Assembly (NCBI RefSeq): GCF_026151205.1
Contig: NC_087073.1
Coordinates: 17,946,837 to 18,010,836 of the forward strand
Direction of reading: 5' to 3'
Length of the DNA stretch: 64,000 nucleotides
Origin: Bolinopsis microptera
Taxonomy: Eukaryota; Ctenophora; Tentaculata; Lobata; Bolinopsidae
Each line of letters opens with the position of its first letter. Within the stretch, counting starts at the first letter, position 1. Positions 1-64,000 of this stretch are shown in pieces. The notes beneath the pieces are model-generated. The model saw only the letters and a program-made list of their open reading frames with translations, searched no databases and was not told where the DNA came from. Position numbers and translations under genes: made by a program.

Positions 1-805
1 CCGACACAGTACACAGTACACACCATAACAACACAATACACTCCTGCACAGTCCACACTCCACGCCCCTCCCCTGAGAAATGCCGATGATTAACTTGCCG
101 ATGATTAACTTGCCTGGGTCGCTCATTTGCTTAAATCGCTGATTGATTACGTTACACGTATCAGTTGTTATCTGTTTTCTGTTGTGTCTCGGAAAACTAG
201 TTAATCTTGATATGTCAACCAACGAGATCTGGAAACATTTCACAAAAGAGGGGGACAACGTGGCCTGCATGCAATGTGACAAGTCTTTTCTCAGCACAAC
301 AGCCAAAAGGTCTTACACTAATCTTTGGTACCACTTGAGAGTTAAACACGGTATAGAAAATGCAGCTGCTAATAATGATAAATCTTCGGCATCCCCCAAA
401 GTCAAGCGACCAAAAAATCAGTCCCCAATAGTATCTTACATCGAAAAGAAAACTCAAGCCGAAATGTATAGCCGTTTAGCGGCTGTGGAGTTCCACTTTG
501 TGTAAGATTGTTATTGTCACTGACTGTTCACTGTAAAGTATATCGGATCTTCACTTTCAATTAATTGACTATTTTGAAATTACGCGTTTACAATTTGTGT
601 ACGATATCTCGGGAATTCATGACCCTCAATCACGGAAGTTATAAATCATGAACGTATGATTAGTTAAGCCACTGAATCGATGGAAAATAAGCTAATTGTT
701 CTGACCAAATTTTATCGCCGATAATTATCGTTATCGCCGATAATTGAAAAATTATTATCGGTTATCGGCGATAAAAAATTGTGGACCGATAATGCAAACC
801 CTAAG
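1..805 (+). mobile_element. hAT (ZBED-type) DNA transposon remnant
   Basis: This is a decayed hAT element, cut at its left by the window edge. It carries a BED zinc-finger reading frame (212-505). Near 712-775 there are clustered subterminal motifs of the type TATCGCCGATAA, in both orientations. The right end, about 786-805, reads CCGATAATGCAAACCCTA, which resembles the inverse of common hAT termini (GGGTTTGC). The catalytic RNase-H-like domain is missing, so this is a non-autonomous or internally deleted copy. The family call rests on the BED finger plus the end. The left terminus and target duplication are not visible. Confidence 0.55.
212..505 (+). CDS. BED-type zinc finger fragment of a hAT transposase
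   Basis: A frame of about 97 codons begins at the methionine of MSTNEIWKHF. It has the BED pattern: an aromatic start (W..F), CMQC as the first zinc pair, a hydrophobic-rich spacer with NLWYHL, then HLRVKH as the histidine pair. A basic stretch follows, and then SPIVSYIEKK, a phrase typical of the linker before the hAT catalytic domain. The frame ends after RLAAVEFHFV, where an intact transposase would continue for roughly 500 residues. It is therefore a truncated gene. BED fingers bind DNA at transposon ends. An in-frame methionine 23 codons earlier exists but adds only a hydrophobic stretch with no family match. Confidence 0.55.
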   Translation: MSTNEIWKHFTKEGDNVACMQCDKSFLSTTAKRSYTNLWYHLRVKHGIENAAANNDKSSASPKVKRPKNQSPIVSYIEKKTQAEMYSRLAAVEFHFV

Positions 806-3800
806 CCAGCTGTGAGTAATGAGTATTGACTTGATTCATAATTTTGGATCAATAATTCTTCGAAATATTGGCTAACGTAGATGACTTCGAAACTGATTGT
901 TTTGCTGATGTTTCTTCTTCGAAACTCTGCTATCAGACTCACCTAAATGTCATTGTGAATAATTATTGACCTTTTTTATACTAATTCCACCGTTCCTTGC
1001 TTACCTTTCATCGTATCATTCTCCAAGTACATATCTTTCAGCCTTCTGGGTCGCTTCTAGGGATACATATTACATGACAGATAGACATGTTTACATCCAG
1101 CAGCTCATTATCACCTTATGACCTTAACCCTTCACAGCTTTGAGTCTAATAATGAGTTAATTGCCAACTAACTTAGTAGCTAGTTCCTGTGATGCCATAC
1201 ACATTGATAAGCTATGTAGTATGTACGTATGCAACCCACACGAAACTTTTGGCTACCACCTTAATCACATAATCCTTCATTTATAAACAACGGGTCCAAC
1301 ATTATTATATCAGAAGTGATAATATGTGTAGTGAGCAAAACATGTTAGAGGGTGATACATAAGTTTTTACCGTGTGTGATACATTTAAAAAAGTCAAATA
1401 AAGTACTTTGGTTCTTAAATTTGTTACTAGTATATTCATAAGATATTGAGTATCTAGTTTTTGAGTACATTGCAAGGCCAGCTTCTTTGACATCGGCAAT
1501 CTTTATTCTAATTTTGATTATTGATATAAGCGGGATAAAAATACTGTATTTCAATTTCAACAATACTGCGCTGCAAGGAAACAGTATAAAAATAGCACAA
1601 CAATTAGAAAAATCTCGTGAGCGTGGCTTTCCCGTTCATACACCTACTCTCCTCACTGCCTTCCTAGGCCCCCGTTTTCTTGTTTGCTTTTTAGTTCAAT
1701 AGAGAAGAGAAATCCAGAATTGTTTTACGATTACCACTCTTAGGTCAAAATTGTTTTTAGCACCCATTTAGCTTAAGTTTAAAATTACCTTTTGTCTACT
1801 TCTGGAGGAGAAGTAGGTCTCTAGCATTCCTCTGGAAGTACTCATGGCACTCCGAGTGATGGCCGCTAGCCATAACCCTACGATTATTACAGAAGTGCCA
1901 ACTGTTCTGGAGAATTCTAGATTTCCTCCCTCAGGCACCTGAATAGACCCTCAACAAGTGACAAGTGTGTTAGACATGGTCATTAACTTTTCGACACTCG
2001 TGTTCTAATGTTGCGATCCGAATTCTTTGTATTTTTCTGTACAGATTGTGTACTTTCAATTCAGTAGCTCAGTCTTCTTAGTCTTAAATAAATGTAACTG
2101 TGCAAATTTTGATTTTATCACATTGTCGTTAAGCCCTTGCTAGACTAATATCCCCGATATTTCATGTTCGTTCATGGTTCACTAGGCAATAAAAATTCCG
2201 GTAATATTTTCAAAATTTGTCTATAAATGTAACGATTAAGAACATCTCGCTGTATATACCATAATATAATCATAATAGTCTCTTCGATAATATGAAGTCT
2301 GTTCGATCAATATTGCTAGATATTCCTAATAATACAATAGAATTAGATCACCCGCTCAGTTAGTTGTACGCATTCTAACATTCTTGTTTTTCTGTTACAA
2401 CCATCTCGATTGTGATCGGTTTTGTTGCTTTTACGTTGTGTGCATGTAACATTCTAATCGGCTGTATCTTCGGTTGGGATGGATATTTTTCAATATGTAA
2501 AAACTATTAAACAATTAGCTTCCACCCTTTCCACGGGCTAGTATAAACATAATATATAAAGTAGCAGTATGCGAACAAGTCTCTGTGCCGTTAGTACATA
2601 ATAATTCAGTGATATATAACGTAAAGTAACTTCCTGCTTCCTCATGCACCACGCATCAGTTATCAGTATCACGGTACCGTCAATAGTATGTCCATTTAAA
2701 ATTGGCGGATGGCGATCACAGTTGAAATACATACAATATATATAATACATATAATACAATGAATAAGAAATAAAATACGAGCTGAGGGTGTGATTTTCAG
2801 TGAACACCCTGCAAATTTCTAAAAAATTTAACAGTTAACGTCAGAATCTCATACGGTACTTAAATGAATATAGAGATAAAGAATTAAAAAAAGAAGGAAT
2901 GTGCTATGTGAGTTAACTTATCATGATTCGTGAAAATTACAGAATGTTGTTAAATATAGTTTCAACTTATACAAGTACGTGTTTTGTAACTGAGAGTGAC
3001 GTAGACGAAACACGTGAGTTTATAATCTCTGTCGGGAGACATATGTAGTGTTAAATTAAAATTTAGGAATTTTAAGATATCAACATGACTAGTCGTAAGC
3101 CAGGACGCTTTCATCATTGTTTTTCCTTACATTGGCTCTTTCTACATTATTACTTTCAGCACAATAATCCTAGACTTGATTGTTTTGTCGTTCGTTTCAG
3201 TCAAACTAACGCGTAAACACGAATTTCCCCGTGTTGAGCTGAACGGTTTCTGATTGGACGATAACCGTCGCCTTTACCTAGATACGCCGGGTCACCTATT
3301 GTTTAATGTACTGTTATAATTAGGAAATTATGCCATGCCCTTATAGAGGTAGTACTCTCGTAGAGACCTCTTTATTCTCTGCTCGGCATGTTCACTTCTA
3401 TTTTCTGTGTTCTTTTGGTACTCTGTAAGGCTCACCTTACTTGCCCTCTTAAGGTGAAATTAAATGCTATTGTTTATATCAACTGTAGACACGCACCCAG
3501 GCGCTGTAAATTTGTAAGGGGCACTGTAAATTTAAGTAGCTTAATAATAATTGAGCGTGGTCCTTTGTTTACATACTTTTGTATAGAGTGGTCAACCATT
3601 TCTCATTTTTCAGTTTTATATTTGTCGACGTATTTAATGCTACTGTATGCTACCTGTTTTAAATTTTGCTTTACTGAAAAATAAGAGAGCTATTGAATAT
3701 TTATTTATTCGGGTAGAATCACGTTCAGACTAAGTTTTATTCTGAGATTATTATTCGTATGAACTATTATATGCAATAAGCTATGAAAATTGCCTCAAAT

Positions 3801-4324
3801 ACATATGTAGGGAAACTAAGCCGGTAGTTGGAGACGTACAGACGTTCAACAAGAGAACTTCCACTGGGAGTTCAACAGGATATTTATATAGATAAATTGT
3901 GTACTCATAATTAGATTTATTTTCAATTTATTCAGCTTGTAAGTTCAAAAAATAGATATTTTTTGTTGTCGCTAAAATCGATTAAATGATGTAAACATTT
4001 TGAAAATTGAATCTTTTGGGAACAAAATTGCATGATTGATTGGAACCAGCTTTGTTTACTGGTTAATGTTTACTCAAGTATTTATACATACAATTATATA
4101 GAATAGTTATATACCTAAATCTGCTAATATAAAACCATAATAACTCTAAAAATATAATACACTGCACAAAATTATGGACCTGGAAGTAAGACTAAATACT
4201 CCAGAGCTTAATACACAAATCAAAACAAAATTCTAGAAGACTGATAGTCTTGTGTTGAAAGACGAATGTGATTTAGAAGCTTATCGAATCCATAAATCCA
4301 AACAAAACTCTGTCTTAACACATT
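806..4324. other. Non-coding stretch, no gene supported
   Basis: About 3.5 kb of AT-rich sequence. The open frames here are short and have no recognisable domain, no codon pattern and no consistent splice partners. A small hairpin (CTACTTCT/AGAAGTAG) lies near 1,797-1,817. Nothing else was supported. Confidence 0.5.
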
Positions 4325-4996
4325 TCAAACAACAGTTTTGTCCACACTACACACTTTGCCTCCTTTAATGAAGTGTCTCTTATCTGGCTCGTCGTTTGAT
4401 CTCTTCTTGAGTTCTAAAACAAGCTTTTGCTGTTCGGCACGTTCCTCTGGAGACCTATCCGGACTGATGAAGACTTTACCGAAATGCTCCGAGCTACGGA
4501 GATGCCTTGCTCTAGTCAAAATCTGCTGCACGATTGTAGAGCTCGTCAAAGTCACCTTAACAGGTCTATCAGCCACCTGTTTCTTATCCTTGGATTTTAT
4601 CAAACCAATTCTGCTAGCTTCTATTTTTGGCTTTTCACCAAGTTCCAACAACACTTGACCGACCTTGTCGCATAACAGCTCACCTTTCTCTTCTTTAAGA
4701 CCAAAAAACATCAGATTCCGACTTCGGTCTTCTTCTGCTACAACATCCTTAATGACATTCTTCAAGATGTTTCTATCCGAATCCAACAAACGACCTGCTG
4801 TTGAGGCTTTTGATTCCTTTACCGCGGCGCTGTATGTCTTTAACTCGGATTTCACAGTATTCTCAACTGATGCTACAACCGAAGATTTCAAGTAATCAAG
4901 CTGCTCGTCTTTGGCAGCTAGCAGCTCTTTCTGCAATACAACTATTGTCCCCTGGCTGTCAATTAAATCGGAGTGCAATTTCTGGTTGTACTGCAT
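4325..4996 (-). CDS. LINE ORF1-like protein fragment (coiled coil + RRM-like)
   Basis: An uninterrupted frame of 223 codons. The first ~95 residues are charged and heptad-like, as in an ORF1 coiled coil. From about residue 92 the phrase RSRNLMFFGLKEE opens an RRM-like fold seen in ORF1 proteins of CR1/L2/L1-type non-LTR elements. It continues through ASRIGLIK, RPVKVTLTS, a run of the form ILTRARHLR, and VFISPDRSPEERAEQQ, and ends with HFIKGGKVCSVDK. ORF1 proteins bind the element's RNA. No reverse transcriptase follows on the minus strand below 4,325, so the copy is 3'-deleted or solitary. The frame is intact, so the copy may be recent, but I see no sign of host use. Confidence 0.6.
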   Translation of the reverse strand: MQYNQKLHSDLIDSQGTIVVLQKELLAAKDEQLDYLKSSVVASVENTVKSELKTYSAAVKESKASTAGRLLDSDRNILKNVIKDVVAEEDRSRNLMFFGLKEEKGELLCDKVGQVLLELGEKPKIEASRIGLIKSKDKKQVADRPVKVTLTSSTIVQQILTRARHLRSSEHFGKVFISPDRSPEERAEQQKLVLELKKRSNDEPDKRHFIKGGKVCSVDKTVV

Positions 4997-5331
4997 TAAA
5001 ATGTTACATTCAGAATTTCTAGAAATTTATTTCAGAGATGTATTTGTCCCGCTTATTGTATCAAGGCAGCCTAAACCAGACAAGTTTGGAAAAAATTTCT
5101 GACTTCATCATTACCACTTGATCTCAAATAAATTTTATCAATTGGTAGGCTAATAAGCTTGTTTTCCACATTTTGTCTTGAGGATGCATAATATGCCTTC
5201 ATTACTAAAGCTTCATTATTATTTTCTCGGACATTGAAGCCGCACTAAGTCAAAGTCATTATTGTGTCGAAGTTGTTTCGTTTTATGTAAATTGTTTTAT
5301 TAAAAAGCAAATTTGTTGAAGACTTTCTTGA

Positions 5332-5357
5332 GTGTGTGTGTGTGTGTGTGTGTGTGT
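5332..5357. repeat. (GT)n microsatellite
   Basis: A run of 13 GT dinucleotides just upstream of the first visible GPCR exon. Confidence 0.9.
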
Positions 5358-5420
5358 CTAAAAAAACGTACCAATCATTTCAGTATTGAATGTTAATTTT
5401 CTGGAAGTTCCTGTTTGCAG

Positions 5421-6510
5421 AAGATCAAATCCACTACGAGAAAGATCCAATCCACCCCGTCAACAATGTCTCGGACATTGAGCCTTACAGCCCGAAATCC
5501 ACAGACACGGTCATATGTGACGTGTTGGGTATATTCTTTATCTGCACCTGGATAATATCCACATCTCTTAACCCTCTCCTCTACTGGTACTTCAGAGGAA
5601 TCAAGAGGAGCTCCAGTGCAGAGCTCAAGAAATATCTTGCAGTTACAGACTTCCTGACAAATGTTTGGGCCCCGCTTGCCTACACCTACTTCATGCTGCT
5701 CGGTGATCTAGTGCCCCTGTCTCATGTCGTGTTAAGGTACGTCCGCACCTGGACCTGCATCTTCGGTTGTTTTTCTCAGATTATAGGTTTCCTGCTTGCA
5801 GTCACCAGAACCAGCAAGATAATGTTCCCTTTCTTCAATTTTAAGCAAAGATACGTGATGATATACTTGGGGTGTTACTTTGCCTACATGATTCTCAATA
5901 ATGGAGCTTATTTTGTTGTCAGCGAGTTCTTTCTCAACGAGACTTGGGGCATCAAGTTACTGAAGATCGGGTTTGAACTGTGTTTTTGGGCGAACTTTAC
6001 CCACTGCTGCGCTGGACTGTTCATATCTGTCTTCACTGTGGTATATCTTTACTTCACTACCAGGTTTGTTCTGATACCTATTTGTATTTTAGCATCATTT
6101 ACATTATCTCCAAAACAAATGAAATTATATGTTTGATTACCATCTGCCATCTGGTGCCCCATTATCCTTTTATAACATCTTTCTTTGGTGCAGTGATAAG
6201 ATAATATAATATACAAACACATCTCAGGAACAGTCCGGGTAAAAAGAACGCAAAGTACATGACGAGCTGCATTACCATTCTGTTCATCAACATACCCTAC
6301 TTCATATCAGTTACCGGCCTGGTCCTCGTCATGTGGTTCCTGCCTCCCCACGTTAGCCTCCACGAGATAATCTTCGCTTGGGTCCCCATTGTGACCTCCA
6401 CATGCAACCCCATTATAATCCTCACCAGAACAAGTGATGTCAGAGTTGCTGTTCGAGCTGGTGTTCTTCGTCGACCTATTCACCAGGGACCATCTTCCTC
6501 TAGAAACTAA
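5421..6510 (+). CDS. Rhodopsin-like (class A) seven-helix GPCR, orphan
   Basis: Two exons are visible: 5421-6063 (after TTTGCAG, phase 1) and 6228-6510 (stop). The donor is GTTTGT and the acceptor ATCTCAG, with matching phase. Seven hydrophobic helices can be followed: one starting FFICTWIIS; LAVTDFLTNVWAPLAYTYF; CIFGCFSQIIGFLLAVTRT; VMIYLGCYFAYMILNNG; FWANFTHCCAGLFISVFTV; a sixth in exon 2 starting MTSCITILFINI; and a seventh with STCNPIIIL. A cysteine at the start of helix 3 (RTWTC) fits the class A disulfide. The DRY motif is replaced by TRTSK, and NPxxY by NPIII. The mature N-terminus (EDQIHYEKDP...) probably follows a signal-peptide exon upstream that I could not place. The ligand is unknown. 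The short C-tail is rich in R and S. Confidence 0.7.
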
Positions 6511-7671
6511 ATTTCAGTGTTTCAAGTTTTTAAATGCGTGGGCTGTGTCAGTTTCCGTTTTATTTTTCATTTCATCTTTTGTCATGATTAAGTCCAACCC
6601 AGAAACGTCGACCTCATTCAGTTGTTTATTCTTCAAGTATTGAGGTTTCTCTGATCAGCTCTACATGATTGCTTGGCGTTATCAGTCTCGCTTCGATTCG
6701 AAAATTATGATATGAACAAATTTCTTCTCTCAACGAACTATAACACCGCTTGATCAGTGGTTTGTAATTTGATGTAACATAAACGTTATACTTTAATGAT
6801 TATGAGCAAATTGCCTGTTTTGAAAAACTGAATCTTATTGTTTATATATTTGATTGTATGATTGTTCCAAAATTTTCCTATTTCGACAAAAGTAATTGCA
6901 TTAAACGACTTTCAATTTGTAACTCATGTAACTGACAACGTTTATTTTCGTCACAAAACTCTATTTTCTTATGGTGTTCAGAGGTCACGTGGCAACTGCT
7001 CAAATATATGATTTTATTCGTAATGTGGGCTCAGAAAACATCCAGAAAATTCCTGGCCCTCAAACCAAAATAACGAAAACACGAAATAGCAGTACAATCT
7101 TCCAACATTACGCTGCAGTCTCTTCAAATAATTGCTAGAATATTCTGAACGAATGTTCTGGAACAAAATCATTCTTGCGGTAATAAATTTTAAGATAATT
7201 TATTGATAACAGATAAAAATTCACAAACAAACAAGGAAATAACCTTGTTCTTTCAGATTAGTTTTGTTAGCTAGGATCAGTCGTGCTTCCTTAACTTTTA
7301 TGTCTGTGGTGCTCGAGGCACGTGCTAAAGTTATTACAGTTTATAGATCACTTGTGTCTTAAAAAGATGACAGGCGCTATAATAGTGTTTTACGTACGGT
7401 TTATCTTTGTTTGAGTCGGCTGTACGCTTAGTAACTTAGTTGCTGTTGTGTTTTCTACTGGCCGATCAGTTCCCCGGTGATATTAGAAATGATAAGTGGA
7501 GGTTGGTCACCAAATCTTATTACGTCACAGTTGTAGACCCAAATATTTGTACAAATATAGTAGTAACCTGAACTTTTGTACTGATATTTTTGACTGAAAA
7601 TCGTACAATTCACCGTATCATTCACAAATTCACATAGAACGTCCAATAAAAGAAAGAATTATCTTCACTCT
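6511..7671. other. Non-coding interval between GPCR and minisatellite
   Basis: About 1.2 kb of AT-rich sequence. I looked here for the missing N-terminal exons of DCAF1 and saw none with convincing similarity. A CACGTG lies at about 6,986 and another at 7,319. Confidence 0.45.
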
Positions 7672-8693
7672 GACTACTTCTGATTGGTCACACTAACAAT
7701 GACTACTTCTGATTGGTCACACTAACAATGACAACTTCTGATTGGTCACACTAACAATGACAACTTCTGATTGGTCACACTAACAATAACAACTTCTGAT
7801 TGGTCACACTAACAATGTCAACTTTCGATTGGTCACACTAACAATGACAACTTCTGATTGGTCACACTAACAATGACAACTTCTGATTGGTCACACTAAC
7901 AATGACAACTTCTGATTGGTCACACTAACAATGACAACTTCTGATTGGTCACACTAACAATAACAACTTCTGATTGGTCACACTAACAATGTCAACTTCT
8001 GATTGGTCACACTAACAATGACAACTTCTGATTGGTCACACTAACAATGACAACTTCTGATTGGTCACACTAACAATGACAACTTAACTTCTGATTGGTC
8101 ACACTAACAATGACAACTTCTGATTGGTCACACTAACAATAACAATTTCTGATTGGTCACACTAACAATAACAACTTCTGATTGGTCACACTAACAATAA
8201 CAACTTCTGATTGGTCACACTAACAATGACAACTTCTGATTAATCACACTAACAATGACATCTTCTGATTGGTCACACTAACAATGACAACTTCTGATCG
8301 GTCACACTAACAATAACAACTTCTGGTTGCTCACACTAACAATAACAACTTCTGATTGGTCACACTAACAATGACAACTTCTGATTGCTCACACTAACAA
8401 TGACAACTTCTGATTGGTCACACTAACAATGACAACTTCTGATTGGTCACACTAACAATGACAACTTCTGATTGGTCACACTAACAATAACAACTTCTGA
8501 TTGCTCACACTAACAATGACAACTTCTGATTGGTCACACTAACAATGACAACTTCTGATTGGTCACACTAACAATGACAACTTCTGATTGGTCACACTAA
8601 CAATAACAACTTCTGATTGGTCACACTAACAATAACAACTTCTGATTGGTCACACTAACAATGACAACTTCTGATTGGTCACACTAACAATGA
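7672..8693 (+). repeat. 29-bp minisatellite, 35 copies, next to DCAF1 acceptor
   Basis: Thirty-five near-identical 29-bp units. The core of the unit is TTCTGATTGGTCACACTAAC, followed by an AATGACAAC-like spacer. Units differ by single substitutions (AATGACA/AATAACA), and one carries a 5-bp insertion near 8,083. Each unit carries CTGATTGGTCA, which matches the NF-Y (inverted CCAAT) consensus in about 29 copies, and CACTAAC, a good branch-point sequence. The array ends about ten bases before the acceptor of the first visible DCAF1 exon (8,704). It may be intronic or lie in the promoter region, because the DCAF1 5' end was not found. Confidence 0.95.
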
Positions 8694-8703
8694 CCCCTGT
8701 CAG

Positions 8704-11700
8704 GAGGAGGAGATGATAGAACTGCTGTACAGATGGGCACTAGCTGACAGAGAGCCCCTCACTTCCTACGCAGTGGAGATGCTCAGCTACGGGGAGACGC
8801 TCTGCAGCAGATACCACCAGAACAACATGGAGGTGGTCAGCTTACTGCTCCACAAGTTGAAGGAAATTTACGCTAGTGCTAAGTCTGAATACCTTGCTGC
8901 TCATCCTACTTCCCTGTCTATAGGTAACTTTATACTTCTACTTCAATACTTCTTACCGTGATTCTTCATTTATTCTCTATTATTGCAGGTGTTCAAGTTT
9001 TTATTTTAATGCTATCTCGGATGTATCACTGAAATTGTAATTTATGGAGAACCTAGACATACATGAATAATAGTATAATGTTATCAAATAAATACCAACA
9101 AACCAGTAACTCCGTGCCAGGATCAGCTCCGTGGAGTGAAGACACTCAGGACGGAACAGAGACAGTGAGCTCCTCACCTGACATAGCTGATAACCCACTC
9201 CTGGACCCGGCCCTCGTGGGAAGGAGGAACTTTGAAGAGTTCAAGTGTCAGGCAGTCCTACACTTTCTTCTCTCTCTGGGAGAGTACCAAGAGGTATGTA
9301 TCTTTCCCAGCAGAGGTGCCATTTAGGCGTCATTTAGTTGCAGCGATCATGCAGCTTTTCTGATTTTACTGCTGAAGTGCACATAAAAACACAGAAAATG
9401 TGCAAATTATGCAACTGAATGGTGCCTCTTTTCTTCAGCTGCTACGTCAGTATGTGTATTGTGTTAAGTGAAGTTTTATGTTTATTAGATGCATGCTATC
9501 TTAATCCCAAGTTGAATTATTCTGTTATTAACAGATTAAGATAATGTTCATTCAAAACAGCTGATAACATTTTTTCTTAATAGTTTTTAGGGTTAATAAT
9601 GAAGAACAGCATCTTGAAATTGCTACTGAACTACATCAGCATAACAGACATCAACAGTCCTATCATATTCGACATAATCCGAGTAAGTTATTAAAAATAA
9701 AAACACTAAATAATGAAGACATAACAGGTGCTGTTATGCTATTCGTTTCAACTTCAATTTAAATACTAATTGTATATCATAAATAAGAAATAACTTATAT
9801 TGATTACTTTGGCAGTGAAATTACATGATATGTATGCACTGAAATGAAGTAACATAAATGTAAATTTACATTTAAACAGATCTAACATTCAATACATTAC
9901 AGTATTTATCCGCGTTGCTGTGCCACAAAAAGTTCGCAAGTGACTTCATGAACTATGAAGGATTACAACTGTTAATGGACTTGCCGTACAACCAGCGTGC
10001 TTCCACGGGTATCAGCACGTGCTTCTACGCGCTCGTATTCCATTCCACTGTTATGGAGAGACTGTGTTCTTATAACAGACATCTTATTGCACCTATGATG
10101 ACGTGAGAACAATGTGACCTGAATTACCTGAATAATATTGTTACAATGACAAAATAAACGTTTTGATGACTAAATGGAATAAAAATGTTTTTTAGCTATA
10201 AATTCCAAAATTTATGCCTAATATTTACTCTTTCAGTACTTGTCTGCGATTGCTGAAAGGAAGACATGAAAGTGGTCGCTCTCACGTCACGTTGTTTCTT
10301 ACTTTCGGGTTTCATTATCAGACTATCATTGAGGAGTTTGACAAGCAATGTGGTCTTCCCATATTCTTCAAAGTGGTGAGTCTGAATGTCTGTAGTTACT
10401 AGTTACCCTTACCTTTTGTGTCGGCAAACTTTCTAGAACTAATAGTAGAATTAGACAATGTTTAAAATAAGTCGTAGCATATAAACTGATGTCATTCAAA
10501 TCACAATAGGCTTTAAAATCTAAGTTACCTGTTAAAGTCACATAATATAATAATGCATTAAAGACAGAGGTGTGTCTAGTTTCATATAGTTGGAAAGATT
10601 GGTCAATGATACTGTTTATATAGAACAGTGATCCACCATTTCGCCGGTTTTACATTTAAGGGTTTTTCAGATATATAATGTATTCAAAAGGTTAATGGTG
10701 GCAATTTCCAATATTACAGTTGTTAACCTATTGCAGTTCCAATACCACAACTCTCAGACTAAAATATTAATACTTCTCACTTCTCAGCTGAGAGGAGCAG
10801 TTGATGCGCTGAAGAACCCCCCAGTAAACGAAGTAGAAGTATTCTTACTACGTCAGAAGATGAAGCACACGTGCAACGCAGTGAGACAGTACCTCGCGGG
10901 GCACACTATCCTTTACGCGGAACACCTGCGCCGCGTTAAGGATCACCAGGGAGTGGGGATGAGCCCTCAGATTTATACCAACCACAAGGTGACATTCCTG
11001 TTAGTACCTGATCACAAGATGATACAGCAGTCAATAAATACCTCCCCCCAGACAGCAGACTTGATCAGCTTGCTGTTTAGCCAAAAATAGTATAAGTGCC
11101 TAAAATTGGGCTTTGTATTGACGCATTAATTCGGTATGCTTTATATAAATTATAATGTCGATGTAGAGCGTCATTCCAATTACTAGATATAATCATTGCG
11201 TAGTAGGATAACACAGTACATATTATACATGAAATCATAGGAGATAATGGTAATAAAAAGTTAAACATTCGACGGAGACTTTTGTTACAAAACAAACAAA
11301 GAACAAATACACAGGCATTGGAAATAGAAGATAACATTAAAACAGCGTACGAGTATATCCAATCTAATGCCGATTTTGACACCCTCTGGAAGCCAATAGA
11401 TGATGTTCACAGTCTTGGTGGCTTTGAAACATTTATCCAGGCATTCTTTCTGAGTAAGCTACTTAAACCGATCACTTTATCCATTTTATTCATCGACACT
11501 TAAATTATGAAATTATGAATGAAGTGATTAATTTACCTATTTATTGTTCTAAATTTCCGTTTGTTTAGGTGAGACGTTCCGTTCCACGCGATATGACGCT
11601 TCACCCTGCATCATAACCGCCCTAACCTTCCTCACCATACTGCCCAGATATCAACTCAAGCTTACTGAGCAGTATCCATTTTATCCTGCACCAAATGGTT

Positions 11701-14282
11701 TGTTTTACACTTTCTGTACCGATGGCCTATAAAGCATCAAGGTACTTGTGACCTGCGCTGTGCACATTAACTTATCTAAAAGCTAATTTCATTTTGCACA
11801 GTCCCTACTCAAGGGCTCAAATGGGATGAATTATGAGATAAGTCAAATTACTCAAATACTTCATAGACTCCCATTACATTTTGCGTGTACAGGAGTTGCG
11901 TCTGTGCTAGATATTTGTGTACAAATCTTTGGTATACAAGGCAGGGAAGCAATACACAAGGAGGCGTTTCGTTAATCACGATTCTTCATATAAAATGTTA
12001 CATTGTCGGAAAGTTCTCATGTAAACTAAATGACCTACAGGAGATTCACACACGGGTATAAAGATGATCCTGCTGGCAGCCGAGTCATTCGGTAACATTG
12101 ATCTGCAAAGAGCAGCTTTGAGTCTCATTGTCGTGGTTGTATGTGGACCTTACCGTGCTAGTAACCTCAACTTGGTACGTTTGTCAGCTGTTTTAACTAC
12201 TAAAAATGATATCAAACATCACTTGTTTTGTGGAAGTTTTGTTTGTCCTGTAATTCTGTTTCCCTTAGAGTATGACACCGTCGCAGCATTCAAGAAAGAA
12301 CAGCGCCGACGATGTTATGCACAAAATGTGGTCAGCTATCCGAACTAACAACGGTATAAAAGTCCTCATGTCGCTCCTTCTCACCAAAACCCCTGTAAAC
12401 CATGCTGATGAACTACGAATGGCCGCCTGTAAAGCCTTAAATGGTCTGTGTCGATCGAGGGGCGTTAGGCAGATCGCATCTAAACTGCATCTGATGAGCA
12501 GTGGACAGTTGCTAGCTTTAATGAGAGAGCCAATTCTTCCAGGTTTGTCATTTTTGTCTAATTAATTTGGTCTCAAGTGCCTGAGTCTTGTTGTCTAAGA
12601 TTGATTGAATACTGAATTATCATGAATTGCATCTTGTTCTGCAGAATGAGGATGCAAATTGTGATAATTCAACATCTTAGCGAAAGGAACCTAAACAAAG
12701 CAAAAACGGTCTACTCAATCTAACACAGGAACGCGCCCAAAACATTTTGATGGATTGTCTACGCGTGTGTAACGCGCAATGTCGTAAATTTAAGCGCGCA
12801 ATTCCACGCGGTTTCTTTAATTCAACCTGGAATCTGGATATCAGGTCGGAATTTCCGATGCACTTTAATGTGCCATCAAAGTAATGTAAACTATTTTTTC
12901 CTTACCGATGTATCGTGGCCCATCGTTCATGAAATAAATTATACTTACAATTTAAAATAAATAACCATGCATTGAACCACATGACTTAATATCGGTTATG
13001 TCACAGGTTTTTTTAAATTCATTTGATTTTTCAGAAAACGTGGAGACTCACTCAAAGTTCTGTACATACACAAGATCTCTATTAGAAGTATTGTTCGGGG
13101 TTTCAACAGACAAAGCAGCTAGTGAACCATCCTTGATGAACAAGATGACTAAAGTCGACATAGTATCTAAAACACCTATAACTTTCAATAAAGACGAGAT
13201 TTATAATCTATTGCATTCAAGTTTGCTTGAGTGAGTATGAAATGAAACTTTTTACACTCTTTCGTTTTAAATAAATATATGAATATTGTGAATAAGATAA
13301 AAACGGGCCCCGTCTATTTGATACTAAATTGCAAAAATGTTGTGCAATATTTTACACATTCTACCAAATAACATTTTCCTTATCAAAATCACTTTAATTT
13401 CAGGTGTGGACTAAAAAGCACCGCAAATGCTCTGGTAGATGAAGTAAAACTTAAGTTAGGAAAAGACCTGGCACTGTATCCTGTAAAATCAGAACCTCTA
13501 CTTCCCAGTACGACTCACCTCATGTCCCCTATTACTCCCTGCAAGAAATTAGTTATCCGTAATGCTCGATCTAGAGTAGCCAGCAGCAGCGAGCCGGATA
13601 TATTGCCTTCTAGTCTGCAGTCTCCTACAGCTGCACTTAGATCTATATGCTCCAAGGTAAGGCAATGTTATTTTGTACGGATTTCAGTTAATGAATAAAT
13701 CAATCTGATAAAGGTGATGTTTTTTTGTTTCAAAGATTTGTGACTATTCGCACTATTAAAATGGCTTAATCTCCCCACGGAGTTCAAAAGTTTGCAATCA
13801 AACAAAGGCAGGATTAATTAAGAATTCAAATAGCTGTGAAAGGTTATTACCGTATCCACTACAACAGATCGTATATATGATGAAAATATGACTAGGTACC
13901 ACAGAAGTTATTTGGAGTTAAGGATCACTTGGAGGCATTAGAAGCTCGGACAACAAACCACATGTACCACCCTCCATCACTCAATGACCTGGTCTACAAC
14001 TTTATGAGAGAACAGCATATGATGGTGAGCTATGTTATTTTTTAGGGTTATGTTATTGTTGTAGTCAATTTAGATCGAAAACTTTTCAAACTTACAAATC
14101 ACCAGTGAATAACCATGTCTTCATTTCTCTTTGTTTCCAGTGTGAACATCCCATGTCAATTGTCCCCAAGTTCTCACTGTTCCAAGAGCACAGATGTCCG
14201 GACCCCCAGCCTCAGCTCTACGAAGCTCCTGTAAATGTGGTCGCCAGGCACCAGCAGAGACAATATGGAGTCCCATATGGAG
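8704..14282 (+). CDS. DCAF1: DCAF1 (VprBP), N-terminal part: ARM-like region and LisH
   Basis: DCAF1 is the substrate receptor of CUL4-DDB1 (and EDVP) ubiquitin ligases and acts mainly in the nucleus. Fourteen exons join in phase: 8704-8923, 9121-9293, 9584-9682, 9903-10102, 10237-10375, 10788-10988, 11315-11453, 11569-11697, 12041-12174, 12269-12542, 13035-13230, 13404-13656, 13896-14024, 14141-14282. Family phrases include LLYRWALADREPL, LLSLGEYQE, LLCHKKFASDF, KHTCNAVRQYL, VVCGPYRA, MWSAIRTNNGIKVLMSLL, ACKALNGLCRS and VRQIASKL. A LisH motif spans the 13035/13404 junction (IYNLLHSSLLECGLKSTANA). LNDLVYNFMREQH and FSLFQEHRCPDP match the stretch before the propeller. About 130 residues at the N-terminus, compared with the vertebrate protein, are not found. 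The acceptor at 9,121 has a weak pyrimidine tract and is the least certain. Confidence 0.9.
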
Positions 14283-14392
14283 GTTTGTGTTGAGATGTTT
14301 TATGTTAGATACCACCAAATTCAGTTTATTACGTTACAGTGGCGAATACTGGCTCATTCGTCAACATTATGGGGGGTATCCAACACCAACAA

Positions 14393-14670
14393 AAACCCCT
14401 TTTACCTCAAATTCCCATTTTGGGGTTGGGTTTTTTTGGTTTTTTCCCTCTTTTTTGTAATTTTGTATCCAATTATTTAAAAACCCAAAAATACAAAATA
14501 CATAAAACAAATAAAACATATCATAATTGATAATGGGGATGATGGAGGGTAACATATAACTTGGTCTCAAATGAATGTAGGTGTAAATAATATAAATTCT
14601 AACATTTTTTTGTAATAAAAACCAAAAAATACCCGAAAAAACCCAACTTTACCTCAAATTTCCATTCTTG
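14393..14670. repeat. Inverted repeat flanked by a ~20-bp direct repeat (MITE-like)
   Basis: Within the large DCAF1 intron, GTTGGGTTTTTTTGG near 14,425 faces CCGAAAAAACCCAAC near 14,633. The pair is bracketed by near-identical copies of TTTACCTCAAATTYCCATT at about 14,401 and 14,649. The arrangement resembles a small transposon or a slipped duplication. No coding sequence was seen. Confidence 0.4.
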
Positions 14671-14906
14671 TTTAGCTCTTAACTACAGATTTGTGGCGAA
14701 TAACTTACTCTACACGAACATTTAATTAGTTTGATGGAATATGATATATGGCATATAATTTGGTTAACAATTAAAACATATTCGGTTAAAACTTTAAAAC
14801 TAAATATGCGATTAATTAAGTTTTTAACTAGAACCGGGTCACTGGAACTTCAAACTAACTACTAGAACTAATGATAGAACCTCATAACTCTGTACGATTG
14901 TAATAA

Positions 14907-16532
14907 TTATAGTAAACGCTTACCCTCGTCGCAAATATTATCAAGCCGATAAAATTCTCTTACTCGATTGTCCCAATAGCCAGACCTCTCGTAGTTTTCG
15001 ACTTGATCTTTTAGCAGTTCAAAATCCGGAAAACTGAGCATGTTTTCCAAGAACTGTAACTTGGATCCAAAGTTGCACGTGTTCACAAAAAGCTGACAAG
15101 AGTTAATGTTACGTGAGGCAGTAAGCCCTGTCACCAAGTTAGCGGGGGTAGCTCCACTGATCACCTTCTGTGGGGGTGTTACCTCGCCTGCCAACCGGAA
15201 GGTGCTGTCATGTTCTGACAGAGAGAATCTTTCGTAGAGAACCTCGGATATCCCCCTCACGTTCCGCTTCCGGATTGTCGGGACCAGAGAGGCGTTCTTT
15301 TTGATGACCTGGGCGGTGGTCTCTGCGCTCAGTGCGCTTGCCAGGTCGAGGATATCTGTAGGAACGATCTGTTTGCCACTCATCTCCGAGTTCATGGGAC
15401 AGTAAGGTGGACAGGTAAGACCGTCTGCATCGTGCTTCTTGATGATGCCAGGCAGCTGTGAGGTAGGGAGGTAGACCACGTCCGTTGCATCTGCCAAAAT
15501 CACCTTTATAGCCCCCGCACGAGTTATCCCTAACTTTTCTGTTATTTCTAGAAACTTCCTAGCTGTTCTTACAGCATCTTTGTCGTAATCAACTAGGTTG
15601 ATTGAGGCATTGGTCTCTATGTGGAGTATAATGCCAGTTAAGGGAAACCCTGCTCCAACAAAAGTGAAGTTCTTGTCTGCTAAATTTTTGTATCCAAAAA
15701 GCTCAGGAAACGCTGAAATGAACCTTTCTATTTTCGGCGAATCGGACGACAGGTTGAGAGCTGACCGAAGGATCGGGTTGTTGTTCAGCATATCACCCGA
15801 GGAGGTAAAGTGGTACTTAGCGGCGGAGTTCTGTAGAATGGCTGGAACCTTGAGTAGCTGGAGCTCCGCTGTTACCAACTCGGAGTAGTTCAGAAAGTAA
15901 AGGAAAGGTAGGTCCGTGTAGACTTTAGGGTACTGGAGCTTCAAGGAGCGGGGTAAGTCAACGACCAGTGCTTCAAGCAAAGTAACAGGAGTAACATGTA
16001 TCGTCCTCTCAGTAGCCGTGTTTCTCACCATATCCAGATACTGATCAGGGTAATCATCAGCGATGCTGAAGATGAGATGAAGAGCCTCCTGTTCCATCGC
16101 CTCCTCTCCGTGGATAGCAGTATTTCTCAGCAGAGTAACATGCTCCTGTGCTTCAGAGAACACTGCTGACATCACTCCTTTCAACTTCTGGGGAGAGTAC
16201 CTCATCAGAGTCAAGCCAACTGCGGCACTCAGACAGGTATTTACCAGTTGGCAAGGTGCCAGAGCATATTTAGCAGACCTCTCTGCTCCCATTGAGTCAT
16301 CCCAGAAAACAGGTTCCTTGCTGCACCGTCCTGTTCTCTCCCACTCTTTGTGAGAGCATAAGAATTCCCACCGGGTATGGAGTTTCTTGGAAAGATCTAC
16401 AAACTCCTCTATAACTCCGGCGACTGGTCTTTTCTCAATGGAGATTTTATCCTGATCGAGGATTTCATGAGCCGTCTTTGTAGGGTTCTGTACAACTTCT
16501 ACATTCTCATTTTCTCCAACTGGAAACTTCAT
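14907..16532 (-). CDS. Nicotianamine-synthase-like SAM-dependent enzyme, nested antisense in DCAF1 intron
   Basis: One uninterrupted frame of about 541 codons. The first ATG is at 16,532 and an in-frame TAA lies a few codons upstream. The C-terminal half looks like the nicotianamine synthase / opine-metallophore synthase (CntL) fold. LPFLYFLNYSEL (residues ~208-219) sits where NAS has its PYYxNY stretch. The SAM-binding loop FTFVGAGFPLTGIILH (~289-304) matches FVGSGPxPLTS. The acidic β2 end is LVDYDKDA (~313-320), ILADATDV fits the next strand, and CQLFVNT fits the final strand. In this family the enzyme moves aminobutanoyl groups from SAM onto an amine or amino acid, giving metal chelators. 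The N-terminal ~200 residues exceed the usual ~320-residue NAS and are unrecognised. The residues after the SAM loop diverge, so chemistry is not assured. The 3' end reads GAGGGTAAGCG, a possible donor overlapping the last codons. I found no downstream exon. Confidence 0.65.
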   Translation of the reverse strand: MKFPVGENENVEVVQNPTKTAHEILDQDKISIEKRPVAGVIEEFVDLSKKLHTRWEFLCSHKEWERTGRCSKEPVFWDDSMGAERSAKYALAPCQLVNTCLSAAVGLTLMRYSPQKLKGVMSAVFSEAQEHVTLLRNTAIHGEEAMEQEALHLIFSIADDYPDQYLDMVRNTATERTIHVTPVTLLEALVVDLPRSLKLQYPKVYTDLPFLYFLNYSELVTAELQLLKVPAILQNSAAKYHFTSSGDMLNNNPILRSALNLSSDSPKIERFISAFPELFGYKNLADKNFTFVGAGFPLTGIILHIETNASINLVDYDKDAVRTARKFLEITEKLGITRAGAIKVILADATDVVYLPTSQLPGIIKKHDADGLTCPPYCPMNSEMSGKQIVPTDILDLASALSAETTAQVIKKNASLVPTIRKRNVRGISEVLYERFSLSEHDSTFRLAGEVTPPQKVISGATPANLVTGLTASRNINSCQLFVNTCNFGSKLQFLENMLSFPDFELLKDQVENYERSGYWDNRVREFYRLDNICDEGKRLL

Positions 16533-17656
16533 CCCCACTTACTTGTAGAATATCGGTTGTTATTTGTGCTACGGAGTGAGAACAAAAGACAGCGTATGGA
16601 ATTAATTTAAAACTAGACTATCTATCTATACTATATTTTAAACTTGAGGAAATCTCCCCGGAAACGGCATAAAAGTAGTAAAAATTGGCCAAAAACCGTC
16701 CCTCCGTTGAGAACAATTTCAGCTCGCAAATGGAGTCGAAAACTCGAGATTTTTAGGAAGATTGCAGAAAAAGGATATGTAGCTATTATAGTCATTTTAA
16801 AATTTTGATTTAGACTTTAGATTTTCTATAATTAACGTCGGAAATGAGGATTAATTAGCGACAGAATAATGGCGATATTTCAACAAAATTTTACTGCGTC
16901 GTTGCTACGCAACATCAAAAGATTGCACGTGCAATATGATGCGGTAAAAAGTATCGTCTAGGGCACACCTAGACCTATTTTCGTCATTGTCAAATAAAAT
17001 ACATACTTTCTATAGGACAGAGGTAGATGCCCTAGATGATGAAGAGAAATTAGAACATAACTGATATTTTAAATTTCGAATAAAGCTTTCGACTTGCGGG
17101 TTTCTAGTATGTAATAGATATAATAGACTAAAAACAGATATTTTAATAACACTTTGCTACGAAAGTAAATGGTTTAAATTGAAAATGTTAATAATCACTG
17201 TTCTTAATTTGGTGTGATCGTTATATGATCGCACGGTCTGATAAAAGAAATCGAATCCGCCCAAAACACAACACTCTGAATCTGGCAGTCAATCTACGCT
17301 TTTATCATTTTTCTCGCTATCCTAGGGGACAGTGGATGTATCTATCTTGTAATCTACTCACAGAGTAGTTTTATGAAGTGCTGGCTTGAATCAAGACTCA
17401 AGTCATATCTGCAGCTGCTCTTAACCACATAAAAAACTAGCAAATTTTTGAACAAAACAGAAATTGTGTAGATCCGGCTGTGCAATACTTATACAACAAC
17501 ACAATTAACTGATCGAAATTGAACGTTTAGTAGTATGGCGACTGGAAAACCTAACCGTGCACAACCATCGCAAAATTTTGCTTTCATCAAAATCATAATA
17601 ACTATGTTGGTATTACAGCTGTGCTCGGATTACAATAACCCACTCTATAACCTCAG
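16533..17656. other. Remaining DCAF1 intron, upstream of the nested gene
   Basis: About 1.1 kb of AT-rich intron that must hold the minus-strand promoter of the nested gene. The motif CAAGTAAGT sits just 5' of its ATG and could be a donor of a 5' untranslated exon. A CACGTG lies at about 16,926. No exon was seen. Confidence 0.4.
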
Positions 17657-20600
17657 GTAGAAACGGTCGATACAGGGACTACAAGTACATATTTAGCAAG
17701 TTCAAACCATACTACACGCTGAGAATGGACAGTAGGAACGCAGAGGAATGGGAACATGTTAACTACACCAGCTGTCTAACTTTTTCAGATTATATAGTTG
17801 CGGGCTGCAATACCGGCCAGATCAAGGTGATCACCTAACTTTATTTGTATGTCGAAACTTCAAACGAAATTCATAGTCGTATTGTGATGGAATAGGTACT
17901 CAAATGACCACCAAATGGGATGTCAATGAACGAGCTAATTAACTTAAATTTTTCGGGGAAAAGAAGAGGCCCGGTATGTAGAATAGTTAAAGTGTACTTT
18001 ATCTGTTTTTGGATCAAGAAAATTCAATTGTTCCATAGGATGTGCTATTACCTTATTAGATTTGTTTAGATTGAACTTTCTAAATATCTCTGGAATTCTC
18101 AGGTATACAAGATGACAGAACACCCTCCCTACTATTGTATGCAAACAACTGAGAGTGCCGAATGTGAACCAATTACCTCTCTCGTCCTCTCACAATCTTC
18201 CAAGATGATGGTATCTAACTCAACCGGAGTAAGTCCTCCCTCCATCCCTCCCTCCCTCCCTCCCTCCCTCCCTCCCTCCCTCCCTCCCTCCCTCCCTCCC
18301 TCCCTCCCTCCCTCCCTCCCTCCCTCCCTCCCTCCCTCCCTCCCTCCCTCCTCCCTCCCTCCCTCCCTCCCTCCCTCCTTCCCTCCCTCCCTCCCTCCCC
18401 TCCTTCCTCCCTCCTTCGCTCCTCCCTCCCTCCCTCCCCATGAATACGAAACAACAAACGAAATACTAATTAATACGAACAAAGATTATGGAAACTGCTA
18501 TTTTATTGAGCAATTTGCAAAGTTTTCATGCTTAATGAACCATCCCTCATATTCTCCTAATCAGATAAGATTTGCGACAAATATACTGTGTTTTAATATG
18601 ATCATGTTATAAGCTGCTCTTCTGCACATTAATTTCACCAATTAAGAATTTCTGTGGGTCACACTTTGACACCTGTTCCATATCTTATCTTAGAACTAGA
18701 AGTTCTGCATCACGCTGGAAATCTAACTGGATCTCATTTATACAGAATTCCTACTTAACGTCGAAGAAATTGAATTGATCTTATGAGAAATTATGATATT
18801 TTCAGGCTCCATCTAGTTAAGATTACTTGGTATGCGCGAAATGTGACCAGCTTACATTAGGTTTATAATTAGATCAGCTTATCAAAAGAACGATTACATC
18901 TGGTCGTTTTGGTAGCGGTTATGTACAGAGCTGTTAAATATGAATAATTTATCCTCAATTACCTCGCTGTATTAAAAGTTAAATAAATTACCTAAAATAC
19001 GCGAATAATATGTAAAAAATTCGGCGTTTGGACTACACTTCTTGATATCGCCAATCTTAAGCCATAAACAGTTCCAAGTAATATCTTAAGTCTATCACAG
19101 TTTCTACCGTGTACGTAAACAAGAAGAAGCGTAAAGAAGCGTGGCAATAATTTTTAGAGAAATAATTGTACAAGTAATCTGTGCCAATTAAAAGTTTGTG
19201 GTAGAAAAGCTTCCTGTTTATGCTAAATGAACAAATGCTGACAACGTCACAGATATCACGAATTTATAGACATATTATACAAAAGCACTAAACGAAATTA
19301 TGGTGGAATTCTGACCTCTCCTGTTCGGTTTATAATATACATTCTTCACGTCTTAACATACGGTTCATCTTTAAACTCACTGCCTGAAAGCTTTCTAGGG
19401 AAATTTGTAAATACGTCTCCAACTGATTTAATCACATTTCAGCATAAATGTTCTCAAATTTAAGGTAATTTTGCGAAGTTTGGAACAAATTTAGTGTAAA
19501 AAGATAAGGATTTTAAACAAAAATGGCCTGATTCTGAGCCTCATCAATGGGCTCTATAAAATGTATACCTTTACCACTCAACAGGAGGGCGACATTGACC
19601 GACCAAACAACAGCTGCACAATATGGGGTGTGCGGAGTCCTGGTAGCAGTGAGGCGGGCAACAGTCGGGATCTGCTTGAACACCGCCACGCTCTACAAGG
19701 GGTGGACCATGCAGTCTTCAGGTACTGGTCTGTTCAAGTACAGTTTTGTGATATCAGTATATACCATTTCCAATTTCTTTTCACAGAAGAGTCGGATTGG
19801 TTTAATTTCTATTACCACGAAAAACTCCTTTCAGTTATCTATCGGACGATAAGCTGCTCTGCACAATGCCTGAACACAAGTCCTCTATCGTGGACTGCTA
19901 CACTGGCAAGACCGTCACTGTTCTAGCTAACCCTCCCGGGTGAGTGCTGAGCGTTTTCATTAGCTACTTAAACAGTTGGATTGTTCTGGAGATCATAATT
20001 TTGATAAATTGTTTATTTCAATCTTCTACCTATCCATCACCAAACACTGTATTCAAAGTATCTTTATCTCTGTCACCCAGATCAAACGGCTACTACAAGA
20101 ACCACGCGGTATTCAACTTCACGGACGACCTGGTGTTAAATGACGGTGTACTGTGGGACTACAGGACCCCCAATGCTATCCACAAGTTCGACAAGTTCAA
20201 TAACTTTGTCAGCGGAGTGTTCGCTCCCTCTGGTACGTGTTGTTTTGAAGATCTGCTTCATGTGTGCTACATGAGACATGGCCAATGTTCATTTTTCATT
20301 CTAGAGACTTGAGCGTTTCAATGATATTCAATTGCCGATTTTCACAACTGTAAAATCAGGTATTGACATAATGATAAACACGGAAGTCTGGGATATGCGA
20401 ACTTTCAAGCTTCTCAACACCATTAACTCACTTGATAACTGCCTTTTGAAGTACAACCACTCTAAAGACGTGATGTACGGACGTAAGTACTCATTTCACC
20501 AAACCAAAAGGGTCAATTTACTTCTAGGTAAGGATCATAGTGATAAATATGGATTATTCTCGGTGTTAGTCCAACTAAAACATCCGAATAATAAGGAAGA

Positions 20601-22353
20601 TAATAACTTTCGCAATTACACTTTAGCGGATTAAAAATTGTTTACTACGAGTTTTGATTCTTTTCACTCTACTTTAAAGATAACAAAAACATAATATCTC
20701 CAAACAGTGTCACATGTGAAGCAGGAAATACTAGACCACGAGATCAGTCCTTCTTACAAGCACGTTCTCGGCCCATTCGAGAGCACATTTAAAACATTTG
20801 CTGCTGACGGAGGCTACCAGTCTCTTGGTACTTTCGATGTTGGCAAACAGATTGTTGACTTGAATTTCTGCAGGTTTTAACAAATCAACAGATGTTGTAG
20901 GTTTTATCGTTTATTTATTTGATGTTAAGGTCATGCCAGTTTGAGTTCTAACCACATAATTCTTATCTCGAAAATGATAACACTTTCTCCAGGAGAGATA
21001 AACTTCTGGTGACAGTGGAATCAACCAATGAAGAGTTCACACAGCTCTGGTCAGGGGGCTCCGTCGTCAAACTTTACTTAGTAAGTTTCACAAAACCTAG
21101 CTTAAGCCTTAATTTAGCTTACAAATCCCTTTCATTTCACCCGTGTATCACGATCACAAAAGAGCTGAACCCAAAATGCGCCATGATATTTTGAACAAAA
21201 GATAATAATTGTTGTTCTCAGGTAGGTAGAAGTAAAGCTTCCCGAGAAGACGACGAAGAAGAAGAAGACGAAGAAGATGATGACGATGACGAAGATGACG
21301 ACGATGACGATTCTGTTGACAACTCCGAGTTTGATGACGACGATGGTATGAAGAACATTCCTTGTTATCACTCGTTTAAGTAGATGGTGGTGGTTGTTGC
21401 AATTCGTTTTCCCACGGTTCAATTTTAAAGTTGTTATTACCAAAAATATAGTTGTGGTAAGAGTTGAGCGGGTTGAGTTTGTGAAATAAGGTCCCACGGT
21501 TAGCATGTTACATTAACATCTCAGCAGCTTGTCTCTTCTTCAGGCGTATCCGATTCATCTGCCCCCACTTCTCAACTCACCTCTCAACCCGCTAGTTCAC
21601 AAGTCACCCTTCAATCCTCTCAATTAGCATCATCGGGGCAAAACGTGACGTCATCGCAGAATCACGTGACGTCATCACAGAGTCCTGACACGTCATCATC
21701 ATCATCCTCAAGCAGCTCGGGTAACCGTGCAGCACTGAGTTTGAGGCCTCGTTCTCGATGCATAATATAATAGGGGTTCATGTTTTTTGGCCATTTTTGT
21801 TCAAGCAATACCCTATTTTTAAGTAGATTAAATTATGAAATTGCCCGATTCGAAACCTCGCAAAAATTTTAAATATGAGAGATTGAACAAATGGGTTAAA
21901 CAGAATGTACAACAAATACGTTAGTCCATTCTATTATGGATTGATCCATCTATTCTCTTCGCGTCAGTCGAGAGGGACCATTAATTTCAAGTGTAATATT
22001 TTATTCCTGCTATATTTAAATCCTATCTATTTTAGATGACGGCTCAATATCAGAAGATGTAATTGACAGAATAAGTGATTCATCCATGTCTCAAGATGAC
22101 GACGATGATGACGACGATGAAAACTCAGCCATGGACCCTCAGTCCGCTCTTAACTTCTCTGTCGTGTCTGACTCCGACGATGGTGAGTGAACGTCATCCA
22201 GTTTTGATGAATAACTTATTTAACTTATCTAAATTATTTAATAAGTTTTTCTCGAGGTCCATCTTCAGTATCTGTCCATCAAACTTATTATGAGGAAATT
22301 TTCAAGTTTAAGAAATATTTTTTTCAGATCACACTCAAGGAAGGATAGTTTGA
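17657..22353 (+). CDS. DCAF1: DCAF1 (VprBP), C-terminal part: WD40 propeller and acidic tail
   Basis: This continues the gene across the intron holding the antisense ORF. Twelve exons: 17657-17826, 18103-18228, 19585-19721, 19835-19939, 20081-20232, 20360-20482, 20708-20873, 20993-21080, 21222-21345, 21544-21720, 22036-22182 and 22328-22353 (TGA). All phases agree. The propeller starts [10 protein letters not shown] and includes [29 protein letters not shown] and [15 protein letters not shown]. The two WDxR boxes (WDYR, WDMR) are the conserved DDB1 contacts of this family. [18 protein letters not shown] and [12 protein letters not shown] are further matches. The tail has Asp/Glu runs ([18 protein letters not shown]), a Ser/Gln/Thr-rich exon and a second acidic exon, as in animal DCAF1. 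With the first part this gives about 1,322 residues, against about 1,500 in vertebrates. Confidence 0.92.
18233..18437 (+). repeat. (TCCC)n array directly after a DCAF1 splice donor
   Basis: About 200 bp of TCCC repeats with a few CTTC interruptions start four bases after the GTAAGT of the donor at 18,229. The sense transcript is pure pyrimidine at the start of the intron. The other strand is (GGGA)n, able to form G-quadruplexes. Long open frames over it are repeat artefacts. Confidence 0.95.
21646..21674 (+). promoter_or_regulatory. Two perfect CRE octamers inside a DCAF1 coding exon
   Basis: TGACGTCA occurs at 21,646-21,653 and 21,667-21,674. The starts are 21 bp apart, and a CACGTG overlaps the second site. 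Both are palindromic CREB/ATF sites and also encode part of the Ser/Gln-rich stretch. They may be functional or a by-product of a short coding duplication. Confidence 0.35.
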
Positions 22354-24442
22354 AGATCGAAGTTCTAAGTTATCTTGATATTTAATCAGAAATAGTTGGC
22401 TAGCTGGGTAGGTAATTGTCAGTGTCGGACAGTAGTATGTTACCATGGTTACCTTGATAAGTTGACATTTGAATTGACAAATCTGTTGGGTGGATACTGG
22501 ATAAGGATAGAGGGGGCCGGGTATATTTTGCAGCATGATGTGAAATTATCGATTTTATATTACGACAACATTTGGACGAAAACTCTTCAATTCACTCCAT
22601 TGAACTCTGACTGTTTAATCTTTGACTTTTAGTCCCGAAGTCTTTTATCTCAGAAATCTTAATAAAATGATATTGCGTGATGTCCTGTCAAGGTTGTAGT
22701 ACAGAGCCTGTATATATAAATCAGTCTGTTCATGTTGGGAGAAAATACGCGCCCACGTGTCTCTAAGTTCTGATCACGTGACATTCACGTCACTTTGGTA
22801 ATTTTGTCATGAAAATAGTAACCAACATGACGTTAATTTAATTTAACCGGACCTTATAGAATCATCAATTCGGAAATACTCCTTTGTGACATGAAGCTTC
22901 TTTACTAATATTTCGCACAATAGCATGTTTAGAGAATGGATACTCCGCTCAGTTTAATACTGCGGCTGTATACAATTTGAATAGGGCTACTTTTTAATCT
23001 TTTTAAAGCTTTTATTCAAAATTTTATCCATTTATTTCTAATTTGATATGTTGGTAATTGGTATTCTGTAATACTGTTAAATTATTAATGATTATTTGCT
23101 AAGCCTGGCGTGATATGTTCTAAACGTATAAACTATAGCTTTTAATTCAGCACTGCCCATTGTAGTAGCCCAACAGAAAAGCAAGTTTTGCACATGACTA
23201 TGGATTAGTTTAAGAAATCTTTATGTGTTTCATTAAACGGCCTTGTAAGAGGGTCTTAGTGAACTGTGCAGTTAACTGTTTCAGTCAATTAACTTTACTA
23301 TTTTTGGCTGATATATCATAGTAAAACGTATGGAATTTTGCATAGCTGACGTTTACTTCTTCCTCCAAATAGTGAACGGTCTCTTATTATTTTGTTAAAC
23401 TTGTTATTTAACTTAGAAATTATAAATCGCCTCGATCTGTAAATATGGACGGGGTGGTGGGGGTAACTCTTTGTACCAAGATGTTTGTGCAACTTCTATA
23501 TTTGTAATTCATACTTAATTTAATGCTGAACTCAATACATTGATATCCTGTATTTCATTTGTATTGGTGTGAACAACAAAAATAATAAAACATGAGCTTG
23601 AAAAATGAAAATGTATAAACATAAGTTTCAAACAACCCATAACATGGGGAAATGAAAAAATAAGCTGTTTATAATTTGTCATTTTCCAACGAGCTTGCAG
23701 GAGTTTATCTGTTGGTTTGTTAAATACTTTAACAAAGGAAGCAGCAACTTTTCCAATAATGGAATTAAACATAAATCAAAATGAATGTAATCACAGATTA
23801 TTTCATTGAATAGATGAATGAGTCTGTCCAAATACTGTTAATTTTTTAATATTTATTCTTAGATTATTTGTGACTCAGCTTCATGGTTATCATAATGGTG
23901 GCAAGTTAACATGGAGAGCCACAGATTCATTATGTCTCTGCTATCTCTTCGGTCTTTCGTTCTTAGGCGTGGCGTATATGAAGTCAGTTATAAGAACTTT
24001 TGATTCATGACTCAGCACAGAATTGGCCTGCAAATCTTCTAGATTTCTAAGCTTTCCAAGATTCTTCAAAGCTTGCGGTTCCTCGAGATCTGCAATCAAA
24101 ACAGCATATTATAGATAACTTGATTTATCATAGAATTGTCAAATTAATCTCAGCTGACTCGGTTTTAGATTTAGATTTCTGGGTGCCAAGTCTTTAAAAA
24201 ATAATGCAGTAGTAAACCCGCGATGGGGTGGCATGAGCCTCAATAGGATATTACATAAATTTATATTATGATAATCATGTTTTCAAACAATATGAAAACC
24301 CCCGATTTAGCCTATTATTTTTCTTTCCGCCAAACTATATGCGGTAAATCAGGGTTTTAATGTATTTAATATACAAATATTTATGTCATTTCATATAATT
24401 ATATTTGAGATTGTAGGTTACAATTAAACTTCAAATCATTAA
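22354..24442. other. Intergenic space between convergent genes
   Basis: DCAF1 (+) and the MFS gene (-) converge here, so this should contain both 3' untranslated regions. Nothing is coding, except a possible alternative last exon of the MFS gene near 24,090-24,091 downward. It follows TTTGATTGCAG on the minus strand and is open to 23,950 in one frame, but not in the phase I inferred. A CACGTG pair lies at about 22,754 and 22,775. Confidence 0.45.
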
Positions 24443-27400
24443 TTACCGTTTAAAGACCATAGCACAAGTGAATATTATTGCTGTCACTGCAGGTAGGGCG
24501 GCGTATGCTAAGTAGGTCATTCTGTAGGATAGCACCTCTAGAAACACTCCTCCTAGGATCGACCCTGGAATATAACGTGACTGACACTAAATACTTGCAG
24601 ATATTATGGGAAAATTGAAAGGAATTCATTATTTAAATGATCACTGTACAGGAGTGAATTCAATCAGAGATATGTTTTTTAAAGTTAGCTTTTTCCTGCT
24701 AAGGACCAAGGGGGTGATAATAATGCAAATATTTCAAGTCAGTTCCGACAGCTTCTTTAAATTAGAGTAAGAAATTGCAACTACAAGATACACTATGATT
24801 GTCACGACATAGTGAACGTTCAGTGAGAGGATCATATACTGACCTAAGAAAATGCCGAAGTAAAGACATGAGTTTTGTAGTCCGGAGAGCTGGGAGTTGA
24901 GGGAGCCCCTATTTCCAAGGTGTCGGGTTGCTTTCAATAAACAGGGCAGTCCTGTTACCTGAGGAGTTACAGTGTTACATGTTACATGTTACCATGGTTA
25001 CCTGAGGAGTTACCAGAGTTTCATTTTACATTTTACATTTTACCTGTTACATGTTTCCATGGTTACCTGTTACCTGTTACCTGTTACCTGTTACCTGTTA
25101 CCTGTTACCTGTTAACTGTTACCTGTTAACTGAGGAGTTACAGTGTTATATGTTACATGTCACCATGGTTACCTGTTACATGTTTCCATGGTTACCTGTT
25201 ACCTGTTACATGTTACCTGTTACATGCTACCTGTTACCTGTTACCTGTTACCTGATGAGTTACTAGTGTTTCATTTTACCTGTTACATGTTTCCATGGTT
25301 ACCTGTTACATGTTACCTGTTACCCGTTACCTGTTACCTGTTACCTGTTACCTGATGAGTTACCAGTGTTTCATTTTACCTGTTACATGTTTCCATGGTT
25401 ACCTGTTACATGTTACCTGTTACCCGTTACCTGTTACCTGTTACCTGTTATCTGTTACCTGTTATCTGTTACCTGTTACCTGTTACCTGAGGAGTTACAG
25501 TGTTATATGTTACATGTTACCATGGTTACCTGTAACCTGAGGAGTGAGGAGTTACCAGTGTTACATTTTACATGTTACCTGTTTCCATGGTTACCTGTTA
25601 CCTGTTACCTGTTATCTGTTACCTGTTACCTGTTACCTGTTACCTGTTACCTGAGGACTTAACAGTGTTACATTTTACATTTTACATGTTACCTGTTACC
25701 ATGGTTACCATTGTTACCTGTTATCATGGTTACCTGTTATCTGTTACATGTTACCTGAGGAGTTACCTGTTGCAAATAATTTTGTAATTTTCAAGCTTGA
25801 AGCAGAAGGCTTAAAAGCTTTTTATTCTTACCCATGGAATACTGCCAGCGAACCCAGTAATAACCAGACCCAGAATAACAGACACTTCACTAGGTTCGAA
25901 GGGAGGGATGGGACCTAGTGCCATATACCCTATAGTTCCCAAGAACAGTCCACTAGCCAGGATAAAGTAGGGTCCGATAGCATCCACCTGGGTTGTTTGA
26001 ATCGGTTAAGAGGAATTAAACACTCTGCTGTCGTTCATTTGTGCAGTTTAATACCAAATCGTGACTCTTGTGTGTTTAAAGCAGCTTTAATAATGCTGAT
26101 GTGTTAATTGGAATACCACATTCCCCCTATTAAAGTCTTTAGGGAAGCAATATGGTGCTCCAATTAGTACAACAAATAAAGTACTTCCCAAGTGACTAAT
26201 AAGCTACTTTTCGAACTAATTATACAGTTAGTTCAAGAAAAGCCTAAACACCCTTCACACTTATAGTTAAACATGAATCATTTAAGCATTCCATTTTGTA
26301 TTAATTAATGAAATTGAGTAAAATGTCTCACCAAGTATCCCACTATAATGGATCCTATAGCGAACAGGAAGTCTCTGAGCAGGAAGAGTCCTCCTATAGC
26401 TGCAGGTCCATACTGGCAGTTTTCCAGAAAAAGGCCCAAAGTTGGCTCTTGATACCCTAGGATTGATGAACCAACAATAGTAGTTAGAAGGATTATGAGT
26501 AGTTTACCGTCTGATAGGATTCTTCGGAGTGAGACGCTGTCTGATAGCTGTGATGAATAACCATTATTTAGTGGCTGTTTAACTTTAAATATATCTTGGC
26601 ATAATTCCATTTGTAGAACTGATTAATACCACTAAATTGGCTGTGATTCAATGCAATACCATAAAACCTTGGCGATTGAGTTTCATTAAATCAAGCCAAG
26701 GTATTACATTTTAGAATGTACGAAGTTTTGGCTATGATATCAAGCTGCGCTGCTCATCAAAGCGACCTTATCAGTGCCCAGACTTTTCGGGGATATAACG
26801 TCCTGAAAACATTATAAGACTAACTTGCATGGTAGGAACGAAAGGAATGTCTTTAGCGAGGGTAGCCCAGTGATTACCTTCACCACTGTCTGTGTAGCCT
26901 GCTACTATCGACTGTTCTAAACCGTCCTGAACGATAGAACAAGTGTTACTGTAAGTTTTTTATTACCGAATAGATGTGGAGAAAAATGTGATTTTTTCGG
27001 ATTGAATGACTGATTTTTCAAGTAGAGGCAAATCTCGACTCTTTAACCCAGCAACGCAACTTTTTCATATCCCCATTTTATTTTTCCCGTGGTATTCTAG
27101 GTGATTAAACAGTAAGAGGGATCTACTCCCAGTCCCAATTATTACAGTCTCCATCGTTATCCCCTCTCATACAATTATAATTATCCACTTTAACAAATTT
27201 TCTGATTTTAATGATTTTCTCATATTTTGTATTACCACGTGTACAGGCGATTTTAATTTCCTAATTATGACTACTTCCCCGCCACACTTCCTTTCTACGA
27301 GTCTCAAACACGTTAACTGGGCGAGGAAGTAAATTAAGTAAATACTCTTGTCGATAAACTACTGTTATAATAATTAACTCACATGCTCAACGTATGCGTA

Positions 27401-28740
27401 CAAACTAAATAATCTGGTTCTTTTGGATCCGTCTCTGTTGCTGGGCAAGGCAATGTAGATGAAAACCCCCATTAGGAGAGTAAGAACACCCATTACCACA
27501 AAGGGCAGGAAGAATCCTCCTGCCGAGTATAGGAACCCACCAACTGGTGGCCCCACCTGAGCAAATTTGATTGTTCATATTTCGAGACAATTAAATTCAG
27601 TTTTCAATGAGCTCAGAGACAACATTTACTTAACCGTATTGGTGTCTGATTTTTAAATACTGTGAATAATCTGTATGGGAAATGGGAACATGGCACTTAC
27701 CATGAATCCGAGGCCGACGGAAGTGGTTAAAATTCCACTAACTTTGCCCAAGTTGTTCGGGAACTTGTCACTGATAATAGTGTACAAGCTAGTGTCTACA
27801 AATGCACATCCACATCCCTGAAGATATAAGAGTGGTGAAAATTTAGTAGGGTGAAAGTCAGGAATGTTAAGTTTGTATCTGAACCTCGATCAAATCTGAT
27901 TCGATGAAGTATTTATCATATTTATGCATGGTTTTTAACGATAAATTGCTGTTCGGTAGATACGAATTTAAAACATTTAAAACATGGGTTAGACATTACG
28001 TCATTAGAGCATGTTACATGTCTGTGAATGAAGTAGAATTGTTAATTTGTACCTGTACTATTCGGAGCAAGACTGATACTGCGATAAAAACACCCGTCTG
28101 GTTAAATTGATTGATAAAACCTGAGAAAATTAACCTTTAACTTACAGGAAACACCTGATAATGATATCACATCGTAATTAATGCGAGGAAGGCCATTCAA
28201 TAAATTTTACCACGAAGTTTAATGCACATTTAGGCTCATAGTAGTCGGGTGCCGGGTAGAAAATATTGATTGTTGACTCACCAAAAAGTATGGCAGAACA
28301 TCCTGCAACAGCAATTCCTAATTTTAATGTGGACTCAACGGTGATCCTGTTGATCAACATAGGTGTGAGAGGGGCTACAAAGAACACTGTTAAGTGGTAC
28401 ATTCCAAGAATAACTCCTATTAGAACCTCTGACACCCCAAACGAGCTGGCATCACTGAAAGTAAAGAGTTAGTTTTGAGAGGATAGGTCGAGTTCTAGTT
28501 GGGTAAATTTCAAACATTTGAAACAATGAAGTTGTCCAAGTTTGCATAATAACTGGAATTCGTGAATCATGATGTCTGAGGGTTATACCTGGGATAAAAA
28601 GGTGAAGCAAGTGAGGAGACAGTGTTCACAACGAAGGCTGTACAGCACAGGCAGCAGATTAACAATATTCTTGTACCTCCAAACTCGTTTTTTTCATCTT
28701 TCGTCAAGATCGGTCGTTTCTCCTCATTTTGAAACGTCAT
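24443..28740 (-). CDS. SLC18B1-like major facilitator (vesicular polyamine transporter family)
   Basis: Ten exons join in phase on the minus strand: 28589-28740 (ATG), 28282-28454, 28053-28120, 27701-27817, 27383-27556, 26825-26926, 26332-26547, 25832-25987, 24844-24958, 24447-24564. An in-frame TAA at 24,443-24,445 gives about 464 residues, close to the ~456 of SLC18B1. Family phrases are SEVLIGVILGMYHL, FPNNLGKVSGILTTSVGLGF, GPPVGGFLYSAGGFFLPFVV, GYQEPTLGLFLENCQYGPAA, GSIPW and GSILGGVFLEVL. Roughly twelve hydrophobic segments follow the MFS plan, with a charged loop in the middle. Members export polyamines or amines in exchange for protons, often in vesicles. The substrate here is inferred only from family. 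The last exon may instead splice on, since the final codon overlaps a GTAATT donor. Confidence 0.82.
24959..25765 (-). repeat. AGGTAAC heptamer minisatellite in an MFS intron
   Basis: On the sense (minus) strand this is (AGGTAAC)n, broken by higher-order spacers of the type ACTCCTCAGGTAAC and GGTAACCATGGTAAC, filling most of the intron between exons 8 and 9. Every unit holds CAGGTAA, which is both a 5' splice-site core and an AG|GT double site. The real acceptor of exon 9 at 24,958 (CTCAG|GTAACAG) is itself a copy of the unit. Confidence 0.92.
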
Positions 28741-30674
28741 GATAGCTGCGGCTGGGATAAGTGCTTGGTAAGAGTTTGGTAGATATTATCATACTGCTCA
28801 AAATTAAAGTGAGACATGAGGAACGGAACGACAGCCTTGTTTCTTGATTCGAAATCAGAAGAATTATTATCAAACTATGAAAACAAATGGCGTCAATGGC
28901 AGCTTCATACGATTTTTAGCTGCACAACTAATACCATTACGTCACCAGCCGAAATGAAGAATCCCCCACTTCACTTAATTATACTGCTAGTGCTATAAAA
29001 ATTGTAAATGGTAGTTTTCCCGTTACCAAGCTCTGTCGTGCAGTCTAAGCTCGATCTTGGCTAAGATCTATATGGAATGTGGCTTGTATAGTAAGTCAAT
29101 GGATTGGGATGGGCATTGTTAGGGCCAGGGATCATTTACCAAAACTGGCTATACTTATAGTTATACTGTTTAAGTGCTAAAATGATTGTCAGTCGCAAAT
29201 TTTTTACGTCATGTTTCAGATTGAAACTTTTGTGGTAGCCACTTTATTTTACGGAAAATGTTGAAAAGGTTAGTATCTCGGTTGATATCAAATTCACATT
29301 GCAAAACTGCCTTTTCATATAGGGTTACCGCTGTACCTTAGTCATTAGGCAAATTACATGAAAATCTGGTTCGCAAATTACTAGTACATGACATTGGGAC
29401 GAATTCATTTGGTTACAATTTCGAGTACGGAAAATTCTGAATGGGAAGTGAACATTCCTAGTTCTGATGCTTAACGAACTTTTATTTTAAAACCACGCTC
29501 CAATGCTTTTTTAATAACGACGATCAATTACTCACACAACCTAATACCCTAATTTGACAAAACTCACCGCTTAAAATTGCAAAACATTAATCTAATGAGC
29601 CAACAGCTGTGATAAAAGGCCGAATATCAATAAATTAACCGTGTGTACTGGTTGGTATATAAATTTGTATGATGTATTTAACGGTGAAACGGATGGTATA
29701 ATTTGTTCAAAAGAATTAAGCGGCACAAAAATCGATGAGAATATTATGCAATGTTATAAAAAAGCACTGAGCTAAAGATGGTTTGTTTACTATGTTGTTA
29801 AAGTGCACAAGGAAGCTGCGTTTTTCCGATGAGTCAATTTTTGTCGAATAAAAAGCTCACCAAACAGCTAACCATTTCTACACTGATGAAGAGTCTTCGC
29901 ACGATCTGCCCTTGGAGAAATAAACTTAATTTATTAATTTAGGCAACATTCCGTCGATAAAAATAAAAATAGAGAAATAAAACTTATCGGAATATTCAAA
30001 TACAACAACTACTACATAAGTCCATCCAATTTCCAAATCTCTATGAAATTTGAGCTACATCAATTTTCTGAAGCCAAACGTTCCATCACATCTTAATCTA
30101 ATCTGTTATCAACAGACGTGTCTTTTTCTCGTTGTAAATAAGAGATTAAAAGTTTTCAATACCCAATAAGACCAGCAACTGCCACCAAGGCGATCGGCAT
30201 GTTTTTATCTCAACAATGTCCGGTCTCCCAAGTACAACTGCTTAAGATAACCCCAGGTTGGCACCGCCACCACGACAAAATTCCCACCACTATCAAGTCA
30301 AGCAAAATCATTTGATATTTTAATGTACGAGGTGCCTGTTCTTAAAGTCTGAGAGTATAATATTCTTATCTGATAAAGATAAGAATTATATACTTGCGGT
30401 AAGGTATTTATGGTATCATTGTACATATTGCATATATCATAAAAATGGCCCGTTGTATTCATACATATCATTATTATCATACTAGAATTATAAAATGTTT
30501 AAGCTTTGACCATCCAACGAGAACTGACTGTTAATCATTTATTTAGCCCTTATATTGCAACTTCAAGAACAACATCAACCCTAACATGGCCCACAATTCA
30601 ACAGATCGGGCCGGGCCACGATATGGTCATGAGACATGGAGCAATTTAGAGACTACTTCAACCTATGACTATAA
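28741..30674. other. Non-coding, upstream of the MFS gene
   Basis: AT-rich sequence containing the presumed MFS promoter. No exon or RNA gene was supported. Confidence 0.45.
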
Positions 30675-30994
30675 GGGGCCATCTACTAGGACATCCGCCA
30701 AAATCCCAGATTTTCAGACCACCCCCCTCCCCCTGTCCGGGTGTGTCCGAATTTTCAAAACCACCCCCCTGACCCTCCCCCGGACGTCCGGATTTCCGGC
30801 TACTTTTAAGAGTAAAAATAAAACCAATTCAAATTCATTGAGTAATAAGTGTCAAAGAGTTGACATTAATAGGACTTTTTTCGGACGTCCGGATTTTTAG
30901 AAACCCCCCCCCCCATCCCCCTGTCCGGATTTGTCCGAAATTCCAAAACCACCCCCCCCTCCCTATTTACCGGACGTCCTAAGTAGATGGCCCC
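30675..30994. mobile_element. MITE with TAA target duplication (PIF/Harbinger-like)
   Basis: A 320-bp element. The ends GGGGCCATCTAC and GTAGATGGCCCC form ~24-bp imperfect terminal inverted repeats that extend into TAGGACRTCCG. Both sides are flanked by TAA (30,672-30,674 and 30,995-30,997), the three-base duplication typical of PIF/Harbinger. The interior has C-rich runs and repeated CCGGACGTCC/CGGATTT motifs. No transposase was found. Confidence 0.75.
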
Positions 30995-31947
30995 TAAGAA
31001 GCTATGTCTTAAGCTGTGTATTGGTTATGTGTAATGAATTGAAAAGGCTGACCTGATTCCAGTCCGTAAAATGACATTCTGCTAAGTATTTGCTTGTGTC
31101 ATTTTAAAGATGGTTTTGCTTCCCAAACATTTCAAAATCTTAACTATCGACGAAAAATGGTTGTGGAATTTGACCCGTAAAAAACCATATTTAAATTAAA
31201 TATGACATATATCGAGAATCGGCTCTTTAGTACCTTCCTTATTTAAAATTATAAGTTGCTCTTATCTCCGAATGGTTAATTTGCGGTAAAACTCTAATTT
31301 TGCAGAATTGTGTAAAACTTACATAATCAAGTACATAAAATTCGATTCCGACGTTAACATTTTTGACAAGGACAAAGGAATGCCGTACAATTTGTTCTAA
31401 ATAATGTTGAAATTTAAAATTTTTACTAAAAAATATCTCCACTTCTGAAACTGACCAAATATTATATCAGTCGAACCTTGAAGTTGAAATAGCGGTAACG
31501 TCGAAAATAATCCATTTGGTTACGACTAACAAGACATTAAGAATAATTGTCAAATTATCACTTTTACAATGAATTTTATAATATGACTCAGTGACTCAGT
31601 GTTGCATAAGCATGTGATAAGATTATCTGAAATTACTGTCACGTACTAGAATTTGAGCTATGAATCGTTATTTTGAACAAATTACAAACTTTTATCAAAA
31701 TAATTGATTGTGGATTCAAGATTCCAAATTTAAACAAGACTAAGAAAGATCATTCAATGATCATGTTAGATCATGGTGTAAGATCATGGGGTAAAAAGCT
31801 TAGCAAAGTTAACTGTTGAAACGTCAACGTGAAAGTTGGAAGATTTTAAGGATAATTGTTGATATATTTGTTTAATCGCAGGCATCATTTGAATAGTTTA
31901 ACCAATATGTCAATATATTTCAATAACAGTTATTATACAAATAAGGA

Positions 31948-32105
31948 GTCGTTCAATTAATATTACGTAATCAGCTGAGGGGGGGGGTCCGGGGTTTCCA
32001 AATGATTACGCTAGTGTAATATTGACACAATAGCTATGTGTAAAACAAATTACGGAGGGGGGGTGGAAATGTTCCAAAAAAATGATTGCGTAATATGTGA
32101 ACGAC
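31948..32105. mobile_element. Short MITE with ~24-bp inverted ends
   Basis: The left end GTCGTTCA...ATATTACGTAATCA faces the right end TGATTGCGTAATAT...TGAACGAC, making a 158-bp inverted-repeat element with G-rich interior runs. No clear target duplication was seen. Confidence 0.6.
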
Positions 32106-32213
32106 CAGAGACAAAACATGGTTAAAGAAAGAGGTACACGTTGACAACATGTAACAGTGGTTTCCAGAAGATACCAACGGTATAGGTAACAAAAGTATTA
32201 TTGATTTAAGTCA

Positions 32214-32312
32214 AAGCAATCGTATTATTGATATTATATTATTGATATTATATTATTGATATTATATTATTGATATTATATTATATTGATATTATATTAT
32301 ATTGATATTAAT
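32214..32312. repeat. ATTGATATTAT tandem repeats
   Basis: AT-only tandem units of about 14-17 bp based on TATTATTGATATTATAT, around six to seven copies. Confidence 0.8.
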
Positions 32313-32502
32313 ATTATGACGATATTTAGCACAACACTCTTAAATATTGGGAGGGGAGGGCTGAGATAAAGATGATGGTGGCGACATAGCTGCATTGCAC
32401 CTGTGACCTATTCTCAAACAATGGAATCGTGCGACATGCGATTTTACGCCGTTTGAAATTTGAATATCGTGACGGGCTTTAAAAACGCGTTTCATTAAAA
32501 TC

Positions 32503-32719
32503 TATAATATTGTTCCTGTTAAATTACTCTGAGAATGAGATTTGGAACATCTCGTAAATGGTTTGCAGATTCCCTAATTCCTAATTATAGTTATACAATA
32601 TTGAGAGTTTTATAATATTGTTTTTATAATATTGTTCCTGTTAAATTACTCTGAGAATGAGATTTGGAACATCTCGTAAATGGTTTGCAGATTCCCTAAT
32701 TCCTAATTATAGTTATACA
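32503..32719. repeat. Exact 95-bp direct duplication
   Basis: Positions 32,503-32,597 and 32,625-32,719 are identical by eye over 95 bp, separated by 27 bp of AT-rich sequence. This is a young segmental duplication with no coding content. Confidence 0.9.
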
Positions 32720-33616
32720 GCTATCCATAACACAATGCCATGACTAAGTTGTTTGATGATTATTTACCAATAAATAGCACTATTGCAGTAACTTCTAGTT
32801 TTTTAAGAATCCCGGTTTAGGAAATAATTAATTGGGTTGGTTGCACTTGCAACACCAGAAATCCGAATTAAGTCCATAGTGTTTGGATAATTAATACTCA
32901 TCGTCCGGTTAGAGAGTAAAGAAGTAGTATTTTCCAAAAAGAAGATTGACGAACAACTTACTAAACTTCTACGAGAACTTATAGAATATACTTCTTAATT
33001 TTAGTTTATATTGCATGCCGACAACTGTATCGCCCACGTAAGTGGTAGTTGAAAGTTGGTATTCTGTATTCGCTGAGAATAACATCAAAAATGCTGATGG
33101 TCTCCTCGCTGAGATCATTCATTGATTGGAGGAATTGGTGAAGCCATTAGTCATCAACACTCAACAGGGCTATAAAACAGCTATAAAATAGCTTCACCGG
33201 TAACTAATTCAAACTTCTTAAACCTCTATACTTATAGAATTAGAACATAGAAAGGCTCTTCCTTCGTTGTTTCATGATTCCGACAGGCACCACGGGCTTC
33301 GGCAAGCGTCAATTTTTTTAAGAGAGGAATTTTTCTGTAGTTTACTGCTAGCTCCCACAGCGGCTGATACCGATAGTTTAACTGTTGAAATATTTAAATA
33401 TTTTCAGTCCTATGAAAAACTTAATCGAGGGTGCTAAATCACTTTACATACATCGCTGAGAAATTTGCGCGGATTGATCTGATTCTGGAATCTTTTAGAA
33501 GCCGGTATAAGAAATAAATAAATAAATAAAAACTAGTATACTGCTCTAGCGCAGATAATTGTATAGTTATAGTTTAACTACATTAAGAACAAAAAATTTA
33601 GTCTACCATAAATTTA

Positions 33617-34033
33617 CCTTATCGGACCTTATTTGGACGGACATTACTTGAACGCTGGAGGCTCTAGCGTTCATCTTAATGTCCGTTCAAATAAAGTCCG
33701 TTCAATTAATGTCCGTCCAAGTTCAAGTCCGTTGAAATTTTTTCCATTTCGAACTTTTTGTCCAGCATGTGACAACTTTTTAATGTCAGTCAATTTCAAT
33801 AGCTATCATTAGACTAAACTATATCGTTGAATCAATAAAAACAAGGTATTTTTCTTCCTTACTGTATGAAAAATGGATTTAAATATCATTTGCTAAAATT
33901 TAAAAAACTTCAAAAAAAAGATGAAAAAAATTCGGATTTTTGATGGTTTTGATCGCCTTCTAGCGTTCATATTAATGTCCGTTCATAATTATGTCCGTTC
34001 AAGTAATGTCCGTCCAAATAAGGTCCGATAAGG
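33617..34033. mobile_element. MITE with TA target site and internal GTCCGTTCAA repeats
   Basis: A 417-bp element flanked by TA on both sides. Its terminal inverted repeats are perfect over about 36 bp and begin CCTTATCGGACCTTATTTGG. Inside are several short direct copies of (A)ATGTCCGTTCAA, some facing each way. A TA duplication fits the Tc1/mariner superfamily. No transposase frame was seen. Confidence 0.75.
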
Positions 34034-37000
34034 TAGTCAAACTTATGACTAAAATTGTTGTAAACCAAATTTCATGAGACTAAATTTTTTGGCGACTAAT
34101 GTTAAAGGAGACCAAAATTTCAGTAGAGCATATACGATATATGACATGAATATTATTGAGCTTACAATGTTACATTGTTTATAACTAATATAATGACATC
34201 ACTGTTCTTACTGCTGAAGTACTTTGTTGGGAGGAAAGACCGTTGTGAAACTACGAAGCACAAAACTGTACCAATGACCAAAGTCTTATTGCACTTAAAG
34301 GGTTAGGGCTCCTCTTGGACATTACATTTTTAATCGATCCATCCCAACATGTTCTGTTGAAACGGCTGAAGGATCATATCGACATAAACTAAGTCGTACC
34401 GACAGAAATAGTAAAGTCAAAAAAGGGTGAAAAAGAAACCGAACAGCGTACTAAAGAACTGATGATACAGAGTCACAGACTCTGGATCTGATGATATTGA
34501 AATTCCTGAGTAATGCATTGCAGCTTAATCTGTAATGCTCAGACGGGTGTTCATTGCCGAATTGATAGATAGCATTTTATTTTACAAATTATTTGTTTTA
34601 TTTCTTTATTGCAACAAATCATTTTTAAATCAACATGCCTAACGTTAAACTATAAAGTATGACTTTATATGCGAAATCGGAAAAAGACTAGCTAAATAAT
34701 GCAAATGGAAAAATCAAATAAATGAAATGGAAAATGGTCTCGAAAAATCGTAAAATGTGACTAAAATTGTTGTAAACTAAAAATTTGCGAAATTTGTGAT
34801 TAAAGTTATGGTAACAAAAATTATGGTAACCAAATTTATTGTAAACGTAATTTATTGGCCTTAAGGTATACAATTGTTATAATAGTAATACTTATAGCAA
34901 TACTTCGCAGATTAGGGACAGGGGTAAAAGGATGCACATAGTAAAATAACTATAAAGATGAATATTAACATTATGCATCTAATAACGCAATTTTCGATTA
35001 TAGAGACTTCAAATCCATAACGAAGGTGATCGTTATTATGACCTTTCAAAGTTGCATGAGTACCTATACTAATAGACATGAGTAATAGACAGTTATATTG
35101 CTGCAACTGCTGTCATGAATAAATTTACTGACAAAACAACGCACCATGAAAGATATGCTTCTTTCCCCTTCCCTTCCCGCATTGCTCATAAACTAAACTA
35201 TCCCGCATTGAAATGTGAAACATTGATGAACTGAAAGAACTGTAAATTTGTCGACAATCTTATATTCATAAAGTTAAACAATGCCTAGTAAGTTACAAAT
35301 TGTCGTAATTGTCGCTGATAATTGCAACATTTTGTAAGTTGATATCAGAAGTTAAGTCTGCCATTCACTAAAATACTGCAGCTCACTGCAAATTGCATAA
35401 CGAATAATGCCGCCACGCAAACAAGATACATATTAAGAAGAGGACGCGAGTAAATACGACAAAGTCACTAAGTGTGCCTTAGTTTTCTGCGTCACATTAT
35501 CACTCACTATATCATATGTTCAACCCACTAGTCACTATATGGTCAAAACATTTTAATGTTCTTTCAGCCTCCATTGAGTGGGCAGTATGTACTATGTTAT
35601 GTGAACATGTAAACTGCTAGAACTAGAAGCTAGTTACTCAATCAGCACACCTGTAACGGTTACGAAATAAAACTAAAACTAAAACTAAAAGTGGCGTACT
35701 ACCCCAATTTCGCCTATATCGAAATTATCCTAAATATAAAGCATGCATTTCGATAAAATCTTCCTACCCTTTGGACATAAAGAAATAAGACGGGGGAAAA
35801 CGGTGCTTAAAATAAGATAAACTAAAAATATAGCGGCCTTAAAAAGGATAGCTTCAACACTAGAAGAGCGATAAGATTGAGAAAAGATGTTTCAATTATA
35901 TGAAGTTTAAAAGCAGCGTCCGTGTCAATGACAAATGATTAAACCGCAGCGAGTACAGCAGAGAAAAAGGCTAATTGTATTATTCTCTCACATCACCGCA
36001 ATTCTTCTTATCGGTCTAATGAGACCAAGTTGTGCCTTATCAGCAAATCAGCAGCTAGGTTTGAACTGCTAGTCAAGAAAGCTTTATGTTCTGTGTTGCG
36101 TAACCGACCAATTCTGCTGCATTTTTTTTTGTATCGAAATTTCATAGTAAGTTTCTGGTTATATTATCTAATTTTTAATCATTTATTTATATGAAGTATA
36201 GATTATGTCATCTAATTTGATGTAAGATTGTATTGCTAGTTAACTTTTTCAAAGTAATGTATTACGTGATGCGTGTTTTCACAATTTCCGCCAATTTAAG
36301 AGCCAAAAAATTCCATACACCATGTTACCCAAGATGCAAGGATATCTTAGTCAATCGGGAAAAATGTTCGATTCGCTCGTCATTGCATGATCAAACATGA
36401 TAATCCAGGTAGCCTGATAAAAAACGGATTAGAAACGGATGTTGCACATTGTATATCAGTCTGAAGGAGGGAAGTCTTACTTAGAATTACCCAGGGGTTC
36501 GGGTTTCATTTTCAGCTAGTTTATCTGGCCCAGGTTCAAAGGAAGTCCTTATCACCTAAACCTTAAAACCTAGCTCACATAATAATATTAACACGAAGCT
36601 AGTTTCAAGATATACCTGACACTTGTCCACAAATTTGATGCAAGTACACCTATAATATAGCTGTATTATAGGTAAGGATTGTATGGTCTTTTAAATCTAA
36701 CATTTTCAATTTTGTCGAATAATGATTGATAAATTTAAAACCATTTCTCAGAATTTCAATTTTCTTACTTTTAACTGATTACTGATTGCTGATAACATCA
36801 GTGATTACAAGGGAACGTTTCGGTGAATTTCACATTTCATTATCTGTATCAAGAAAAGAAAATGTATGTTAAATGTGTGATGTGTATTAAGTATTATCTG
36901 TGTTTATTAGTCATTTAAAACGGCAGGTATGAAACATCAGCAAACAAATGCACAATAACGAGCACTTCAAATCGAATTATATTTCTAACTGGCAGTTTAA

Positions 37001-39454
37001 CTTGAAGCTAAATTAGTTAGTACTAGTGCTGTGGTGTGAGGGCCCGTTTTTAACAAGGTCAGCGTGACGTGATGTGTGATGCCGGACAATTTCGTTTGTC
37101 TTGGAAATGCATTTCAAGTTCAATGACCAATTAAACTTCAAGTTCAAATTTCCAATATCGGTTAATGTGCTGTTTATTTAAACTTCAGAATCTAAAACAA
37201 ACTTTGTGCGGCTGGCAGACTTGGGGGAACCAAGTGATCTGACCACGATGTAAGTAATTAACATTATAGCAAGCTTGAAGTACAGTGGGATATTGGAGCA
37301 ACCAATTAACTAACACGGATTGTGCACAACTAAGAACCACCAGAGAATTAGTAAGTTTGTCTCTAATGGTCAAGTATATTGTAGTCTGCTTTGTACCCAA
37401 CACTGATTAGAAACGACACAAAAATATTAAGAAGACTGACCCGTATGTGTGGGCACATCGGTCAATAAGCACCAACACAAACAGTCACACGCAAAATAAA
37501 GTTTCCAAGCCAATTCCCTCGGGAAAAGTCTGCAGAGCGATTTAAGTTTGCAATGGGGTCTGTACTCTGTACGTATGTGTTTGCTGTGATGCACCTTATT
37601 TATAGTAATTATAGTAATTATCACTAATTATAGTATTAGTAATTATCACTAATCTATAGTAAATGTCCCTTCTTTGGTAAGCTAGTTATCACAAAGTTAT
37701 AAATTAAATCAATTAGGAGCTACTTTTATATTTCATCCTGCAGGCGGCAGCAACCATAGACATCAAGTTCAACTACACTAATTCTAAATTAAACACATTA
37801 AATTCAATACTAATACTGATATTACGCAGTAGTACTAGTAGAATCCCTTCAATATATTATTGCCGCTTAACTTTAATAATAATATAAACGGATGCCTTCC
37901 TCAATAATAAATCTAATTCATTTGATGAATTTGTTAAACATGTTTGTGTTCAATTTCTCCTAGTCGAGACTAAATAGCTTCCTGTACCAAACTTGATATA
38001 CGGTCAACTGCTATGAATGATTTGTGTTTTTTAAACGTTCTCACGAATATTTTGCTATATTTTGAGAGCACTTGTCAACGATAGTGGTAGATTTAAAATA
38101 TTTTGCTTTTTCTCCCCGAAATATTAGTCTTCTTAATGATCAACATTTTGGATTATTTTGACAAACATATTCCGACAAAAATATTAATAAATTAATAACA
38201 GACGACTTGTGTCTCAAGTAAGCACAGAGCAGCAACAAGCAAATTTAATTTGTTACTTTAGCAATTATCATCACATTTAACGCACCTCCAAACAGAGTTC
38301 GCACCGAACTGAATGAAAACTTTTGTCGTGGGGAAGTTTAACACCAGGTTAAACGATACGGAGATCTGCTGCGGTTATACAACAATGTGGTTATATAACC
38401 ACTCGAGCAGTTGGTTCCTAGTTATCTAGTTGCTACTGACATATTTTTTACTAACTACTAAGAAGTGAGGTCAACCATGTCTAGGGTTCAAGCTGTCTCC
38501 GCGGAAGTTTAAAGTACTACTTAAACTTATTAATTAATAGTTATGGCCTAAAAGTAGAAGTTACATGTGAACGACCCCTTACACACATACCTGAATTAGT
38601 ATTTATCAGGAGCAGTAAAATGTTCAAAATCGAAGGTAATATCAATTTCGATAGCTTCGGCCTCTGTTTTCGACCAATAATTTTAAGGTCACAAATGTTA
38701 ATGGGACTTTTGAAATTAAAACAAAAATAACAGCTGCAAATATAGGTAGTAAAACTCGGCTCCAATGAAATAACATTTCAAGTTAATAACAAGGAGACAA
38801 TTAATAAGTTGTGGAGAAGCAGCAATTTATAAATTAACTTTCTGTCTCGGGAGCTAGACACTGATATGTTGTCTCCACTCTCCTTGTGTCTACCACAACT
38901 CATAATTATAAACTCGCAGTTGCCAAAATGAGACTTCTTCCTAATTTGATTTTTCGTGTAAATTGGCTAAATGCATTTAGGTAGTTTTTATTTGAACACA
39001 GGTTTAAGGTATTCATTTAGTGAGCCTAATTTAAACAGGCATCCTCTAAGTCAGGCAATTTCATTCATAAGTTGGATTTCAACTTAGAAATTTTGATTAT
39101 TCATGCTATAATCATTAGTCGTGCTGCAAGAGTAACCCCAAATAAATAGACATTGGAAATTTTAATCAAGAAAGTTTTTAAAGCACGTAATAATTTCACT
39201 TTTATTTGTGATTCATGATGCTACAGTTGTAAGATTTCTTAAGCTATTTCCACTTTTATAGTGTAAGACCCCAATCTGAGATTATTGAATATCATGAAAT
39301 ATTCCATAATTCATGATATTCACTAGTCTCAGGGAAATGCAGTATACTCTTTACCAGATACCTGAACAAACTAAATGCTATTACTATACGGGGATACTGG
39401 TCAAATAGTAAATCAAGGTATTGGTTCACACTTCAACCAGCTTAAACGCTTGTT
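34034..39454. other. Gene desert
   Basis: More than 5 kb of AT-rich sequence with no supported exon. It contains one tRNA-like relic (36,049-36,120), short TAGTAATTA-type repeats near 37,610-37,670 and an AACTAA run near 35,670. Confidence 0.5.
36049..36120 (-). ncRNA. tRNA-like relic, possible SINE head
   Basis: On the minus strand 72 bases start GCAGCAG and end CTGCTG, so the acceptor ends can pair over six bases. An A-box-like AGAATTGGTCGGTTACG and a B-box-like AGTTCAAACCT lie at tRNA spacing. The T stem does not pair well, so it is not a working tRNA. A tRNA-derived SINE head or tRNA pseudogene is the likeliest reading. Confidence 0.35.
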
Positions 39455-39455
39455 A

Positions 39456-39713
39456 ATGGCATATATAATATAACAGCATATATAATATAACAGCATATAT
39501 GATATAACAGCATATATAATATAACAGCATATATGATATAACAGCATATATAATATAACAGCATATATAATATAACAGCATATATAATATAACAGCATAT
39601 ATAATATAACAGCATATATAATATAACAGCATATATAATATAACGGCATATATAATATAACGGCATATATAATATAACAGCATATATAATATAACGGCAT
39701 ATATGATATAACG
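39456..39713. repeat. 17-bp satellite (CATATATAATATAACAG), about 15 copies
   Basis: Near-perfect 17-bp tandem array with A/G variation at the third from last base and TATATAA/TATATGA variants. The minus-strand frames through it are repeat artefacts. Confidence 0.95.
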
Positions 39714-41092
39714 TGAATAAATCTATGTTAACTGGAGGTAAAAAAGATGTCCACTTTAAATTCTGGTTTGATGGTTTTATCCTCATTTTTCTAAATTAGG
39801 TTTTCATAGGCTATCTATCTATCTAATCCTGCTTGAAAACTACTATACAACCCGTGGACCACGTTAAAAAATTAGCTCAAATAAGACAGTTTTGAGAAAT
39901 ATTTCATAAATTTCCGGGAAAATTTGTGATACAATGAACCGACCAAATGCAGAACTGAATCTATCGAACTAAATCAACATAGAGTCCACGCTCAAAACAA
40001 GATGTGACATCCTCGGGCGAACCATTAAAACATCCTGAAGGCAGTCTTGAGTCCGAGTAGAACCAAGATATCGTTAATTTTATCCTATTTTTAGGAGCTT
40101 CAACACCACTGTCATTTCCTTTACCACCCTGGTACTAGCACTGGCTATTGGAAGTACTTTACTATCTATACTAGTAGTAACGACCACGAGGTGACTACTC
40201 AGTATCACTGAGCAGAAGTAGTACATCATTATTATCAAGACTTTATCTTCGCCATTTCGTGTGATCTCATGGTTAAGCCCAATATATGCAAACTTTGTCA
40301 GTTCCAGTTCTAGTTCCTGCTGAGGAATAATTTTGTATCCATTTTCTCTCATTACATTTTTTTAATCATTTTCTCTCATTACATCTTATTAAGTACGTTA
40401 ATTAAAATAAAAACTAATCTTTGGGCTCTTAAGATATCAATAATTTATTAAATAATAAATAAAATGATATATACAAATCGAATTTACAACAAACCAAAAA
40501 TCGGAACTTATAATATCGTCGGGCTGGCTTAGGTCGCCCCATAATCATGGCAGAAAAACGTCGATAAAGAGTAAGAAAGTATGCCCATTACGTAACTATG
40601 AAGTCCAGCGATAAATTGGAGTCCACTTTCGATTTTTGGTTAAATTTAAATGAAAATAAATCGAACCTCTATCTTTCAGCGGCTGTTAATTAAAGTAGAT
40701 TAACGGTGAACGTTAAATAGTAATATTAGCTAATTTCTAACAGAGGATTTCTCTGGCTAAGCACACCAGTAATAACAACCCAAGACTGCCCGACTTGGCT
40801 ATTTGTAGTCACATTTATGATCTCAAGTCTATTAGTCAAATGGTATACTTCTAAAAAACGGAGGCATCTACGATACCTTGCCATAAACCATCGTGAATGT
40901 CATGATCAACTCGTAAACCTCATGGCAGATCTTTTTCAGTGTTTGGAGCCATTTTAGGATCATATTTGGAGCACTTTCGTCGGGTCCAAGGCTGACCTTT
41001 CAGATCCTGACACTTCCGCCCAGAATTCACTGTAATAGCAAAGTCAAAATGTCCTTTGACTTAACGACTTTCCGATAGTTCAATATCCCCAT
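39714..41092. other. Non-coding interval
   Basis: AT-rich sequence. A 90-codon minus frame at 40,080-40,352 has no family features. No other signal was supported. Confidence 0.4.
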
Positions 41093-41109
41093 AATCACTG
41101 AGGCGTCGA

Positions 41110-41155
41110 CCAATGAGAAGCTTTTCATCTCATCACGTGACTTCGTTGGACCAAT
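41110..41155. promoter_or_regulatory. CCAAT - CACGTG - CCAAT promoter-like module
   Basis: ACCAATGAGA occurs at 41,110 and again at 41,151, and ATCACGTGAC (CACGTG at 41,134-41,139) lies between them. NF-Y boxes flanking a CLEAR-like E-box are typical of metazoan promoters. It lies beyond the 3' end of the bHLHZip gene, so it may drive an unseen transcript rightward over 41,296 or leftward. Confidence 0.45.
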
Positions 41156-41301
41156 GAGAGGCGTGGAACAGTTAGCTGCGTATTTACGGAAAAGTTTTGC
41201 GATGAATATTGACAGTCTAACGAGATAACGGCTGTTTCCGTGGCAAACCTGTGAAAATATCTCCGTTAATAACAGGTTAGAGCTTTCAGTGCAGTGTGAG
41301 A

Positions 41302-41445
41302 ATGGAGCTTAAAATAGCTGGCTTCAGCTCTGACGTTGCAATGCAGCTGTGGACGGTTAACATACTTTTAGGAGATATAATATTTCGGGCTGTAAATACT
41401 AAAAATAATACTGTAGACATTTTATTTTTCAATACACAGTACATG
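41302..41445 (+). CDS. Possible first exon of an unknown small gene
   Basis: An open stretch starts MELKIAGFSS and runs to a good donor (ACATG|GTAAGA) at 41,445. It lies about 150 bp past the CCAAT/CACGTG module and overlaps the 3' flank of the antisense bHLHZip gene. No domain is recognised and no second exon was found, so this is a weak candidate only. Confidence 0.18.
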
Positions 41446-41492
41446 GTAAGAACTTACTTGTACTCTGAGTCTGAAGAATGAGATGTTTTCCC

Positions 41493-44400
41493 TCAGGATA
41501 TCACGTGGTTGGATTCCGGTTTGATGGATGACATGTTACTGTTCGTTGGTACATTGTTCATCGGCACAGAGCTGGGTTAGAAGGAAGAGTTAGTGTTGTG
41601 CTACTCATTAGTTGGGGAGGTACCCAGTGGAATTATAAGGTACAGCAGGCTGATAAATGTCGACTGCATGGATTGACCAAAAATTAAAACTGAGAAGAAC
41701 TTACCTCATTTTTTTGTACTCGTCCTTGAAGTAATCAATCTCTGATTGCAGGATATCGTTCTTTTCTCTCATGCTTTGTAACTCTTCGATAACCTGACAT
41801 AGTTGTTGATCAGAATAATGACATCATAAAAGTGACATCAGTGAATTTAATGTCTCATTGCTTGATTGTTAGTTAATACTTTACTACCAGCGTATCAAGT
41901 TTCTTTGGTAACATCTGATATTTCCAGCAAGTAGCAATGAACACAATGCCTCCATTTCAGAGGTATCTGCTGTTTCGATGTACCATCATGGCGGGGCTGG
42001 GCCAACTCGGCCTACATACACTCAGTCAAGAATACACACACACACACACACACATAGCTTCATATCCTCTTGGGCTGATGCTTTGTACAACCAATCAGCA
42101 CACAGCTACCTAAATGCTGACCAATAGGCAGGCGTGGCTGGTGTTAAGCAGAGTGCAGTGCACAATGGGGTTCTAGCACTACATACTGCCCACGTGACAC
42201 CGCGCACAATGTGCTTTGTCACGTGTCCAGATCATTGGATTATCTTTTGAGCAGCTCTATTTACTTTTCAAACAAAGGGTAGCGTAGTGATTATACTTCT
42301 ACTAATAGTGGACTGCGTGTAGGTGTGGTAATACTATATTATGTGCTAGTGTGGTTAATAACAGTGCAATGGTATAAGACACATACGAACTGCTGCATTT
42401 GCATTTTGCAGTGTGTTAATCTATTTTCAGGAGATTAGATTATAATTTCTTACTGAAATCGTTGTCCAATTACAATCCGCCAACCGAAGACCACATACAA
42501 AATGATGAAAAACTCTATACCAGATGCTAATTGAAATATTAAGAACTGCTTTTCATTAGAGAGTTGGGAAATTTTTAAGTTATAAAGATTTGGATTCATT
42601 TTGTACACAAACTATACCCTCAGACAAGGGAGAATAAGAGTTAAACATAGTACTACATATTTATATGTACAGCAGGTTGGACCAGAATAAATGCCATGTA
42701 TTTTAAATTTGAACACTGGCAACATCAGCCGAATATAATCGCCAACTTTTAACTAATAAGTTTTATCATATTCATCGGTTTAAAGATAATAAATAATTTT
42801 ACTCACCACTTTGTTGGCTTGTTGTTTCCTCAGCAGATCACACACGAACTGATACGCTGAAATGAACAACATGTTAAAATCAAATTTATCAGATCGCTTC
42901 AATCATTACTTTTGAGATATTAAACTAAAACTCGGGTTGAACTCCTTTGATCGGTACAAAACAGACTCAATGGCACTATTTTTTCTCAAAGTCAATGGAG
43001 GTGGAGTTAATGGTTTAATATCTGACAGACAACCACCTATTACTTTTTACTTTGATCTGCCAAGTTCTTCCTGAAAACTACACTCCTTTCTTTTAAGAAA
43101 GTAAAGCAATTTTACACGCCTTTGTTTTGGCAATAAGTGGTTAAAACAATGGCCATCTCGGCTCAACTGGAGATCTTTAGGGCTGAGTCGTGAATTCTCT
43201 GGTGATTATAATTTTACTCTCCATATTTAAAGATTTCTATAAGTTTTAGTTGTTTTTTAATGTTCGACATGCTACATTCGGGTTGAGCCTACTACATGTT
43301 GTGATATAAAAAGTGTAAAGCAAACAATCACTGCCGATTCAGCACGTGCGCTATTTAGCACGTGCGGTGGCGCACTACGGCTCACCAGCACGCATCATAC
43401 CGTTACACTGTCGTTAAGTACCCCCGGTGGAATGTAAGGCACATGTGCCCTACCGGGCAACCAGCTCTGACCTCTGATTATTAGCCTAGTAATAACTTGT
43501 AGACTAAGCATACAACCGACGAAGTAGAGTAGCAACTCTACCGTTGTCCCGGTGACGAAGGTGAAATAACCATCAGAACCCTCGTGGACAGCAAACAGGA
43601 TATTAGACGTCTCACGCTGCAGTCATTGCCCGTAAGACAGGGCCAAACCAAAGAAATCATGGTAGACGGTCAGATTGCTTGCTTGCAGACTCAGCAGAGG
43701 AGGAGTCAAAGTTGTGAGGGATTGAGTTTGTCTAGTTTTAAGTGCATTAAAACGTGTTTAGCAGCTGTGGAAGCCTCTCGTTTTAAGTTGCACAGGTAGT
43801 ATTACCAGTAGTTCTTGTTGTAATTAACGACTATAGTTGGGCCTGTTATAGCACATCCAGAGGCGTCATGGCACGTGGCACCCGAGACTCCCTCATCATT
43901 GGCAAGTGGGATATCTGAAATAATGGGGCACATGGTTAATGCAGCGTCGCTATCTCAACACCTGCCTTATCAGTAGCCCACCAATAACCACCCGCCTGAA
44001 ATAGCTGCGGCCAATCAGAGAGCTGTAAATCTACCGCGTGATCCCAATTGCAGGTAATTCTAATGGAAAGGAGTATAAGAATCGCAAGGGAGGGAGAGTG
44101 TAGCGCTTCTTGGTATGCGCTAAACGAGGCACGGGTGAGCACGAGCCCGCTATTACAGGTGCCCTTAACAATAAACTGTAGGGCGAGAAGGCTGGGGAGG
44201 TGGTCGGGCCACGGGCCACAATTCTAAAATTCCGTGAGCACGGACAAAAATGTTGGTACAATCTTGTTTGAAGGTTTGTGTTTCCACAGAGGAGTGGAAA
44301 TGGATTTGTCGGAATATTTTGAAGGGGAAGTTAGTTTACGTTAGATATAACTCGAGTGTCCTGCGACCACTCTCACATTACCCACCTAAAGACATGCTCA

Positions 44401-47400
44401 TTAACTCGGACGAGTCAAATTCCAACATTCGTTCAGCACCAATAAAACACGGCAAATGGCAGTACGGAATACGAAATTATTCTGATAGACTATTTTACAG
44501 TGCAGTCGACAAACAAACATTGAACTCTGTTAATGAGAAGTTAATTAGATAAAATGTGATTTTATTAATGCACGTGATATTTTCGTCTGTAGTCTGCACA
44601 TGTTATACACAACGTAACACAGACAAGACAATGCCTATTTTAGGAGCCCAGCAGCGTTTTGGTACGAGTACGAATAGTCTGTCTAGATACAATGGAAAGG
44701 GGACGAGTAACTATAATTTTGGCGCCAAATATAAACCTTTGTTATATGAGTGAAGTCTGGGGAAAAATTTCCCTCCTCCAACAATAAACAAGGGGACTTA
44801 TGGACTGTTAGTTCTGTAACTGGGTGCACTGTTCACTGTGCATGTACAGGGTGCGTGCAAGTACTGAAGTAATGAACCTGGTTACACGTGGTTCATTATG
44901 AGGGTGATGCGCGCACCCAATGCACGTGCACATGTATTCTAATGAAGTTCAGTAGCTTATAGAGAAGACTTACTGGAGATATAGTTTACATGATAGCATG
45001 TGCAAAAAAACACATGATCTGTACATGTACTATCATGTAATAATATTTAGTGCAGTAAAGTAGTGTAGTTAATAGTTGTAACTCTATACTTTTAGTGATT
45101 GAGTTAAGTTTCAACCACAGGAATTCGCCCGTGCAATAAAACCTGCTCTCGCTGTTATTATAAACAGTATACTGTTTCATCAAATATGACATTATTTGTT
45201 CTTGCACTTGCGTTTCACCTACTTTGGTGCCGATATTTCAATTTCGTTAGCGTTATGACTTTTCGGCAGTGTAGTAATAAGTATAAAAATGTGTTGAACC
45301 GCAAGTACAGCAATGCACCATGACCAACATCACATGTCCAAAATGAAGCAATCTGATTGGACCACTGACTAAATTACCCATACCTACAGGTCAAAGTCGC
45401 AAGATCTCTCAATATATGCGTGCCGCGGTTGTGAACTCTAATGATATTAAATTTGACGTCTCAGGCTCTGGGGCCTGAGGGTGCTTTAAGTCTCTCCGCT
45501 CTACAGCAATGTATTTATACTACATTGCAATTAATTAGCGTGTGCAGTGTGACCACATCCTCCAACAAGGTGACGACACTTGGGTCACGTGAGGGTATCT
45601 CGACCAATGAGGCAGAGCCTCTAGATCAGGTGGGATGAATCTGACCAGACTCAATAGCATACTTTAAGTAAGGGGAGTTAATTAGAACCCTCAAACTGAT
45701 CCCCACATTATTAGGTAAACCAGTTAGCAGGGACTGCATTAACCACCCCTCAACTTTCCCGGTCTACGGAGACTGGTTTTAGCAAGGTCATGGTCCTGGC
45801 ATGGTTAAAGCCCCGACGGCCCCTGCAACTGGGATTTAAATTCCAGTGTACATGCTTTAGAATTTTAGTGGTTTCCGGAATGAAATAACGAAATACAATT
45901 TTACACGAGATCAGCCGGTAGGAATAATTTGCATGCCCGATTTTCTATTATTTGGAAAAATAAAAGATATTGATCCCTGTGAAAATTGGTTTGGGAGGAT
46001 AAACTTTGTCCATGTTTTCTGCGCAATTCTTGGAAATGAGGAAGTTGCTAGAAGGAGTAACAATTCATTTTGTGATCCAGACAATTAATTGTTAAACCAT
46101 GCCCATTTAGTAAATTGAACATAAAGTCGAAAATAACTGTGCAGTTTTCATCAAGCCACGTGGCTAACGGGTAGTGATAGGGCACCTCGCACTTTTTGCG
46201 GAATCCTCGTGTAATATTTAAACATCTTATAAGGCAGCAAAAAAGCTTTTTTTATGATTTGAAAAAGAGCTTCCGTCTGGTGCAACCACTTCCTCAATAA
46301 ATGTTCGGTTACCAGTTGAAACTGTTGGTATTGTAGTTGTAAAGTTACTGTTGACGCACTGAAGCCCCGTCCACTTACTACTGTTTTTATACGAGTTTAC
46401 AAGCTAACTTGAATTATACTATCAGAAAATACGATAACCAGACAGTAGTAGTAGTGGTAGTTAACCGGGCAACATAACCGGATAATATTCGATCTGGAGA
46501 TAGTAAATGGAAACCGTTCGTAGCAACGTCAGATGATAAAGTGAGTAAGCTCTCAATACCTCACGTTCTCGAGCCTTCCTGATAAAAGTAACTGGTCGTT
46601 GTGGTTCCCAGTTCAAGATACCATTTCAGACAATATCTGTATACTTAATATTTAAAAGTTTTCAGATGTAAGTTATACGATTTAAGGATCTTATCCCCAT
46701 CAATACAACTGTTTTGGCTTTTTCAGATTATTTTTGCCATTATAAAAACAGTTAATTGTACGATTTTTCACAGAGTGGGTGGTACAGGTGTTCAAAATAA
46801 ACCAATTTAGTCGACGGGAACTTAGAACCTGAGGGGCTGTGGTCAGTCGAAGAATATTCTGCAAGTTGAAAGGATTCGATTTTATAAACTTCGATCATTA
46901 CCATATACTTCACAGTATGTATAATTATATCTCCAAGAGTTTCAATTTCTGTCCCACACCCAACTATAAACCAATGACACATGGATATCATATCCAACTT
47001 ATGACATCAGTTCAAACAGTGTTCATTTAAAAAACCAGACCTCTGAGTAGTTATTTCAAACTATCCAGCAGCAGGTGCCAACATCGTCCCTTATAAATGG
47101 TACTTAGCTAGCTTAAATACCGGAAAATCACCCGATTTTATAGGCTATAATTCGGGCGTAAGTCACTGGAGAGAACAAATGTTACCTCTAATAAGTTCAA
47201 GACGAGATCCTTGGCGAACAATTGGAGAAATTATGAGATAATTTCAGGCCAGCAGTAAGTAGACATGTCTACTAGATATCAATGCGGACACCAAGTTTTA
47301 GAGACTACATTTTCACCGGGAGTACTACACAACAATGTGATCAAGCATTCCATTACAAAGTTACAAAATAGTGCAAATATAAAACTAGAATTGTAAAGAA

Positions 47401-48857
47401 CTCAGCTTCATTGTCTACAATTCAGACTTTTTTTCAGGCTTCACTTCTTTAAAAGAGACGAATATTATTAAGTTGAACCCATGATCACAAGACATTTGAA
47501 AGATCCTACCCAGATCTTTCAGTATCGATCATACATTTCAAGAACATTTTAAATTATTGAGCCAATAATCCAGAGAATAAAGAGGATACTAAACTCCTGG
47601 AATGTAGATCTTATCAAGGTGAGCCCACCCTGTCAGATACACAAAGGGGCGGGTTAACTTTGTCACACATATCGAACAAATAAAGCTCGAACTGTCAAAA
47701 GTTAATGTTTAGTTGCGTCATTTTAGCGTGCTGTCATGCCCTAATACATATATTAGGCTATATTAAGGTATAGTGCCGAACAAAACTTTCCCGTAAATCA
47801 CAAGCTATGAATGTAAAGCCTGGACGGTGTAGTACAGACGATACAAATTTGATTAATTACTTGCACCTCAATTTGAAAATGTATTCGTTTTGAGCGAGCA
47901 TTTTATCAGGATGGAGTTAAACAAATGACGACGAGAATGAGTTCGGATTTACCGAGAGGCCAGCTGCTGCAAACCATTTCGATCAAATAGGAGCAAAGTT
48001 TAAAAAAATGAAAATCAAATTAAAAGTATTTTAATTTGTAAGTGAAAATGTCTTTGAAAAGAAAACTAACCTTTGAGAAGGATATTCTGTTGAGACTGGT
48101 CTGATAGCACGCTGCATCCTGGTATCGTCATCTTTAGAGTTTCTAGAGCCGTCTTCAGCCCATCCCTCCTCTTCTGTTCGCAAATCTTGTGCATCTGCCT
48201 CCTACTGGCCCTTTGTTGATTTATAACCTCCTCCTCGACCCCCACCACTCGAGCTCGAGCTGCAGCCGCTGCCACCGCCCCAGCAGCCGCTAGATCAGCT
48301 GACATGGTGTCCCGGGGGTGCTGAAACTGAGAGGTCTGAATGGGAGTGTAGCCCGGACTGAGATCTGAGTGGTTGATGAGGGAGGAGAGGGCGACGCCGG
48401 TGAAGTGCTGGGAACTGATCTGAGAGTTGTACATGTCGTATCTGGAGTGGGAGGTGGGGTTGTACTGGGCTGGGTAGTGGGTGTTGGTGGCACAGCTGCC
48501 TGGACTCTGGAAGTAGTGCATGGTAGGCGGGGTGAAGAAGGCTGGACTGTGGAGGACTGATGATGGGTAAGCGTTGGGTGGTTGCTCCGGGTCACTCTTT
48601 ATGGGGACTGGAGAAGCATGTGGAGCTGCTGATTGCTGGCTGCATCTCAGGAAGTTGTCCTGCTCTGTTTTGGATGGCGGACTCGGCAAGATGTCAGTTG
48701 TCGAGCTGACCTCAGCGAGGTTGACTTCCAAGTTCCGGGAGACAATGGAAGGGTTGTTTGGTGTAGCGATGTTTCCTAAGTTTGGCACATTGTAGTCAGC
48801 AAAATTAGCAAATTTGCTATGCATGGCCGTGCTGTCAGCTGCTGACGTTAGCAACAT
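41493..48857 (-). CDS. bHLH-leucine-zipper transcription factor, Mlx/Mondo-like
   Basis: Four exons in phase: 48071-48857 (ATG), 42807-42856, 41705-41793, 41493-41571 (TGA). The predicted protein has 334 residues. The N-terminal ~200 residues are Ser/Pro/Tyr-rich and look like an activation region, followed by an Ala-rich run. The basic region RRQMHKICEQKRRDGLK has His, Glu and Arg at positions 5, 9 and 13, the set that reads CACGTG. The EQKRRD signature is that of Mlx and Mondo. Helix 1 is in exon 1, and helix 2 (AYQFVCDLLRKQQANK) in the 50-nt exon 2. A heptad zipper (VIEELQSMREKNDILQSEID) fills exon 3. The tail SSVPMNNVPTN is short. The glucose-sensing MCR domain of Mondo is absent. Intron 1 is ~5.2 kb and rich in CACGTG. 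USF- or TFE-type assignments are less likely. Confidence 0.8.
42033..42053. repeat. (CA)n microsatellite
   Basis: About ten CA units within the bHLHZip intron. Confidence 0.85.
44250..44753 (+). other. Two short adjacent open frames, unassigned
   Basis: Frames of 100 codons (44,250-44,552) and 65 codons (44,556-44,753) lie nearly head to tail inside the antisense bHLHZip intron. Neither has a recognised motif. The pair might be a decayed mobile element, an unrelated small gene or chance. Confidence 0.15.
45586..45608. promoter_or_regulatory. CACGTG plus CCAAT composite module
   Basis: GTCACGTGAG at 45,584 is followed 12 bp after the E-box by ACCAATGAGG. This is nearly the same spacing and flanks as the 41.1-kb module, and lies in the bHLHZip intron. 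Confidence 0.4.
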
Positions 48858-48973
48858 GGCTTAAAGCACGGGTCACTAATTGGCTCAAGTTTCGTTAGAC
48901 GTATCCCAAACTAAAGTGCAAGAAATGTAATAGCAGCTGATGGAGCGCGCGCAACACGCGTGTGAGAAGCAGT

Positions 48974-49020
48974 CACGTGCGCAGTGCCCGGGCCCACGTG
49001 GGCGCTTAAAAGGTCACGTG
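48974..49020 (-). promoter_or_regulatory. Three CACGTG E-boxes in the bHLHZip promoter
   Basis: CACGTG at 48,974, 48,995 and 49,015 has starts 21 and 20 bp apart, about two helical turns, some 117-163 bp upstream of the ATG at 48,857. The encoded basic region should bind this very site, which suggests autoregulation or control by a family partner. Confidence 0.6.
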
Positions 49021-49099
49021 ACTAGCTGTAGGACATGCGTGTAGAGCACTGATGAGGCTCGGTGGGTCTGGGGCAAGGTTCTGACACCCGGATAAAGTG

Positions 49100-52000
49100 C
49101 TGAGGGTCCTATTGTTGAGTAAAGCTGCTAGTCCAGGATAATACACTGGCAGGTTTCAATTAAAATTGAACCCGAAGCTGTCACTTCACAGGAATTTTAG
49201 TTATTACGTGATCTGCACGAACATGACTGATTACCGGTGATGTTGGAAAATGATGCGCTCTCATTCTTAAGCAGGCTAAATTAGACCTTTATTCCTTTAT
49301 CGATTTCATCTGACTTATGACTACAAAGATCACCGCAACAAGTTTCAAATTTGGTGCATTCCTATTCCAGATACTCCTCATTTTACATCTGAAGCTTCTT
49401 GAAGAAACGTATGTTATACGCGACACAAACCGTGAACAGTTACTGTCGTGACAAACTTTATCGTAAATCTCTAGCCCTGATACTGGTCAGATTTTAGCTA
49501 TCGCGGGCCTGGTGTTCGGATGACCAAAATATGGAAACAAATGAAGTCCATCTTGAATCGAAATTTCCGGTTTCGTCATCCGTGTTCTCAGTACCCTCAA
49601 TACTCTGTCAGCAGATTTGCATATTTTAATCTCTGACTGTTTATGTAGATTATTCTTTTATTCGATTGTTACGTAAGTTAGGAAAGTCATATGAACCGCA
49701 GGTATGAACAGGAACCATGAAAACCGGTGTCCTGATCACAACAGCACAACAACGATAACGAAACCAGGCTGACAGAAAAGACTGGACATCCAGTCGGCAC
49801 TGTAATGTAGAGTGTAGGGACAAAGGGTTGAATAAAATGACTGATTGTAACAATGTGACGGCGGGCTGCTGCGACATGTGCTTCTGCTCGCACGTGCTGC
49901 TCTATCATTATATTTCTCCGTGGGGAGCTGGATTTATTGTCATGCACGTGCTTAAAACTGCACGGTCCGGTCCATCAAATTCTTATGTGATAATCCAATG
50001 TATTGTTATAGAATATTCCGCGGAGAAACTCGACACGTGCAATTGGAGGTTAAGATTAAGCATATTTTGATATTGTACAGTGCAATATTATAATATTTAA
50101 ATTTTTAGTCAGCTATATAGTGAGGTAAGTGTTTGGCTCTATTAAGGTCCTTAACCTAATGGGCCCTCAATATTGGTCAGTACCCTAAATCCCTTGAGAT
50201 GTGCATGTTAAGTTTCGATCTTGTAGAGCGCTATAACTTTTATTTTCACAGGGCAATGAAGCTGGGTTGAGCTGTAGCCCTCTCCCTTTCCGGGTAGTAT
50301 AATTTAAAATAGTACTCACTACTCAATTTCTCATCGTGTTTGTCAACTAAGCTCTCCAAGCCGGATATGGCACTGGACGCTGCCCCCAATACATGTTATT
50401 TGATTTCCACTGAACCGGACAAATTGCTTTGTAATGGTAAGCTCTATTTGTCACCCTCTACTGATTGTTTGACGGGGCGATACTGAGGTACATAATAAAT
50501 TGGGTCCCATTGATGAGCTAAATTATAAATGTTGATCGTCTTGGCATTAAGTTTATAAAGATGGTCAAACAAAGATGGGAAAATATCAGAAATGCCAATC
50601 GAGTTTTGCAAGCTGTTCCGTCGTACATACAATCTAGTTATACCAAGGTTTGTAGGAGTGTAACTAAAACCTCTTCTCAAGTATCAATTAATATAGTGTC
50701 TCAACAATCTCTGGATATGTCCTCCGAGCAATATTGTTAGTTATAGCGAAAGTTTTGTACCATGCTTAGTACCCACTGAATAGTTTTGTACCCAGCATAC
50801 TGTAAAGTAGAAGGATAATACCAGAACCGTTTCTGACTGCAATATAGTCGGAGTGTTGTTCATGTGTTCAGGTGTCTCTATCTCACAGTTCCTTGTTTCA
50901 CACCCTTCACCACGTGTTCTAACTCATAACCCCCAGAAATGCTCTACATCCCCACCACACACCCAAGAGTCGAGGTGAACTGCCACGTGCACACCCACTC
51001 ACCTTCATTAGTCCTAAAAACGGTAGGAAGTAAGGAGAGTTAACTCCCCCATTCCCATTGTGTGCTTTCGTTTTCAACTCGGTTAGAGAGACCCGATACT
51101 AAGAGCCTACAACTTGAGCATACCTCGTCTCCCAATCAACTCTACTACACAGTTTAATTACCGTCCATCTGGTGACTAGTCTGGTTAATTGAGCTCCGCG
51201 TTTTAGGGGGAACAATGGCCCACTCCGCCCCCAAACAAAGCCCACTTTTCATGATAAAGGATTTCGGCAGCTCCCCGCGAAACTACAACCTCCCTCAGGG
51301 TGGATCGTACTATTATACAACTTATTCCTTTATTTCACATCCCACCAGTTCGGCCCAGTAGGGGAGATTTTGTTTACCTAGAGGCAGTGCCGGGACATTA
51401 GCCTCCGCCACACTACAATTACTGGAGCTCGATAATAGGAATTGGGAACCGGGTCCTTGTTTCTCTATCTCGGGTCTTAAAGAGTTAATTTACTAAAACG
51501 AGTCGCTTGTCTGAAAATTAGGAAACATTATCGGCTAAACTCTCGATGGTTGTAGTATTGTCATGGGTACTTATAAATATACGGCAGTCAATCGGTTGCC
51601 ATATAGACGCATGCTGATGAGGTTTTCTATTCGAACTAATTGGCTAATCGAATTCTCATTAACGATAAGAATACGTCTATCATAAAATAGGGCACGCTAA
51701 TAGATAATTTGCATGTCCTCGAATAATAACTGCGCCAAACGTCGATCCCATACAATGAGAGACGTTCAATAGAGACATCTAAGACAAATTCACAAATCTC
51801 TATTAGCTGCACTGCTGCAGACAGTAAATTTTGTAAAATAAGCATAAGAATGTCTCAAGTTTTACTCATAGTTAGCATTCAGCCGGGATCGTTCATGGAT
51901 TACGATAGTATCCTAGAGGGGAAATTGGCCGAAATGCTGGCGCTTTTGTGATTTCACGCTAGAGGGCGTCTGAACTGGTTGAACAGGTTTAGTTGTTTGA

Positions 52001-52275
52001 ATCCGTGTCTGTCTTTGCGTAAAGGGCGCGAAAAGGAGATCCCTAATGAGGATTTAGTCTTTCGACGAACTCATTTTAGCCCGGCCATCAACAACAACAA
52101 CCACTTCTATGATCTATCATGACTAATCAACATGACTAATCAACATGATAAAGAATATTTTCACTGATAACAAATGTAACAGACTGGTCAACTATAAATT
52201 TAACACTAAAAACGCCAGCATGTAATATATCGAATGCAAGATTTCAGAAGGATTTTATCACCAAATATAACTCAC
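49100..52275. other. Mostly non-coding; one weak minus-strand exon candidate
   Basis: Five CACGTG sites lie here (49,891, 49,945, 50,034, 50,911, 50,984). On the minus strand near 50,313-50,376, an acceptor-like GGGGGCAG, an open stretch reading SSAISGLESLVDKHDEKLS and a GTGAGT donor could form an exon of unknown gene. Nothing else was supported. Confidence 0.3.
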
Positions 52276-52410
52276 AAGGACTGGAGGTCGGCCTGTCAGT
52301 GTCACCTCCCTTGTTAATTCTGTTGACTTTGAAGGACAGTTAAGGTTTGTCTCCGTTCCGTCTCTATCTGGTAGTACTACTTCAAGTTCCGTAGAGGATC
52401 GTGCAGTTGA
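52276..52410 (-). pseudogene. Decayed sushi (CCP) exon
   Basis: It follows a good acceptor (ATTATTTCAG) in the phase-1 class of sushi exons and starts with NC, as do the two intact sushi exons upstream. It then meets a stop (TGA at 52,382-52,384) within about ten codons. In other frames LEVVLPDRDGTETNLNCP and INKGGD align with the intact exon's VLPVQHETEVTLTCP and TNKGGD, so the exon has suffered frameshifts. A GTGAGT donor remains. Alternatively the short read VNCTILYGT is the true C-terminus of the gene. Confidence 0.5.
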
Positions 52411-52535
52411 CTGAAATAATCACTGTCATTGTGGAATTGAGGTTCCTAAAAACACTGTTTTAACTTCTACGAAATATAATTTCGTAAATATGCAGTGACT
52501 CGGGAACAAACTTTAAAAGGAAAATTGTGGAATTA

Positions 52536-52823
52536 CCTTACGAGACATATTTATGTTCGACATAATTCCGGTGACCTAAATGATTTGGTAGTGACGTGGC
52601 CAATATAGTAGTGACAGAGCTTGCTTACTTTTAATGGAACGTTTCCAAAATCATTTAAAAAACAATTCATGATTGAATACTAGTGTTCATTTGTTTGATG
52701 AATCATATTTATAACTTACAAAATTGATAGTAAATCGACGAAAACATAATTTTAAGGAAAATACGTGAAAAATAATTTGGGGAAAATAATGACGGTGACC
52801 TAAATTAAATATGTCTCGTAAGG
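52536..52823. mobile_element. MITE with TA target site, CCTTACGAG ends
   Basis: A 288-bp element flanked by TA. The inverted ends CCTTACGAGACATATTTA match over about 18 bp, and GGTGACCTAAAT recurs inside in both halves. The CCTTA start and TA duplication resemble the larger element at 33.6 kb, so both may belong to one superfamily. Confidence 0.65.
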
Positions 52824-53197
52824 TACCGTGAAATACAGTGCAATACATAATATCATTCGACAGTTTCTGGCTTAATTTTGAGCTGAAATTAATATCTTCA
52901 CGAGATTCTGCAACGGACCATATAAGACAGCAAGAAAACTAACAACTAAACAAAAGACACATATTTGACCCATTTCCTCTTCAACATGCAACAAACGCAG
53001 GAATTTGCTACTTACGTCCACAAATTGTAAAATATGGGTACTGAAAATATGGGTTGAATAAATTTGAAGTCCTTCAAGCTGTTCATCTAGATTTTAGAGG
53101 ATATTCATCATCAGAGAGCTGCTTTTCCAGGAAATCTTTGACAATATCATTCTTTCTTACCATCTCATCTTTTCCATAAGTTAAAGTACATTATATG

Positions 53198-53247
53198 TGT
53201 TAATATTTACACTACTACTAGTCGAACTAGTAGTGTAAATATTAACA
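53198..53247. repeat. 50-nt near-perfect palindrome
   Basis: The arms TGTTAATATTTACACTACTA pair perfectly over 20 bp. The inner ACTAGT-CGA-ACTAGT can extend the stem with a 3-nt bulge. It lies just past the last intact sushi exon. It could be a tiny transposon remnant or an RNA hairpin. Confidence 0.8.
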
Positions 53248-53434
53248 TTTGAATCAAAAGACCGTGTGACAAACATCGAGTACAAGTTGCTTATATCGAT
53301 TATTGCGTTCGAATTTTTTCAGACCAAGCCTGTCCCTAGGCGCAGGTTGGAAAGAAAAAGTTCTTACATTTATGCCCTAAAGTTCCTAAAGTAAGTAGTT
53401 TACCCAAGATTGGATCTATTGAAACAGCACATAC

Positions 53435-55128
53435 CTATTTTGGAGCAATCTGGAGATCCATCAGTAAATCTGATCAAACCATCGTCACAGACTGCACTAA
53501 TATTTTTGCCTTTTTTGGAATGTTTTTTTGGGCAGCTGTAGGTTATATCCGTTCCATCTTTTACTGGAAGCTGAGATTCTTCTATTACGAAATTCGACTC
53601 AAGGACGACAGTCTTCCTCGTACAATCAGCTGAAATCATATTTTATTCAGGTTGCGTTGTTAAACTACTGATTCCAAATAAAAAAAGGGGTTTTAATTAA
53701 TTTTCGCCACTAAACTTCGCACTCACCTCGACATACTGGAGTTTTGCCTGTTGGGACAAATTGTCCGTCCTGACAAACTGCTCTGTCGCCTCCCTTGTTG
53801 GTGAAATCTACAGGACAGGTGAGGGTTACTTCCGTTTCGTGTTGAACTGGTAGCACTGGTTCCGTCACAACTGCCTTCCATGTTGCATCAAGAGTCTTGC
53901 AATTTGCTAAAAATTGTAATACTATATAATACAATATCTATAGAATGTATTTTTCCCCTTACTCTTGCCGAAGGCAAAAAGATCGTAGGGAATAACTATA
54001 AGTAATCGGGTTTGGATATTATATGAGGTGGCCCGACGGCCCTACGGTGATGACAAAAGTCTGCTCCTTCGCAATATAGACCACTCCCCTATAATTATGT
54101 GTATAGGAAGCGTCTGTTTTACTGGGCCGCGCTCAGCCTGTCATTCCGCCGAATCTCTATTCGGCGGAATGTTTATGAACATGATAGCCGAATATGTTTA
54201 TGAACATGATATGATAGCCTGAGGTCCCCAGGTAAGCGTCCCCAGGTAAGTAAAGCGTCTGTTATGCTGCGCGCGACGCTAGCCATGTGTTAATTAATTA
54301 CAGTGAAGTTCCTCCTTCGCAAAGTTATTTTCCGCAATTTTCTGGATTTATTTATTGTTGATGCGCGGCGCTACATTGGTAAAAAAATCGTCAATTTTTA
54401 CCATGCACGAAACCCACTCATTTATAAAAAACATAAAATGTAAATATGTTGCACTTTTTCCAGTCAAACTTTTTACTCAAAAGAGTTAATGGTATAACTA
54501 TAAGTACATCTTAGGAAAAATTGATCGTGCGTGGTTTAACCGCGGCGAAATTCTTGTTGTACTTAAGTCTCAAACTTGAAACAGAATAAGTAAACTTTAG
54601 GAAATACATAAGTAGAGTTTCGGAAACACTTTTACCAATTCTACTTTAGTCGAACATACACTTAAGTGCCACTTTAACGTTTTTTCGAAAAGGACATGAT
54701 ATTATTCAGAGTAATATGATAAATCAGAAATATAACCTTGGTTACCTTTACAGAACACTTTTGTTGCGTTATCGTCCAACTCTATGTAGTCCTCACCGCT
54801 GGGGGGTACAATTGTGTGGACTGTTTTCCCATCCACTTCCACTTTCACCTAGTTGGTTTAAAACATTTGTCATCGCATAAGGATATAACGGATCATGTAT
54901 CACCAAAAAGCTTATTTTAAGGCTTTAAATTTACATTTTTCCCTCTACTTATTCAAGAGAGCTAGTCTAAATGCTTTACCTTCGTGAAATCCAGTCCATC
55001 ATTTCCACCAGTCCTCAAAGATACACATTTGTATTCTCCGATTTTAATATTACTCCAAAATACGCACTCCACATCTTGATTTGTCACGTCAAAGTTAGAA
55101 TCGCACAGGCGTTCCTCTGTTTCTCCTG
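53435..55128 (-). CDS. Sushi/CCP-domain extracellular protein (partial)
   Basis: Four exons are visible: ~54980-55128 (or 55125), 54746-54848, 53727-53906 and 53435-53629. Phases agree, and the last two are classic 1-1 sushi module exons. Module one runs from NCKTL through VTLTCPVDF and RAVCQDG to TPVCRG. Module two runs from DCTRKTVV through ITYSCPKK and SAVCDDG to PDCSKIG. Each has four cysteines in sushi order, but the usual tryptophan is unclear. The two upstream exons encode a β-rich segment with ECVFWSNIKIGEYKC and VKVEVDGKTVHTIVPP, which looks Ig-like or a domain of similar fold. Such proteins are secreted or membrane-bound and act in adhesion or innate recognition. Signal peptide and C-terminal exons were not found, and the acceptor of the first exon is ambiguous (two AGs three bases apart). 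Confidence 0.65.
53965..53977. repeat. Hairpin TTGCC-GAA-GGCAA
   Basis: A short perfect stem closed by C-G over a GAA triloop, the hyperstable d(GCGAAGC)-type loop. It lies in a sushi-gene intron. Confidence 0.7.
54142..54171. repeat. 13-bp perfect GC-rich hairpin
   Basis: CATTCCGCCGAAT and its exact complement flank a CTCT loop. The surrounding ~300 bp (54,000-54,300) is GC-richer than its setting, with a short tandem AGCGTCCCCAGGTA duplication at about 54,222-54,250. This suggests an inserted element. Confidence 0.85.
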
Positions 55129-55146
55129 CTGATCCGGTGATTTTTT

Positions 55147-55272
55147 GTCATACGTTGTATGACCCGCCGCGCACGAAGTGCGCGGCTCCCCCTGTAGCGT
55201 CGAAGACGCTACAGGGGGTCATAGTCAATTTGCAAACAATAACAAACCAGAGGGAGAAAAAAATTCTCCCTC
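55147..55272. repeat. Cluster of four perfect hairpins
   Basis: Four stems follow one another: GTCATAC-GTT-GTATGAC (55,147-55,163); GCCGCGCAC-GAA-GTGCGCGGC (55,166-55,186); a 14-bp stem CCCCCTGTAGCGTC with a GAA loop (55,188-55,218); and GAGGGAGAA-A5-TTCTCCCTC (55,250-55,272). The block abuts the first visible sushi-gene exon. Open frames across it on both strands are a by-product of the symmetry. Confidence 0.9.
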
Positions 55273-56768
55273 CATAATAAAGCGCCGCGCCGTCCGTATT
55301 TGTATTGAGTATCTGTGTGTTGCTTATACGAAATATTTGCGGAGGGTTGCTAAGCGTTTTAAATATTAAATTATTTGGAGACATATCGATATACAATATA
55401 TTTTAAAATGCTTGCAGAGTGTATTACGTTATGAACATCAGATTGCTATATAAAGGTAACAGTTGATTCGTCTGCACAGTGTGTGTTGTTTGATGCCCGT
55501 CTGCCTTGTCATTGCTTGTTGTTTGCGTCGTGATTCGTGACCCTCATCATCATTTCATTTAATTTTAATAAATTCTGCAACTTCGGCCCTTCTTCAATCT
55601 GGCATTCTCATCCTCGTTTTGGCTTAAACTGTCAAATATTAGTCACATTATAATAGCGTTTAACACACGATTACTTTGTGAATCCCTGCGTGGCGTTTCT
55701 TTTCTTTGCCACAAAGACATAATTATTTATTTATTATAGAGTGTCGGTCAAAACTGTTAACGTGACCATTGTATTATTATTAATAACTTAGTCGGTTCTT
55801 GAGATTTTGCCTTCTTCATATTTGAAACAACTACCGTCCACGGTATGAAGGATAATTGTTATTTTAATTTCTACTAATTTTTAACTTTTTTCTTGTTCTC
55901 AGCTCGTTGGGACAGAATTGTAATGAACAAAATAATTATGATTTTATTTGATATGTTTCATTTCTTGTTATTGTTTCTCATTCTAATTTGGTAGACGGCC
56001 CCAACGTTAATTAGTATATAATAAGTTTATTATTCTTTTTTAATTAGTTGTCATCCGGCCACACAATTATAAGCAACTTATACTAGTATTACAGCACCAT
56101 TCATCAATTAGTATATCAAAATATGTCATTTTAATTTTGCATGGCTGAAATGTAACGCTTGATTTATATATACTAATCAATTGAATTTTCAAACGAAAAA
56201 ACCAGTATCTCTATTAGATGTCTTGCAGTCAAAAATAATGCTGGATTGTTGTTCGACCTTATATTTTTCTGCTGAAGCTCCATGACGGTCGACACGTATA
56301 ATACCTCTCTTGGAACCTATTTGTACATGTTCAAAGCATGAAACCCGAAGGTGAGTTGTAGACTTATTCTAATATTCTCGTAATATCTCACTGCTTCCCT
56401 AATTACCCCCAACTTGAGCTGAATGCTTGTGAACCACATCAAAACCCTGATTTATCATACACGACGATTATTCGCACAAGTTGTCTTTCCCTCAAACAGC
56501 AAACTGTGCAGTAAATCGTGGTGTTACTGTACATGGTTTGCCTGGTGAATACCATGATTACAATAATTAGTTATGATAAAAATTCTTGTAACCCTTAACA
56601 CAATACGCCCACTTTGCAGTTGACGAACAGAGAAAAAATCATATCTTGGGATATGCCGATATTGATCGATACATCTGTTGATCTTTGAATAAGAGGTGAG
56701 AATTAATTTTAAATATATCGAATTTGTACTTTGTTACTTTGTTACTTTGTTGGGCTTCATGGAATCCT
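55273..56768. other. AT-rich non-coding interval
   Basis: No exon was supported. Any upstream sushi-gene exons are either further right or not recognisable. Confidence 0.4.
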
Positions 56769-57850
56769 CTATCGGGCCATCGAAAAATTCGACCCCCCGG
56801 ACAGTATAGAAACTGTTTTATCACCACTCCAATCCAGTAAGTATCCTGGAGCTGGAGGCTCGTCCGGAAATGATTTGACAAAGTTGGGAAAGTTCGTTAA
56901 AGTTGCTTTGAATTCCATAGGATCCTCGATGGTGAGCATATGTGTTGGGATTACATTCCATAATCGAGGTCCAGTGACTGCAAAGTTGTCATGTAGTGCT
57001 TGATTACGTTGACTGCTGGACTTAGCTATACTGGGCACAACTGCTTTTTGACCATGTCTGAGAGTGATCGAGAACTGGATACCAATATCATTAGGGCACT
57101 TGCAATGCAGAACTTTCCACATGTTGATGATTAAATACCGTTCTCTTCTTCTTTGCAATGACATCAGATCTAGGGCCTTTAATCTCTGCCAGTAGTTGAG
57201 GTGCTGGGTGCCATATGAATCCCTTCTAGCTGTTGGATTTCCTTGTTCTTAGAGCAATTCTACAGAGGACAGCAATACTCTCAATGACTTCTAACGAGAG
57301 ACTTGTATAAAGTCATCATGGTGGCTTTTTCTCTCGTTTTGAACGCACTTAGCACCCAAGAAGCAACATTTCTTGCACGTTCAGCTATCATGTTGACGTG
57401 TGGGGTCCAGGATTGAAAAGTGGAGTGGTCCGTGATTTCCTCGGATGAGGACATCTGTGACGCAACCAAGTCCTCCTTGGGTTGCTGAGATTCGGGATCT
57501 GATTTGTTCACAGTACTATCATGCCGGCCCTTCGATTTCCGTGGTTTAATAGGAATACTTGATTCCTTGCATGGTTTACACAACCAAACATAACTAGAAA
57601 GAACAGTAGCACTAGTCAAAACATCGTGGAAACTCGTAACAGCAGAACAGTTGTGTGATCCCCGAAAACACATGACAGTGAAAAACAGGTTTCTGATCGG
57701 CTTCAAACTCAACAATGTACGTTTCGTTACATTCCAAGCATTCTGATGGCAGTAACGCACGGAGCTCAAATTAAATTCTGTTGATAAGACTGTCCTTTGT
57801 ATACAGTTTGTTCCCGTCTGAGTCAGCTAAATCAATGTTCAAAAACTATG
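56769..57850 (-). mobile_element. Internally deleted LINE: ORF1 zinc finger joined to RT C-terminus
   Basis: Read on the minus strand, 57,850-57,540 resembles a LINE ORF1 with a zinc-finger domain (LLPSECLECNETY in one frame, CFRGSHNCSAVTSFHDVL and VWLCKPCK in another). After about 57,440 it passes directly to the C-terminal region of a non-LTR reverse transcriptase: SWTPHVNMIAERARNVASW, then LYKSLVRS, then SLQRRRERYLII, then FAVTGPRLWNVIP and FPDEPPAPGY. The whole endonuclease and most of the polymerase are missing. Frameshifts occur in both parts. The two ends kept with the middle lost is the form of a non-autonomous LINE derivative. Confidence 0.65.
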
Positions 57851-59725
57851 CACACGGTTCCAACATGTAAGTATCCCAGGCCCGGCTATGCCAAGTGAAA
57901 ATCTATATTAAATCACGGCACTTTATAGTATTAAGCCACAATAATCCAGATGGAACTTAAAGTTACATTTAAGCCCCACTCTCATCCAGCTCCCACTCTG
58001 GTAATTAATGTTTTGGCAACCCCGCACGGTACGCTATAATATTACATATATTGCACCAGTCCAGCGGAGTGCCATGAAGCTTCTTAAATCATCCCCGGTG
58101 CAAGCCCCAATTACCAGCAGTATTAAGGGAAGTCGACTCGAGCCCGATACCAATTTATCCTAACCAATCAGATACGCTAACAGCCCTCTTAGAAATGTAA
58201 AACTGACCGACAAAACACGTTGACAGAAATTTTGATTAAAAAGATTTTATAAAGAAATTTCCTGGACAACAGGGCGAGCCCCTGTTGCCATTTCCGAGCA
58301 CAAATCCACTAAAAGATTTCAACACAATTATAAGGCTTCGGAAGTCTGGGATCAATGAATTCCTGAACTCCACGGGATAAGAGATCTTTGATTCGGTAGC
58401 CCCCCGGACAATTTTAGTTTGGAGGAGATTATTCACCTCACCATGGCCGTAGAAGGGCTGTCATGTAGGACTATTGAGCGGTGGACTGTTGAGCGGTGGA
58501 CTGTAGGCCGGTGAAGGTCGGAAGTAGGACTGTAGAGCGGCCCTCCCTTATAGATCCCATAACATGAGGACTCTAGAGCGGTACCCTCCTATAACATGAG
58601 GACTCTATAGCTGTTGAAAATTTGAAGATTGAACACTCAACGAAGCTAAGTTATACATTGTAACTCGTGATTGATTATGGTCATGACATTCTAGGATGAT
58701 AACTTTATTAAAAAGTCATGGAGTTAATGAACATTTTCATTTACTTATTATAAATATTTCATTACTAATATTATAGTGCAACTTAATTTAAGATTATTGT
58801 AACGCTTCCTCGTTACAGTTTTGGTAACTCAGCCAATCCCTAGCTGGAACCTTTTAACCGTCTTGGTGCTGATTCATCATGATCCAATCCTGACCTCTCC
58901 CTTCTCATCGACTCAACTTCACATCAGGTTATGTACCCTTTCTTTATTTTATAATCAACGTCTAATTAGCTCTTAGATAATGCTTTTAAGCAAACTAGAT
59001 ATCCCAATCAATGTGAATGACCATCATAGTATTTCTCTAACCGATAGCCCAAGGCATAAAAGGCGGCCCTCACACAACATATCAAGATTAATTAAAAGCA
59101 GATATTGACTTGACATTTGCTAAACTCTTTGCAGAGTGGTCAAAAACTGAAATGACACGTTTCACAATTTCGTTACTTCCTGTACGGAGAAGCAGGTTCC
59201 CAATAGCCAGTTTATTAGAGTTATCGCCTGACATTGTACACTTCTTGTACAGTTACACACGTTGTACACAAGGTTAGCACAGAGTAATACCGTTTTATCA
59301 ATAGAGATAAGAGAGCTGCGGAATGTACAACCAAAGCAATTAGCAAAAAGGAAATAAAATTGTAGGGTTTAATTTTATTATGAGGTCCTATTATGCATCA
59401 TATAACGGGTTCGAAATGATACCACCATGCCCACATAGGTCCAAATATCAGAACAAGTCAGTTTACACGGCCACAAAGACTTTCCAATAAGACAGTACCA
59501 GTCCTGCTTGAGTTTATCAGCTTTATATCAGATTTGTCATAGTTTGTTGGTCAGCTGCTGTCAGAATCAAGTTCACGACCCCCCACCCTGGACACCCCTC
59601 GCAAAGACAAATACTATAAACATCCTGACTCATACTGATGTAATCTAGCAGTGTGGCTAGAACTATGCCAACTATAATTGATAGGTGAACTGTGCTCGGT
59701 TGGGCCTGGGTAACATCCGGTGAGC
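57851..59725. other. Non-coding, short degenerate repeats
   Basis: Around 58,460-58,620 the phrases GGACTGTTGAGCGGT and ATAACATGAGGACTCTA recur as short direct repeats. No gene was seen. Confidence 0.45.
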
Positions 59726-59887
59726 GGACTGAATCCCTAACGGACTGAATCACTACCAATCACTATTGGTAGGGATTGAGGTATATTTGGGTGGTAGTGA
59801 TTCCGTACAGACTATCACTAACAGACTAAATCACTACCAGTAGTGATATTTGGGTGGTAGTGATTCCGTCCGTTAGGGATTCAGTCC
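59726..59887. mobile_element. MITE with ~33-bp inverted ends
   Basis: The left end GGACTGAATCCCTAACGGAC and its right complement are followed inward by AATCACTACCA on both arms. The 162-bp unit can fold almost completely. A clear target duplication was not seen. Confidence 0.7.
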
Positions 59888-61090
59888 TACAATCCATTGC
59901 ACAGTTAGTGTGTGTCACTGATAAAATCAGTAATATTTACGGCAGATGCCAGATCCTGTAATAAAACGGAATCATAGCATATGTTTTGATAGATTACATC
60001 GGCTACGCTGAAATTTGCTTCGCACACACCATGGCACACATTTGTACATTCCATTGATTGATAGATACTCGCTTAACTCGCACGTGTGCGCGGCTCTGAA
60101 CGAGCCACAATTATCTGGCAAATATCATATTAGAGACACACCGAATTATAGACCAAAATGTGGCAAAGTTTCATATAAATCACACTTCCTTCAGCATTTG
60201 TTATAAAATTTGAGTGCGCATTACAGAAATTTCGAGATCTTCTCAGTGTATAATACGTTGCGTGAATTGTCGAGTTGTACTGGTACAGACAGATCCGTCT
60301 GAAAAATTCGATCTGCCGACACACAAAGCTTACAAAAGATTTTTGAAGTGTTTGAGTCCCATTAGGTGCCCTTTATGGCTGACCAACTTTTCCAAACTTT
60401 TCCACTTGTCTCTAGGCCACTTTTTGCCACTTTACCACTTACTTTTCCACTTTTCTTGTTTGTCGAATATCTTTAGTTGTGAACATCTTAAAAGGTTGCA
60501 GATTAATCGAGAGTGTTCAAATTATCAGGAAGACAATTTTACGTCTGATAATCAGTTAATTGGATAATTATCAATTAGCTAATTAGCAAAAATTTAAAAA
60601 CTTTTTGGCTCAAAATGAGTGGAATAGCTTAAAACACGGAGAAAAGTAGTTTTTAGTAATCAATTACTAAGTCAAAAGGGCTGAAACTGAAAAACGTTAA
60701 CCACAGGATATTACTATTAGAGTTTCATAATTAATTACAGTACATCCTTATCGATTCTCACAGAAACTGCACCAAAGGCACATTTAAGATCGAACCGATA
60801 GCCTGCTGTGCTATTAATGCTTTAATGCTTTTCATACAAGGGTACAACAAAGTCTTCATGTTATGTATCCTCAATAAATGTAATAGTAGTGTTGTAATTA
60901 TCATTTTATTGATTTCAATAATGAATCAGTGGAGTTAAGATAATCGCATAATATGTATTTAAAAACACCTCTCTGTACCGTCAATTGTGTTAATCTGAAC
61001 CGGCTTACCTGGATTACCATCTACCTGTTCTTTTCCTCAACAATCAGACCGAGTTGTGCAAGAAATGTGATTTATCATAGCTCATAATAA
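59888..61090. other. Non-coding interval
   Basis: Frames at 60,015-60,206 and 60,214-60,567 lack any motif or splice support. A CACGTG lies at 60,081. Confidence 0.4.
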
Positions 61091-61145
61091 TTACATCACC
61101 CACCGAATGCGATATGAGTCATATCGCATTTGGTGGGTGATGTAA
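61091..61145. repeat. 55-nt hairpin with 26-bp arms
   Basis: TTACATCACCCACCGAATGC... pairs with its complement over 26 bp with one mismatch (G·T), around a three-base loop. The size and near-perfection suit a miniature palindromic element or a small-RNA precursor. Confidence 0.85.
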
Positions 61146-61330
61146 ATGATATCGAGCTGTTTTCGATCACACTATCACAATAAGACACAATAGCATGCAA
61201 GTCATCCCACATAGTCATATCTGGGATATCATTACAGCCATTAAAATCCCAAACAATGTTTTTTACGCTAAATATATAAACTACATAATAAAGAATGGCT
61301 ATGCTATAATATACACCAGATACAGAACAT

Positions 61331-61390
61331 TTTACTAGCTCTAATATTGTTCAGATACACCAGACTTTATTAGTATTTATATTGTTACGA

Positions 61391-61393
<3 letters not shown>
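61331..61393. repeat. Copy of the GATACACCAGACTTT repeat (left of LINE)
   Basis: It shares TAGCTCTAATATTGTTCAGA and TATTTATATTGTTACGATAC with several copies at 63,651-63,870. The LINE has inserted into this tandem repeat. Confidence 0.75.
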
Positions 61394-61423
<30 letters not shown>

Positions 61424-61734
61424 GATAAGGTCTCCTCAATCATTCGAGTGGCCTGCACCAAGGAATTGCTGCTTATGTCGTATCATCTCTCTCCAGTGCT
61501 TGCGATTTCCTGCCAACGCTCGGACCTTATCAAATACAATGTCTGAATCTCCTGTAAATGTTACTGCGTCTTCCAGGACACAGGTTCGCCAATTCTTTCT
61601 TGGCCGCCCACGTGATCTTCGGCCGTGAGCAGGTGTCTAGTCAAGTAGATACTTTGGTAGCCTGGTGTCCGGCATTCTAGAAACATGTCCAAACCAGCGA
61701 AGACGGTTGGCACTGATGTAGGTTATAACCGGGT

Positions 61735-62916
61735 TTATTCTTGCCCGCTCCAACACTTGAAATTGCTCGTCTGGTGGAACCACTTAATTCGAAGGATTCT
61801 CCTCAAACAGTTTTTATGGAAAACTTCGAAGCGATGTAGTTGCTTTGAAGTAGTGTTCCAGACTTCGCTTCCATAAAGTAATATTGTTAGAACCGCTGCA
61901 ACATATATCCGTATTTTGGTGTTAGTTTGGATATTGCGATTCTTCCAAATATTACCGAGCTGATTGAATGCTCCTGAGGCTTTCTGGATCCGTGCAGATA
62001 AGTCCCGGTCAATAGTCCCATCACTTGATATAATCGACCCAAGGTAAGTGAAGTTGCTGACTTGCTGGATAGCCGTGTCTCCTACTGTAATGTCCACCGT
62101 TGATGCTTCAGTATACGGCCTCTGTGACGTATTCTTACCGATGGCCATAACCTCTGTTTCCTTCGCATTGATTCTGAGGCCAGCCTGAGCCGCATACTTG
62201 CATAAAAGATCAGTCGTCTCCTGGAGACCGTCCTTGGTGTTGTCCATGATAGCCAAATCATCTGCATAGTCAGTATCCAAGACGACTGTATCCTGATCAA
62301 AGCTGGTGGTAGCTCTCTGCAGTACTGCCCCGTGTGACAACACTTTGTTATCCTCAGCCCGCTGCGCAGGCAGGTTGATGCAAACATTAAAGATAGGTGG
62401 ACCCTGAATATCCCCCTGCCCAGAGCCAGATGTAACGTCAAACCAATCTGAGAGCTCACCATTATGTCTGACAGCGCTGACGGTGCCGCAAAAGAATGCT
62501 TGCATTATGCGAATGTATTTACAAGGCAAGCCATAATGACTGAAAGCTTTCCAGATAAACTCCCGATTAAGTGAATCGAATGCAGCTTTAAAGTCAACAA
62601 AATTTATGTACAGGGGGAGGTTAAACTCAATGCTGTTGTGAATAATAGTACGGAGTGAAAAAATCTGATCAATGCAAGACCTGTTTTTCCTGAACCCGCA
62701 CTGATTCTCTCGGAGCAGTTCTTCAAGCCCCGCATTCATCCGTCGCAACACTATTATCTGATAGAGTTTTGATGCCGTGGAGCGTAGGGTTATGCCCCTG
62801 TTGTTCGAGCAGAATGATGTATCACCCTTTTTCGGGACAATAACAATGATACCCTTAACCCAATCCTCTGGCACATTCTCCGTCTCCCAAACACGTGCAA
62901 ACAGTTTCTCAAGCAT
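61735..62916 (-). CDS. Reverse transcriptase fragment of the LINE
   Basis: A 393-codon frame containing most RT motifs in order: VKGIIVIVPKKGD, NNRGITLRSTASKLY, NQCGFRKNRSCIDQI, FVDFKAAFDSL, a SGSGQGDIQGPP variant of the usual RQGC.LSP, the catalytic TDYADDLAIMD, and GLRINAKETEVM. The YADD aspartates are kept. It copies element RNA at the nicked target. The frame shifts after KWFH, beyond which the correct frame reads DEQFQVLERARINPVI. Its clade is probably RTE- or CR1-like and was not decided. Confidence 0.8.
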   Translation of the reverse strand: MLEKLFARVWETENVPEDWVKGIIVIVPKKGDTSFCSNNRGITLRSTASKLYQIIVLRRMNAGLEELLRENQCGFRKNRSCIDQIFSLRTIIHNSIEFNLPLYINFVDFKAAFDSLNREFIWKAFSHYGLPCKYIRIMQAFFCGTVSAVRHNGELSDWFDVTSGSGQGDIQGPPIFNVCINLPAQRAEDNKVLSHGAVLQRATTSFDQDTVVLDTDYADDLAIMDNTKDGLQETTDLLCKYAAQAGLRINAKETEVMAIGKNTSQRPYTEASTVDITVGDTAIQQVSNFTYLGSIISSDGTIDRDLSARIQKASGAFNQLGNIWKNRNIQTNTKIRIYVAAVLTILLYGSEVWNTTSKQLHRFEVFHKNCLRRILRIKWFHQTSNFKCWSGQE

Positions 62917-63155
62917 GTCTAAAAGACCAGGAGCCCCATACTTCAGCTGTTCGTTGAAAATTTCATCAATTCCAGGGCTCTTGTGATTCTTCAGACTCTT
63001 TAAAGCCTCAGAGATCTCTGTTCTGCTAGGGGCAAATCACTATCACTCAGATACGGAAAACATGGTGCGACCTCTAGACTGTCTAGGTCTGAAAGGTCCA
63101 CGTCTCCTATCTGCGGGTTTAGTAGTTCAGCAAAGTGCTCACCCCATCGTTTTCG

Positions 63156-63650
63156 TTAAGCAGCTGGGTCAGAAATCAACTTCTCGGTTTTATCTCTGAC
63201 AGCAGTTGACTTCCGACTCTTCTTGCCTGACAAGGACTTGATCATCTGCCAGACCTCCCTCTGCTGACCGTGTGAAGAAGCTGTTTCCAGATCGGCTGCA
63301 ACCCGTAAAGCCCAGTTCTCATCATCCTTCTTGCAGCTCTTCTTAACACGCTTATTAGCAAGAGAATACTCAGATCTATTGAATCCATCACTTGGGCATT
63401 TCTGCTTGACCTTACTCCGCTCCGAGATAAGATCCTCTGTCTCTTGTGACAAGTGCTGCTTCTTCCTCCGGCGCGGGCGTTGACCCAAAACCTCCAAAGA
63501 AACCTCCCTGATGCCCTCCTTGACCAACTCCCACTCTCCATCCAGACTCTCTTCCACCGGCAGACCACTGAATCGGTTATGCAGTGCGATGCAATACTCC
63601 TGCACCTTAGATTGGTCACGCAAATGCTCGATAGCTGGTGCTTTTCTATG
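63156..63650 (-). CDS. Endonuclease-RT linker fragment of the same LINE
   Basis: Basic, helical linker of the polyprotein, including SLEVLGQRPRRRKKQHLSQE and ENWALRVAADLETA, leading to WQMIKSLSGKKSRK just before the RT. It is separated from the RT frame by a ~240-bp frameshifted stretch that still reads PQIGDVDLSDLDSL in another frame. The apparent frame runs past 63,650 into the flanking repeat, which is not part of the element. Confidence 0.6.
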   Translation of the reverse strand, partial: HRKAPAIEHLRDQSKVQEYCIALHNRFSGLPVEESLDGEWELVKEGIREVSLEVLGQRPRRRKKQHLSQETEDLISERSKVKQKCPSDGFNRSEYSLANKRVKKSCKKDDENWALRVAADLETASSHGQQREVWQMIKSLSGKKSRKSTAVRDKTEKLISDPAA

Positions 63651-63870
63651 TACGATACACCAGACTTTAATAGCTCTAACGTTGTTCACTATTCAGATAC
63701 ACTATTGTTGAGTTACACCAGACGTAGACGTCACTAGTTCTTATATTGTTAAGATACACTATACTTCATTAGTATTTATATTGTTACGATACACCAGACT
63801 TTAGCAGCTCTAACGTTGTTCACTGTTCAGATACACCAGAATAGCTCTAATATTATAGATATACTAGGAA
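63651..63870. repeat. GATACACCAGACTTT tandem repeat (right of LINE)
   Basis: Four to five degenerate units mixing GATACACCAGACTTTA, GCTCTAACGTTGTTCAC and TAGTATTTATATTGTTACGA. This is the same family as 61,331-61,393. Confidence 0.75.
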
Positions 63871-64000
63871 TATTAGAGGGGGCCAAAAGTGCCGTAACGC
63901 CGTTACTCACGTGTTCAATATTTTGAGACCTGTAATTTTGCAGATGGCATTATGTAACTATTCATTCGAGAAGTCCGTCGTCAACATTCGAAAATTCGAA
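63871..64000. other. Window end, nothing recognised
   Basis: Short unique sequence with a CACGTG at about 63,908 and no gene evidence. Confidence 0.4.

Follow-up and report, generated by a model that had tools for sequence, protein, structure and literature searches.

The window analysed here, a stretch of 64,000 nucleotides from the ctenophore Bolinopsis microptera, carries on its minus strand a single-exon gene (14907..16532) for a protein of 541 aa. The protein is probably a divergent member of the superfamily of nicotianamine synthase (NAS) and CntL, the Rossmann-fold 3-amino-3-carboxypropyl (aminobutyrate) transferases, and one of two intact ctenophore paralogs. As judged from sequence comparison, the superfamily relationship of its core is well supported, but the same cannot be said of its inclusion among the nicotianamine synthases proper.

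A single-exon gene with an intact paralog

The frame begins with an ATG at 16532 and runs on the minus strand of the window with zero internal stops, and the unbroken frame of about 541 codons described in an earlier note on this DNA was thus confirmed at 541 residues. It is the longest ORF in the 64-kb window, and the chance probability of a stop-free run of 541 codons at the base composition of the ORF is about 3.5e-13. The stretch 14907-16532 is a real gene, more than an ORF, because it has an intact paralog from which it differs at synonymous sites near saturation and by few amino acid changes. This paralog, which lies on another contig of the same genome (G000:C12:8471932-8473491; 264.65 Mb in 232 contigs were searched), is a single open frame of 537 aa and is 61% identical to the window protein (E 1.3e-198). 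Over the 524 aligned codons of the two paralogs, pS is 0.76, which is saturated and beyond correction, against a pN of 0.24. The core (aligned codons 160-480) has a dN of 0.22 and a dS of about 2.8; with a dN of 0.42 in the first 160 aligned codons, the core is the most constrained part. The protein is under purifying selection. A candidate third paralog on contig C5 (E 1.55) was rejected, its translation having stops nearby and no NAS motifs being seen in it; the match is probably fortuitous.

The coding region has no introns, and the single frame of the paralog agrees with this, which bears out the earlier description of an intron-poor copy. A second exon beyond the donor-like GAGG/GTAAGC near 14922 was considered and rejected, because the paralog ends a few residues past the same point without being spliced; on the same ground, 14907 is accepted as the true end of the frame.

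Position in a DCAF1 intron and origin of the gene

The gene lies antisense in an intron of DCAF1, a nesting that had been noticed before and is confirmed by the exon structure of the host gene. Both DCAF1 sequences listed in a PDB search are matched by the exon at 12272-12562 (plus strand; E 3e-21), and the exons at 14141-14282 and from 17657 onwards join in frame across an intron of 3374 bases (14283..17656, plus strand), inside which the NAS-like gene is read from the minus strand. In the ctenophore Hormiphora, passages of a published account count 2357 nested intronic genes, of which many run parallel to their host. Because nesting is so common in Hormiphora, the one ctenophore genome with such counts, we regard it as ordinary and not as evidence for horizontal transfer. 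We see no sign that the position in DCAF1 serves a function.

Rather than an old animal gene, the locus could represent a recent horizontal gain from a prokaryote, a plant or a fungus, or the contig could be a contaminant. This alternative, which concerns the origin of the gene and not its function, is in our view quite improbable. It would fit the lack of introns in the coding region, and excerpts of the literature describe the published metazoan NAS, that of Bemisia tabaci, as a plant-derived transfer. However, the gene is situated between DCAF1 exons on a contig of 23 Mb, and the ORF has a GC content of 47%, close to the 43-53% of three DCAF1 exon stretches and unlike the 33% in the rest of the intron, a level as expected for a settled host gene. 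The saturation of synonymous sites between two copies that lie on different contigs further implies that the family is not new to this genome, unless the copies came separately. The scans of plasmids, phages, viral contigs and prokaryote contigs, which are of low power and reach close relatives only, found no close relative; in a control for this power, even a fragment of MtNAS, the thermonicotianamine synthase of Methanothermobacter, had no match to a relative in the prokaryote contigs. The matches in a further plasmid search were only the Halocatena NAS gene itself and its twin.

Layout of the protein

The protein, whose parts are all read from the minus strand, opens with a region of 174 residues (1-174; 16011..16532) that is less conserved between the paralogs and in which the Pfam search of the unaltered protein recognised no domain. 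A PHROGs search gave weak matches to unknowns alone, the best of them (E 0.0083) on residues 1-37. A novel N-terminal region of about 200 residues had been claimed; the novelty stands in so far as Pfam recognises no domain there, but the excess comes to only about 106 residues when the 186 residues before E187 are compared with the 80 before Glu81 of MtNAS.

The core that follows falls into three segments separated by two inserts, which the earlier note had not mentioned. Segment 1 (residues 175-235; 15828..16010), supported by alignments, Pfam and the PDB profile match, carries the candidate catalytic residues E187 and Y216. Insert 1 (residues 236-286; 15675..15827) separates the tyrosine motif from the SAM loop and is missing from the three NAS compared. 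Segment 2 (residues 287-352; 15477..15674), to which the NCBIfam, PDB and hhalign matches extend, contains the putative Rossmann SAM loop FTFVGAGFPLTG and motif I, FTFVGAG (residues 289-295; 15648..15668). Insert 2 (residues 353-389; 15366..15476) is located further downstream in the domain, and segment 3 (residues 390-470; 15123..15365), supported by hhalign, alignment and Pfam, has R423, L432-Y433, F445 and P453. A C-terminal tail (residues 471-541; 14910..15122) completes the protein. The boundaries of both lineage-specific inserts are cuts that we set from an alignment of five sequences, the two paralogs and three NAS. The Rossmann loop, with FTFVGAG at 289-295, and the aromatic stretch FLYFLNY at 210-216 are found where they had been placed by eye.

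Two short patterns outside the core segments are kept in both paralogs. The pair C374-x3-C378 in insert 2 might form a metal site. The CNxS motif in the tail of plant NAS has a form of its own in grasses. The C-terminal tail of the window protein contains NTCNFGSK (residues 484-491; 15060-15083, minus strand), which resembles the CNxS motif of the autoinhibitory tail of plant NAS as given in passages on these enzymes, a resemblance that may be due to chance.

Searches with the unaltered proteins

The unaltered window protein matched neither the NAS model of Pfam (PF03059) at E<=10 nor any other Pfam model, and a PF03059 profile search of its own genome gave no match. The unaltered paralog scored 13.8 bits (E 0.036) against Pfam NAS over residues 206-235, which include the tyrosine motif, and did not reach the cut-off of 27.1. 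The sole NCBIfam match of the window protein was CntL, at 11.7 bits (E 0.12), where the equivalog cut-off is 350 bits; the paralog had no match to the CntL model at E<=1. In the PDB, phmmer with the window protein returned only three matches, all of them MtNAS entries (E 0.4-0.58), and a profile of the two paralogs returned nine matches at E<=10 among 177,635 sequences, the first seven being CntL or MtNAS (E 0.28-0.40) and the remaining two a 5' nucleotidase family protein (E 0.82).

For profile-profile comparison, the reference NAS profile consisted of three sequences: Halocatena NAS, from a plasmid record; barley NAS1, in a provisional sequence that was checked with Pfam; and MtNAS, whose sequence and residue numbering were taken from the letters printed in the PDB match. 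The profile of the two paralogs was aligned to it by hhalign with a score of 46.3-46.6 over 130 columns (residues 288-461), a score that none of 300 column shuffles reached (maximum 24.2) and that compares with 12.4 for the reversed profile. Single targets were also ranked, namely the three NAS together with 68 CDS out of the 81 that three E. coli stretches have in their annotation (71 sequences; those left out were mostly short or cut). MtNAS ranked first, with the sole long alignment among the top four; uvrB ranked second (score 27.5 over 29 columns), above barley NAS in third place (24 columns) and Halocatena NAS in fourth (43 columns). Five of the E. coli targets are enzymes of the SAM-dependent methyltransferase type (cmoA, cmoB, cheR, bioC and ubiG), and the best of these came ninth of the 71. 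Taking the shuffles together with the PDB search with trimmed cores described below, a collinear profile similarity from the SAM loop to the last strand exceeds chance.

Searches with the trimmed cores

Pfam misses the unaltered protein because the two inserts split the NAS domain, and inserts within the domain can thus hide NAS-like genes from Pfam. After the inserts were removed, the window core scored 28.1 bits (E 1.7e-6) and the paralog core 30.0 bits (E 4.3e-7) against the Pfam NAS cut-off of 27.1, covering positions 96-263 of the 276 in the profile, although these scores lean towards NAS because the cuts were chosen after the NAS alignment had been seen. The search with the Pfam NAS profile, which had been proposed as a check, therefore gave no match for the unaltered protein but passed for both cores. 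When the PDB was searched with a profile of the trimmed cores, the top match was MtNAS (E 1.3e-4 over 155 residues), followed by CntL (E 0.12), and seven of its eight matches at E<=10 among the 177,635 sequences were MtNAS or CntL. The likeness to NAS and CntL proposed in the earlier note is accordingly right at the superfamily level.

Over 183 aligned residues, the core is 32.2% identical to MtNAS, within the range of known NAS pairs there (28.6-34.2%), whereas its identity to Halocatena NAS (25.1%) and to the provisional barley NAS1 sequence (24.5%) lies under that range. In the alignment of the two paralogs with the three NAS, 21 of 174 gap-free columns are invariant, and six positions are invariant in the three NAS but different in both paralogs (K198, F296, S399, A400, S429 and S459).

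That the protein is an ordinary SAM-dependent methyltransferase, unrelated to NAS and with a Rossmann loop alike by chance, appears very improbable. The unaltered window protein does lack a Pfam NAS match, and the trimmed window core matches Methyltransf_31 at E 0.13. This is, however, the only rival Pfam match of the trimmed cores, and placement by profile in an ordinary methyltransferase family, the outcome that had been named as speaking against the NAS proposal, did not occur. Furthermore, MtNAS and CntL chains rank first among all PDB sequences, the alignment starts at the motif of the catalytic Tyr and extends past the loop as far as the last strand, and none of the five unaltered E. coli enzymes named above matches PF03059 at E<=10.

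Active-site residues and proposed reaction

According to excerpts of a review, Glu81 and Tyr107 of MtNAS deprotonate the acceptor amine, and their equivalents in Arabidopsis NAS1 (AtNAS1), E77 and Y106, have been reported as required in passages on that enzyme. Y216 (codon 15885..15887, minus strand) aligns with the catalytic Tyr in MAFFT at two settings and in the PDB profile alignment, and it is invariant in the five sequences; the hhalign match stops short of it. The candidate equivalent of the catalytic Glu is E187 (codon 15972..15974, minus strand), a likely assignment but one that depends on the alignment: its spacing to Y216 is 29, as between E77 and Y106 of AtNAS1 (26 in MtNAS), and the paralog keeps the Glu (E183), but the MAFFT column of the catalytic Glu holds K198. 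A motif I lacking the acidic residue of methyltransferases is a trait of NAS, as stated in part of PMC1282579, and FTFVGAG has no acidic residue. Both paralogs retain this feature of motif I as well as Y216 and the glycine loop.

Plant E73 and the VGMD motif have both been reported, in passages on AtNAS1, as needed by that enzyme. The position of E73 is taken by V183 in the window protein and by Thr in the paralog on a mapping that assumes E187 to be the equivalent of E77, and the position of VGMD is taken by L401-S402 and a gap, where the provisional barley sequence has VGMA. Since neither E73 nor VGMD is conserved on this mapping, nicotianamine itself seems unlikely as the product, and 'nicotianamine synthase' in the strict sense is a name that our alignment does not support.

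The reaction that we propose is modelled on the known enzymes. SAM would most likely be bound in the FVGAGFPLTG loop; Y216, and probably also E187, would deprotonate an amine; and the aminobutyrate part of SAM would be moved onto this amine, in a simpler transfer as in MtNAS or CntL. The product may be a small amino acid with several carboxylates and thus a likely metal ligand. We tentatively suggest, as a possibility that could well prove wrong, that ctenophores make a small metal chelator of their own, other than nicotianamine, through a deeply diverged, animal-specific NAS branch that is set apart by its N-terminal region and by two conserved inserts. If true, a metallophore pathway would be native to animals.

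It is also conceivable, though unlikely, that catalysis has been lost or changed on the NAS fold and that the protein acts as a SAM sensor, as a scaffold or as an ordinary methyltransferase on a NAS-like frame. The uncertainty of the catalytic Glu, with K198 in its MAFFT column, the six NAS-invariant positions that are changed in both paralogs, and the N-terminal excess together with the two inserts would be in agreement with this, and the plant NAS relatives AhNAS5 and Medicago NAS2 showed no detectable nicotianamine synthesis, according to excerpts of the published work. However, the features that both paralogs retain (Y216, the glycine loop and a motif I without an acidic residue) and the stronger constraint on the core than on the first 160 codons speak against this reading.

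Families that might act together with such a transferase were sought in the genome by a search that reads exons singly, by which split genes could be missed. The OPT family (PF03169; YSL/OPT transporters) had no matches in the one genome searched exon by exon, where two of 14 controls matched, and the opine dehydrogenase families PF10100 and PF02317 had none in the same kind of search, in which their controls were silent too, so that this second result carries little weight.

Other features of the window and the genome

Elsewhere in the window, a frame at 61735-62916 (minus strand) encodes a reverse transcriptase (RVT_1, E 4e-23) and is probably a piece of a retroelement, and a BED zinc finger frame at 143-505 (plus strand; E 1.1e-5) is perhaps part of a hAT-like transposon. 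A long frame at 48066-48857 (minus strand) ends in the start of a basic helix-loop-helix domain (E 1.3e-4, profile positions 1-29 of 53) and should continue in another exon, because the HLH domain is truncated there. A long CCCT simple repeat at 18233-18440 lies downstream of the exon of DCAF1 at 17657.

The genome also contains at least 32 matches to ionotropic glutamate receptors, several of them in open frames of at least 900 codons. One such frame has ML032222a, which we take from its name to be a gene of Mnemiopsis leidyi, as its best PDB match (E 3e-69), narrowly ahead of kainate receptors, while another matches kainate receptors first and ML032222a further down. The ligand-binding domain of ML032222a matches 51 places in the genome, the best with 75% and 73% identity.

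Comparison with known systems

The NAS family is so far hardly known from animals, and the cases discussed here are those of a whitefly and of Folsomia, a springtail. In the collection of papers searched, none combined nicotianamine and ctenophores, and by a term count, nicotianamine is absent from the main text of a survey of horizontal gene transfer in Mnemiopsis (PMC6005172). As far as the excerpts of a 2025 paper go, no metazoan other than the whitefly Bemisia tabaci, whose copy is plant-derived, has a NAS gene integrated in its genome. Passages of a 2019 paper state that NAS function had never been shown in animals, that a gene bank entry exists for a putative Folsomia gene, and that a zinc complex from a slug fits nicotianamine by mass. 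The papers cited include PMC12454661, PMC10248798, PMC6934671, PMC10491745, PMC8527503, PMC10232365 and PMC11797021.

The closest comparison is with MtNAS (PDB 3fpe, 3fpg and 3o31), to which the trimmed core is collinear over 155 MtNAS residues. The two share the catalytic Tyr (Tyr107 and Y216), a non-acidic motif I and the C-terminal R...LY...F...P pattern. Unlike MtNAS, the ctenophore protein has an excess of about 106 residues ahead of the catalytic region, two inserts (51 and 37 residues) and a 71-residue tail, and the equivalent of Glu81 is uncertain in it. CntL, the D-histidine aminobutanoyltransferase (PDB 7c9k and 7c7m), is matched weakly just before and through the SAM loop, but with 11.7 bits the protein stays far from the cut-off of 350 for that family. 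Plant NAS (PF03059) resembles the ctenophore protein in the FPYYxNY motif, here FLYFLNY, and in the VGxG loop, and the trimmed cores pass the PF03059 cut-off, whereas E73 and VGMD are not kept on our mapping and core identity to the provisional barley NAS1 sequence is 24.5%.

The reported animal NAS, BtNAS of Bemisia tabaci and the Folsomia candida GenBank entry, likewise come from animal genomes and belong to the NAS family according to their authors, as far as the passages cited describe them. By the same description, BtNAS is of the plant type and originated in plants, which sets it apart from the present gene, far as the latter is from plant NAS. A NAS-like gene that has diverged, been duplicated and come under selection in a ctenophore would widen the picture of NAS in animals, and it would offer a definite candidate with which chelator synthesis by an animal lineage can be tested.
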